From Clavelina lepadiformis (Eukaryota > Chordata > Ascidiacea > Aplousobranchia > Clavelinidae): 64,000 nucleotides of DNA. The stretch covers positions 19,220,001-19,284,000 of the forward strand of contig NC_135242.1 in NCBI RefSeq assembly GCF_947623445.1, given 5' to 3'. Below are positions 1 through 64,000 of this stretch, one piece after another. The notes beneath the pieces are model-generated. The model did not search any database, was not told the DNA's origin, and saw only the letters and a list, made by a program, of their open reading frames with translations. Position numbers and translations under genes: made by a program. Each line of letters begins with the position of its first letter. Positions within the stretch are counted from its first letter, which is position 1.

Positions 1-214
1 TTAAGCGGATTCGACTGTATATGAATTCTTTTATTTCTAGTAAGGTACCTGTTTCAGGCTATTCTTTTTGTTCTAAAACTTGACAAAAACGTGCGAATAT
101 CTTGTACCAGCATGGAGTTCTTATGATAATTGTTTTGTTTGTTGTCATTGCCGTTATTATACAGTAATTGTTATGATACTAGTATGTAAATTGTGTTGCG
201 TCTGTGATTTTTAG

Positions 215-3200
215 GTTTCAATGCAAATGGTATAGTGAACTGCCTATCATGTGATGTATATGGTAACTGTGGATCTGCACCTCGGGCTGTGAGAGAGTTG
301 GCTGGAGTTCAGCGAGCTGCTGACAGTGGTAATCCTTAATCTCACTGTTTAAGTTTTGCTTTCAGACAAAGGAAAATGGTAATACAAGCCATAAATGGAT
401 GGTGGTACCAACTATGAGTCTGAAGCAATGTAATTGGTTTATAGATTAAACACTCAATATTCCTGGTGTTATTAGCGGTGTAGATTTCATGAAACAAATA
501 ATTGTCATTCTAAAGTTTTAGTGTGATTTTTTTTGTTCTTTTCAGCTTACTTCTGCCCGAATCAGCTTTATAAATGTTACGCTTGCAAAACTAACATCCC
601 TGCTCCTACTTGGTGTCGTGCACCCGGTATGTCATTTGACAACTTGCATATTCTGCTAAACTTTTTTTTCAAACTGATGTGCACTTTACACATAGCTTAT
701 TGATGATTTTTTGCTTTCAATTCAAACACAGTAAGTGCTTTCAATATCTTCTTGTAATGTAATTCATCTGGCAGGAAGTTTACAGTTGAATGCACTTGGT
801 GACATAATGATGGAACATGTAGCTTCTTATCTTGGACAGGATCCAATTGGTATGAAGTTTGCCAATCTATTCAAAAATGGTCAAATTACTCTTCAAGGAA
901 ACCTTGTTACTCATTGCCAAATAAGGAATTTATATCAAAGTATGTTAATGTTTTAAATGACAATAAATTTGGTTGACTCATAAATTTACCAGAATAAAAC
1001 ATTTGAAAAACTACATGCATGCGAGCTGTATGTTTGTAAAATGTATCTAAAGACAATTGTACTCCTAGCAATTAGATATTGTCGCTTTATGATAGTTTAT
1101 ATTTTTGTGAAGCTATTCTACTAACTTAAACAAAAATACATCATTATCTATATGCACATCGAAAAGGCATAATATTGTTCACAGAAGAGTGATACAAAAG
1201 AATATTTAAAGAAAACTGCATGTTTTTCTAAGATCTTATGGAAAGTTGCGGCATTAGATCTCGACAGGAGACTGTTAAGTCATTTAATGAAAAAAATAGG
1301 TGGAAGAAAAGAGGATTATCTGTTAGCCCTTCAAAATTCAAGTATAAATACTTATTGTTGTATATTTTCATGCACGCTACGTTAATAATATAGTATTTGG
1401 TATTTGTTAAATATGTGATATTATGATTTAGCGTAAAGTTGACCTGGCAAAAGTATGCAGTACTGGTAAGTATTTATGCTTTTGACGGTTCGGTGGTCAT
1501 TTCTCATGGTGGAATCGAATGTGGTCAAGGAATCAATACAAAGGTGAGTTATTAAAGAACTTACAGAGAAAGAATTAGGTTTAATTTAGAACAGCGTGGT
1601 CCAACTTCTTTTCATCGCAGGCCAAAATCAGAAATTTTTTTTATCTTGCGGGCCAATGTTTTTAAATTAGAACTGAAAAAAGTTCTCTTTTTTAATTAAA
1701 ACTGAAATTAGAATAGTTCAAAATTTAGCTATTAAATGCTGATCAATGTGACATCTGCGGTCGAGGTTCTTCGTCGACAATAGCGTTGGTATCCACGGGA
1801 ATCGTAGTTGTGGCCATGCGAAGGCAAGCCTGAAGAGCCTCGTTTCCAAGTTGATTTCGATTTTTTGTTTTAATATTGTTCATTGCTGAAAACGTACATT
1901 CACAAATGTATGTACCTACTTCCAAACATAGAGTACAGCTTCATAGCAGCATCTTTTAAAAGGGGAAACCTCTCCTTTGAGACAAACTTGCGGCCCGCGG
2001 GCCTGTAGTTGGACCACGCTGGGCTAGGACAACAAGGCGTGTAACTAAAACCTAAGAGAACTTTTTGGACAAAGTGGTATTGTTACGCATTACAAAGGAT
2101 CATTCACAAAGTTTTTGTCAATAACAATATTATTACACAATAACAAAGAAACAAAAATTGAAGTTATGTTGCCAGATTGAATCAAAGCTTACTATCAGTT
2201 CACGGGCTAAAAATCGGTGCTCGCGGGCCAACTTTGGCCCGCGGGCCTGCAGTTGGACCACGCTGATTTAGAATAAGCAATAATTACTACATTGAATAGT
2301 TTTGTTAGATTGGCTGAATAAGCTTGTTTGAAATTATTGAGTAACAGTTCAGTTAGTGACTCAAGTTATGCAAACTTTAATAAATGATTACATTACGACT
2401 GAATTTGGTGCTAGAATTATATAAGTTGTTCTCCCTTTCTTTTCGGAGCCCACTGTATTTTCTCATGAAGGAGGTGTGGATTACAGTTCCAAGAGCTCTC
2501 TTAATAATTCGTGATTGCTCACTACATTTCTCAATTCTGCGGAATGGATTCACAGTGTCAAGTCAATGATGTAATTGTACTAACAGCTTTACCTCCTGTG
2601 TTGCTGCTTATTGTTCCTCAGTCTACCAAGTTTACAGAGTAAATGACAACCTTGAAACCAAGGTTGCAATCAACTTTCTTTGCTCAAAGAGCTTTTTGAA
2701 CCCGTTGGTTCCACCATGGGGTTATTTTTTCACTCTTCCTTGCCACACTGAGCCGCTTCTGCTTGCAGACATTGGTAGCATATTTTGGAACCATGTTTTT
2801 TTAAGAGTGTCTATTTCTCCGCAATGTTCTTCAGGCAATTTGATAGTTTCTTGAACTTAGTTGAAATGTTGTTCACAAAAGGTCTTTTTTACATCCTTGT
2901 CAGCTAAGGGTTCCCATTTCGTTACATAAAACTATTAATGGATCTTGGATGTACCTGAGGTTCTAAGATACACATGCTGCAGATAACCAGGAGGTGATCA
3001 GTAGACAATTCAGTTTCTCTTTTCACTGAAGCATTCAGCACAGACCAGTGTTGTAATGACTCGAATCACGTTTTTAAATTACTTGACTTGACTCGAGTTA
3101 CTGCTTGAAATGACTTGACTTCACTTGAGTCTCGGAAAAGTAACTTGACGCAAGTCATTAAATCTTAGTTGTTAATTTATTGCCCAACTGAATTACAAAC

Positions 3201-6200
3201 ATTTGATTTCTTTGCGAACGATCGGTTAAACGTATAGTCACCGATACTTCTATGTGATGCCACCTCACCAAGGGTGTTTAGTTGTTTATGTTCTATTTTT
3301 GGTGATCAAGCAATGCATCGTTATGATGCACTTCCAACATCTGTGTGTGGTACAATGCTGGAGCTTGCAAAACAATGTTGCAGTGTTGCAATAGCAATGT
3401 TGCAGTCATTTTATCAGTAGTACGGTGTGGGTACTCTATGACGCGTTCGATATACTTTCATTCATTCATTCATAGATATAGGGGGTTAGGTCAGTAGGTG
3501 AGGGAAGTGGACATGCTAAAAGTTGATTTTAGTTATTTAGGGTTTAATTAAACAGAGTTTTAGATTACAAGGTAAATATAGGTTTTTGTATTATAACGTT
3601 TACGTTAGGTTAATGTTAGGCGGTAATATTGCCTTCTTCTCTGTACGACTTCATTTGACTTGCACTATATTTTAGCATGACTTGACTTGATTTGAGCAAA
3701 TTAGTAATTTTACTCGACTTGACTTAAGTCAACTTCCCACATGACTTCACTTGACTCGAGTCTTAAAAAAATGACTTGGCTACAGCACTGGCACGGACTA
3801 AAAGAGGTCGATGAAACGATGCAAAAATTGTAAAATATCCCTATATTGCTGTTGTGCACTATTCCTGTACCAGGTGTACTCCTGTGCATCTCTGTGTTGG
3901 AAGAAGATGATCATGATGCTAAGACCTTTGTTGCAACATAGCTATTAGAGACAGCTTGCATCATCAATTATCATGCTTTCTAATCACACCCTTTTATGTG
4001 CAATAATTAATCAGTTTCAATATGAAATACTGTACCCTGCCTCCTTTTAATCAATTAAAAAATGTGTGAATTTCGGAACTTGCACAAAGGCTAGCTTGGT
4101 AACTGGGGCTCGAGCGATGAGAAATCATTGCCGATTTTATGTCGTGCTAAAGACTTTCCTCAGTCTGCGGATAAAGATTATTATCATACCATACCACGAG
4201 CATTTAAGTTTCTTAATACAAGTGTGGATTAATTTGGCATTACCCTTCAAAAGGAATCCATTTATCTACACAATCCGCCAGGTGGGGATTTGTGAGTAAC
4301 CCACCAGCCACTTAGGCAACTGTTTGGATTGACTATAGAAGAACTTTTACCCATGAGCCAGCTGAACAGTTCCATAGTCACGGTATTTTGTTGAAATGGT
4401 GCATTTAATGTCCAAGTGGCTGATGTGCCCTGTCTAAATCTACACAACAACACTAAGAGCCCTGACCACCTTTTACTTCATATGCGGTACGTTCAGGCAA
4501 TTCCAGCTTGCCTAAAATAAATATGAACCGGTTAAACTAGCTTCATACTGGGATCGGGCACTTCAAGGCCCACATGGTAAAGATGGGCTTGTCAACATCC
4601 AACCAATGTAAACGTGGCTTAGATCAGACCGAACAGCACATTTTGAGTGCATGTCCAACTTTAGCAGCATCTGCAGCATCTCCGACACTAATAATGGACT
4701 ATCTTTTGGACTTTGAGTTTTAACAACTTTTTGCTGTGTTGCCTAATGTTTATATGAAATAATAATAATAATGTTTGACTTCTTAAACTAGTTCCTGCCT
4801 GAAAAAGGACATTCTAGTTTCTGACTGCTATTCTGGATAGATTTGAGAGCGAATATGCACAGGATATCATAGGTTACAAATACTGCCCCAGTTGCCTTTC
4901 CAAACACATAGAAAATACATTGGTGGGTTTCCGATTAAATGCAGTTTGTGGTTAAGACTATTGCTTACATTTTGAATAAACTCTTCTCCCAAAAGTTCAA
5001 ACACGTTTTGTGCTGAGCTGCTCGGCGGTCAATGTAGTTGGATTTCTTGTGTGTATTTAATTATTCTTATTTGTGAGTTTTGAACCACTTTTAGTCTGAC
5101 TTTTTACTTTCTGTTTTGGTATGGGTATCTCTTTAGAAACAAACTTAAGTTAAGCTCGAAAGTTTATTGAGACACTCAAGCTCCCCATCTACAACAAGAC
5201 AGTAATCTGTAGAGCAGCTTAGAAGTTGTTAATTTTCAAGCTTATATGAATATTCTATGTTGCTCAATCTATTTAGAAACTGACCGTTTAGTTTTGTTGA
5301 CACCTGCTATATTAGATATTCTAAATAGTTTTTATTGTGAGTGATGTTTATCTACCTATTTTAGGTTGCACAAGTCGCAGCTTGCAAATTAGGTGTACCT
5401 CTGGAATTGATCACTGTGCAGAGGACAAGTAATATATCTGCAGCAAATAGTACATCGACTGGTGGTAGTACATCTAGTGAAATGACATGTGCGGTGGGTG
5501 TGTGAAATTGGTTATCCACAAACTAGTTTGTGGCAATTGGTTGATACTTAACCATTTCTAATTTTAACTCCATTACTGTTGTTAATTTTATGCTTGCGTA
5601 GTCATTGGTTGGTTGCTGTGAAATTCTCAATTCACGAATTGAACCAATCAAAGCAAGAATGAATGGGAAAGAAGTTACATGGAAGGAATTGATTGCAAAA
5701 TGCTATGCAGAAGATGTTGATCTCTCTGCAACTTACACGTAGGATGAAGGATTTGTGTCAACATTACGGACTCGTTTTATTGACATGGCCTCTCTATATT
5801 TTTATAAAAGGAGTCCAACACTGCCTTCTCAAAGCTATGCAACTTATGGTGTGGCATGTGCAGAAGTGGAATATGATGTCTTAACTGGAGAGAACCAGAT
5901 CTTACGTGCTGATATTATGTTTGACTGTGGGATTAGGCAAGTGTTGAAATGAGTAGTCCTATAGCTTCATAAAATTAAATAATTTATTTAACTTAACTTC
6001 ATCTAAGTTTAATTCTGAAGTTTTTGTCTGTTGGACGAAAAACATATAACATTGCACATATGTTACAACATCTAGCATGAACCCATCAGTAGACATCGGC
6101 CAAGTGGAAGGAGCTTTTGTCATGGGAATTGGATTTTGGACCACAGAGGAAATGAAATATGATACAAACACTGGACAACTCGTAACTGATAGCACTTGGG

Positions 6201-6750
6201 AATACAAGCCTCCAACAACCAAGGTAAATCCAGGTTTTAACATGGCGCAATAAACAAACAATGACGTTGGTAAATTTTATATTTTAGGATATACCTGTTG
6301 AATTTAACGTTGAGCTTCTTAAAAATGCACCAAATCCACTTGGAGTTCTGCGGACAAAAGCAATTGGTGAACCTCCTATATGCACATCAATTTGTGTCGC
6401 TATTGCGCTTAAACGTGCAGTAGAGGAAACCAAACGTGATCGTGGTTTAAATGAATATTTTCCACTTCGTAAGTATAAAATATTTAGCAAATAAATCCGG
6501 AAGTCCGGATTTTTTACCATTTGGTTAAGTACGATGTAGCAATCAATTAAAACTTGGTATTTTTTATTTTTACATCTATACTTCAATTCTTTTATTCTAC
6601 TCTACGCAAACATGCTTTGTTTCAAAAAGTTGTGTCTTTCTGAAACAATTATAAAATTCGTATCGTTGCTTTGCAGCAACACCTGCGACTGTGAAAGCCT
6701 TGCACAATGCCTGCGAATTGGATCCCTTGAGTGATTTCAATCTTAGTTAA
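215..6750 (+). CDS. aldehyde oxidase/xanthine dehydrogenase-like, C-terminal half (5' end outside window)
   Basis: Molybdenum-cofactor hydroxylase that oxidises aldehydes or purines in the cytosol. Exons read: 215-328, 546-626, 775-939, 1233-1341, 1432-1543, 5365-5493, 5602-5936, 6076-6223, 6288-6468, 6677-6750 (TAA). All phases join. Diagnostic motifs in order: [53 protein letters not shown] and AIGEPP, which carries the catalytic glutamate of the family. The mix resembles invertebrate aldehyde oxidase-like proteins more than classical XDH. The FeS and FAD domains must lie upstream of base 1. Two oddities: an in-frame TAG at 5740-5742 with intact homology on both sides, and a GC-AG intron after 5936. 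Poly(A) signal AATAAA at 7068. Family certain; AOX versus XDH, and whether the copy is functional, are not settled. Confidence 0.85.
1592..2265 (-). mobile_element. hAT DNA transposon, internally deleted, with 8-bp target duplication
   Basis: Perfect 15-bp terminal inverted repeats CAGCGTGGTCCAACT are flanked by identical 8-bp duplications ATTTAGAA (1584-1591 and 2266-2273), the hAT signature. On the minus strand, 1743-1925 encodes the C-terminal dimerisation part of a ZBED/GTF2I-repeat-like hAT transposase ([12 protein letters not shown], then ACLRMATT). The rest of the transposase is missing. A second copy of the right terminus lies inside at about 2007-2021. The element sits in a 3.8-kb intron of the aldehyde oxidase-like gene. 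Confidence 0.85.
2600..3045 (-). mobile_element. LINE fragment (endonuclease C-terminus to start of RT region), minus strand
   Basis: Read on the minus strand, shifting frames give [15 protein letters not shown], the SDHxLV end of an APE-type LINE endonuclease, followed by a linker containing [12 protein letters not shown], typical before the reverse transcriptase of such elements. It is decayed, with frame changes and stops. The same element resumes at 3799 beyond an inserted MITE. The exact clade (RTE- or Jockey-like) cannot be decided by eye. Confidence 0.6.
3046..3790. mobile_element. non-autonomous hAT-like MITE rich in TGACTTGACT motifs, nested in a LINE
   Basis: Begins CAGTGTTGTA and ends TACAGCACTG. 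Flanks are GCACAGAC (3038-3045) and GCACGGAC (3791-3798), matching at 7 of 8 bases. Both arms are packed with degenerate ACTTGACT/ACTCGAGT repeats in inverted arrangement. The centre (about 3475-3625) resembles a dispersed repeat family found elsewhere in the window. No coding capacity. It splits the LINE endonuclease region, so it is younger than that LINE copy. Confidence 0.75.
3799..3960 (-). mobile_element. LINE endonuclease fragment, continuation beyond the MITE
   Basis: The minus strand encodes [17 protein letters not shown], matching the YTWY(R)N block of APE-type LINE endonucleases a few dozen residues before the SDH motif found at 2600-3045. Distance and order fit one element interrupted by the 3046-3790 insertion. 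Confidence 0.55.
4545..4780 (+). mobile_element. LINE 3' end (RT C-terminus with AAT-repeat tail)
   Basis: The plus strand reads [12 protein letters not shown], then [17 protein letters not shown], the Cys/His-rich C-terminal signature shared by many LINE polymerase ORFs, followed by a short variable end. About 50 bases later comes an AATAATAATAAT run like the microsatellite tails of Jockey/RTE/I-type elements. Its orientation is opposite to the fragments at 2600-3960, so it is a separate insertion. Truncated at the 5' side. Confidence 0.6.
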
Positions 6751-7490
6751 ATCACAAAAATCAGCTTTGGAGGTTTAGTGCGCTGTAGCAAACCATGAAT
6801 GTAGATTTTTATGTCGGATAGGTTTGCCTTTCCTGTCTACAAATGAAAACAGCTGCGATGTAATCTTAATTACAGCAATTGTATTAATGTATATTATTGT
6901 TTTTAATAATTTCGGTGTCCACAGACAACATTACGTGATGGCTGACATTGGTGCTTTAAGTTGCAAAACAGATATGGGGAGTTTCTAACAACTTTCTGTT
7001 TCATGTTGTTGTTTTTTTGCTGTAATTAGGTTGTCGAATTTATCAGAGTTGATTCGTTTTTGAACCTAATAAATGGAATGAAATAATGTTCACTCTTTAG
7101 GGGTTATTATTTGATAAGCCTATCGCCTATATTGGATTAGTTTCAAACGCTTTTTCGTATGTCACACAATTTTCAGTTCTATTTTCTACACAACCACAGA
7201 CGAATGGAAATACTGATTGATGTTGCCTTATATTTTCCATAGGTAGGAAGGAATATACGTCAAAATAAATGACAGTTAGCTGAGGAGTATATTTTTTCGT
7301 AAGCAGTAGGCCTATCGGAACATTCATTCTTTTGACTAAGCACGATCATCCATCGCCACTCGAGCCTTGGTTACCGAGCTTGGATGTGTGCGATTGTGCA
7401 CGGTCCGAACATGGGCGTCATGCCAACCAATAAATTTGGGGCTCCTAACGAAACCTCCTTGACTTAGTCATGTTGTCGTTATTTTTGACG
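6751..7490. other. 3' UTR and flank of the aldehyde oxidase-like gene
   Basis: An AATAAA at 7068-7073 follows the TAA by about 320 bases. Beyond it no coding region is seen, only short open frames without recognisable content. Confidence 0.5.
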
Positions 7491-7499
7491 TCATGACAC

Positions 7500-7990
7500 T
7501 GTAATATTCGTCATTCGACTGCTAGATAACGATAGGGCGTCAGTCCCGATTTCAAAAACACAAATTTCTAGCTTATTAGTGTATATACTCAATCCCTGGT
7601 AATAACTATACTGAGGTGTGAGCCGCATTTCTTTGGATATTATCAAGTGGTAGGCGAGCTCAATCCCTACAGATGGTGACCCCGAATTAACTGAACACGC
7701 AACTTCTCTCTCTTGGCTTTCATCAAAGTACTCATCTCTCGACCAACGCAAGTAGACAGGATCCCCTAAAGTCAAACGCTGGTGACCGTGTTTTTCGATT
7801 TCAGCAAAAGTAGTTGTTTTTTGGTGTTGGATATAGACTTTGGTGTGCGGAGGCGCTTTTCGGAAACATTGCAAAGTTTCACTGACATAATCCTGACGTT
7901 ACAACTACAATCGTATTTGCGTGGCTTGATTATTGAATCTCAATTCTTTCATCGTGAGTGTCGTCTGTTCACGGCCAGATGCGTCTGTTG
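7500..7990 (+). mobile_element. LTR retrotransposon remnant, probable Ty3/Gypsy: 5' LTR, primer-binding site and leader
   Basis: A TG...CA-bounded stretch of about 170 bp (7500-7671, TGTAATATTCG to CCCTACA) is followed two bases later by TGGTGACCCCGAATTAACTG, the primer-binding site and leader style of Gypsy-type elements, and then ACACGCAAC. Only the left end is recognisable; no gag-pol and no second LTR were seen. A fossil. Age cannot be estimated without the partner LTR, and the right limit is approximate. Confidence 0.5.
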
Positions 7991-9555
7991 AGACAGATAC
8001 AATCGTTCTTAACACTGAGACGCTTGATAGTGATAAATAAGCCTTTGTTATTGGCGGCCTGAACCGTTGCAGGAAGCAAAGTTTAAGAACGTTGATTATT
8101 CCCACCTGAGTACGAAGCATGAAGAATTCCGGATTGTACCGTTAGTAACCAAAACAGCGACTCTCACCAATTTAATTCTGTTTCTGATTTAAAATTATTT
8201 GCTGACACAACTTAGAGCAGAGGGCACTCTACAGTCTACACACATAACAAGTACTATGCCCTTATTAATAAGAGCTGCTGTAGGCCAACATAACAGATAA
8301 CTATGTTTGCGTCCGACGCTTAATTGATAAATCGAGTTGCAGAAAAGTAGAAACTTCCTTAGTAGCAGAAGTAAGTGGCCACGGCACGACATTTCCACCA
8401 ACAGGGAATTTCACTCACACAGGACAGTCCGCATACGAGATTGCATTTTTAGCCTACAAACAACAATCTGTTGCATTAACAAAAGACAACGTCTAGTAAA
8501 CGATGTTTAAATAGCCTACTTATTCCGAAGTTTGTTTTCGAAATTAACTTAATTATGGACTTGTTTAAAAAACAAAACTAATCATATAAAGACATCGTTA
8601 TTCATCCACATAAACTTAATAGAGACCAATAAAACACAAAATTATTACATTTAGCCTATGTAAACAATCGATATATCTTCTACATCCTAGACTAAAGGCC
8701 AATATACTTACTTATGCATTTGTGCAAACCCATCTTGTTAATTGTTACAAACCAGTATGGGTGCAATTACGTGTGGGAGCAATTATGTTATGTTGATTGT
8801 CATGGGTGCAATTACCATAGAACCGTAAAGGAATGAAATTTAGTAGGCTATAACTATAAACGGGTATAAGCTTTACTGTAGATAGGCAATACATACACGA
8901 TGGCGATGATAGGATACGGTTTGTTTACAAAACAGGAAGGAATTATTAGTTATAAAAGTCGTAGTCACGAGATCATAAAAACTCATACTGAACAACGACG
9001 AACAGTGATAAAGACAAAGTAGGCAGTAGCCTATAACTTCGTGGAAGTTTGTTGATTAGATCAGAGCCGCAGTACGAAAATATTCGATCAGATGTGTCAG
9101 TTATAATTACCAAGAGCTTCAAAAATCATGTTGCAAATTTTACAAAAAGCGCTAGCTTGGAGAAACAGTAATTGGTGAAGAGCCCAAACAGGCAGCATAC
9201 ATAGAATGATAAGTTTATAACTGTACCGTGCATTTAAACTGTATAAACATGATGTAACATTAAACATGGAATCGCCATCGATGCAATTGATGGAGAAATG
9301 CGACCCAGATCACTCACAACGTTTCTCGCACACCAAGTTATGCCTTTGCTTTGACGCATGTTGTGCTTCAATAACAATGAATCCCAGTTAGGGTTAGCCG
9401 CAGCCGTAGACAAGGAACAGCTGAAGATATATCTAACGCAATGTCTTTCCATATTGCACATCAAATGTTGCACTTGCTTGAATCCTTCCTTGTGATACAA
9501 CTTGTCTATCAAAGCTGATAAGGGCATATAAAATGCGGTAGACACTTATTCTCAC
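7991..9555. other. intergenic, no recognised gene
   Basis: AT-rich sequence. A run with GGGTGCAATTAC and related GAGCAATTA repeats lies at about 8758-8815. A minus-strand open frame at 9234-9545 has no recognised motif; its first bases follow directly on the exon-like segment described next. Confidence 0.4.
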
Positions 9556-9715
9556 CATTCAGAATTGATGAAGGAGAGCGTCTCCTCTTCCACATTGTAG
9601 AAAAGAGCTCCATCAAGATTGCTGGCCTTTAGATTCAAAATCACTTTAGCATAACCATTTTCCTTTTCATATTTGGAATGGCGAGTAAAAGACTCTACCA
9701 TAAACGCGGTGTGAA
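9556..9715 (-). CDS. exon-like segment of an unrecognised gene (minus strand)
   Basis: On the minus strand a pyrimidine-AG (TTATTTTTAG) precedes an open 160-base stretch that ends at a good donor (GTGAGAAT). The peptide contains HTAFMVESFTRHSKYE and LDGALFYNVEEE and looks like ordinary protein. A second possible exon lies upstream on this strand at about 9975-10072, preceded by TTTTTTCAG and reading YKPETFALRTFWADGPKQKF. A third starts near 9515 after CCCTTATCAG. I do not recognise the family and could not close the model, so it may be a decayed gene or chance. Confidence 0.3.
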
Positions 9716-10660
9716 CTAAAAATAAGCATTTTTTCAAATTTCATTAACTGTTAAATGAAAAGTGTCTGTTAGGTTCACAACTTGGGATTGTTTACCAGGA
9801 CCACTGAAAAGATAAAAGTGTCGGTTACGCCTTGCTAATAAAGGGCATCACAAATTCACAACGATACCGTGATCGGGCACGTGTGTAACCTGATTCGAAC
9901 AATTGTGAGTTATAGGTGCTCTAACTAAAATCTTTAATCCATTGGCGGAAAGAACCGCTGTTTTGGATTATGTTGAAAACGGCCTAAAAAAGTTTAAAAG
10001 CTGGGACAGAAATTTCTGCTTGGGCCCATCTGCCCAAAATGTGCGGAGCGCAAACGTTTCTGGTTTGTACACCTGAAAAAACGCTTGACAAAACTTCAAA
10101 ATAAAATGTATTCTCATATTTTATACTTACAGTAATTGGCAATTTATTACGTTTAAAATGAGTTTTCACCTAACATTGGAAAGTCTATCATAATAGCGCC
10201 GATCCATTTTCACACATTTATTTGTATAAGTGGAGAAACTTAAGCTCACGTGTTCACTCCCCGTGTTCCGACATCTATGCTGATACCCACCGTTTAAATT
10301 AAGATGAGTTAAAAATATGATTTGGGTTACCACCATCCTTAAAGGTGTCTCTCAGATACTAGAATTTAAATACAGTAGTTTAAATTTGCTGTATCATCAA
10401 TCGTCATCAAGCAAACGACAGCGCCCTTTACGCACCATTCAGAAGGCAAAAAGTGTTTTCTTCCAAATGGTGGAAAAAATCCACCAAGCCCACAAGCTTC
10501 AAAATCATTGAGAGAGAACCATTTTCGCTTTCGCTTTCTGAATGCTGCATAAAAGGCTATACCAAAACAAACGTGTTTAGAAGTTCCTAGCGCTTACTGA
10601 TAAGAAGTACCTTGCATGATATGACCTAGTGGTGCAGTTGGGACCAGATAATTTTTTAAA

Positions 10661-10910
10661 CTAAGTGACTATTTCACTGTGTGGAGATCATGCAGCCCGT
10701 TTTTGAAGATAGCTTGTTGGGTTAGGAGCATGTGTATGCAAAAATTTGATTTTAGCTATTTACGGCAATACTGGATTTAAAATTGGATTAGAAGGTAGAT
10801 TTAGGTTAGGTTTAAGATATGTACTATGCTTTAACATTTAAGTTAGTTTAACAAGGAATTGGGAAAATAGCTTTGAACGCACGGTTATTTTTGTTGAAAT
10901 AGTGTTAGCC
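10661..10910 (+). mobile_element. MITE, dispersed family A (best complete copy)
   Basis: A 250-bp element with imperfect inverted ends, CTAAGTGACTATTTCAC at left and GAAATAGTGTTAGCC at right. The 9-bp flanks TTTTTTAAA and TTTCTTAAA match at 8 of 9, which would suit a Mutator- or hAT-like transposase. Internal blocks GGTTAGG, AAAAATTTGATTTTAGCTAT and AATAGCTTTGAACGCACG recur at about 3475, 35335, 38627, 39541 and 46607. No coding capacity. Confidence 0.6.
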
Positions 10911-11316
10911 TTTCTTAAATTAATGGTATCAATCAGTTTTTCTCCACCCCAAAAATTTGAGAGTAAACGTTTGACTGGAAAATGTTTATTGTAGCCTAGT
11001 TCCAAAATAGCACTTAGAGTAACCGTTTTTGAGCTTTTAAGCAACTCAGAAAATAAGCATTCGGTGACAGTTTTCGAGCATTTAGCTTACATTTCCACCA
11101 AACTTCTTAATCTTCACGCCAATTTAAAACAAGAAACAAGCGAAAGTTGGTTCTTTGAACGCCAATATATGATTAAGATACAAAGATTTAAAGCTTTGGT
11201 GTTCTTGAGTTTACAATCTAAAATGGCTTTATAGAAGTATAGAATTTTACCGTACTCCTCCAAATCTAAGTAGGCTAAATATCTAGACCCTTTCCGAATT
11301 ACTGCCGCCATTTTTT

Positions 11317-11996
11317 GGGTGGCAAGATTTTTTTGATCGCCTATGCTTAATGGAAATTACCGACCCACTTTAATTTTTTCAGATTATAAACATTCTGATT
11401 ATTGGATTTTAAAGGTTTCGCTCAGGTGGGTTGCATAGCAATTCCTTTACATGATGGAAGAAAATAAATTTGAAAATATGTTGTCTAGTTCTTATTTTAC
11501 AGTGGTTTGAATCCTACACATTGGACTTGTTCGATGGGGTGTCTAGATACATGCTCAGGAAAGCATCTAACATAAAATGTGCAAGAGTTTTTCACATGTT
11601 TTTTTCGCCATGTTACACAGGCTAGGCTAATTTTGGTTTGTATGTGCATGTGTACTAAAATAATCAACTAGAAGTAAATACAAACCGAGTTATTACATTC
11701 AAAAACACCACAGATAAGACATAAACTCTTTTGCATTTTGTGTTGCATGCTACGCTGACCACGTAACGTGACTTCGTATCGAACTAGTTAAGTGTGTAGG
11801 ATTCAAACCACTGTAAAATGAGAACTAGACAACATTTTCTGAAAATTTTTTTATCGCAAAAAGGTATTCATATGTAATTCACCTGAGCGAAATCTTTACA
11901 ATCCACTGCCCAGAATGCTTGTAATTTAAAAAAGAATCAAAGTGGGTCAACAGTTTTCATTTTTAAGTATTGGCGGTCAAAAATATCTTGCCACCC
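11317..11996. mobile_element. fold-back MITE with about 200-bp inverted arms
   Basis: The left arm starts GGGTGGCAAGAT and runs to about 11525. The right arm (about 11798-11996) is its reverse complement with scattered mismatches, ending ATCTTGCCACCC. Blocks that pair include GACCCACTTT, TTTCGCTCAGGTG and ACAGTGGTTTGAATCCTACA. About 270 bp of unrelated sequence separate the arms. No transposase and no clear target duplication, so the superfamily is unknown. Confidence 0.7.
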
Positions 11997-12440
11997 TGAA
12001 AGTAAGTCGAAAAGGTTCTATTAGATCCAAACTAACTTTTTCTAGTTTAATTCTGAACTAAAGTCATCACAATTTGGATGCAATAAATCTATTTCTGATC
12101 AATAGATTTTACCTGGTTTCCATAGAATTGCTCAAATAGGATTTAAATCTTGGGCTCCTGGCCACTGCACATAAATAGGCTAATAAGTTACCTCAAAGTT
12201 CATCTTGAAATAAAAAATTAACTTCAATTAGATCTGGTCTTGTGCCAACTGTCACCAACATAGGAAAGTGCTTCTGGTGGTTGTGCGCTAGAACCGATCA
12301 AAATGCAAAGTCAATGGTCATGTAATGAATTTATGATCGGCTTCTTATGAATTGTTTCGTTTAACTTAACCTCATGTTTTTAATGTAATAGGTTACATTT
12401 ACAGTCAAAGAATCACCTTTTAAAACGTTTTTGTTGCTTT
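11997..12440. other. upstream flank of the epoxide hydrolase-like gene
   Basis: AT-rich non-coding sequence. It ends in TTTTTGTTGCTTTTAG (AG at 12442-12443), a strong 3' splice site 13 bases before the next start codon, consistent with a trans-splice acceptor or a short 5'-UTR intron. Confidence 0.45.
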
Positions 12441-12456
12441 TAGTGACTAGGGCAGA

Positions 12457-14220
12457 ATGTCAGTTGCCGCCTGTAAAATTAAAGCTGTGTTGTTTGATCT
12501 TGGAGGTGTGCTGACACCTCAACCACAAACTTTTATTGCAAAGTATGGAAAAAATTTGCGATTACCGCCAAGATTTCTTCCAGAATTGTTTCTAGAAGGT
12601 GTTCCAAACAATGCATTTTGTAAATTGGAAAGAGGTGAGTACACTTTAGCAGAGTTTAATCAGCATTTTGAAGCAGAGGCTAAAGAAAAGGCAAAGAAAG
12701 AATTTGTCATTTTGCCTTCATTATTTAGTGCCAAATCCCTCATAGCTGGCTTTAACACTGGTGGAGTTGGTTTTGATAAAATTGGTTACACAGATTATCC
12801 TCTTTGCTTTGAAATGCTTCGTGCAAGTACCATTTTACGTAAAAATGGAATTAGCACCTCTCTTGTAACCAATAATTGGATCGATGCTTCTTACGAAAAT
12901 ATTGAAATGCAATCGCAGCTCATGGCAATTTTGAGAACCTACTTTACTGAAGTTGTAGAATCTTCAAGAGTTGGAACCCGTAAACCAGAAAAAAAAATAT
13001 ATGAAATTGCATGTGGTAGGTTAGGAGTAAGTCCCAAAGAGACAGCATTCTTAGATGATATTGGTGCTAATTTGAAGCCCGCCAGTGAAATGGGAATGGC
13101 TTGCATTAAAGTCAAAGATCCAATTGTAGCACTTCGCCAGCTGGAAAGTATAACCGGGATATCTTTACTCAGAGAAGATTTCAATAAGAAACTCGTTTTT
13201 CCTGCACCAAGTCATCCTGCCTCTGTGAGCCATGGATATGTAAATGTGAAACCTGACGTCACCATCCACTATGTTGAAGTAGGTAATGGGCCAGCAGTTA
13301 TTCTTTTGCATGGATTTCCTGACTTCTGGTATGGATGGAGACATCAGTTACCAGCTTTGGCCAATGCGGGTTACCGAGCTATTGCTCTTGATCAACGAGG
13401 CTATGGTGAGTCAACTAAACCACCTAATATTACAGACTACTCACATCCGGAACTGGCTAAAGATGTCCTTAGTCTAATGGACTGTCTTGGTATTGGCATT
13501 GCTACTGTTGTTGGTCATGATTGGGGTGGTTCATTAGCTTGGAATTTAGCTTTGAAATATCCCAATAGGTTTAGAGCAGTGTGTGGTGTGAATACCCCAT
13601 TTTTTCCCATTAACCCCTCACGTAATCCTCTGGTCAGCATGTATGAAAATCCTGGTGTTTTCGATTATCAGCTGTACTTTCAACAGCCAGGCATTGCAGA
13701 GAAAGAATTGGAGAATGATGTTGAGCAAACTATTTCATGCTTTTATCAGGGAGTTGCCCCACAAAGCACTAAAGGAAAAGCTCCTGTTGAAAGTTCATCT
13801 TTAGCTGGTGGGACGCACAATGTCCGTGAACGAGGTGGTATACTAGTTGGCCTTCCAACTAAAATGCCACGTAGCTGCTTTATGACAGAATTTGACCTGG
13901 AATATTATGTTAAGTCTTTTGTCAATAGTGGGTTTAGGGGACCATTAAATTGGTATCGAAATTATGATGCAAATTGGAGATTTCTCGTGCCTGTTGCTCA
14001 TAGAAAGATAATGATGCCTGCTCTCATGGTTACAGCTTCACATGATTTAGTGTTGAAACCAGAATATTCTTATGGCATGGAGAAAATAATACCAAACCTG
14101 CAAAGGTTGCATATTGACAGATGTAGCCACTGGACGTTACATGAAAAACCATATGAATTCAACCGAGGTCTTATTGATTGGCTGGAAACCGTGTATAGTC
14201 CAGGAAAGTCCAAACTATGA
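12457..14220 (+). CDS. EPHX2: bifunctional (soluble) epoxide hydrolase 2-like, 587 aa, single exon
   Basis: Two-domain enzyme: an N-terminal HAD phosphatase fold (residues about 1-235) and a C-terminal alpha/beta epoxide hydrolase (about 250-580) that hydrates epoxy-fatty acids in cytosol or peroxisome. The hydrolase machinery is visible: HGFPD oxyanion loop, nucleophile D355 in GHDWGG, ring-opening tyrosines Y407 (FDYQLYF) and Y500 (LNWYRN), acid D530, and H558 in CSHWTLHEKP. The HAD half keeps nucleophile D14, the LVTNNW and RKPE blocks and FLDDIGANLKP, but its first motif is FDLGGV where human has FDLDGV, so the +2 acid/base aspartate is glycine. Slightly longer than human (555 aa), mainly through a cap-domain insert. 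Uninterrupted coding sequence, whereas the vertebrate gene is split into many exons. Poly(A) signal at 14271. Confidence 0.93.
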   Translation: MSVAACKIKAVLFDLGGVLTPQPQTFIAKYGKNLRLPPRFLPELFLEGVPNNAFCKLERGEYTLAEFNQHFEAEAKEKAKKEFVILPSLFSAKSLIAGFNTGGVGFDKIGYTDYPLCFEMLRASTILRKNGISTSLVTNNWIDASYENIEMQSQLMAILRTYFTEVVESSRVGTRKPEKKIYEIACGRLGVSPKETAFLDDIGANLKPASEMGMACIKVKDPIVALRQLESITGISLLREDFNKKLVFPAPSHPASVSHGYVNVKPDVTIHYVEVGNGPAVILLHGFPDFWYGWRHQLPALANAGYRAIALDQRGYGESTKPPNITDYSHPELAKDVLSLMDCLGIGIATVVGHDWGGSLAWNLALKYPNRFRAVCGVNTPFFPINPSRNPLVSMYENPGVFDYQLYFQQPGIAEKELENDVEQTISCFYQGVAPQSTKGKAPVESSSLAGGTHNVRERGGILVGLPTKMPRSCFMTEFDLEYYVKSFVNSGFRGPLNWYRNYDANWRFLVPVAHRKIMMPALMVTASHDLVLKPEYSYGMEKIIPNLQRLHIDRCSHWTLHEKPYEFNRGLIDWLETVYSPGKSKL

Positions 14221-14962
14221 ATGATCTTGACAATATTTCAATTTTCAATGAATATATGTGATAATTTATTAATAAAAGTATTATTGAATAGTTGTTGCAA
14301 TTGTTTTTTTATTTCCATGCCTTAATGTTTTTGATTAGAGATGCCTATGATTTTGATTGTTTGATTAACATAGCTTTAGATGATAACATGCGTGTACTAA
14401 TAGAACCTTTTTTAATTTATTGTGCAATCTTGTTCAGAAAAACTGTTTTCTTACTATTACTGCTACTATTATTATTACTGTAAAATTATGGTATTGTTGC
14501 AAAAGTTGTTCCTCTGATTGATTAGAGATTCATATTGAGATGAGCTGCAGTGATTAAGCTAGATGCTTTGTGTTCAGTGCTACAGCCTTGCATTCCCTAT
14601 CATTAGTTATATATATAAATGTGTATATATAACTTATATATAAATCACTAAATCTTTGGTATTGTTTATGAAACTAGGTGTATTCCCACAACAAATATAT
14701 ATATAAGCAAAATCCAATACTACATAAATCTTGTTGGTGCTAATTAAGTTACAAATGCCTGTATTCCAAGCAAATATGCATTAGCTAACAAACAATTTGT
14801 GAAAATACACTTACGCGTGATTTGTTCTTTGCAGGGAATATTTTTTCTAAGATAAATTATAGAAGTGCATTTTTTTAGATTTGTAAGATACTTTTGAAAA
14901 GGAAATTGTATCCATGTAAGGTTCACTGACAAGAATTCGTATGATTTACACTTGTTTTGCAG
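14221..14962. other. spacer between EPHX2-like and NELFB, with AT-rich palindromes
   Basis: AATAAA at 14271-14276 ends the upstream gene. Runs of TATATA with self-complementary arms occupy about 14605-14705. The spacer ends in CTTGTTTTGCAG (AG at 14961-14962), a probable trans-splice acceptor 30 bases before the NELFB start. Confidence 0.5.
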
Positions 14963-14992
14963 TAAGTGTGAAATTTGTTGTTAAACTGGAAC

Positions 14993-16837
14993 ATGGCTCA
15001 ATCTTTAGAAGATATGGGCATTGCAGGAAAATCATTTCTTCAAGAAGCCCTCACCAATACAAACGATCCCCTTGGTGCCATTGAAGAATTTCAACAGGAA
15101 AATAGCATTCTGCTACCTTCCCTACAGCCAGCTCTTCCTCTATTAGATTTGCATGATTTGAAAAGATCAAACTTCCATTGTTCAGTCTTTGAAGTGCTGC
15201 GCGATCGCCTTCTCACCCGAATTGCAGAAATATCGAAAAGCAATGAACCAGACTCTATGAAAAAACTGGAAGCCATTCTTGATAAAAGTTTTCCCTTGAA
15301 TAAAATTGACACACTTTTACCTGTGTCAATGTGCTTGCTAAAACATCTACCAAAAGTGCCAGAACGATATATTACAGCTCTTACTAAGGACCAGCACTTG
15401 TATAAGTCTTGTCCAATGGAAGTTAAACGGCAGATATGGCAAAAAAATCAAACATTATTTGGTGATGAAGTGCTGCCATTACTGACACAGTACATAAAGG
15501 AAAAGGAAGCTGCATTACTGACAAATGACTGTGCGACGTCAAAAAACTTTTTCACTGCTTCCCCAAAGTCTCGTCGACAAGCACATGTTGTAAAGGTCCT
15601 AACGGAAATGATAGGAAAAAATATTCGTTTATATGATATGGTGTTGCAGTTTTTACGTACTTTATTTTTGAAGACTCATAATGTTCATTACTGTTCATTG
15701 AGAGCTGAAATACTTATGTCACTCCACGACCTTGAAGTAACAGAAGTTTGTTCTGTCGACCCATGTTATAAATTTACATGGTGTTTAGATGCATGCATCA
15801 GAGAACACTTCGTTGATGTGAAGAGGGCACGAGAACTACAGGGGTTTCTTGACAGTGTAAGGAAAGGTCATGAACAAGTACTTGGTGACCTTTCTATGAT
15901 ATTATGTGACCCTTTTGCAGTAAATACAATGCTTTGCAGTGTCATGAAAATTATTCATGATGCAACGTTGAAAGAAACTTTGCCTAGACACAACACTGAA
16001 TTGTCACTCTTGATACGAATGCTTGCTTTAGGTCAGTCAGCTTGGGACATAATTAACAAACAAGTTTTCAAAGAGCCACGTGTGGACAGTGAGATCACAT
16101 CAAAGTTTATTCCTTCATTGATGTCTCTTTCATTGCATGACCACATTGTTACTACAAGAGCCAAAGTGAAAAACTTAACTAAACTTACCTCAGACAGTGT
16201 AGATGTTGATCATGATCATGAACTTGTGATTGCTGACGAACCAGCTAAAAAGAAGATGAAGATTACAAAAAAAGGAACCACTGAAGATTTGTCCACTAAA
16301 GAAGAAAATACCACATCGTTACTTCACTGCATTTCGAAGTTTATGTCGAAAGATCAGCTGTCTCGAATTCTTGTTATGTGGTATACTTTGCAGCTAATCA
16401 AGTCCAAGCGAAAGTCGCAGCTACTAGAAATCTTACCTATAATAGGCAAATCCTACAAAGAATGTGCTTCCGATAGCGTGTATGTCCACGTACTTACAGC
16501 AAACTTTACTACCAGTGCTGATCTTCTTTCAGATGATGCCTTATGCAAAAGCTTGTTCAATAAATTTCTTTTTACCAAAAGTTTTAAAGAAATTCAGCAC
16601 AAACAGCTGTTGCAGTTGGTAACAAACACAAGTCATAAAATTCCTTCTGTCAGACTTAAGGCACTAATGACACGTTTGGAGCCCAAGTCCAAAAAGGCAT
16701 CAGAACAATTAGTGGACATGTTTGAGAAACTTAAAGCAATATCAACTGCCATAGAAATGACTCCTTCTGAGGTGGAAAAGCCAAAATCACCCAGTTCATC
16801 TGCTTTGCTGGGTGTACCTACACCTGCAGCATTATAA
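14993..16837 (+). CDS. NELFB: negative elongation factor B (NELF-B/COBRA1), 614 aa, single exon
   Basis: Subunit of the nuclear NELF complex, which with DSIF holds RNA polymerase II in promoter-proximal pause. Similarity to human NELF-B runs over nearly the whole length: LLPSLQPALPLLDLH, EVKRQIWQKNQTLFGDEV, LYDMVLQFLRTLFLKT, DPCYKFTWCLDACI, RARELQGFLDSV and EQVLGDLSMILCDPFA. The start is ATG at 14993 (MAQSLEDMG, cf. human MFAGLQDLG); it lies 30 bases after a CAG acceptor, so the in-frame TTG upstream was not used. A lysine-rich linker (AKKKMKITKKG) around residue 420 is longer than in human. No intron, although the human gene has many. No canonical AATAAA is obvious before the next gene. Confidence 0.95.
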   Translation: MAQSLEDMGIAGKSFLQEALTNTNDPLGAIEEFQQENSILLPSLQPALPLLDLHDLKRSNFHCSVFEVLRDRLLTRIAEISKSNEPDSMKKLEAILDKSFPLNKIDTLLPVSMCLLKHLPKVPERYITALTKDQHLYKSCPMEVKRQIWQKNQTLFGDEVLPLLTQYIKEKEAALLTNDCATSKNFFTASPKSRRQAHVVKVLTEMIGKNIRLYDMVLQFLRTLFLKTHNVHYCSLRAEILMSLHDLEVTEVCSVDPCYKFTWCLDACIREHFVDVKRARELQGFLDSVRKGHEQVLGDLSMILCDPFAVNTMLCSVMKIIHDATLKETLPRHNTELSLLIRMLALGQSAWDIINKQVFKEPRVDSEITSKFIPSLMSLSLHDHIVTTRAKVKNLTKLTSDSVDVDHDHELVIADEPAKKKMKITKKGTTEDLSTKEENTTSLLHCISKFMSKDQLSRILVMWYTLQLIKSKRKSQLLEILPIIGKSYKECASDSVYVHVLTANFTTSADLLSDDALCKSLFNKFLFTKSFKEIQHKQLLQLVTNTSHKIPSVRLKALMTRLEPKSKKASEQLVDMFEKLKAISTAIEMTPSEVEKPKSPSSSALLGVPTPAAL

Positions 16838-17210
16838 TACCGTTGGGTGGTTTTGTTTGTGTTATTGTGCATAATGTGAATTTCTTAAATTGCACAATCT
16901 AATTTCTTGTAGTCTGTTTACAATTTTTAGAAGACAGTTGTTGCTTGTTTTAATGGTAAATTTTGCAGTGTTTGGTTTACTTGGTTCATAAAACGAAGCT
17001 CTTAGTGCAAATCTTGATGTTGAATACTGGTTTGACTTGAAATTGTTTATGATTTTTAAAAGTCTAATAATATTGTATTTTTCAACAACATTTTTCTTTA
17101 TGTTTAGATCCAACCAAAATATTGCTGAATAGGTTTCATAGAATGCTTATCTCAGAATCTGCAAGTTTGTGTTATCATTGAAATCTTGCAAAACTTTTTA
17201 TTGACGGAAG
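16838..17210. other. spacer between NELFB and CEP55-like gene
   Basis: 380 bases, AT-rich, with no canonical AATAAA. It ends in ACTTTTTATTGACGGAAG seven bases before the next ATG. Short spacing and absent poly(A) signal would fit a polycistronic pair, but this is inference. Confidence 0.4.
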
Positions 17211-17216
17211 TATATT

Positions 17217-18224
17217 ATGAGCCTTTCAAGACGAGGATCATTAAACAAAGCATGTCCCGGATCAAATGAAAACATCACTGAGCTGAAAACTCAGCTGAAA
17301 GATGCACTTGAAAAAAACTCTCGCTGGCAAGCATACAACTGCCAACGAGAAGAATATGTAAAAAATTTGCTTGCCAAATATAATCAAACCCGCACAGAGT
17401 TACAAAGCACTCGTAACAAGTTGGAAAAGATAACAAGCAACCCAGATCAACTTGCAGCAGAGCAACGACGTTACTTTGACAAGTTGCTGGTTGAAGCACG
17501 GCTAGAACTTGAGAACCAACGCAATGAAACTTTGCATGCCAATACACAACTTTCAATCATAAAGGAAAAATATGAAAATGACATTCGAAACTTGGAAAAT
17601 GCAATAGAAAACTGGAGGCACAAATATGGAAAAATTTGTGTAAGATTGGCTACCTTAAATGCAAAAAATGATGAGTCTAACCATAAATCAAACACTCAGC
17701 AAAGAATATCAGGTAATAGAAATCTTAAAGTACAGTTCTATGAGGATGATGAACTTAAAAAGGTAGTGGTGGAAAACGAACTGAATATTATTAAGGAAAA
17801 GGTTGAAGAACTTCAACGAAAAGTTGACCATCGTGACACAAAAGCTTTTCGAAGATCTTTTGATAATCTTAGGCGAGAAGAAGTTCAATCCAGTAAGTTA
17901 CGTGTACACACCGTAAATAAAAACCAGACATCTGACAAAGCAACGAAAAACAGTCAAGCATTATTCCAAAATTGTGTGTCAGACACCATTCCTGAACATA
18001 AGTCTTCAAAACCTAAATCTGTTGAATCTAAGGTTGATTTGACATTAGGCAGATCAGACTTAAAAACTCGTAGGTCAAAACCTAGAAAATATCGCTCACT
18101 GCCTGCTAGTACATATTCTGAAGCTACAAATGAAGACCTTTTGTACTGCCCAAGTTGTGGCAAAAGGTATCCAATTTCAGACCATGCCTCTTTGCTTGAC
18201 CACATTGATATTTGTGGAGATTAA
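17217..18224 (+). CDS. CEP55: CEP55-like midbody coiled-coil protein, 335 aa, single exon
   Basis: Human CEP55 recruits ALIX and ESCRT-I to the midbody for cytokinetic abscission. Here residues 22-53 (TQLKDALEKN..RWQAYNCQREEYVKNLLAK) match the ESCRT/ALIX-binding region; W37 and Y40 align with human W184 and Y187, which contact the ALIX/TSG101 peptide. A coiled coil covers about 55-145 and again about 180-215, followed by a Lys/Ser-rich linker. The C-terminal finger has C311, C314, H329 and C333, matching the last 25 residues of human CEP55. Human CEP55 has 464 residues, so about 140 N-terminal coiled-coil residues are absent here. The reading frame is uninterrupted. Identification rests on the two conserved ends. 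Confidence 0.82.
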   Translation: MSLSRRGSLNKACPGSNENITELKTQLKDALEKNSRWQAYNCQREEYVKNLLAKYNQTRTELQSTRNKLEKITSNPDQLAAEQRRYFDKLLVEARLELENQRNETLHANTQLSIIKEKYENDIRNLENAIENWRHKYGKICVRLATLNAKNDESNHKSNTQQRISGNRNLKVQFYEDDELKKVVVENELNIIKEKVEELQRKVDHRDTKAFRRSFDNLRREEVQSSKLRVHTVNKNQTSDKATKNSQALFQNCVSDTIPEHKSSKPKSVESKVDLTLGRSDLKTRRSKPRKYRSLPASTYSEATNEDLLYCPSCGKRYPISDHASLLDHIDICGD

Positions 18225-19079
18225 GTTCAGAATGACAGAAATATTTGTAAAACAATGAACATGTTCACAAGTCTGATGACAAAAACAATCATAATTGCAC
18301 TATTTCTGTTGTGTTTGTTTTTTGATGAGTTTCATTATAAATAACTTATACTATGGCTTCTATAACTCCCAAAGTCCCAGTTTTTAGTATATATAATGCT
18401 TTTTGTAAAACAATATTTTATTCTAATTAACAGTATGTCTCACATGGTCTTACATAATGTGTGGCGTTCTTTATATGTTATATACTAATTAAAAATAGTT
18501 ATTGTATTTACTTTGAACAGCGTACGACTCCATCAGCGTTTAGACCATCTCAAAGTTTCATTTTACGAGTATTTCCTTTACGTTTATGTGTTGTCAAACT
18601 TCGTTGTTACATTCATAATTTTATATTTTGTTGCACCATTTTATTTTTATAGTCACCATTCAAATTTTAAAAAAGTATTACTATTGAAGTATGTCTGTCT
18701 TTTGTATGTCGCCACTGTTATAGCAGTTTTTGCTGGCACAAAGTTTATACTTAAATAGTAATATCAAATAATTAACTGATTTTAATGGTTGAATTTTTCA
18801 CACTGCATAGGTATGGTGTTTATAACCTAGCTGTAATGATATTTACGTTAACTTTACTATGTCCTACTTGGAATCTGTTTTAAAAGTTGTTGCTGGCCTG
18901 TTGTTTTTTCTAATCTGTAGAAACACCCCCACTGCTGAGAAATGTTTCCGTTACAGCACGTGTTTGAATACCACAATATTCTAAAAGAATCGTATTGTAA
19001 ATTTACAACTCACCAGTAAGCATTTTTGTGCATGATGTATGTTTGCTGGCCACTAAATCATCTGCTTTATTTTCTTCAG
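18225..19079. other. spacer between CEP55-like gene and UBLCP1
   Basis: AT-rich non-coding sequence with no clear canonical poly(A) signal. It ends in TTTATTTTCTTCAG (AG at 19078-19079), 12 bases before the UBLCP1 start: a strong acceptor. Confidence 0.45.
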
Positions 19080-19091
19080 CAATACATCAGA

Positions 19092-20066
19092 ATGAATTCA
19101 TCATTCACAATTACAGTAAAATGGAATGGTAAAAACTATGATCTTGATAGTATAGACACTGATTTGATAGTGGAAGATTTAAAACGTCTAATAGAAAACA
19201 TCACAGGTGTTCGTCCTGAAAGGCAAAAATTGCTTAACCTAAAGGCCAAAGGCAAACCATTAACAGACAGTTTGAAACTTTGTGAAACGAACATAAAGCC
19301 AAAGATGAAAATTATGATGATGGGAACCGTAGAAGAAGACCTAAAAGATGTTCTTGAGCCTCCAACTGATATTGGAGAAGTGGTCAATGATTTCGACATA
19401 GATGATGATGTGGAAATAAAGCTTGAAAACAGAGAGGAACATTTGGCAAAAATTGATAAACGAATACAAAGCTACGAGATGAAAAAATTGAACGAGCCTC
19501 GTCATGGAAAAAAGCTTCTAGTTTTAGATGTGGATTATACTTTATTTGATCATAGATCAAATGCTGAAAAGGCAAGTGAACTAATGCGACCATATTTGCA
19601 TGAATTTCTGACCAATGCTTATGAAAGTTATGACATCGTCATATGGTCTGCAACCAGCATGAAGTGGATCGAAGTGAAAATGAAAGAATTGGGTGTAACT
19701 ACTAACCCTAACTATAAGATATGTTTCTTTATGGATCATGGTGCTATGATAACTGTTCACACACCCACATATGGTGTTGTTGACACAAAACCTTTGAAAG
19801 TTATATGGGGTAAATATCCAGACCTTTACTCTGCAGACAATACAGTCATGTTTGATGATTTAAGACGTAATTTTCTGATGAATCCACAGTCTGGTTTGAA
19901 AATTAAACCATTTAAAAATGCACATATAAATCGTGAAAGTGACTGTGAACTTCGTAAATTGTCACAGTACTTGAGTGACATAGCTGATCTGGAAAGCTTT
20001 AAACTCTTGAATCATAAACACTGGGAACACTTTAGAAGGAAAAAAGCTAAAAGTTTACAGGATTAA
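19092..20066 (+). CDS. UBLCP1: ubiquitin-like domain-containing CTD phosphatase 1, 324 aa, single exon
   Basis: Nuclear FCP/SCP-type HAD phosphatase that binds and dephosphorylates the 26S proteasome. Residues 5-80 form the ubiquitin-like domain ([12 protein letters not shown], then [16 protein letters not shown]). The phosphatase domain carries DVDYTLFD with nucleophile D146 and acid D148, then [13 protein letters not shown] and [13 protein letters not shown]. Length equals the human protein (318 aa) within a few residues. ATG 19092 is chosen because it follows the CAG acceptor by 12 bases and starts the ubiquitin-like fold; the longer frame upstream reads through the acceptor. The TAA is overlapped by AATAAA (20065-20070), implying a very short 3' UTR. 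Confidence 0.95.
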
Positions 20067-20070
20067 TAAA
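20065..20070 (+). terminator. poly(A) signal overlapping the UBLCP1 stop codon
   Basis: The sequence GATTAATAAAATGG contains stop TAA at 20064-20066 and AATAAA at 20065-20070. A T/G-rich stretch (TTGTACTTTTATTTTGCTTTT) follows at about 20090, as expected for the downstream element. Confidence 0.6.
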
Positions 20071-20640
20071 ATGGTTAACTTTAAAATTTGTACTTTTATT
20101 TTGCTTTTATTGCCCGATATACCTGAAACTTATACAGCATTCTTAGTCTTCGCCGAGTTATTTTGATTTTCTTTGTGTAAATGTCAGATAATTGTCACTT
20201 AAATGTTTGTGACCAGAATGTCTGTAAAATCTAAAGAGGCAGCACATATGTCACCATGTGCAGCGCAGTGTTTTGCACACATTTATTGATGATGGATTTT
20301 TAATATAAACAGTTGCTATTACTTGCCACTTGTAACAGGAAGTTGTTTATTGTAACACAGCGTGTGGTTTGACATACGTATGTGCAGCATTTTTGTTTAT
20401 ACTAAACTGATTTCTGCCTCATAGTGCCTACGCTTGGTAATGTCATAAATTTTATGCTGTCCAAATTTTGGGTTTTTCAGTAGCAAATTATATGAATTAG
20501 TTTTGAAACTACTATACGGTACTATTATTACGATAATAAAGTTCAAATATAATTTGTAAAATGCAATATCATTGTAATCCTTTAGGTAATAACATTGTCA
20601 TAAATCTGTAAAGCACATATCCAAGGTTTTGAAGATATAT
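20071..20640. other. spacer between UBLCP1 and CEP20
   Basis: Non-coding. Contains an AATAAA at about 20536 and possible acceptors AATCCTTTAG (20585) and GGTTTTGAAG (20634) before the CEP20 ATG. Confidence 0.4.
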
Positions 20641-20650
20641 TTCGTACGAA

Positions 20651-21016
20651 ATGGCCACTGTCGGCGCATTGAAACAAGCATTAACAGAAACACTGGACAA
20701 TAAAGGAGTTTTGAATGAACTAAAAGCACGGATTCGTGCTGAGGTGTTTCATGCAATTGAAGATCCTACAACTGTAAAACCACAACTGAGCAATGAAAAT
20801 CTTCTCATCAACGAACTTATCCGAGAATACTTGATATTTAACAACTACAAATATACAGACTCCGTATTATTAGCTGAAACAGGCCAAAGTGGGGTGCAGC
20901 TTGAAAGAAGTTTTTTATGTCAAGAACTGAAGGTGCAAGATTCAGATGAATCAGCCAAGTTGCCATTGTTGTACAGCCTGTTAAATAACTTTGTTGAAAG
21001 AAAGAATTGCAGTTGA
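20651..21016 (+). CDS. CEP20: centrosomal protein CEP20 (FOPNL/FOR20), 121 aa, single exon
   Basis: Centriolar-satellite and basal-body protein of the FOP/OFD1 family, required for ciliogenesis in vertebrates and ciliates. MATVGALKQALTETLDNKGVL, read as two blocks (MATVGALKQAL, ETLDNKGVL), opens like human MATVAELK. LKARIRAEVFHAIED and the LisH motif ENLLINELIREYL (about residues 50-75) are nearly identical to human; YKYTDSVLLAETGQ and LPLLYSLL follow. Human CEP20 has 174 residues; this one stops right after the conserved core, so the charged C-terminal tail is missing. No intron. Confidence 0.92.
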   Translation: MATVGALKQALTETLDNKGVLNELKARIRAEVFHAIEDPTTVKPQLSNENLLINELIREYLIFNNYKYTDSVLLAETGQSGVQLERSFLCQELKVQDSDESAKLPLLYSLLNNFVERKNCS

Positions 21017-22326
21017 AAAATAGCCATATTATAAATATTTTATGGCTCACCAATTCTCCCATTTTGTATACCAACTCGAAAAACTTTTTCATATATTGTA
21101 TTAGAATGAAAGAGGAGTAAAATATGTCATGAGTAACTTGAAAATCAAAGAGTAAATTTATTTTTTATAATGCCATTTTTGCATAGGAATGGTGATGTAT
21201 GAAAAAATCTTTTGTAAGAAAGTGGTTACCCATAAGCATTGATTCCATATTTAATGTACTGTACTTCTAAGATGTGGGCTAGTGAAAATATGATTTACTT
21301 GGTTTAATATCGGAGTGATTCCAATGTTCCGTTATTTGGAATATTTTTTATTTGTTAAATTGTCTAAATTAAAACTCCTTAACTGCTTTTAAGCAAAACG
21401 CAGACATTCAGGTATAAGCTGGTTTGGTTCTTGCTACAAACTTGTGATAATTTTGCAAAAAAAAACACAAAAACAGTGTTCATTTATTTTAGATTATATG
21501 GCAAGGATAATGGACATCCCTAGTTAAATAGCAGCCTGGAGTTGAAATTACTCCAACATTTTGTATAATCAGTAGGGATACTGTGAGAAATATCTGCAAA
21601 TCTTAGTTATTTTGTTGCGAGGTTACCATAGTTTAATGACTGCAGTGAAATTCCCTCACATCTTACGGCCTCCTTACAGTGACACAATGGTGAAGGTCAA
21701 AATCAAATCAAAATAACATGTGATTGAAAATTGTTAAACATGAGTTGTTAATAATGGTGATGTGTGTATTAACTTTGTTTCTAACAATCAGTGAAATATG
21801 TGCATCTACAGTAGATATATATCCAATATTTTGTCGCCAATCACTGCATAGATGAATTAATGAGTCTTAGTGCAACTTTTTGTGGCATTTTTTACAGCTT
21901 TTAGTCTAGCATTGACATTCTTCAAATTAAACGTCTTTTTTCTACGTGAATCAATGAGTAATGTTTTGTATCAAAATAAATCGAAACACAATAACAATGA
22001 ATCAGTCAAAGTACAGCTTAAGATTTTGTAGTCAACTAAGTAAAAATTCAACATGTTGGTAAAGTTTGATGCAAATGCTCTCTAGATTGTTTTGCTGTGG
22101 CTAAATTTTTCAATTTGTCATCATTTTGACTCTAAATGGAGTTCTGTCATTAAAATTTTTAGCCATCGACTGACCATTATAAGGTCATTATTAAAATTGT
22201 GTGATAAAGGAGATATTTAAATTGAGCATAGTACAGGTATGTACATTACGAAGTTTATATTGAAACTTTATAGTTACTTATCTCTGCTACTTCATTTATT
22301 CGTATGGATTATGTACTTTTGTTGTA
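21017..22326. other. intergenic, no recognised gene
   Basis: 1.3 kb of AT-rich sequence with no open frame worth calling. It ends in TGTACTTTTGTTGTAG (AG at 22326-22327), a probable 3' splice site for the next gene. Confidence 0.4.
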
Positions 22327-22419
22327 GGCATTGTGTACACAATAGATGGCACTGTACATAGATTAGATACTTATTGTACATGTGTTTCATGTGTCCTGTC
22401 TTATTCAATACTGCAACTA

Positions 22420-23394
22420 ATGCAAAACATGGAAGTTGGTAATGAGTCAAAATTTCATGAATCAGTTGTTGATAATCCAGCTGAATGCTCTATTTCAGCT
22501 GATGATTCCAGTGTTCTTGGAACAGCAATAAAGCTTGGTCCAGCTGCTTGCAGCACACCACAGCACCACAATGTCAATTTTAACCTGAAAGAATTGATGA
22601 GTCGAAAACGGTTGCCGGACAGCTTAGACTTTAAGTTAAATAAAGCTAAAGTTGCAAGGTTATCTGAGGTCTCAGTTGACGAAAAAATATGTAGTGATCC
22701 TTTTGAACCCAATGGTCAATACAATCTTACTGCCTATGATGTAGGTGGAACTGAAAATGATAAAAATACTGCATGTTTTGCTAAAACTGTCGCAAGTTCC
22801 AGTGCGAATGGAGACCAAAATCAGATAGCTATCTCTTTTTTTGCATCAAATAATAATAACATTTTCAGTGATGATGAGACTTTACTCAATTCTCTGTCTG
22901 ATGACGATCAGGATGAAGATGATGAAACGTATTTATATTTACTTGACTCTCCTGAGCCAAGTGAAAATTCTATAGAAAGCTCAAGTGATAGTACCACCTG
23001 TAATACTTCATGCTGTGACACACTACAGGAAACTACAGTTTCAGAGGATTCTACACTCATTCAGTCAAATGGCATAACTCCGAGGGGTCAGACTTTGCAA
23101 GGTTTTTTGAAGCAACATTTAAATAACCAACACATACCATATCCACAGTGGCTGGAGAGTGCTAAACGTCGATGTACTGCTACCGAGTTAATTGAATTAA
23201 TGAACTCAGTTTATGAACCACATTCCGATGTGTATCCTCAGGACCTTTCTACATATAATTATAGGGATGTTATGAAAGCATGTGGAAGATTTCCAGATGA
23301 TGTCCACAGTGGGTGCAAAGTCGATGACTTCTACCACATCGTGCCTGATGTGCATAACAAGAGGTTTTCAACTTTGCATCAACTTACTCGTTAA
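22420..23394 (+). CDS. unrecognised acidic protein, about 324 aa
   Basis: I do not recognise this protein. The frame is open from the AG acceptor at 22327; the first ATG in frame is 22420 (MQNMEVGNE), and an upstream coding exon cannot be excluded. Residues about 60-80 are basic (LMSRKRLPDS then KLNKAKVARL). A very acidic stretch near the middle (SDDDQDEDDETYLYLLDSPE) is followed by Ser/Thr-rich sequence. The last 100 residues look folded: TLQGFLKQHL, PYPQWLESAKRRCTATELIE and VMKACGRFPDDVHSG. Layout (acidic patch, low complexity, helical C-terminus) would suit a nuclear regulator, but no function is claimed. Codon use and the long open frame support a real gene. Confidence 0.75.
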   Translation: MQNMEVGNESKFHESVVDNPAECSISADDSSVLGTAIKLGPAACSTPQHHNVNFNLKELMSRKRLPDSLDFKLNKAKVARLSEVSVDEKICSDPFEPNGQYNLTAYDVGGTENDKNTACFAKTVASSSANGDQNQIAISFFASNNNNIFSDDETLLNSLSDDDQDEDDETYLYLLDSPEPSENSIESSSDSTTCNTSCCDTLQETTVSEDSTLIQSNGITPRGQTLQGFLKQHLNNQHIPYPQWLESAKRRCTATELIELMNSVYEPHSDVYPQDLSTYNYRDVMKACGRFPDDVHSGCKVDDFYHIVPDVHNKRFSTLHQLTR

Positions 23395-24257
23395 TTGGTT
23401 AATGATGATAAACCTATTTTTTAAATGAATTTTCAACTTTGACATGTATGATTAGCTCTGGATTGAAATTAATCTTAAAACTTGATAACGCAACAAATGC
23501 AAAGTAAGTATGTTCAAATATACAATTACAATGTTAATATTTTTACCTATCAGTATGTCTTAAACAAACATTGCATACTTGTCATTGGGTTAATTAATTA
23601 TTGATGGGGTTAAATCAAGAAAGGATTGAAATAGGAACAATATTAGTAATTTTGTATGCTTAAATTTTTTTTTTCGTTTCATGTTTTATGCTTTCAATGT
23701 CTTTCAGAGTGTAAACAAAAACTATAACAAAGCTTACCCAACAACTTTCAATGAACATTTAAGAAGAGCTATTTAATTTCAATGAAACTTCACCCTTTAA
23801 ATATATACGCATGACAAGGCAATATGCATGCATGACAACTACTTTTGGTCTTAGCAAAGTGTAATAAAATTACCAACATGTTTTTAGGACTATTACACCA
23901 TTAATTTTGATTCCTAGTTACCGTTATCATTACCTAAAAATCGTGTATATTTTGATATAATATATGTCATATTCTGTGCATTTATCTACAAGGTGTGTCC
24001 CTGCTTTAAAACAGTGTGACTTCCTTATTGTTTTCTTTTCAGGGATCAGTATGTCTTAATACTGAATAGTTCAGAGGATTTGTCATGGACTTACTTAATA
24101 AATTCTTTCTTTCAGCATTTGTTTTCTGCTTCAGGAGTTCGTTTTTTGACATTTCATTTGAAACTTATTTGTTTTAAAGCAATAGTCTACTTGTTACTAT
24201 CCCAAAACACTGCGCATGAAATTTTTGTTTCAGGGCAGTCTTTAAATTTTTGTTTAG
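23395..24257. other. spacer upstream of ADTRP-like gene
   Basis: AT-rich. Two good acceptors, TTGTTTTCTTTTCAG (about 24042) and AATTTTTGTTTAG (24257), precede the next ATG; the latter is 9 bases upstream of it. Confidence 0.4.
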
Positions 24258-24266
24258 TATAATAAC

Positions 24267-24941
24267 ATGGTGTCAAAGCTGGTGTTAAGTTACCATGCTT
24301 TTGCATGGTTAGAAGCAACATTTGCGTTGGTATTATATCATTACTTAATACTGACACAAATAAAGCAGACATATGGGCGTCAGTGGAAGTATCTCACTTA
24401 CATCAATCTAGTCGTTCAGTTCATTTGTTTTACTCTATGTATCGTAAAGGATCTTACTCATCGCTGGAATTTAAAAGATTTATCAAGAAAAATCAAATGT
24501 GTCAGAGATGTCATTCATGCTTCAATTGGCATACCCTGTGCCCTAACTGTTCTTTTTTCATTTTGGAGTATATATCTAATTGATCGTGAGTTAATTTATC
24601 CCAAAGTATTAGATAACATCTTGCCCCAATGGGCGAATCATGTTTGGCATTCAGCTATTATTCTCGCGGTTGGTGAAGTGTTACTTGACCACATCCAATA
24701 CCCAAAACGGCATATTGGAATAGGTATCTGTTTTTTGTTTGGGTTAGTCTACTTGGTTTGGGTGCAGTGTGTATATTATGCGAGTGGGATTTCTGTATAC
24801 CCCTTTTTAAAACAACTGAAGGGACTGCCTTTTGCTCTATTTGTTACGTTGGAGCTGATATTCTCTTGGATGTGCTATTCAGCAGGGGAAGCTCTCAGTG
24901 GGATTGGAAGTCTCAAACTTCAACAGAAGAAAGTTACTTGA
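24267..24941 (+). CDS. ADTRP/AIG1 family FAHFA hydrolase, 224 aa, multi-pass membrane protein, single exon
   Basis: Family of six-helix membrane threonine hydrolases; human AIG1 and ADTRP cleave fatty-acid esters of hydroxy fatty acids. Key blocks are present: RQWKYLTYINL with catalytic threonine T44, RDLIYPKVLD-type block DRELIYPKVLD, and NHVWHSAII with catalytic histidine H128. Hydrophobic segments at about 8-30, 43-62, 86-106, 125-145, 150-172 and 185-208 agree with the fold. Length is close to human ADTRP (230 aa). Assignment to AIG1 versus ADTRP is not possible by eye. Last of the run of seven unsplit genes. Confidence 0.9.
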   Translation: MVSKLVLSYHAFAWLEATFALVLYHYLILTQIKQTYGRQWKYLTYINLVVQFICFTLCIVKDLTHRWNLKDLSRKIKCVRDVIHASIGIPCALTVLFSFWSIYLIDRELIYPKVLDNILPQWANHVWHSAIILAVGEVLLDHIQYPKRHIGIGICFLFGLVYLVWVQCVYYASGISVYPFLKQLKGLPFALFVTLELIFSWMCYSAGEALSGIGSLKLQQKKVT

Positions 24942-27900
24942 AAATATCATTTTTAAGAGTGTAAAAACTTCTAACGATTAATGCAAAAGGCATTATATAA
25001 TTTATATTCTTCAGATGTTAGTTAATGTTATGATTTTCGATACTTATTTAGATTTTTTATCATTGATTAGTAATTATGAACTTTCTTATCTTTAATCTTT
25101 ATATGTATTATGTTCATGGGAACATCTAAGTATATCATTTTAAAATTATGATATTAATCGTCATAATTTTTGTGCACCTGGGGTCCTAATACAGCGCCCT
25201 CACCTCAGTCACCAAAACGGGATTTCGATGCGAAGGATGCTGTTGTTTTTCGCGAGATTTTATTTTAGCCGTCCATTTGTACATTAGCAATTCCTTGAAA
25301 GCATGTCTCTTTCGTTCCTCTCTGTTTGTTTTGATTTAATTATTGATCTTTTCGTGATTTTGTTACTGTGATTTAGTTAATTTTTTTCGCTAACGTAAGC
25401 ACTTTTTAGGTTCGGTGGCCATACTAACCTTTCATTGTAATAGCGTAGGCTCAGTATACCCCCGTGCAATTAATACCTTGCACGTTTTAAGGCTACAGGC
25501 TTGATTGCTTTTTCTGTTTGTTTGTCAGCGTATTTCTTGTTATGTTTCCGTATGACAAGGTTTGCAACATTCTTTCAGCTGCCCACAGTCAATGGCGAAA
25601 AATTACCAACACGATACTTTTTAACGGATATGTAGTTTTGCGTTCAAATGTCATGTCACTGAGTATTAATGACGTTGTGACAATAAAAGGATATTATGGT
25701 ATACAAATCGAAAAGAATTCTTATTTTCAGACGTCTGCTTTACGAAACATGACGTCATTATAATAGATAACATTGTGTACCGATAATTAACTTTCTGTTT
25801 TCCGTTTTAAGTCGTGACATAAATATTTCGCCTGCCTATCTTGTGTGAGTTATACACAGCTGTTTAATGCATTTCTTCTATGATCAACGCTGTAACATGT
25901 ACGTCTTTATGCTGTTGCTGTGCCAATGTTATGTTTAAATGTAATTGTTCAATGTCATCAGTATATACAGTTGTCATTCCTACGCAACAATTTTTTAATT
26001 CTATTTGGATAAGTTCAGTGTTAAGATAGACAACTTTATTGTCATCTTCACAAGGTGACAAGGACTTTGGTCCTATAATATAGCAGTGGAAAACAAGTCA
26101 TTATAATGTTGATCACTGCCTATTGAAGCTAGTCATCAGACAATAAGCCGTCAAGGTGAACAATTAAATCTGTGGGTGAGAAAAGCAGACAACGACCTCA
26201 TGAGATTCATATATCATCACCCGCAATAAACATTTCAACAAGTACTTATTGTAGTGAAGTGAGTCAACCTCTCAAGTTCAGGTACCATATACCCACCTTC
26301 CGTTACAATGTAATATTACTTCCCTACATGATATAAATTTTTATATTACTGATGATTCTTAATCTACGTTCATGATCACGATGCTTGATAATCAGTTTTT
26401 AATTCTAGTCAAACCCTTTGGAAACTGGCAAGCTTTTTCCTGCGTTTGGCATAAATAAGGAAGCCTAAGTACAAAAGATTAATCAACATCAATTAAGAGG
26501 TTATGATATGTTTGTTACCATGCTTGGTAAGAGACGGCATTTTGTGTTTATCTGGCTTACCAAAAACGATAAAAGACTGACGGAAGTGCAATTTCCTCTT
26601 AAACCATATCTTACTCTCCATATGCAAATTAGTAGAGCCAAATAACGTTGCATCTGCATTGCAATTCACAGGCAATCATGTCTTGAAAGCTTTCCTTTAT
26701 GTGGTTATTTCACCATTATTGTTCATTAAATCATTAAAAACTAATATACAGTAACGACGTTTTTGGTTCATTTTATATCGTATTGAGTACAGTTCCGGTC
26801 GAACCTCGTTATAACGTCCAGTGGGGGACAGGAAGTGTATATGCTGAAATTTTGCAATTTCCAGGAAAATGTGAAACATTCCACGTAATGTTTAAAAAAG
26901 TGTGTAAGACCAATCAAAGGCCAGCATGGCTTGATTTCTAGTGCGGGGATTAACCTAGCAAATGACGGGTTAAAAACTTCCAATTCGCAAATTGTAGGTG
27001 AAAATTGACATTTTGGCTCAAAATTGCAGTCTTGAATTTAAAATTCTATTGCAAGATTTGAGAATTTAAAAAAAAACGGAAACTTAAAGGAAAATGTCGT
27101 ACGCGTAGCGCTTATGGCCACACACTCATTCGATTTTTGTTGGAAGTTGTAGTTGTGCACAAACATTTTATCCTTATCGGATATTGTGCTCACAATTTTT
27201 TAAAGTTTTTTTGAGTACCGAAATGGTCTTTTAAATTTCCCAAACGGTCTCTTAAAATTTATACTATTTAATTTTTACAGAAAATTAATCTTTAAAAGTG
27301 ACATGGTCTAAAAAGTTTTGAGGCGGTCGCCAAAGTCAAACCTTAAGAAAGCACTGTGTAGGAGTATAACAGCTTTTTAAATACAGTATATTATGCTGTG
27401 AGAAAGATACACATTACTTTGCAAAAAACATATTCCGTCTATGTGGTCAGTGATATCATATCATAAGTTCTTTGATTTGTAGATTTAAGTTAATCACCAT
27501 TTAAGTTTTGTGACCAGGTCAACCGCTCATTGCTATGATTTCACCGCAGATCTATCTATCAATCAGTCTTCAGAAAAATCACTCGTTTGACATCTGTACT
27601 TTATTTATTATTTGTAATTTATTTTGTTATTTTTAAATAAACTTTATACAATAAATTTTATATCTTTGCTTTTTTATTTTTTTAAAAATACTTTTATTTT
27701 AAATCAATTTACTATATGCAAATTAAAAAAATCTATTTTTTTAGACAAGTGTTTTAGTTTTTTTGGACAACCACTGCAGAGAACTTCATATTATATTAAT
27801 TACTGACAAGTTATGAACCTTACACTGGTTTTTCCTCGGAATATAAAATTGCAACAATTCGGTACTGTATAATAAAGCAATTTCAACTTTCCTCAAGTTA

Positions 27901-28567
27901 TGCTAAATATTTTTAGGAATTAAAAATGCTTTTAGTTTTAGAAGTTTTCATACTGGGGGACTTTTTCAGTGCAATTAAATTTTTGCTCTCCAGACTTTCT
28001 AAAAACTGAGGAGTATCATCAGGTTTTTTTGGAACAAAGTGTTTCCATGTCAGAAAACATCTTTTGGCGTCTAAGAACTAGGCTATGCTTTAAGAGGTTA
28101 GTTAGGTTTTGTTGTTACGAGCAAGCTGGTAAAAATAGTGTAATGACAAAAATGCCCCAGTGCAAACAATTTTTTAAAAATAAATAAATAATTAAATGAA
28201 ATCCTAAAAAATACACCAAAATATCAATATTTAAATCAAAACAAACATGGAAAGAAGTCTAGAAGACATGTTTGTTAGGCTGCAAAGAGTCGTTGTTATG
28301 CTCATGGATCAAATATGTAAACTGTAGCTCCCTGTTGGAAAGTTTGCTTTCGGTGTGCCAGATAAATACTGGTCAATAAATTTAATGAACTTTTTTGTTT
28401 TTTTCCCATGCATCTGTAGGCTAGCACAGATACTTTGTTCCGCAAGTTTTCTAATATCCAATTTTTACATACATAGAGACGTTAAGAGAACTTATCAGTA
28501 ATTATTTTTACTCATTAGACCAGTATAAGTAAAATATCTGTTCAAATTAGCCAATTTCATTAAGCTA
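24942..28567. other. 3.6-kb intergenic region, no recognised gene
   Basis: Only short open frames without recognisable motifs. About 25170-25300 is less AT-rich than its surroundings. An isolated CGAACCTCGTTATAACG at about 26799 resembles a transposon terminus but has no partner. About 27600-27760 is extremely T-rich. Confidence 0.4.
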
Positions 28568-30875
28568 ATGATTCTGTCGGATTTTCATGCATTGATTTTG
28601 GTGTACTGCATGTATAATGCAGTTGTTAAATGCATGGCCAATTGCAAGCTGAAAAACGTAGATGATGAACATTCAATGAAACTTCTTGAAAAGCTTGAAC
28701 CACTTAAAGGATTGACGTAAGTATCGAATGTACATGTGTTATGATTAGTTCTTTGATAAATCTTTGTGTAAATGTATGCTAATAATGTTGCCTATAATGC
28801 CAGCTTTTTCAAAAATTTGTATGCCTACAGGCCTACTAAACATCTTGTGCATGCTTACTCTATTCTATGACAAATAAGCATAGAAAATTGCACCAAATTG
28901 CAAGCAACAAATTGACAACTTGGCTGTTTTCTGTTGCAGACTATTTCATAGAAATCTATCCTGTTACACTGCACTTGCAAAATTGAAAAGTGCAATTGTG
29001 TGAACCTAAGTGTGTTCGTACGGTCTTCCATATGCACTGCAAGCTTATCAGGCTTTGTTATACACAATGACTTAAAGGCTCAGTTAGAACTACAATATAA
29101 ATAATTTTAAGCGACTTTTTGAATATTGATGAGAAAACCATGTTAATCTTTTTTTATTTAATAAAATGGTTAATGAGGTAGGACTATTACAGTTAACTGA
29201 CTATTAATTTTAAAGTAAAACATAAGCTTTGTCATGCTTCGGCTTACCATGCTGAATACTATTCATTTGAATGTTGCCAAGTTCAATAATTATCAACCTA
29301 ACATTTATTTGGTCACAATGTTGTTTCTGGTTTAACATTTTTTACTGTTTTCTTGTGTAATAAGGCAACCTTGGAATGTGATGCTCCATGCGCAAAACAG
29401 TATATTCTATCAAATTGGAACTTTTATAATAAATCAATTTTTCCATGTGCTGACAGAAATAAGATAAAGCTTATTAAGGATAAAAAATCCAGACAAGAGG
29501 GGGCAAGGTACATAATGCAGCATTTTGCACAAAGGCCTGGCTCCCCTAGCTTAAGCCTGACTATGAGCCTGGTTCTAAAGCGGTTTTGTAACAAACCTTC
29601 TCTTTGGTATTGTGCAGCACATAGGGTTTTTGAAGGTAAACATTAACTTACCATGATGATGATGACGTTCAATTTTTAACACATCTATTGATAAACATCT
29701 TTTTCCAGGTTTCAGCATACATTTGTGGAAAAGAATCACCATTCTTACAACTACACATTGAATATATGCACTCCAGTGTCGCTTGGTAATTTTGAAGATG
29801 AAGAAAAACTCACGGGAGTGTTACAAGAAGACCAGAAAAATGTAGACACTCCATTTGTAAAAATTGGCCGTATAAATAGCACCGTTGTGAAGGGAGGAGA
29901 AAATTGGTTGATGCTAACTTATACTCACGGTGATAAATACAACTCACATTGTAATAAAGGCTGTGATGATGGCAGCGACACCAAAGCCAGAAGGCAGGCA
30001 CACGTAATGATTGTGTGCGACCCCAATCATCTGAAGGTTAGTTCTTTTTATGTTCACGTAACTGCTTAAATTTCCTACTATTGACAAGTTTGTTTAATGT
30101 GATTAGGGGAAATAAAGTAATTTGAACTTTTTGTACAAATGAAGGGAGATTTTGCAGTGTTGTATGAGCATAATATTGGTAATTATGAGACTGAATGCTT
30201 CTACATGATGGAGTTGAAGAGTAGTGTTGCGTGTACCTCAGTTTCTAAAGGACTCAGTTCTGGGTCAATATTTTTAATAATGTAAGTAAATACAATGTAT
30301 ATAAATATATTCTAGTTTGTGAACGTTGGATAAATCGTTTTAGACCAGCTGTTCTTCATTTAGATTTTTTTCGTTTGCCGTTGCATATTTGATAATTGGA
30401 GCAGTATACAAACGATGTGTCTATGGGTCAAAAGGTTTGGACCAGATACCAAACATAGCATTTTGGAAAAGCTGTGGAAGCTTGCAAGCTGTAAGTGTAT
30501 TTTTGTTTGCTTTAACTCAGACACCGTTTGTAATGTACATGAATGATGTTTTGCAGGAAGCTTTTGTTGTCATGTTAATGTTTTGTAATTTTTACTTAAA
30601 TGAAATTATAATTAAAATACCTATGGAAATTATTGTGTTATTGTGAACTTTTGAAACACCTTTTACTCCTTCACATGTGTCCACAACCTTTCATCACTCA
30701 ATCAAAAACTGTTGTTTCATACAATTTGTACAAATATGTTTATAACATTTAGGATGGCTGCAACTTTTTATGCCGTTGTCAAGAGTCAGGATACAATAGC
30801 AATCAACCATACACAGGAATAGCAGATGATCAGCTTGATGAAGAAATTGATGATGAGCATCTACTTCCCATGTAA
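28568..30875 (+). CDS. M6PR: cation-dependent mannose-6-phosphate receptor, 287 aa, five exons
   Basis: Type I membrane receptor that carries mannose-6-phosphate-tagged lysosomal enzymes from Golgi to endosomes. Exons: 28568-28716, 29709-30036, 30145-30281, 30364-30490, 30753-30875; phases join. Exon 1 gives a hydrophobic leader (LILVYCMYNAVV) and the first mature cysteine block (NCKLKN). The lumenal domain follows human M6PR: RINSTVVKGGENWLMLTY, then GDKYNSHC, RRQAHVMIVC and ETECFYMMEL. One transmembrane helix (FFSFAVAYLIIGAVY) precedes IPNIAFWKSCGSL and the tail DDQLDEEIDDEHLLPM. The acidic-dileucine end (human DDHLLPM) is the GGA/AP-1 sorting signal. The lumenal loop CNKGCDDGSDTKARRQ is longer than in mammals. 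Poly(A) signal at 31465. Confidence 0.93.
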
Positions 30876-31853
30876 TCTGTGTTCTTTGCAATTGGGCAGT
30901 GCAATACTTCACCCGTGCTTGTGCTCTTTTAATCCAGAGAAATGCATTGAAAATTCAAATGAAGTTATTTGATTTTTTTCAAGCACTGCAACTTTGCTGT
31001 TGAGATTTTCAGTCATATCTTATCATTACTTACACACAGATCTTGATTCTTAAGTCATGATTCCATCATAATTTCAACACCCACATAAAACGTTTGGGTT
31101 ATTACACCTCCCTATCATTGTCACAGTACTAGTTGCTTATCATCTCCTAATTTTTATGTGCCTGTTAGGTTTCATTGCTATGAATCTGGATATAAAGCAC
31201 TGTGATTAGTGTGGTATCCATGCCGTTATTACTAGAAGATACATGTAAAAAGATGTCATATTTAGTAACGTTATCACTATGTATGTTATACCTAGTGTTA
31301 GATGTGTATTACCTAAAAATGCCAGTAGGTTTGACTTAACACCTACAATTTTAATTAAGTGGCACAGATGTTTACATGCTCAGGTATTCGGTTGTTCATT
31401 CTGAGATAAATTAACGTTCAAATCATTCTTAACTTTGTTTTGTGCATGTTTAATTGTTGTATGTAATAAATCCCCATTCATTTGTTTAGACAAACTTCTC
31501 ATAAAGTTTTTGCAGTTTAAGTTTTTCTCAGTTTTTCCATAGCAGTTTTTTTAAATGTATAAATCTATTTCTTATCTGCAGGCAGCACTGAATGTGTTAG
31601 TAGTTACATCTTCCATAAGTCATATTATTGTAGAAAGTGCTAAATTATCTACTTTTCACTGTTTGATATATTGCATTTTATTTGAAAGTGAAATTTATTT
31701 GATGGTGAAGTGTCATATTTGTAATTTTGCAGATTAGGTACTGAAGTGACTAATTATAAAAGATGGTTTAATTTAAGACTACTCTTACGATGCTTCAATC
31801 TTGTATTACAAGGCACCAAATTTGCACTATTTAATTTAATTCTCAATTAGTAT
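30876..31853. other. M6PR 3' UTR and convergent spacer to the minus-strand AURKAIP1-like gene
   Basis: AATAAA at 31465-31470 likely ends M6PR. TTTATT motifs at about 31676-31700 could be the poly(A) signal of the minus-strand gene, in which case the two 3' UTRs nearly abut. No other gene seen. Confidence 0.45.
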
Positions 31854-34125
31854 TCATTTCCGTCGCTTTGTTCTACTAAAATGTCTTTCATTGTCCCTTC
31901 TCATTATTGATGTTACTCTCGCAAACTTTTGGTATTCCTCTGGAGTTAAAGCATCATCCCAAACACCTTCCTCCCTCCATTCCTTAACCAATCTCTTTTT
32001 TTCTTCCTCTGTTAACTCAGGCGGCGTCGTTGTTAAATTATACATCTTCCAGGAGCTGAATAACATTTTACAATTAAATCTAGATGCACCATTCTTACAT
32101 TTCCAAACCTAGTTGCTCACAATTGCCAGCTTGGCAATGTGGCAGTTATAGAGCCAAGACTTTAATTATGCAAACCACACTGGATATTGAGCACCTCTAC
32201 ACCCATTGTAATGTTCATGGGCAAATAACAGTTAACCAAACTTGGGCGGCAAGACCACGATAACATAAATAGAAATGTATCTATTTGAAAATTCATACTG
32301 ACAAGACCAGTACGTGAGGCTCAATTGGTGTAAAATTTTAAATTATCACACAGTTACTTGGCTAATGATAAATACATCACTACCATGGTATATATAGGCT
32401 ATAGCCATATAATGAAAAAATTATTACAGTCAAACATACGTTTCTAGATTTTCATTTTGGAGTCTTTTACGATTTGCTTCCCTTCGTTCATCACGTGCTT
32501 GGACAAGTTTTCTAAATTTCTTTCTCCATCGAAGTAATCTGAAAACAATTTATTACTGAATTTTTAAAAAAATACTGTCAGAAACTGTGTTTTCGCCAAA
32601 ATAACAGATGACCTGTCCAACTGTTTGTACATATTAACTTGCTTTAACCATAGCAATAATTCCTCTTATCAAACTGTACCGTACCACTGCAAATAAGCAT
32701 TATCAGATTAATTTTTTTACAAATGGATTGTGACAGAACAATACTGCATTTCTAACAATGTCATATTAAGCAGATGTCTACCCTCTCTGAGTCGTTTTGT
32801 AATATTGTATAGTTGCTTTTATTCCCATTTTTATTTTCCAATTCAAACCAAACTTTTCCAGCAGCAATTGTTCAAGGCCTAAAGCTGGTCCGTAACACAG
32901 TGTTTAAAGTAGGATCAGTGATTTAAATGGCCCCTACAAACATACTGTACATATTCTAAAGTAGTTTAAAGTGAAGGGCAAGTCCAAAAACAAGCTGGCC
33001 TTAAATTGCAGAGTACTTGCCAGCAGTTATGACCAAAATTGTATTGTAAATTTCGGCTCTTATTATGACAAAAAGAGCGTTCATTAAGACGTCACAATGA
33101 TTAGTGACAGATAATATTTGTTTTCAGCATTGGAACATCACAAAAACTAATAAAGCATTCATGTTTTTACTGCAGTAACTGGACTAGGCTAGAACCAACA
33201 GCCAAGACTATACTGTAGGTTATCATTTGCATTAACCAGTACAAATACCCCAAAGGTAAGCTAGTTTAGGTTTATTTAATGCAAAATTTTCTTGTTATAC
33301 ACTTACAGTAAGTACGCTTTCATTACATCTAATACTATTTAGTTGTCGGCCATACAAAACATTCGATTCATACTTGATCCAAATACCTGAGTCATCCCTA
33401 ATGTTTCTGTTATTGTAACGTAATAAGAACTGCCATGTTTGTCATAATTAATAGATGAATTTGCGTTTTTTTGCCACTTATTATGGAAATAACTGCTTAA
33501 CCACTATATTTTAGTACAAATCCTTACTCTTTTATGCTTCCTGACAACTACTCTTTGATTTAAGAAGGCCAACTTGGTTTTGGACATACCCCTCACTTCA
33601 ATAGCCATAACCTAGTTCATTTAAAAGAAATTCAATCAATCAAACAAGGATGAAATACCACCTATGCCGCCTCATTGCTCTTCTTCGCCATTTTAAGTCA
33701 CTTTTTCCAGCTTGCATAGGCAATTGCTTCTGGTAAGGGCTCTCTTCAATTGCTACATCTTCACGTTCAATATCCATTTCAACATTTGCATTCAGTTCAG
33801 GAAGTTCATACAGCTGATTTCTTTTTTCAAAATTGTCATCAATTTTTGGAATAGAATTAACTATGTTTATGTCATGCAAGCAATTTGTAATCCACTGTAT
33901 TGATGTAGATGGGAATACTGAAGTTTTTTTAAGCTTCTGGCTTGTATTGGTTTGATGATGCCCTTGTGGTAATTTATTGCAAAAGTTTATAACTGTTAAC
34001 TCCTCAAGACATAAATTGTTAGATGTAGATCCATAATAGGAAACATTGCGATAACACCTTACCGTAAATCCAGGTTTAACCATGCATTTAGTTAAGGGAC
34101 TTAGCACTCTGCACAGCAATGCCAT
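31854..34125 (-). CDS. AURKAIP1: AURKAIP1/mS38-like mitochondrial ribosomal protein, 254 aa, three exons
   Basis: AURKAIP1 (mS38) is a small-subunit mitoribosomal protein. Minus-strand exons: 34125-33662, 32538-32440, 32055-31854; phases join. The N-terminus (MALLCRVLSPLTKCM) is basic and hydrophobic, like a mitochondrial presequence. Residues about 30-145 are poorly conserved. The defining basic block LKWRRRAMRRHRLLRWRKKF spans the first splice junction, followed by ARDERREANRKRLQ, matching the RRRKM..HK..KL domain in human. A further tail (TTPPELTEEEKKRLVKEWRE, ending FSRTKRRK) extends beyond the short C-terminus of the 199-residue human protein. Assignment rests on that basic block, gene size and presequence. 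Confidence 0.72.
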
Positions 34126-35334
34126 GATGACCAACTATTAGAATCCAGTTCTAATATTAAGTACAGTTTATACCGACCAATCTGCAAAAATAGGAGTTGG
34201 CAACAGTTAAAAAGTAATATTACATACATTAACTGGATGTTCTGCACAGAACTGAGCATATACATATACAATAGCAACGGTGGATGTTCGATCTTTCAAA
34301 GTAAACTAGTTAGAGGCTACAGACAGCTAAATTGCTCCGTCCAAACTCCTCACTACTACATATTGGCATAACATTACGTAGGCTTCACTATCTTTTTTAC
34401 AACACGTGTAACTACACCGTCAACAGCGTACAAAACACGAACATATGTAAAAAACTTAACTCACAACCAATATGTCAGATAGGGGCAATTTCTGTTTAGA
34501 CTATAGAGTTGTGTGTGAATAAAGCAATAAAATGATGATTTAACTGAGGTAGTTTTGAATCCTACAAAATATCACAGCAAAAAATAAAGCAGAGGTGATA
34601 GAATCACAGAATACAGCAATAGGCTAACTTACCGCATATAAGCCCCATTTTTTATTGAAAATGTTGAGCACAAAAATGAGAGTGGGCTTATATGCCCGAC
34701 AGGAAAGTACGGCAGTTTTCAACGAAAAATCGTGCGTGCAAAGATGCAAATTTTGGCGCGCACTGAAACCTTAATTATTTTTTATATTTATTATATGTTG
34801 GCATTCAAACAATCACTTTCTATTTGCTTTTTTATTAAAGATCAGTGTGAACATAAAAAATCATTGACCATCGAAGTATAGGTAATTGAGATACAATGGA
34901 GGCAAGAGTTTGAAATCCACAAAAATTTGCTACACGTATTCGTCATCACTCATAATGCTGCAAATAGTGTAGTGAACTTAATTTCATTGCCACCAACGCC
35001 TTATTTTGACCTTTTGTCATTATTATGTAGGGTAATATTCCGGCCTTAAACCTTGGCGCCCCTAGCCCTGATATGCTGCATACTGCGCACATCGATGGGG
35101 CTTACTGTCCCCTAGCTATGCTTCTTATCATATTCTAATTTTTGCAAATAATGCGTCTGTTACTGTTTGATTGTTATCATACCAGACACCAGTTAACTAG
35201 TAGTGACAACCCACTAACCATGGGCTTACGCCTTCATTTAAGTGTTTTGCGCTCATGCACTCATCGAGTGATGGCATAACGACCTTTGGTAACGACTACT
35301 GTACACCTCAAGCACACTGGGCACTTTTTATTAC
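34126..35334. other. upstream flank of the AURKAIP1-like gene with dispersed repeat family B
   Basis: At 34637-34860 a repeat contains CATATAAGCCCC and its inverted copy GGGCTTATATG, then AAAAATCGTGCGTGCAAAGA. Related blocks occur at about 45790-46010 and 49205-49290. No coding capacity recognised. Confidence 0.45.
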
Positions 35335-35436
35335 AAAGTGACTATTTCAGCGTATGTAGGTCATGTAGCCTGTAGGTGTTAAAGATAGGCGGTTAGGTTA
35401 GGAAATGCAAAAAGTTGACTTTAGCTATTTAAAGTA
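35335..35436 (+). mobile_element. MITE family A, left part
   Basis: Begins AAAGTGACTATTTCAGCG and carries AAAGATAGGCGGTTAGG and AAAAGTTGACTTTAGCTAT, like the 10661-10910 copy. It stops where the LTR-type cluster begins. The matching right half may be the piece at about 38627-38714. Confidence 0.5.
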
Positions 35437-38400
35437 TAGCGCAACGAAAGGCTTTACGTTATATATATATATATGTGTGTGTTGTTGAGCTGTTCCTGAT
35501 CCATGACTGCCGGTTAACTTGATATTATTTTATTGGCAAAAACCATGTGCAGATGCACAGCCATAACTTGATGCGGAGAGACATCTCAAAAAAGAGTGTC
35601 TGTGTGCCTCCTTGTCTTAAAGGCAAATAAACGTAGTGTTATCGATGTTATGGACATGTGGAAATCAAAGTAGGCTATACGATATGACATTATGCAGACA
35701 TGATAAAAAGTTGATAAAAAATGCAAATCATCAAAACTGAAGCGTACGTACAACTAATAATACAGTTGTAGCGGCCTGGGTGCCATTTTTAATACCATTA
35801 CATCATTTCTTGGAAAAGTGTTTTCTATGTTATTGATTGAAGCTTATGAACTTGATTTTTTGTTAACATTTCAACTGTCGTTTAATACTTGGAAACTTGC
35901 TCTGAATAACTTCGTGTGAACACTCCTTTTAGTTCGTTCCCAGGCTGTTTCCAGTACCTGTGCTGATAAGAAGTCCTTATTGGAAATGCCCGCTTCTTAA
36001 CTTTATACTGATTATATTTCTCTACGTGTCAGCTTTAACTACATGTATCTCCCATTGACGACACATTGTTTTCGTCGCTGCACATGTTCTGAAATACTGC
36101 GTTTTTCTTGTCGAACATTTTCATTCCCATCGCTTAACGTTTTATAAGCTTGCAATTCTACCAGCAAGCAGAGAGGCAGATAGAGAAAATCACTGAAATG
36201 AACAGATGAGCTCTCTACACTGATCATGGTGATTGCAACTCAATAGACATCTTATAAGCAAAGGTATTATTATGTTCTTGGTTATGCGTAATATTGAGAA
36301 ATTGTACCGCACCTACAATAAAAAAAATTTCTTGTAAACTATTTCTGATGTAATATGAACTCCTTTAGGTTGACAAGAGGTTAGAGTGTGACAAACAAAC
36401 CACAACCACGTGATTATATGTTACGTCATAAGTCTACGTGTGGAAAACATCTGCATTGGAAATGATCATGTGAAGACTGCGTGATCAGAAGCGAAGAAAA
36501 AGATCTTACCTCGATTGAACTGGTGCAACGATTGGTAAATACACACGTGGGAATTGAGAGGCCAAAATTAGCCAAGATGGTGGAAATTTTGAAGTCAACA
36601 ACAATGAACAGAAGAAGGATTTATGCATCACAAACAATTTACGTCATCATATAAATAAGCGATGAATTTCATTTTTTAGGAATATAGAGAGAGAGAGACA
36701 GATAGCTGATAGAGGAGAAATGAAAAGTTATTTTTTATACTGTAAAACGAATGTATTAAAAGCAAACGTCATTACTACGATCGGGCGACTGGAAGTTATA
36801 AATAAAAAGTGTATTCTGTTTGCTGCTGTTGTGTTTATTTCCTTGCAGGCGATTAAATCAATGAGTAAGTGTGCGCTAAATTGCATTTATTTATTGATAT
36901 AAGCGGAACCACCAAACTTCACGGTTATAAGAGAAAGAGACTCATCAGTCGACAAACCAAGGATAGCTAAATCCACGACAGCTATCTATTGTGACGTTTA
37001 ATGGACTTTGCTTAAGTCGTAACGAGTGACGGTAACGTCATAAGTACGTCAAATAAAACTAGGCAACAAATCAAAGCGTCATAAGAGTATTCTAACCGCA
37101 CGCAACAATAGAGTCAGATAATTCAACAGGTAAATTAAGATACTCATAATATAACTTAAAGCCCTGCACAGTAATTCTTTTCAGAAGATTATTTCCGTTC
37201 ATCGACGCCTGTGTGTTAATCCGCCGTGAAGCAATGCTTCAAAAGATTGGGCCATGCCCGAAAATTTTCCGAACAGGCAGACGACGTAACGTCCATTCGG
37301 TGCAACCCCTCATCGGAGGTATATGTTGATTGTCGTTGAAAGACTGCCACTTGTCGCAGCAGAGAAAAATATTCCTATGTTGAGTTAAAACGGCGGTAAC
37401 TGTAGTACAGTACAACACGTCGAAAGCTGCACATTCCGTCGCACATTCTTCTTAATACGATCGTGCAGTCTATCATTCGAGTAAACTGCTAACTGAGTGG
37501 TTGCTTTGCTAAGCTGACTCCATTCTTGACACTAATTAAAGGTTGCGTGTCAGTCTTACCGGGGTCACCAAAATATATAGCGCAACGAAAGGCATTACCG
37601 TATATATATGTGTTGTAATAAGTAGTTGGTAAGCAACTTCATTTGGGAGTAAGCAACCGATTAAACCATTGCAGATAAAATAAACTACTAAGGAACCGAT
37701 AACCAATGTCCTGCCGACCGATTAAACTTGCGATTTTAGTTAAAAATTGATCGATTTAATTGACAAATATTGTTTTAATTGATTTAGTCCATGGTGAAAA
37801 AGTTGTATCCTACTCGTCGAAACCTTGAAAATCGTTGAATCGGAAAATATTACTTAACCCTACTGTTGTTGAGCTGTTTCTGATCCACAACTGCCGGCTA
37901 ACTTGATATTATTTTATTGGCAAATAAACGTGGTGTCCTACCGCTATCTAGCGGACAGGATGGTGAACGCTATAAAGGTTTTATTGGAATCATCAGACTT
38001 AAATTAGAAAGTAGATTGAGGTTACCATTGTAATGGAATGATTGGTTATTGTTATTGAACTTGACTGTTCCAGCCACTCCAATACAATCTTTGATTGTCT
38101 GAATGTTTATTGTCCTCGATATAAATGAGCCTCAAGGTCGTTGTATTGCTTTATCAACCCTAGACTCGACTGTTCAGCTAAAAGCTGTTTGTCTTATGAA
38201 ACCGACAACCAAAGTTGTCCAACTTGACACTGAGCTACTTTAGTTTGTACTCATCAGTAGATTGCACAAGAATGTTGATTGTATAAACTGATTATATTGT
38301 TTCTTCTTTATACGATTACAAATTGACAGAACATTGGCACATCAACAACATTTCATTCAACAGTTAATGTTTTAGCATTTTGGCTTAGCTATATTCAACT

Positions 38401-38626
38401 GTATTAAATTACTGGTTGCTGGTTACATCTTACGCGACTGTACGACTTTCTACAGCTGGCCAAAGTACATATGAGAAAAAGGCATGACGTAATATGATCG
38501 CATAAGTTGCAACAGCATACAGGAAACTGTGTTAGCGTAGCGTTAAACTTTACTGATACTACACTTAAGGACGAGAATTCTATGTTTTACACAATTTTAT
38601 ATTACATTAATTGATATAATTATCAC
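35437..38626 (-). mobile_element. LTR-retrotransposon fossil cluster, Gypsy-type, minus orientation, with nested insertions
   Basis: Two direct-repeat copies starting TATAGCGCAACGAAAGGC (about 35437 and 37577) share GTTGAGCTGTT and AACTTGATATTATTTTATTGG. Just left of the second, 37560-37570 reads CGGGGTCACCA, the reverse complement of the Gypsy-type primer-binding site, with GGTTGCGTGT nearby. So this is a minus-oriented element with LTRs at both places. A second LTR-like unit (35768 onward) lies within it, and a further insertion lies at 36391-37087. No gag-pol coding is recognisable. A fossil; limits are approximate. Confidence 0.45.
36391..37087. mobile_element. probable solo LTR inserted into an older LTR-like repeat
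   Basis: The related repeat at 38732-39345 runs on without a gap at this point, while here 0.7 kb intervenes, starting TGTGAC and ending GTCATA, with AGAG on both sides (4-bp duplication). It holds an ATAAATAAG box and an AATAAA, as in an LTR. Younger than its host repeat. Confidence 0.45.
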
Positions 38627-38714
38627 ACCATGTTATAACAGCTAACTTAGGTTAACAAGAAGCTGTAAAAATAGCTTCGAACGCACGATATTTTGCGGTG
38701 ATATAGTGTCAGCC
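38627..38714 (+). mobile_element. MITE family A, right part
   Basis: Contains GGTTAACAAGAAGCTG, AATAGCTTCGAACGCACG and ends GATATAGTGTCAGCC, matching the right half of the 10661-10910 copy. May be the other half of the piece at 35335-35436, split by the LTR cluster. Confidence 0.45.
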
Positions 38715-38731
38715 TTTTTATTATTGGGTAT

Positions 38732-39345
38732 GTAGTGGCCTGGGTGGCATTTTTAATACCATTATATCATTCTTGGGAAAGTGTTCGCCAGTTATTGATT
38801 GAAGTCTTGTTTATTGATAACACTGCAATTGTCGTTTAATATTTGGAAACTTGCTCTAAATAACTTTATGTGAAAACGCTGTTTAGTACGTTACCAGGTG
38901 ATTTTAAAACGCCCTAGTTTTAACTGAATGTAACCCCCATTTCCAACGCTTATTTTTATCTTTCGCACGTTCTGAAATGTTCGTGTATTTTATGTCGGTT
39001 ATTTCCGCTCACACCGCTCCACGCTGTTATAAGCTCAAACTTCTACGCGAGTAACCACTCAGACGGAGAGATACAGAATTGTACGAACGTACTACGTTAG
39101 TCGTGTTAATTGCAATTCTTTAGACCTGTTTTAAATGGTGATTACTAAGTTTATGTTTGTGTGTAATATTCGGAACCTGTACAGTTCCTACAATAAAAGG
39201 ACCGTTTCTGATAAACTGTATCTGTAATAACGTAAGAGCTTTCGGCTAGCAAGAGGTTAGAGAATTCTAACCGCACGCAACCACGGAGTCAGATCATTAA
39301 TTCGGCAGGTAAATTAAGTCCAAATAACATAAGTTAAGACAGATA
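38732..39345 (+). mobile_element. LTR-like repeat, second copy of the unit at 35768
   Basis: Starts TGTAGTGGCCTGGGTG (first copy TGTAGCGGCCTGGGTG) and stays alignable for about 0.6 kb through TTGGAAACTTGCTCT, an AATAAAA, CAAGAGGTTAGAG and CTAACCGCACGCAAC. The internal poly(A) signal and the downstream leader-like CGCACGCAAC suggest an LTR plus leader. Many mismatches between copies indicate an old fossil. Confidence 0.4.
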
Positions 39346-41284
39346 AACTATGCAACAACCTCTGCAGGTAGAAATTTCGTAAATTTGAATCTACACTTCT
39401 ACTGGCATTTCGCAAAATGTGGTTTACTTTTAGTTTGGATGTCCGCTTACCTCGAAGTGAAAGAAATGCGAACTAATTTTGTTTAGTCTGGAAGAAAGAA
39501 CTACAGTATGTTACTATGTTTTTTGATATAACTTTTAAGTTAAATTAAAAAGAAACTGTGAAAAAAGCTTGGAACGTATGATTTTACCAGTGAAATAGTG
39601 ACAGCCATTTTTATTTGGAATCCGACACCGGAGGTAGGTAAAAGTAGCAGTCAATAGCCTTTAATAGGTTTGATGTAAGTGCCGTACTTATGGCCAACGC
39701 AAGATATACGGACAGGTGGGCGTTTCAAGGTCAAATCGAAAGTTACAACATAAGCATAGACTCTAACTTCAAGCTAGTGATCCGATATGAGTTAAAAATG
39801 TTGTCGCACAAAGGTTTTATTACTTTTGTTGGTTAATATCAAGGAAAATCTCCGTCAAAGGTAACACAAGTATTAAAAACTGGAGAGAACAAAAGATTGA
39901 GAACACACGTGGCACCACAAATGACATTTACGATCTGCTGGAGCCAATACAAGTTTCCTTTGAATTGGTACTTTCATTCTTGGCTAAGGTAGAGTAATAT
40001 ACCAATATTACAATCCTTATCGAGCATGTTCTCAATTACTTAGCATAATGTGCGACTTGCAGACAGGTCGCCCTGATGAAGCTAATGGATCCTAATGAGC
40101 GAACATTATTTTTAAAGCAGTAAATTTTATTATTTAGGACTAAAATATATACATAGCCATCGTAAATAAATAACAGGAAGTGAAATTTGCACGTGAAAAT
40201 GATATACATGGCACTTTTATTGTGTTAGCGAATGACGTCAACAAAAGAGCGTAATACAAGCACAAAAGTATAAACAATAGTCGTATGAAAACGACACATT
40301 AGAAAACATTCCTTAAAAAAGGAATGATAATTAATTTATCCATTTACGTAGTATGTTTTTGTTACTGTCATATCGTTGCATGTGTTCCGATGAAAAAATT
40401 CATGCCTTCGCATAAATAGAGTAAAATACATCGCATGTACATAGTCTGAAGAAAAAAAATATTATCCATAACTCAGTAACATATATGCCTGGTAACATAC
40501 ACAACATTTAAAATATACAGGATAAAAGCCAACGTAAAGACAGCAACCTCAAATAATTTCAAAGTGAAATATACTACAAGAGTAGCAATAACAAAGCTCT
40601 GGTGGAAGAAAAGTTTATTTGCAGTAATCAAATTGACAACAAAGCCTAACAAAAACAGAACCAACCAATGGTTTCCAACAATGGGTTCACACTTTTTTGC
40701 TTATTTCAAGTTTAACATCACATCATTTTTCCAGCTAAAATCTAAATATTTTAAGCCTTACTGGTCAGGTAGTATGTAAGTAGTTTTCCCTTTGTTTTTT
40801 CATGATCTGACAAACAGTTTATGGACATGGAAGCTAATTTTGCCACTTGAGCTTACACTACAAAACTACAAGTTGCCTGCAATTTCTGAGATCCGACCCT
40901 TATCTAAATAGACTTCCTGATGACAAAATCGTTGACTAGAATTGAACTTTTTGACATAAATAGTGTCAATTATGGAAGCTGGTTTTCGGAAAAGCTTTAT
41001 AAAGCAGCAAGTTTTTTGTGTCCAACGACACAACAAAGTTGAGAACCAATGATGTAGAGTATTGACTCCTATAACCATTATAAAGCGAGTTTTCATCTCT
41101 CCATTTTTCATCAGCGTTTTCCTGTGAGCATTGGAATGTTTTCTGATGAAAACAAAATGTCCATTGCAATTGCAAAAGTTTAAAATAGTATGACAATAGC
41201 TTGAAGATTTTCATCCTGTTTTCATCGCCAGACGGTCTAATTATCCTGGATTCGAGTGAAACCAAAATTTTAGAAAGCCCAACT
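39346..41284. other. intergenic, MITE fragment and no recognised gene
   Basis: A family A right-end fragment lies at about 39541-39606 (AGCTTGGAACG, AGTGAAATAGTGACAGCC). The rest holds short open frames without recognisable motifs, then the 3' flank of the minus-strand RTF2 gene. Confidence 0.4.
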
Positions 41285-44200
41285 TTACCCAGCATAATGA
41301 TATGGGTTATATGTGATCCAATGACCATTTTTGTCCTTTGCCCTTTTTGCAGAAGAATGTGAAGTAAATAATGATTTAAATGCTTCTGTCTGGAATATCT
41401 TTTCCTCTTTTAACTTGTGCTTTGCTCCTTGTACAGTGTTGTTGGCAGTCAAGTTCTTCACTGTGTCTGATGAATGTGAGCTGCCAAGCTTTGAGTTTCG
41501 ACTGGATGTGGTTTTGTGTCCATTGACTTTTGAAGTACTCTGTAAAGCAAAATACTATTTGCCTAAGCCATGAGTGAAACAATGCGGCTAAGCTCAAACC
41601 TATCTTTCAGACAAGGAGCAGTTTACTTTTAATGTATTCACCGTAATTAATTACCATGGTTCCATGCCAACACAATCCCACCCACTTTAACACCTGCCAA
41701 ATCGGCCAATTACAACTTCATACAACATAAAGTAGTTCAATGGATGGAAGCTTAATCCACCATTGTTGGGTTTATTGGAGTTGTGAAAAGCTGAGTTATT
41801 GGTGAAACAGATAAAGGCTGGGAATTTAGCCAACGATCCTTAGCTGCCACAGTTGCCAATTGTCCTGTCACATTATTAATCGTAGCCAAAACTACTATTT
41901 ATTCTTATGAAACGTGACGAAAAGTATTGTATAAGCAACAATATGTCAGGTTAGGCCTCAATATTTATCAGGAAAACAAAGTATTCAAACTTTAAAAATT
42001 ATTAACAAAGCAGCAAATTTCTGTGAGTCAATGGATGACCAAAAATTTCTCCAAATTCTCTCCACGTACGTTTTCGGCTAATGGCTAACAAAATCTTTAG
42101 TTACTAAGAGCCCATTAGCCGGACAAATTTTCCCAGCCCTAGAACAGATCAACCATTGACAATAACTGTAAGAAAAAGATCACCATTAGATCAATACAAG
42201 TTTACTTACAGGTTCATCTTTTTCTTTCACCTCATCCACCGCAGGTTCACTGTTGTTTTTAAGGTGGTTAGACTTTTTATCTTTTTTAGATCTTTTTCTT
42301 TCGTTCTTAGCTGCTTCCTTTCGTGCTTCCATTTTTTCTCTCAATATGTCCTCCTCCTCCTTAACAACATAATGAAAAAATAATAAAATCAAAGGCCGTA
42401 ATTAAATGAACATGTGAGGTTTAAAATTAAACAAAGCAGAGTAAAGTATGGTACTTTTGAGGTGGATCGCTTGTTATGGGACTTACCTCAGCAGCATTTA
42501 AGTTGATAATATCGTTTTCTTTGGAATATTCCTTTGAACAAGAAGGGCATTTATTTCCCCGGACTTGTTTTAATGCACGCTCACTTAAAACACATTTGCA
42601 TGGAAGCAAGTAAGAAAACCTGAAAATGAATAATCTGTGATGGACTGTGTTGTGAATTCTAACTTATATACAGAAGCTATGATAAATCCATCACAACGTT
42701 ATTAAACTGCATGGACATATGCATCGATTTTTCAAAAGAAAATGAAATAAAATGTGGAGCAAATTGAAAGTTGGACATTTCCTCATTTCCCATTGTGAGA
42801 GCGTAAGATCGGCAGAACATTATTGTTGTTGTGTAGTTATGTAATGCATATCACAATGCGTTCAACGAAGTAAACTGGACTGCTTTTTCAACTTGACAAA
42901 GAAAGATATTATGCCTAGTTTATTTAAAATGTAAACGTAAAACGAATTTCTTAACATAGTTAAAGCAAGTACTCTTCACTAAAGACGCTATCAAAGACGA
43001 TTTGCCAAAGTATCTGAGAACATGGCAATCGACAAGTTACTGGGCAAAAAGCTTAAAAGCAAATTATTCTTTCGTTTCATTTTCATTGAGTTAATCAGGA
43101 CTATACAAAGTTTTAATTATGTACGGGAAACTTACGTTTGAATTTATCAAATTAAATAATTCATATCTTTGGAGCAATTTTTATGAGAAGCCTTTTTGGT
43201 TCGTTCTACTGCTAAACTCTGTGCCCATAGTAAACAGATTGAGTGACATTACGCCGGTAAAATACAAAGCGTCCTAAGCTCTTCGATTGATATGTGTTAC
43301 AAGTACCATGAGCCAAAACAGTAGAAAACATTTTATGAATCCGAAGTTTAGTCGTCGTTTAATTAGTTGTATTAATCAGAAGCCTATACTACAACCATAC
43401 AAAATTTTTTATTGATGTTGTTTAAAAGCTGTTAGCAAATTTTCAAATATCACCAAAACTATTTTCATAATGTTTTTACCATCACCCGTTATTGTGACGC
43501 TTCAGTTCTCGAGGGGTGAACGAATTAATAAATTTACGCATTGCTGTTCATCGCAAATTTGAATTGGTTAAACCAGATGTAGAAGTTGTTTATAGCGCGA
43601 GAGAGTTGAATCGCTTTTTCGGATTTACTTAAATACTTTTGCAGTTTAATACAGGTAGCTGGCTGGACACATCATCAGTGACGTTATCATCTAATGTATA
43701 ATAACACATAAAAAAGAATCAGTAAAAAGCAAAACTTCCAAGGAAATTTCACTTAAAGCTTATACAAATCAATTATGATTTCCACCCAGTCGCCAAAAGT
43801 TAACTTACTTGTAGGTTCCATTCATTTCAATGCCAGCCACAGGGCAGATATATTTGGCATAATGGGTGTCTATGTAGCCATCACCTTTCTCTGCACGCCT
43901 TTCCCAGTCTTGGTTTTTATGCAAGACAAGTACATGGATATCTTTTAAGCCTGAACAAAAAGAACTGATATCATTTCATATTTGCTCAATGCTAAATACA
44001 TTACAACGTGTCCATTCTTTGCGTAAAATTTATACAGCTTCCGTTTACATTACACAGCAGAATCCGTTCCCAGTTCCCACTGCTCCCCAATGCAGAGCAA
44101 AAGCAAAAGTTACAAAAAATTGTTGTTACTATGAACTACAACAATATTACAATTGCAACCAGGCTATAAATTCATAAGAACTTATTGGGTCACCAGAATC

Positions 44201-45199
44201 AGCAAAAACATTAAGACTAAACTCTAAGCTTTATGTAAAATGTACCACAGTTGCAATAATCCACTCATAGCCTACTATAGAGTCTCTAGACTAAAGTACA
44301 AGAAGTGAATGTTGTACTGAAAAAAGATTTGTTTGCTAACTCAGCAGCCATAGTTCTAAATGTCAAGATATAGCAAAAAAATAAGCAAATAAAAGACATC
44401 GATATTCTATATCTTTCACAATGATACCTTTAATATGATTCATTTTCACCAGTTTGTTAGCAGGATCCTTGTCAAGCAAATATTCAATGACAGCATCTTT
44501 ATTATACAACCTAAAAAATTAATTATCATCAATCAATAATTATATCAGTAGTATAAGTCAGGGTTGCCTAAAGTGCAGCCCAAGGGCCAAATGCGACCTA
44601 CACAAAGTTTTTCCTGGCCATAGGCCAGTTTAGCCATTAAAGGTGATGTAACTGAATTTAATTGTATGAAATGGTTGGCGGTTATTTCAATCAGGTTTCC
44701 CAATAAACTGTCAAAAAGTGAGGAAATAAATAGTATAGCAAAGTTAATAAGCAACTGGCTGAAAAAGCAAAGCTCTAATCAGAAATTTTAGGATAAAGAA
44801 TTTGAGCATACTTGTAAGTGACCAAGGCACAAGAATGGTGAAATGTGGTCCCTACCCTTAAAACTTTGGGTGCAAATATTCTATTGTAGTTAAAAGCAAT
44901 AACGTAGCATTGGCTTATACGGCGAGTATAGGCTAAAACCAATATTCTGGCACTCGAAAACCGGTAATGGTTTTACATGCTAGGTGGGTCTATACATCAG
45001 CATACACAGTTTATTCGTAAAATTACAAATGCTACCTGCCAAGCTCACAAGAAACGATGGGTTCTTTCAAAATTTGGTTTGACAGGGCACAGTATTGCCA
45101 TTTCCATGCCAAATCAGCTTTCTTGTCTTTTTCTTCAGGCTTCTTTTTTGTTCTAACCAATTCATGTCGTTTTGGAATTGTACCTCCATCACATCCCAT
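41285..45199 (-). CDS. RTF2: replication termination factor 2 (RTF2), 308 aa, six exons
   Basis: RTF2 acts at stalled replication forks and is removed by DDI1/2-dependent proteasome action in human cells. Minus-strand exons: 45199-45036, 44510-44428, 43950-43809, 42619-42487, 42359-42210, 41539-41285; phases join and the total of 308 residues is close to human (306). The start MGCDGGTIPKRHELV is identical to human. The first U-box-like fold has the Cys motif CALSNQIL..PIVSCELG and RLYNKDAVIEYLLDKD. The second carries ICPVAGIEMNG, LPCKCVLSERALKQV and CPSCSKEY. A Lys/Glu-rich linker follows (ARKEAAKNERKRSKKDKK). The end FKSLFTSHSSAKRAKD..HWITY matches the human C-terminus. Intron 1 holds an eroded hAT-like element. 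Confidence 0.95.
44567..44879. mobile_element. eroded hAT-like MITE in RTF2 intron 1
   Basis: The left end CAGGGTTGCCTAAAGTGCAGCC and following AAGGGCCAAATGCGACC resemble the common hAT terminus of the CAGGGGTGGCC type. The opposite end near 44850-44879 (GTGGTCCCTACCC, AAAACTTTGGGTGC) is roughly its inverse. No clear target duplication. Confidence 0.4.
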
Positions 45200-46606
45200 A
45201 GTGCCAGCTGGAGCATATATTGCAAAATCACACAGTGGTATGTTAGCTTATTAAATGACTAAATATTAAAAACAAAAAAGTCATTATATATTAAAAAATT
45301 GTACAAGGTAAATGTTTATTGGTGTAAACTTATTTGTTTAGTAAAGCAAACTGCAAAGTTTGTGTGTGTACATAACCTTCCAATGTTGAACACAAACTTG
45401 CAGGGCGCACATGTTCAAACTTTGGATTGAGTACATAAGTGTATAGTGATAACCAAATGACACCCCAGTTGAATGCATCATGTGGTTGCTCACTTGTGCA
45501 CTAGACCTCACACTTTTAATATATACTAAGATCAGAACCATACTCTGACATAATGTAATGAAAAACCCATTTCTACATTTTCAGCTATAACTATCATTTC
45601 CACCGATTAAGAGACCACACTACAATATTTTGGGTTCATATTCTGCAAGATATCTATGCTGGTAAGTTCTATCAACGGTGAGATTTATAAAATACTGCAG
45701 TGGGTTACAGGAATGCATCCTCACTAGTGGAGATTATTATTGCAAAGTTGTACAATACAAAAGAGTATAGGTCTAGAGCAGATAAACAGCACAGAATTGC
45801 AAGTGCCTGACTGGAAAATAGGGACGTTTTCGACAAGAACTCGTGCATGCAAGGATACAAATCTTGGCGTAATGCCAGTAATGGCGTCCATCTAAGCCTC
45901 ATTTGTTTGACATAATTGTTGTAAATTGGCGTTCAAGCAAAGATTTATTTTTTGTTTATTTATTATAAATCAGTATCGGAATGAAAAAGTTTCCATTGCA
46001 CCTTGATGAACCTTGTGCGTGCAGATGCCACACTTTTCACTATGGTGCATGAGCAACATTTTTAGTGTATAACAGTTTGCAAATGTCACAGCAACTGGTT
46101 AAAATTCCAACGAAATAATGCAATATACAGTACTTGGTGGCTATATTACTTAAATTTAAACGAGAAAGTTTGGACTATAACTTCAGTTTTTAGGAGCTAG
46201 CCTATTATTATTAAAGATAGGGTCTTTCATTTCTCTCTGGAGAAAGTTCTGTTTAAAAAACGTAAAAGAGACCCAAAATTGTTTAAGTTAACCAACCAGA
46301 CCGAATCGGTAATCCAATGGCAGTAGGATAAAAAAAGCCAAAATTACTGTAAAATTTTAATTTAGGTGCAATCCAACATATAGACATAGGCTACCATTTT
46401 GCATGCACAATGAGGTGAGTGGGCGACTGTTTTTGCACACCAAAGATCTACTTACTGAATTAGACTTGTGGTGTATCCTATTATGCCTAGACTAGTGCTA
46501 GCATATCTCTATATATTACCATTGATATTAATCGTTCGCGACCATCAGCTTAGCGACCTGCGTCAGCACAATTTTTCGTCCTTCATAATTATGGCAAAAA
46601 TGAAAT
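45200..46606. other. RTF2 upstream region and dispersed repeat family B
   Basis: At about 45790-46010: GACGTTTTCGACAAGAACTC, GTGCATGCAAGGATACAAAT and a TTTATTTATTATAAATCAGT block match the family B copy at 34637. No gene recognised. Confidence 0.4.
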
Positions 46607-46856
46607 GGCTGCCACTAGGCTATTTCACCGGAACAAAATCGTGCGTCAAAAGCTATTTTTCAGTTTCTTGTTAAATTAACTGAAATGTTATATACCGGTA
46701 ACATAGTAACTTAACCCTACCTAAATTTACCTTGCAATCTATATCTAATAAAACTTTAAATCTACTTTTTGCATACCCTTTGTCCTAACCTATTCGCCTA
46801 TCTTTAACAACAGGCTGCGTGATTTGCATACGGACCGAACGGTGAAATAGTCTCTT
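46607..46856 (-). mobile_element. MITE family A, near-complete copy in reverse orientation
   Basis: Reading the minus strand: AGACTATTTCACCGTTCGG, TGCAGCCTGTT-like block, AAAGATAGGCGAATAGG, ATGCAAAAAGTAGATTTAAA, then ACAAGAAACTG, AATAGCTTTTGACGCACG and GAAATAGCCTAGTGGCAGCC. Same length (250 bp) and block order as 10661-10910. Confidence 0.6.
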
Positions 46857-47137
46857 CGAATGAATGAACTTGACAAATAAAATGATCACTAGGATAACTC
46901 CGAAAAACACTTTAGCCTAATTCTTTGAAACAATCTAATTCTTCACAACATAGCCTACAGGTTACATTCTTCTACGTTACAAAGACATCTTTCCATCCAC
47001 CCTACAACACAATACAACTACAGGCCTACAAGATGCAACGACTACTGATCGATAGCACAACACAAAAGATATACGTCATTATGACCAAAAACTTATAGTG
47101 TAGAAATCTAACAACAGGTTTTTCTTTTAAGATATAC

Positions 47138-47405
47138 CAGCGTTTCTCAAGCTTTTTTAGACACGAAACACCAAGAAACAAGGACTTATTTAAGGTGTGG
47201 TTGAGGAAGGGGTTCAACCCGCAACAAATTTGTGAATACGGCCTTGTCATGAAATACAGATGAACTTCAATTTCGCACATTCCTATCAAGTAATAAAATT
47301 ACTTAACGAATGCATGCAAAAGCACAAAAGGTAAAATGGACTATCACTATAGAAATGATTTGTTTGGCGAAACACTTTGAAGAAGCCATAGTTTGAAATC
47401 CGCTG
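47138..47405. mobile_element. hAT-type MITE, 268 bp, perfect target duplication
   Basis: Ends CAGCGTTTCTCAAGC and (inverted) CAGCGGATTTCAAAC are flanked by identical AGATATAC at 47130-47137 and 47406-47413. No coding capacity. A GGGGTTCAACCC inside resembles a tRNA B box but no tRNA fold was found around it. Confidence 0.75.
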
Positions 47406-47893
47406 AGATATACCATACATAAGTTATATAATTCTATTTTATTGTTTGTTTTTCGCCATTAACTGTGCGGAGCAAAAGTTACGATGTGAATCGTTGTAAT
47501 TATAGCGCAACAAAACACATGCTAACCAAAAATTAACGAGCAGAAAAAAATGGCTATGCCCAAAGGCTTAAAACAAAATAAATATACGAAGTGATATAAC
47601 TGTATATGTGTTGTCGTGTATGCGTGTGAAATTGTGTCAATGTATGCCACAGCTGTCGGTTGGTCGGCTGCTTAATGCTAAGAGTTTATCTATGTAAGTG
47701 TTATATAGTTTACAGTCACGTCTTACGCAACTAATCATACTTTATTTTAGGACTAGCAATTCTGTTTTAATAAAGCCTTAGTTACTTTTGGTTTTATATC
47801 AGAGTTCTAAGTAATGACACTAATGTTTACGGGAATTTCCCTTTGTCAATAAACAAATCGACAACAAACACAACTTGCCAAAGCACTGGCAGT

Positions 47894-48955
47894 CAAGGCT
47901 GCCACTCGTAGGGATTTTACCCTACGGTAGGGTTTTTTGGGCCCTTGTAGGGTGTAGGGTGACCCTACGGGTTTTTCACCTTTATTCATAGATTTCCTTT
48001 TGTTTAAAGTAAAATAAAAATAAATTCAAATAATAAATTTACTGAATAATGACAAAAACATAGTCTAAGCCAGGGGTGGCCAAACTGCGGCTCTCGAGCC
48101 GAATGCCGCTCTTTAATGAATTAGCATTGTTGAATTAGACATGCATTTTCCCGGTCTAGACGAGTTGTTTGATCAGATTATGAAACAATGCGTTCTATCT
48201 CATGTAGTAACAATGGACTCATTGTTGTAACAATGGACACTTTACTTAAGTAAATTGTCAGACTGAAGCTGTACGTCAGGGCTGACCTAGTTTTAAGTCT
48301 TGGCTATGGTTATACTAATAGTTGTAAATTGCAAAAAGAGTTGGAGAAGCCCAGCAGGTGGAGACTGGAGAGTGAGACAGCAGATGAGCAGAATCAGCAG
48401 ATTGAACAGACAGGATTACAGGAATCAAGTGATCTTGTTTTGATCTAGTCAAGTGATCTTGAATACGATACTTTTATCATTAAATTACAATAATTCTGGT
48501 TGTTGACAAGTTGACAACGGTAATGCCCAAAGAGGTGAGATCCAAAAATTCTAGGTTTCGATCGCAAAGCTACAGAAAAGAATGGGAAAAGGAAAACTGG
48601 GCACAAGGATGGTTAAAAGTTTCGTCTCAGGGAGCATCAAAAGCATTTTGTCAATTTTGTGACAAGAACATTCTTGCTGGGAAATCAGAACTAATGAGGC
48701 ATGCAAAAACTGCTCAACATTGTCAAAATGCTGCACAAGTTCTTGGAAGCACATCGATGGAGCAATATGTCACAAGTAGTCAAGGCTGCATCAAAGCTGA
48801 ATTAAATACTGTGGCCTTAATTGCAACTAAAGTAGTTATAAAGTGCCATAAAACTGCCAAAATTTCTTTTTTTTTTGTTCAAACTGCGTAGGGAGATGTA
48901 GGGTTTTTTTAGGTGTGCTGGTAGGGTTAATTTCTTTTTTTGAGTGGCAACACTG
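47894..48955 (+). mobile_element. hAT DNA transposon remnant with BED-finger transposase N-terminus
   Basis: Imperfect inverted ends CAAGGCTGCCACTC and CAGTGTTGCCACTC are flanked by identical 8-bp CTGGCAGT (47886-47893, 48956-48963). Subterminal TAGGGT repeats occur at both ends. Plus-strand 48511-48891 encodes a short protein with FCQFCDKNILAGKSELMRH, a BED-type zinc finger like those at the N-terminus of hAT transposases, and then leaves the family. The catalytic domain is missing, so it is an internally deleted derivative. A foreign hAT terminus (CAGGGGTGGCCAAACTGCGG) lies inside at 48071. Confidence 0.8.
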
Positions 48956-49996
48956 CTGGCAGTTCCCAAGCGACCAGCTATGCGCGGCAAGAAGTTGCCT
49001 GGGGAGCTTCAATTTGAAAGCTGGTTTTCAATTGTATTTTTTTGTGAAAAAAGGCAAATGACTGGCAAGTTTTAGTGAAATAAATTTTCACTATAATTTT
49101 ACTGTTTTTTTCTGTCAATTCTTTTGTGCATAGAATTTGCCTTGCGCTTAGCCTGATAGACGATAGTGATAGGCCTACTAAATAGTCTACTACTGCAACC
49201 CCGACTAGAAAGTGACACGGCAGTTGTCGAACAGAAATCGTGCCTGTAAAGACGCAATTTTTGGCGTGATTCTCTTCTCAGGCACATCATACAAATTTTC
49301 CTGTTGGGATACGGGTGTGGCGTGTAGACACTGGACAGGATTAAAATGAACGGCTGATAAATCAGGCTCACATTGCAAACTTTTTGGTGTGATTAGAGTG
49401 TTTATATATATCATAAAGGTTTATTGAATGGCTTGCCTTTTATTAGACAAAAGCGTCTGTTTATGACAGTGTGCAAATAATGTCAATTATGTAATTTAAA
49501 GTTTTTCTTAAAACATTGGTTGCAAAGAAAAGCTGGAACCTGGTAAAAAGGTAAGGCGAGCAAAAAAATACCAGCCTAGTTGGCTTAATTTGCCAAGACT
49601 ACTAAATTTGTAAATTGATCAGATTTATTAAACTATTTTTTAAGTTTTAACACCCAATAGTTATCATTTCACTGCTACACTATTCTAAGACTGACTGAAA
49701 GCTGCTGTGTTTACTACAATTGAAGTTATTAAATTATTTGATAAAAGTATTTCATAGAAGTCTATACCAAGCGGTACGGTAGTATTACAATGTTCATTTA
49801 AGACAATAAAGGAGATGTTATATACGTATTAAAAACTTAGCAGTCTGGTACCAGCCTATTAGCTAAAGAATTATCCTCGTATGATTATGAACAAATAAAG
49901 TCATTTTGAGTTGATAATAATTAAACAAATGCTTATGTGATTTCCTAAGTATTGTAAAATTACTGAATAGTATTATTTCCATTTTATTTATTACAG
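48956..49996. other. intergenic, family B repeat and upstream region of the C12orf56-like gene
   Basis: At about 49205-49290: GGCAGTTGTCGAACAGAAATC, GTGCCTGTAAAGACGCAATT and TTTGGCGTGATT match family B. The region ends in TTTATTTATTACAG (AG at 49995-49996), 14 bases before the next gene's ATG. Confidence 0.4.
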
Positions 49997-50010
49997 ACTA
50001 AATGTTATGA

Positions 50011-53000
50011 ATGGCCGTCAAACATGTCAAATTTGACAGTTTCCTAAAAAGAACATTGGATGCAAAGGTGAGATTTTCTCATTCTGTCTCGTCCTTGTTC
50101 AAAAGGATTTAGAGTGCAAATTATTTTTTACAAATTCAGTATTTTCTGTTAATTTAAATGCTTTAACTGTCTTTTAAGCTGGAATTTTGGCTCCTTCCAA
50201 ATTTCTCATAGCGAATCTTTACTAATGTAGGTTTACGAGCAAGTGAAAATATGTGATCCATGCATTGTACTTTCCAAATCAGAAAAACATTCCTTTCGAT
50301 TTGTATTTTTAACTGATGAAGCTTTATGCATAACTGAAAATCCACCAAAGTCAATTCTCTATTCTATTTCATTGAAAGATGTCCGAGAAGTTGAAATGGT
50401 AAATTTTAAAAAGCTGTTATATGAACGGATTCCAAACTATTAGAGATGTATCTTATTTGTTTGAAATTTATTTTGGTAAGTATGCCAAAATGCAAGTAGC
50501 ACTTGAAGTATTTGATTAATTTCTCTTGTTATAATTATTAGGTCCATGACTCAGCAACCTTCTTGCAAAAGGAACTACGAGCAATAGCACTACACATTGT
50601 TATAAGACATGTATCAACCAATTCAAGTAGTATAAACAGTTTGTACAATACAAGGCCCATTGGAAATAGCAAGCATTCGAGCATTTTAAAAACCATGGTT
50701 GGTTCCCTGTTAAGCAATCCATCCTCCAATACATCCGGGCAAAATTCCCTTCAAAAGTCGAGTATTGTTTCTGGCTCACTGAGTGAGCTCAACGTGAATA
50801 GCCATAACAATACAAACAGCCAGTTTACTGATGACACTACATCGTTTTCTCTGAAAAATAAAACCTTGTCTTTGGAAAGTTTTGAAGATGGCTTGTCTTT
50901 ATCAGGTATGTATTTATATTCAAGCAAACATGGGAAACGGTATCTTACTTACAGTTGAAACTAGTGTAAGTAAGTAATAAACTATGTCAACATGAATAAC
51001 TTATATGCTAGCTCTTCTTTCATCTACACATTTTCAAGAGTCTTGCAAGTATGAACCTGTGGGTACTTTGTTTATTATGATTACATCAATGTATTGTCAT
51101 TACTACTATCCAGTAATACAAATACACTCCATAATGGACATAGTGCATGAAAATGCTACATGGTACAATGACTATTTTTGAAGAACCAGTTATTATGACT
51201 TAATTTGCATCCGACAAAATCTAAGAAATCTATTAACGCATAGCTGTGTGTTATATGTAGGTTCAAGTGCAACATTGTCAGATTACCCGGCCTCGTCCCC
51301 ACGGGATATTTTCAACTGGAAGCAGTGTGACCCATTTCAAGTTGAAGTTTTGGATTCCGCAAAAGACCCCCGCAGTTCTATGGGCAGTGAAAGCTCTGTT
51401 GAGGAGTTTCACCTCTATATTTTGAACCAAACTTCAAATTTTTTTATGATGTTGAAAGCTGTATGGCGATATCACTTGCTTGTGAGTGTTTGCTTTCACA
51501 TTTTTCTTATAAGCATTGAAACAAAAATAATAGAATGCAATGTCTTAAATCTAGTATGTTTCCTTTTAGAAATCTACTACAAATTTTAATTGTCTTGAGA
51601 ACGCCAGCAATAAGCCGATTAGCAATAAAGTCACAGCTGCACTGTTTGGTGGACTCAAAGAAGATATTGTTCATGCAGTTCAGCAATCAGCCCCACTGGA
51701 ACATGTTTATAAGTTAGTCTAGCTTGTAATATTAGGTTTAAAGAAATACAGATATTTTTTAATAGCTTTGTGCTATCCTGTATGCTTATTGCTATAGAAT
51801 ATGCAATATTTTTGAAGGTATTTTCATGAATTGAAAAGTGTTGCTGAAGGTAATATGACCATAAAAAATGCTTTTTGGAAAGATGCCGAGTTGTTTGTGG
51901 CTTGTGGACATTTTCTTCATAGATATTCCACTACAGGAAGCTTTTTTCTTGAAGACAGAGCAGATGAAATCGAGTTAGTTTTTATTTGTAATATTGCATA
52001 TTCATCATATATTTTATTGCATTTATATATAGAGGTGGGCAGTCAGTACTTTGAAAGTATTGTTGGTAACAGTACCAGTACTTGGCAAAAAATGTACCGA
52101 CGGTACCGGTATTTGGTACTCTTTCCAAAAAGTAGTTTGGTACTTTGTCAGTAGTTGGTACCAGCACTTTTTGTGTAAAGGACACTGTTTCAAGTGCAAT
52201 GTTTGCCCCAGTTCAGGCCCAGCTACAGATTACTTTAAGTCAAAACATATGTAACCTCAGGTCTTGCAGCTTTGATAGACATTTGTAGACTAACGAAGAA
52301 CAGTGAATTGTAAAAGTTGGAATGTAAGTTTCATTAAATTGAATTGTTGAAAAACATACGTCTTAAAACCTTGAAATAGTCACTTGAAAAGTATCGAGTT
52401 CCGGGGCCGACTAAAATTTAAAAAATAAGTAATTCGGTACTTTTTTCCAAAAATACCGTCAGTATCGGTACTGGAAAAGTAAAGCGGTACTATCTATAGT
52501 ACCCTGGTGCTGCCCACATCTGTTTATGTATATGTTTATATGTCATTCTCATTTTCATGCAGTACTGGTATGTTGTGGTTGTTCATAATAACCAACAAGA
52601 ACTTTTTACCAGATGCATGGTTTTAGTGGCTGAAACACTATGCATGATGTTGCAACAAACTGAAGCAATAACACAATGTCATATGGTGCTACAAAAATGC
52701 AGGTAAAACTAGAATTTGCTCAAAGTTAAAAAGTCATAAACTACAAGTTGTACGCACATATTTAAACTGATATCTTTATTTAATTCAAACCCTAAAAGAT
52801 ATTCATTGAAAATTGCCCTGTTTGCTTGGTTTTGTTAATTTACATTTTCAATCATATTTCGTTCTGACTGTAGCAGCAGCTTTTATGGAAGCATGCTAAA
52901 AGCCTTGATAAGCTTTCCTGAACTAAGTGGATCATTAAAATTTGACGATAGCCTAAAGGTGCTTTCACACGATTATATGGTGGCAGCTTATGATGTTATA

Positions 53001-54200
53001 TACGAGTTTATTGTGGCTGCAGAACAGGTCTGTATTTGCAGTTGTCTGTGTTACCAATAGCAGAGAGACCCTGGTTTATAGTTTTAAGGGTTTGAGATAA
53101 TTTTAGTCTAACACCTACCCCTCTTTGCAAAAATGGTACCACTGAATAATGACTATACTTTGCTGTTGATAAGATATAAATAAACAATTCAGTTTATGAA
53201 TATTGTCAGGTTTCGTGGAACTGTTCAGAAATTGCCCAACTCACTTTCAGCACTCACACCCTATATTCTGTGCTAAACTCCCAACCAAATCTCGTAAGGT
53301 TTTGACGTTTTTAGGCCAAAATGTATTTCTAGTGTCGTTAAACAAAGCACAACAACTACCATCAATAAGTTTCAAGTGCAAGTTTTAACCAGTTTTTGTT
53401 TAAACTATTGCAAATTTAAAATTTTAAAACGTTTTGCTTTGTGTGATTGTATAAGGGTTGTACAAATAGATTAGGTTCATTTCGACCTATTTTGTACACA
53501 ACAGAATATGTTTATGGATCACATTATGAAAGAGTGTGTCAAGATGTGGGCATCTGGCCCCGATGATATGAATTCTTCTCAATTTAGCCCTAAGTCGGTT
53601 AATTCTTCTCATAATTCACCCCTGTCACCAAGTCAAGCTGTGGTAATATATAGAAATTTCACAGTTCTGCATCGCTGTCTTACTAAATGTGCCAGTGTCA
53701 AGTTACATGCAAGAGAAAAATTTAAAGAAGAATTCAAGTATGTTGTATTTATGTTTATTATATATTGATATTTTATTGGATTTATGTATTTATATCCCAA
53801 TAATACCAGGTTATCACTTACTATTTAGCATGACATTTTATGAATTTGATTCAAAAAATCTCGCACATTCGATTGCGATCTATTTTTGTCATTATTCGTT
53901 ATGATACATGTTAGTTATGAAAGCGTTGTCTGACTTCAAATCAATGTAGGTAGTTAATGTCAACTTCTGCTAATCCATTTATGTTTCAAAGTTCCATCAA
54001 AATTATGTGTTGAATTTAGATATTACATTCGACCAGAAAAACTTGAAATGAAACTTCCTAGTTTGTACCCTGTATCGGGTATTGCTCGAAATATTACGTC
54101 GTGCGTGGCGTGCATTGTGCTTGAAAGCAGCAATATTGGACATTCTGGCAGAAAATATGGCAGCCCTTCTAAGAGCCAAAATACAAAGAATATAAGTTGA
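50011..54200 (+). CDS. C12orf56-like protein, about 606 aa, ten exons
   Basis: A conserved animal protein of unknown function. Exons: 50011-50067, 50231-50398, 50542-50905, 51261-51481, 51570-51712, 51818-51977, 52563-52702, 52874-53027, 53505-53737, 54020-54200; phases join. The N-terminus resembles human C12orf56: FLKRTLDAKVYEQV, then CIVLS and ITENPPKSILYSISLKDV, perhaps a PH-like fold. A Ser/Asn-rich low-complexity stretch (about residues 110-190) precedes helical C-terminal sequence with WKDAELFVACGHFLHRYS and YYIRPEKLEMKLPSLYP. The donor of exon 6 (TTA|GTTTTT) is weak and was chosen because it alone keeps frame. Two tiny upstream ATG frames crowd the start. Poly(A) signal at 54293. Family assignment is from memory. 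Confidence 0.75.
52030..52522. mobile_element. hAT-type MITE in intron 6 of the C12orf56-like gene
   Basis: Ends TAGAGGTGGGCAG and (inverted) CAGATGTGGGCAG, flanked by TTTATATA (52022-52029) and TTTATGTA (52523-52530), 7 of 8 identical. Subterminal GGTACT/AGTACC motifs are repeated many times in both arms (for example GGTACCGGTATTTGGTACT). No coding capacity. Confidence 0.7.
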
Positions 54201-56814
54201 CAAGGGGTATTTTTACAGTGAATGTGGGAAATTTCTACTAAAGTGTTAATTAAGGTATAAATATGTTAATTTGTTCATATTTTGTGGATTTTAATAAACA
54301 ATTCGCTTGCCTTCTGCCATTTCTTTTTTATGCAGTAGTGTATACTGAAACATGTTCAATCTAAGCTTTGATTTTCGTAATATTGTTTCGCGATAATTTG
54401 TTTGTTGTTTGCAATATGCATTTTTATTTTGTACATTGTTTTCTCATTTCTATTTTTTTAATTGGTTAGGAAGCCTTCTTTTGCATTATTTTCTTGAAGC
54501 TAAATTTACTAAAAATTCTTCAGTGACTTGTTATGGCAACAGTGCAACCGTTACACTGAGATTGTTTGCTGTGCTTGGTTATTCAAACTCAAGAGGTATA
54601 AAAACAAATAGAGATGTTCGATTTTCTTTCAAACAAAATTGATTCAAAAACCTCGTTGTTCTCTCTTCATTGTTGTTAGTTCTGTTTATACAAGGACAAC
54701 AACACTTGATCTTTAGAATAGAAACGGAGATGTAGCCAAACCACATATTATAAAAGGGGTTTAAAATTTGTTTGCACAGTTAACAAATATTTATGCCCTT
54801 TGCTAAATATTAAAAAAGCCAATGTACATTACAGAAGGTACGTTGTTATAGTTTAAGACTTCCTACCCTTCTTTGTCCCGCTACTTGTATGTTCAATGTG
54901 GTGTCACCCTCACATGTTTGGTTCAAAATGACTTGGTGAAAAGATTGTTTTGTTTTATCGCGACAACAACTTGCCATTAGATGCTCTTGTCATTGTTTCT
55001 TCTGTATTAAGCGTTGTGAGAAAGATATTTTGAATTGTGGCACTTGTATTGACATTTTGACAGTGTGGGTGTTTTTCAAAGCACATCGTCCACATATTAC
55101 TTGTTTTATTTCTGCTTTTATTTTTTGATTTATGCTATTCCCTAAGTTCCATTTCCTTAGTGGCTTAGTCCAATCATATAACAAACGGTTATGATTGATT
55201 TTTCTAAAGCGTTTAAATTCACTTTAGATGCCACTGTATGTAATATTAATCCAAATATGCACTTAATCTCCACATTCCATTGTCTTCAAATAGTCACTTT
55301 CGCTACTTGCAGCATGTTGTTGTTCATACTCTTCAGTAATATTTTGCACTGTATTCCACTAACATACCACTTAATGTTTTAAGGTCAAATTTATTTGTAC
55401 GCTGGTTGCTTTTGCCGAGTACGGAAACATGTCTAGGTTTTCAGTTTTAATTAATACTTAAAACGTGCATTGTACTTCGTCCGACGATGTTGCCTTCACT
55501 ACGCTACGTGTAATCTCTGCAAAATTCTTCGTTGCGCCTCTGATATATTGCTTATAGGTTGTGTGCGTATAATTTTACATTGTATCCAGTGCTAGGTATT
55601 TTGGCAATTATCCAGGTTTTTGTAAGTTGTTAGCTTGTATCTCAGGCAATTGTTAATAATAACCATTGTTCATGAAGCATCGACAAATATTTCATGTAAA
55701 TATTAAATGCTTTCGTTAGTTGTTCACCTTATAATGTTATAGATTCATAATAAAATTTCTCGTTTATCCAAAACTGTTTGGATCAGGAACTATTATGCAC
55801 AGTGCTATGAAAGGATTTTTTAGATTTTAGAGTATAACATATTGCAATTATTTGCAAAAATATTCCAAAATAATAAAGACAATTATTACGTCACTACCAG
55901 ATTTGGTCTGGTAAGTTGTCAAAAGTTCATTCTGTGAACAACTATTTTCAGCATCCTACCTCACCTAGTAACTACAGCCTCCTCCTATTGCTTGGGAAAT
56001 GGGAATGACAAACACTTTCTGGCTTTATTTTTAATGTGCAAAAAGATTATTTACTAAAATCTTAACACATTGTGCACGCGGTTTGCCGATTAAAGCTGAT
56101 ATAATTTTAATGGCGACATGAATGAAAGATTACCGGACAAGTTAGGCAATTAGAAATAGGTCAAAAAACCCAATGGATAAAATAAATTGGATGAAAACGC
56201 GTTGAGGCGGCATCATGTAACTTATAACACGAAACACAAACAAGCGCGAAGTTGCAAGACCAAGAGTTTTTGAAACAATCGCGGTTTGCAAGAACAATTT
56301 AGAAGAAAAAAGAAACAGAAGGCATAAAAGCAGCTGATGTATGATTTACTGTGAAATGGACTGAACGGATAACGGCGGCAGGAAAATTTTTTAAAATAAA
56401 AGTGGACATGAAAGCTAGTGCAGTTTGTTGGTCGTAAAATTTCCTTCCCATGCACTTTTGTCGTAATTCCGAAGATAGCATCAGCGGCACAATACATCGC
56501 AACCATAATGGCCAAAAAACATTTATTTATTGATTTGAACAACTTAGGAAAGTAAAAGCTACGGAGTTGGAACTCTTTCGCTTTGTTTAATTAAGGATAT
56601 TAGTAAATGAATTATATGTTTGAACGACACATTGGGCACAGGTATTGCGGTTAAGGTAAAAATGAAACAAAAAAGTCTTGCTTTTTTCGAATCGATAATG
56701 GTCTCTCTTGCTTAACTTCTTTCATTGATGGCAACCCAGGTGATAAACGTGGCCAGATTACAAGTGACCAGCAACTTTCCTCTTCGTTTAAAGTTTCCTT
56801 GTCATACAAGCAAT
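54201..56814. other. convergent spacer between C12orf56-like gene and the K2P channel
   Basis: After the AATAAA at 54293 only short open frames without recognisable motifs are seen. Overlapping minus-strand frames at 56222-56542 look random in composition. Confidence 0.4.
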
Positions 56815-59800
56815 TTACGTTTGCGTTGCTTTTTCCTCGCCCATAACCGATATAACCACAGTGTGAAAGGAGCCTGGCCCCGACACTAAACAAGCTTCAT
56901 TTTCAACGAGATTATCTTCAGCCGTCTGCGGTAAAAAGTCCTGATTCGCGTGACCATTCAACATTGAATTATTCGCATCTTGGCCGTTCACCTGACGAGA
57001 GAATTATTATTTATTGGTTCTTTCACGTGGTAAGTATCAACATTTATTCATATCTGGTATTCTATGTCAAAAAAAATTGGCTAAATCGACTTCATGTTTC
57101 ACTTCAAAGTTAGCTATTTTGATTTTTTTATACAGGCCTACTTATTTCTCCATGACAAGACAAATACTATGAATACTAAAATTACTTTTGTGTCAACGTT
57201 TCCGTTTTGAAGTTCACAATTTTCCATCGTCCCTGTTTCATCATGAGGTGGATACTTTGTTCGATTTTTGCCGTTTCCATTGGAGCTAAAGCGTCTCGCT
57301 GTAATCCCTTGAAAACAACAGGAGCATTTATCTTATTTCTTATCACACCTTTCCGTTAATTAACACCACAAACGTGCATATATGTAATTGCAAAAGTAAA
57401 CTGTGTTGCGCTCAAGTATTGGCTGCAAATGTGCAAACATGTTTATTATGTATTATCAGCAACCAACAGAAACCTGCCGCCATTGCCGAAGCAATCACCA
57501 AGGAATTTACCTTTGTAAGGTAAGTATAGCGACAAAAATTGTTTACATAGGCTATACTGAATAAGCTATATGCGCAAATTGTGCATGTCATATAGTAGCC
57601 TGAGTAGGCGTTAAGAAATACGATGGTTTAGCGAGATGTATGATATAGAAGAAAGAAAAGGTATAGAGAGAAAAAATATTAAAACTTACGTTTGATGACT
57701 TTAGGGCTTGAAACGTTTACTTTCCTCCTGATTGATTTCGCGTGCTTGCTCATGTGAGTGGCAATAAGTTGGATGATGGTTGCAAACCACGACAGTCCAG
57801 CGATCACCCATACGAGAACAAGAATAAGCCCAATAAAACCAACGGTAGAGCTTGGATCTATAACACAGAGCAAGGTATAAGACCTATACAACATGTTGTT
57901 CACAAGGTCGATCGTATGCAAATATTTAGTTCATTCTGTATTAAATAACTGCTAAAATATGTTGATGTGCAATGATTCATCACTGCGTTCCCTCTTCTTG
58001 ATGTAAACGGACCTTGTAGTTTGGTTGAGCGCACAGAATATACTTTCAAAGGGCAAAGGAAAGAAGGTTATATCATTGACAATATCGACATATTTTTCAT
58101 TACTTTCAAAATGGAAACGTTATAAATAATAATTTTATCAACATTTTGGTTGATTCTTATACCATCGTTGATTTTATAGCATTTTGGAGCATAAGTACAA
58201 AAACATTTATGTTAGCTATTGATACTAATTATATAACGTCCAAAATATGATTGCTTTATCAGCGACTTATTTTCAAATTGGGTATTTGTTTCAATGCGGT
58301 ATATAGCCCATGCAACCTACCAGTAGTCAATATCATTCCGGACCAAAAATTAAATTATTGTCAATGCTTTTAATATTTATGAATAGCTATATTTGGATTA
58401 GTTTTGAGAATAGTGTAAAACAAAAAAGAAAAACTGCCAAATCGTGTACTGTACAGTAGGCTATAGTTAGAATTCTCATCATGCGGCAGTATGTATCAGG
58501 TTAGGGTATTCGCCCGGTGACGGGATCATGAAATAGGTGTACCCCAAAATTTACAGAGTATTGATGAAGTGCCAAAGCAATAGGTGATACGAACGTTTCA
58601 ATATCAGACTGTAACTAAAACCATTTGAAACAGTCGCGTTTATAGATTTGTTTACTAATTCATACCTGGCACATAGTCACCGAACCCAGTTGTGGTAAGT
58701 GTCACAACGACACAGTACAAGCAACCTACATAGGTCCACTGTTCATCATTACCAACCGCATAAAGCAGGATGCTTGGAAGGAAGACGTAGATCAAGAGGC
58801 CAAGAAGAGATGTGAAGAACAATCCTGCCATCTTTGCTTTTGGGACTAGCCCCAACACGCGAGTTGCTGCCTGGGATATAAAAGAAAGTTTTAATGGATT
58901 AATCTGCTATCCACAGACGTTATTAAAATTGAAGTAGTTTGTGACGTTTTGATGTATAGTGATCATTGGTGATCGGTTTATGCCCAGCAGCATTGTCATT
59001 TGTATATACCGTATGATGGCAATCCCCGTTGGAACATTATAGCTCAATTTCGTTTTTCTTCAAGAAAATGACAGAACGCCTTGCGTGTGCTATTGGGCAA
59101 TAGGTATTATTATTGTAATGGAATTAGAAATGTATTTCACTAAAATATTACCCTTACCGATTTGATGTAATACGCCGATATAACTCCCATTTTGGCAGCA
59201 AGGATGCCAGTAAACGGAATTGATAAAAGAGCGTAAATGATACAAAAGATCTGCCCTCCGTTTGACACCGGAGTGATTACGCCGTAACCTACAAATGTTT
59301 TTACTTCAAATCAGACGATAAAAAAGATATTTTTACTTTTTCTAAACTTGATTGTTTTATGAACAGTTAGTGCGTTTTTTTAAAGACGTTGCGACATTAA
59401 ATGGTTGAGGTGTAAATCATGTAACCGATAACCTTGCTGATGTTTTCCCCGAAAACTTCCAAATTAATATGCAGTCATACTAAAGTTAAATCATCACAGC
59501 AAAGCATTACCAATTGTAGTTGCAACGGTAAAAGCTAATATGAATGCATTTTCAAGAGTCCATCTTTTTGGATAATATTTCGCTTCGCCTCCTTTAAAGT
59601 CGTCTACCCCGTCCGCCACAGCCAGTTCCAGTTTCTAAAAAATTATGTTTGATTACTAGGCTACTTGTGGACTGCTGCTGAATATAAAGCTAAAGTCATC
59701 AAGTCAGGCTATGTAATTTATTTTATTTGTTTAACTAAAGCTCCGTAGTCGCAAGTCTCTCTGCAGACGACCTCATTGTTATAGAATATTGAGGCTTAAG

Positions 59801-60492
59801 AGCAAAAGAAGTTCACAGATTTGCTAACTGGTGTATTAGCTGTAAAATTAGATATGCTGTATACATAATGCTAAAAATGCCACAATAGCATGATCAATAT
59901 TAATAAAATGACAGCAATTTTGATTTTTAATCGCGCAATTTTTACTATGTTTAGTTATGAAGTTACGATTGCTTTTTCTCAATGATCGTACACGGAATCA
60001 AAGGTTCATGGTCAATACCGAATACTAAGCCTCTACTCTTTCGAATAAATTTGCTCGGCGTGGATTTTACTAAGACAACGGAAGTGATGTCTTTGCCAAC
60101 TACCCATGCGAAACCTAACTCCCTTTTGTACAATTCCTAAAAATAAAATTAAAACGTAACTTTATCAACTGTTTGCTTGCTGATAAACATACCTCAAGAA
60201 AGGCCTCGAGTTCTTCAGTGGTTATGCACGCGTTGTGGTTTCCAAGGAATTCTCGCTTGATTGCCGGCAACCAGTGTTCCTGGCCTTCGATTTCTTTCCT
60301 CTCGATTAAAGTAAATAAATAAGCTGCGAGCAGGTTGAACAAAATGTAGACGACAAGAAACAGAAGAATGAAGAGGTTTCCTTTCAAGGTGGGCTTGGTA
60401 ACTTTTGACTTTTCTTGCGCAGTATTATTATTCAGGCTAAACGCTGAATCGACTTCTTCGAGTGCCTCTTCGGGTACTTCTGATTTTGACAT
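56815..60492 (-). CDS. two-pore-domain potassium channel, TREK/TRAAK-like, 408 aa, seven exons
   Basis: Dimeric leak K+ channel of the plasma membrane. Minus-strand exons: 60492-60193, 59634-59511, 59288-59158, 58870-58666, 57857-57690, 57307-57186, 56991-56815; phases join. After a cytosolic N-terminus, M1 is LFILLFLVVYILFNLLAAYLF. The extracellular cap follows, then pore 1 TTIGYGVITPVSNGGQIF, which spans a splice junction inside TTIG|YG. Next come M2 (FCIIYALLSIPFTGILA), M3 (FFTSLLGLLIYVFLPSILLY), pore 2 with TLTTTGFGDYVPG and M4 (LILVLVWVIAGLSWFATII). GGQIFCIIYALLSIP and GFGDYV are nearly those of KCNK2/KCNK10. A basic post-M4 segment (HMSKHAKSIRRK) and a polar tail end the protein. Subfamily placement needs a tree. 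Confidence 0.92.
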
Positions 60493-61395
60493 CTTTTTCT
60501 TTGTCCGAGGCAGGTTTTTTAGATGCTCTAAACCTCCTATGTAGACATTTCACGCTGTATACATGCATAAACATTATCTGAAAAGTGGCTGCAGGCTTAA
60601 TTAATCATCTACTCATACTACTGGTTAGTTGACAAGATACACAATCAAAGCTTTTTTGTAACCTGTTAGATGTATTCGAATTGGTATTGGTATTGAATAT
60701 ATTCGAATTGACATTGGTGTACTATCCGGCACATGATTTTAACTAAGCCTATTCTTTATATACAGACACAAAATCTACTTTGTCTTTCGCAACGTAATTT
60801 CTAACGACCTGCATAATTCATATAACGAAGGAATCTGTTTACACGTCAATGACATTTCGCTGAATTTCAAACGACATCTCCAGTTATGAATAGCCATGCT
60901 TGCACTCATTACTGTACCAGAAACTTTACGTTGCAGCATCTAGTAATTTCACCGTTTTAGTGTTTTAGGTTTTGGCACAATTATAATGCTAAAGGGATCT
61001 TAGTTACAACTTACGAAAGTTTACAACTTATCAAAATACGAAATCAAAACCACTATTTCATAACAAGTCCCTACTGCGTCTCAGCGTATCGGAGATGGCT
61101 TCAAACATAGAATTCGTGGCATGCATATTGTGTAACATGGTTGCCTAATGACTTACAAAACATACAATAGAGCGAATTATCTAAATGTTCTTGTCGAAGC
61201 ATACCTAAGCACTGAGACTCATTTGGAACCTGACCAATACTCACATCACACACTGTTGCACATTTTCATATTTTCACACGCCCTAGTTACGTATGGTAAG
61301 CGAATCTTTGTCCGTTTTGAATGACATATCCGTCCAGGTCCAGTGGTAGCTGTCTAATTTTCTGCAAGGCAAATTTTAAGAAAGCAAGCAATATG
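60493..61395. other. upstream region of the K2P channel gene
   Basis: Non-coding, AT-rich. A near-repeat TATTCGAATTGGTATTGG / TATTCGAATTGACATTGG lies at about 60673-60717. No promoter motif can be assigned with confidence. Confidence 0.35.
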
Positions 61396-61685
61396 GTCTA
61401 GAATGTGATTCCCAAACTGTGTGCCGCGAATCTTTTTGGAATTTTGGAAAAGAACTGCATAAATATTTAAAATAAGGCATGCAGACAAGCATATGCGACT
61501 TAAAAGCGCTCTAACTGCTTTAATAGCTGATAAATAAGCACATGTCCATCCAATAAGCACATCCATCGCATTAATACGTGAAAATAATTTTTTTTAAAGC
61601 AACTTTTCTTCTTTGTAAGTGTGCCGCGAGCGTTTTATAATTTTTCTAGTGTACCACAAGCTGAAAAAGTTTGGGAACCACATTA
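61396..61685. mobile_element. hAT-like MITE remnant
   Basis: The left end ATGTGATTCCCAAACTGTG TGCCGCGA and right end (inverted) ATGTGGTTCCCAAACTTTTTC agree at 13 or more of the first 16 bases. Internal GTGTGCCGCGA/GTGCCGCGAGCG blocks recur near both ends. The flanks TCTAGA/TCTAGG are similar but do not form a clean duplication. Confidence 0.5.
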
Positions 61686-64000
61686 TCTAGGCTCTAGATA
61701 AATGTTTTTCGTCAATGTAAAGCAGCATGAAAAATCAATTTTGGAAAAAAAGAAAAAAACTTACAGTTGACCTTTCAAAATTCAACGAACTGTGCAATGA
61801 CTAATAACAAATAACTTTATGTTAACCAATTAAGACCACGACTAAAGAATGCGTGAGTAAAAATATTACCCTATGTTTACAAATTTTCAATTCATTCTAG
61901 TTCCCATCTTACAACAACAGTTACTGTATATACACAATCTTACAGCGACCAGGCAAACCAATTCACTCAACAGCGAAAGTCAAACCGCAATAGATTTGGC
62001 AGGTGAAGACATTGCATTTTTTATGATCTTGGCCATCAGCACTGAAAAAGACCTATCTTAAGAATCGTTACACCTTGGAGTGGAGCAATATTATCTTTCG
62101 GCCAATAGTTTTTCATTCCGTCTTCACATGTGCTTACTTCCGTCAGTATCAAAGTTTGTTTTACCGATACAAAATGATCATACGTAACGCTGAAATTTCT
62201 GACGTCTTTTCATTTTGGCAGACACGTGTAAAATGTTTCTACCTTAGGCCGATATATCACATAAGCTTGCAGAAGGCAACGGTCGTGAGTCGTTATAAAG
62301 CCTTGAGGGAGCAATTTCCGAAATTAATACGATAAAACCGACGTCATGAGCATGGTATCAGACGCATACGTCAAACGGCATACTGTCATAAAAACATTCA
62401 AAGTAGATCCGCAAAGTTCAAAGCAAAATTACCGCATTTCTTGATTCGCTACTCGACTGACTTTTCATGAACTTAGGCTATGGTTAAAATTAAGGTCATG
62501 TTAATCTGTTCTGCGTTCTGATTTCACTAAAAGTTTATTCTAATTGTCGTCATTTCAAGTGCAATTAATCTTCTCATATTATACAGTAATCCGTTCAATA
62601 CAAACATATTCTAACTACGTCAACAGTGAGAGACATTGCACACGAATTGGCAAAGTTTCCATGTTATTTTTTGAAATTCAGCGCATTAACGACTTCCACT
62701 ACTGTCTGAAATTGTTGTGAATAAAAAACTAGCGTGACAATTTAATTATAATCAAAGCCATTTGATACAGTTTTCTTTACTCAAAAGTTAAAACGATTAG
62801 TTGCAAGCAACATTCAACCTATACACTTAATTGCAGCCTAATCAGTCGATACCATAAACAGCAAGGATATTTTGCATTCCGGAAACTGTGGCGACAGCAT
62901 GGACGTTTAGACATTTTGAACAAATCAAGAATCAGACGGAATAATTTGCCATAACCGACTCAAATTGCTTTCGAAATTTGAATTGATGAAACGTTTGCGA
63001 AAATTGAACGTTTGCGACAGACAACATTTCTGGAAAAATTCGACCGATTTTAAATAGAACAAAGGTTTTGAAATGATCTTGGATGATCGATAGATTCTTG
63101 GATTAATGACTTTTAGCTCAAGAAAAGCTTTCTCCAATAGTAATACATCACACCGCAAACCAGGAACTGCCCTTAATTGGTTACATTTTATAAATAATTT
63201 AGGTTTAATTAAATCGCTTGTACAAAGTATCAAAGAAAAAAACAAAAAGTTAACATAAATAAACCACTGGCATTGAATAAAATACACAACGACTTGCATT
63301 ACGTTCTCAACTTAAAATGATATCAGCAAATTATTATCAGCTGCAAATCATTGATTCAAGTTCTACGAAATGCACTGAGTAATGAACCGAACAAGATTAC
63401 CTAGTAACGTAGTTGATAAAGCAGTGAAAAAGTTCACCTGCGTAGAGACCGACACAAGCATGATAACTGTGCCCGTAAACGGCGAAAAGATTTAAAGTGA
63501 ATAAAAATGCGAAACGTCAATGAAGGACGTTTCCATTTCAGCGTTTCGTCATGAAGTAATTCGAAAAAAATTTATATGTTTTAAACATATCTTATGCTCG
63601 TTCTTTTATATACATCTATTACAAACTCAAGTTAATAATGAAATTGAAACTAAGCTCAGTGATGTTACTGACAAAATGGTTACTATAACTTCTTTCAGCT
63701 AACTTAATACAACTGCAGTAATGTTTGCCACAAACAGAAAAATGCCATTGTTTTCAATTCCAAGTTAAACACGGGAAGTTACATCGTAAGCATATGCTAA
63801 CTGGCAGTCAGTCATCATAATGACTGTCTAAACTCTAAAATATCTGCAACGTATTTTCGTCGTTTAGTGCCGTAACTGATGATCAAGATTTAAGAATGGT
63901 GTTTTACTGCACGCCTAAGTTGTTGTTTTCCGTCACCTAAAACCAGTTTATGGGTAACTCCCTAACCATACCGATGAAATTAGTAGGCTCAACTCCGAGG
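61686..64000. other. no recognised gene to the end of the window
   Basis: AT-rich sequence. The longest open frame (62925-63299, minus strand, 124 codons) has no recognised motif and skewed composition. Confidence 0.4.

What the first reader, a model, noticed from the sequence alone, without database searches (positions are those of the whole stretch)
12457..24941. Seven consecutive same-strand genes without introns, flanked by intron-rich genes
The EPHX2-like, NELFB, CEP55-like, UBLCP1, CEP20, unknown acidic and ADTRP-like genes each read through in one exon. The flanking genes (aldehyde oxidase-like, M6PR, AURKAIP1-like, RTF2, C12orf56-like, K2P) have 3 to 10 exons. Vertebrate orthologues of most of the seven are multi-exon. 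Such clustering is unlikely under independent intron loss. Possible causes are gene conversion or insertion from a processed, perhaps polycistronic, RNA, or selection in an operon-like unit. From memory, tunicate operons are reported to be enriched in single-exon genes, but spacers here (about 0.4-1.4 kb) are longer than typical operon gaps.
Basis: partly seen in the sequence, partly recalled or inferred. Interest (0 to 1): 0.72.

Follow-up and report, generated by a model that had tools for sequence, protein, structure and literature searches.

The report
Tunicate cluster of seven intronless genes
Seven neighbouring sea-squirt genes on one strand have no introns in their coding regions, most likely because they form an operon-like group of a kind already known in tunicates, in a genome that carries genes for cutting shared transcripts apart.

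Summary
Seven + strand genes (EPHX2, NELFB, CEP55-like, UBLCP1, CEP20, an unknown acidic protein, ADTRP-like) are each one open frame between 12457 and 24941. Five flanking genes that I identified with Pfam are split. It carries a tandem array with the exact Ciona 16-base spliced leader followed by a donor site, so SL trans-splicing very probably operates.

Insertion of a processed copy beside a surviving parent is not supported: no gene has an intron-bearing near-copy in the genome, and no spliced-leader remnant was found in the cluster. The ADTRP paralogue on another chromosome (44% identical) is also intronless, so that gene probably lost its introns long ago.

The run exceeds chance at the overall single-exon rate reported for Ciona. 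Acceptor-like sites before the start codons, T-rich spacers that resemble introns, and single-strand order suggest one operon-like unit, or two. Abutting cistrons, which define Ciona operons, were not shown; RNA is needed. Single-exon enrichment in tunicate operons is already published for Ciona. One-step intron loss by a polycistronic cDNA is possible but has no positive support.

The parts
12457..14220 (+). EPHX2-like bifunctional epoxide hydrolase, 587 aa, one exon
   Evidence: no near copy, only a 40% match of 67 residues on C1
14993..16837 (+). NELFB (COBRA1), 614 aa, one exon
   Evidence: only match in the genome
17217..18224 (+). CEP55-like, EABR domain, 335 aa, one exon
   Evidence: only match in the genome
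19092..20066 (+). UBLCP1, ubiquitin-like plus NIF phosphatase, 324 aa, one exon
   Evidence: only match in the genome as whole-protein query
20651..21016 (+). CEP20 (FOPNL), 121 aa, one exon
   Evidence: only match in the genome
22420..23394 (+). unknown acidic protein, 324 aa, one exon
   Evidence: only match in the genome
24267..24941 (+). ADTRP/AIG1-like, 224 aa, one exon; intronless 44% paralogue on C9
12424..12443 (+). candidate 3' splice (SL acceptor) site before EPHX2, score 6.1; sites scoring 6.8 (ending 12391) and 6.3 (12450) also exist
14943..14962 (+). candidate acceptor before NELFB, score 7.4, 30 bases before ATG
17088..17107 (+). candidate acceptor before CEP55, score 8.2; one ATG between it and the start codon
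19060..19079 (+). candidate acceptor before UBLCP1, score 10.6, 12 bases before ATG
   Evidence: also used by the gene finder in the stricter setting
20566..20585 (+). candidate acceptor before CEP20, score 6.2; AATAAA begins 50 bases upstream
22308..22327 (+). candidate acceptor before the unknown gene, score 8.5; five ATGs before 22432
   Evidence: also used
24115..24134 (+). best candidate acceptor before ADTRP, score 10.4, 132 bases before ATG, one ATG between; AATAAA begins 37 bases upstream (24097). A nearer site, score 8.0, ends at 24233
21017..22419 (+). longest spacer (1403 bases), lowest T excess (0.052): possible break between two units

Best explanation
The cluster is an operon-like group of unrelated genes in an ascidian that uses spliced-leader trans-splicing. 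One polycistronic unit, or two (EPHX2 to CEP20, and unknown plus ADTRP), is transcribed on the + strand and cut into mRNAs by adding the 16-base SL at acceptors before the ATGs. The introns were lost in place, probably gene by gene over a long time, as in the published enrichment of single-exon genes in Ciona operons. Shown: one-exon frames, one strand, no intron-bearing near-copies, an SL gene array in the genome. Inferred: co-transcription, trans-splicing of these genes, and the route and timing of intron loss.
For: The exact Ciona SL 16-mer has 836 + 647 exact matches against 0 + 0 for the reversed control; of the 100 places listed, 62 lie in a mostly 745-base-spaced array on C6. In the array repeats that I read it is followed by GTAAGT and AGCTTTTG, close to the Ciona Sm motif AGCUUUGG. 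Acceptor-like sites are enriched before the seven ATGs as a group (Fisher p 0.002; reverse-complement control 0.84, reversed control 0.96). All six spacers have T over A on the sense strand (0.052-0.222, pooled 0.108), like sense introns (0.094) and unlike 81 intergenic windows (mean 0.017; p 0.0001). The excess is near zero in the 4 kb before EPHX2 and falls off about 1 kb after ADTRP. Internal spacers are 0.4-1.4 kb, against about 5.7 kb to the modelled end of the left neighbour and 3.7 kb to the modelled start of the right one. Ciona operons hold 38% single-exon genes, others 15%.
Against: No RNA data. A poly(A) signal within 60 bases before a candidate acceptor was seen in two of six spacers (CEP20, ADTRP), which chance could give, so abutting cistrons are not shown. 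The acceptor scores of EPHX2, NELFB and CEP20 are unremarkable alone (p 0.27, 0.18, 0.38), and upstream ATGs lie between acceptor and start in CEP55 (1), the unknown gene (5) and ADTRP (1). Many monocistronic Ciona genes are also trans-spliced, so acceptors do not prove an operon. Separate transcripts with long 3' UTRs would give the same T excess; a same-strand pair 70 kb away shows it too (0.197), and single non-coding windows elsewhere reach 0.1. The acceptor matrix was generic, and the intergenic windows come from my own rough gene models.
Confidence: 0.5

Rival explanations
1. Not an operon: seven separately transcribed single-exon genes lie side by side by chance or because intronless housekeeping genes gather in the same germline-active regions.
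For: Spacers are long enough for promoters. An abutting poly(A)/acceptor layout was not shown. Single-exon genes occur nearby too: NUDT21, LRAT-like and YOD1-like within 10 kb, about 70 kb upstream.
Against: A run of seven is rare at 15-19% (expected 0.02-0.11 in the genome), rarer still on one strand. T excess runs through the spacers.
Confidence: 0.33
2. En-bloc intron loss: a polycistronic pre-mRNA, cis-spliced but not yet cut, was reverse transcribed and recombined with its own locus, removing introns from several genes in one event.
For: Would explain contiguity, one strand, retained spacers, lack of duplicates and lack of SL remnants in one step. Intron loss by recombination of a reverse-transcribed mRNA is discussed for Oikopleura (passage in PMC4122922).
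Against: The ADTRP paralogue at 44% identity is also intronless, so for that gene the loss is probably older than the duplication. A cDNA of many kilobases is demanding. No positive evidence was found.
Confidence: 0.12
3. Insertion of processed retrocopies, single or polycistronic, at a new site.
For: One-exon frames.
Against: No intron-bearing parental copy for any of seven. No SL remnant with up to 3 mismatches between 12 and 25 kb; the nearest match (25998, one mismatch) belongs to a dispersed repeat. Independent retrogenes would not be expected to line up on one strand. Short target-site duplications were not tested: one search looked only for direct repeats of 25 bases or more and found none.
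Confidence: 0.03

Closest known systems
Ciona intestinalis operons (Satou et al. 2008, PMC2760879; section 10 and passages seen)
   Same: Same SL 16-mer in the genome, same-strand unrelated genes, strong single-exon bias
   Different: Ciona cistrons abut without intergenic DNA and the 2008 maximum is six genes; here abutment is not shown and all seven are single-exon
Ciona and Oikopleura operons in the SLOPPR paper (PMC7986045; passages) and a tunicate review (PMC4122922; passages)
   Same: A single SL used for operonic and monocistronic genes; operons of up to seven genes (Ciona) and up to 11 genes (review) reported
   Different: Median intercistronic distance 1 bp (Ciona) and 31 bp (Oikopleura) between annotated gene ends; mRNA ends are unknown here
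Retrogenes and cDNA-mediated intron loss (general knowledge; one passage in PMC4122922)
   Same: Complete loss of coding introns
   Different: No parent copy and no SL remnant found; contiguous one-strand group

Membership tests
Tunicate SL-resolved operon | Organism has SL RNA genes | tested here: met
   exact Ciona SL in a tandem array, donor GTAAGT, Sm-like AGCTTTTG; expression not tested
Tunicate SL-resolved operon | Genes adjacent and on the same strand | tested here: met
   7 of 7 on +
Tunicate SL-resolved operon | Trans-splice acceptor before downstream genes | tested here: inconclusive
   enriched as a group (p 0.002), weak for EPHX2, NELFB and CEP20
Tunicate SL-resolved operon | Cistrons abut (under 60-100 bp between mRNA ends) | tested here: inconclusive
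   mRNA ends unknown; poly(A) signal shortly before a candidate acceptor in two of six spacers
Tunicate SL-resolved operon | Polycistronic pre-mRNA and SL on mRNAs | not testable with these tools
   needs RNA reads
Tunicate SL-resolved operon | Over-representation of single-exon genes (Ciona; a tendency, not a definition) | tested here: met
   7 of 7 coding regions; Ciona rates
Processed retrogene insertion | Intron-bearing parent elsewhere in the genome | tested here: not met
Processed retrogene insertion | SL remnant at the 5' end of the copy | tested here: not met
   5 window matches with up to 3 mismatches, none between 12 and 25 kb (chance mean 2.4)
Processed retrogene insertion | Short target-site duplications | not tested
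   one search covers direct repeats of 25 bases or more only
En-bloc cDNA intron loss | Loss in all genes at one node, with intron-bearing orthologues in sister species | not testable with these tools
   no other tunicate genome held

The most novel reading that the evidence does not exclude
A polycistronic pre-mRNA acted as one template for cDNA-mediated intron removal, so that trans-splicing operons lose the introns of several genes in a single event. That would explain mechanistically why tunicate operons are rich in single-exon genes.
Probability: 0.12. Interest if true: 0.75.

Novelty: new member of a known kind. Interest (0 to 1): 0.38.

Why it matters
The 2008 Ciona paper says that the significance of the many single-exon genes in operons, above all the first ones, is not clear. 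A seven-gene, all single-exon cluster in what is very probably another ascidian order is a clear test case: comparing when each gene lost its introns across ascidians would separate en-bloc loss from gene-by-gene loss. The exact conservation of the SL and its gene array is also useful for annotating that group.

Tried and rejected
Retro-insertion was rejected: no parents, no SL remnants. Contamination or horizontal transfer was judged unlikely: GC3 is a uniform 0.29-0.36, NELFB had no relative in the prokaryote and viral contig scans (only NELFB was tried), and neighbouring animal genes are split by introns as usual. A gene fusion or hidden cis-intron was considered because my home-made gene finder joined neighbours: CEP55 with UBLCP1 and the unknown gene with ADTRP in the strict run, and in looser runs NELFB to UBLCP1 and CEP20 to ADTRP, with introns placed inside CEP20 and ADTRP. 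I take this as the model using acceptor-like sites across stop codons; complete domains and intact frames argue for separate one-exon genes, and RNA would settle it. A first gene-finder run over-predicted and was dropped. The SL match at 25998 is a dispersed repeat. Family-based base rates (NIF: 1 of 5 places besides UBLCP1 in one frame; Abhydrolase_1: 1 of about 15 places besides EPHX2, with 18 of 36 candidates scored) are rough, since partial matches may reflect divergence and not introns. Paper searches for Clavelina with trans-splicing (0 papers), UBLCP1 with operon (1 paper, about chicken liver), intronless genes with ascidian and retroposition (3 papers, listing only, none on ascidian clusters by title) gave nothing; subscription papers are not covered.
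Full report
What is there. Seven open frames on the + strand, 12457-24941, each run from ATG to stop without interruption. Pfam and PDB searches name them EPHX2, NELFB, CEP55-like (EABR), UBLCP1, CEP20, an unknown acidic protein and ADTRP/AIG1-like. EPHX2 and UBLCP1 align nearly end to end with solved relatives in one stretch, so these are whole genes and not large exons. That human orthologues of the named genes are multi-exon is recalled, not tested. Of the flanking genes, five were recognised by Pfam and are split over reading frames: aldehyde oxidase, M6PR, RTF2, DUF4551 and a K2P-type channel. The AURKAIP1-like gene was not recognised and a second try failed.

Where it comes from. The window is C3:19220001-19284000 of a 209.06-Mb genome in 95 contigs. 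C3 is 25,734,561, C6 20,771,506 and C9 15,725,681 bases, against 25.74, 20.77 and 15.73 Mb for chromosomes 3, 6 and 9 of Clavelina lepadiformis kaClaLepa1.1, whose published span is 210.1 Mb in 102 scaffolds (PMC10884593, passages). This is an identification by size only, and totals differ slightly.

More than chance? In 254 kb around the cluster, 19 Met-ORFs of 200 aa or more were counted after dropping one 277-aa ORF that overlaps a longer one; CEP20 (121 aa) is too short to count. Six of 19 start within 11.85 kb on one strand (p 0.0004 same strand, 0.017 any strand; window length chosen after seeing the data). Several of the other 13 look like transposase fragments (recalled, not tested), and three are single-exon genes lying close together: NUDT21, LRAT-like and YOD1-like. 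Using Ciona single-exon rates, runs of seven are expected 0.02-0.11 times per genome at 15-19% and 10.8 times at the operon rate of 38%, before asking for one strand. The finding was also picked by eye, which weakens any p-value.

Duplicates. Searching the whole genome with each protein (E up to 0.001, best candidates only) found no second match for NELFB, UBLCP1, CEP20, CEP55 or the unknown gene. EPHX2 had only one more match, 67 residues at 40%. ADTRP had one paralogue, 44% identical over residues 6-212, on C9. I fetched it: from its Met it is a single open frame of 222 aa, with the family domain over 21-212. Retro-insertion beside a surviving parent is therefore not supported, and ADTRP was probably intronless before an old duplication; two separate losses, or retroposition of one copy, are also possible.

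Trans-splicing machinery. The exact 16-base Ciona spliced leader occurs 836 + 647 times in this genome, against 0 + 0 for the reversed pattern; of the 100 places listed, 62 are in an array on C6 with mostly 745-base spacing, and 38 are scattered. Of 20 scattered loci looked at, some belong to dispersed repeats. The array repeats that I read go SL, then GTAAGT, then AGCTTTTG; Ciona has the Sm motif AGCUUUGG in a 46-nt RNA (passage). SL trans-splicing thus very probably operates here.

Operon evidence. Acceptor-like sites are enriched in the 150 bases before the seven ATGs (Fisher p 0.002; controls 0.84 and 0.96), strongest for UBLCP1 and ADTRP (p 0.014 and 0.019), weak for EPHX2, NELFB and CEP20 (0.27, 0.18, 0.38). 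Upstream ATGs lie between acceptor and start in three of seven. The gene finder used the UBLCP1 and unknown-gene acceptors too, but with the same matrix, so this is not independent. All six spacers have T over A on the sense strand (0.052-0.222, pooled 0.108), equal to sense introns (0.094) and above 81 intergenic windows (mean 0.017; p 0.0001). The excess is near zero in the 4 kb before EPHX2 and falls off about 25950. The dip in the 1403-base CEP20 spacer may separate two units. Against this, a poly(A) signal lies 37-50 bases before a candidate acceptor in only two of six spacers (ADTRP, CEP20), and separate transcripts with long UTRs would look alike.

Verdict. The best reading is an operon-like single-exon cluster of the published tunicate kind, with introns lost in place. 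Membership as a Ciona-type operon is not established, because abutment and co-transcription were not shown. Single-exon enrichment in operons is published for Ciona (PMC2760879, section 10); operons without intergenic DNA are restated for Ciona (PMC6836712, passage); operons of up to seven genes are reported for Ciona (PMC7986045, passages) and of up to 11 genes in a tunicate review (PMC4122922, passages). Length and intronlessness are therefore not new in kind. What is of interest is that all seven lack coding introns and none has an intron-bearing near-copy, which makes en-bloc versus gene-by-gene intron loss testable by comparison.

Noticed in passing
L021 (C6:12165000-12167400); array listed from C6:12139467 past 12206191: Tandem array, mostly 745-base spacing, carrying the exact Ciona spliced leader followed by GTAAGT and an Sm-like AGCTTTTG; no paper with both Clavelina and trans-splicing was found in the held library.
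   Followed up: partly
L022:4374-5078, L023:705-1436, L023:3395-4291: Three more single-exon genes (NUDT21, LRAT-like, YOD1-like) within 10 kb, about 70 kb upstream; the same-strand pair has a T-rich 1.96-kb spacer, so intronless genes may cluster more generally here.
   Followed up: partly
L042 (C9:14647801-14649800): ADTRP/AIG1 paralogue, also single-exon, 44% identical to the window copy.
   Followed up: yes
window 25950-26090; L007, L010, L015, L018: Dispersed repeat that contains the SL 16-mer or, in the window, a one-mismatch version of it.
   Followed up: partly
L001, L002, L019, L020: Another repeated element with the exact SL 16-mer not followed by a donor site; could be chance or a captured SL.
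   Followed up: no
L017:1501-1533: Copy of the first 33 bases of the SL RNA repeat unit at C3:25093574, away from the array: likely an SL RNA pseudogene.
   Followed up: no
window 11312-12001: Long imperfect inverted repeat (arms 39-130 bases, 78-85% complementary) just upstream of EPHX2, like a hairpin transposable element.
   Followed up: no
window 18138-18221: The CEP55-like protein ends in a Cys-Cys-His-His-Cys zinc-finger-like motif; that human CEP55 lacks it is recalled, not tested.
   Followed up: no
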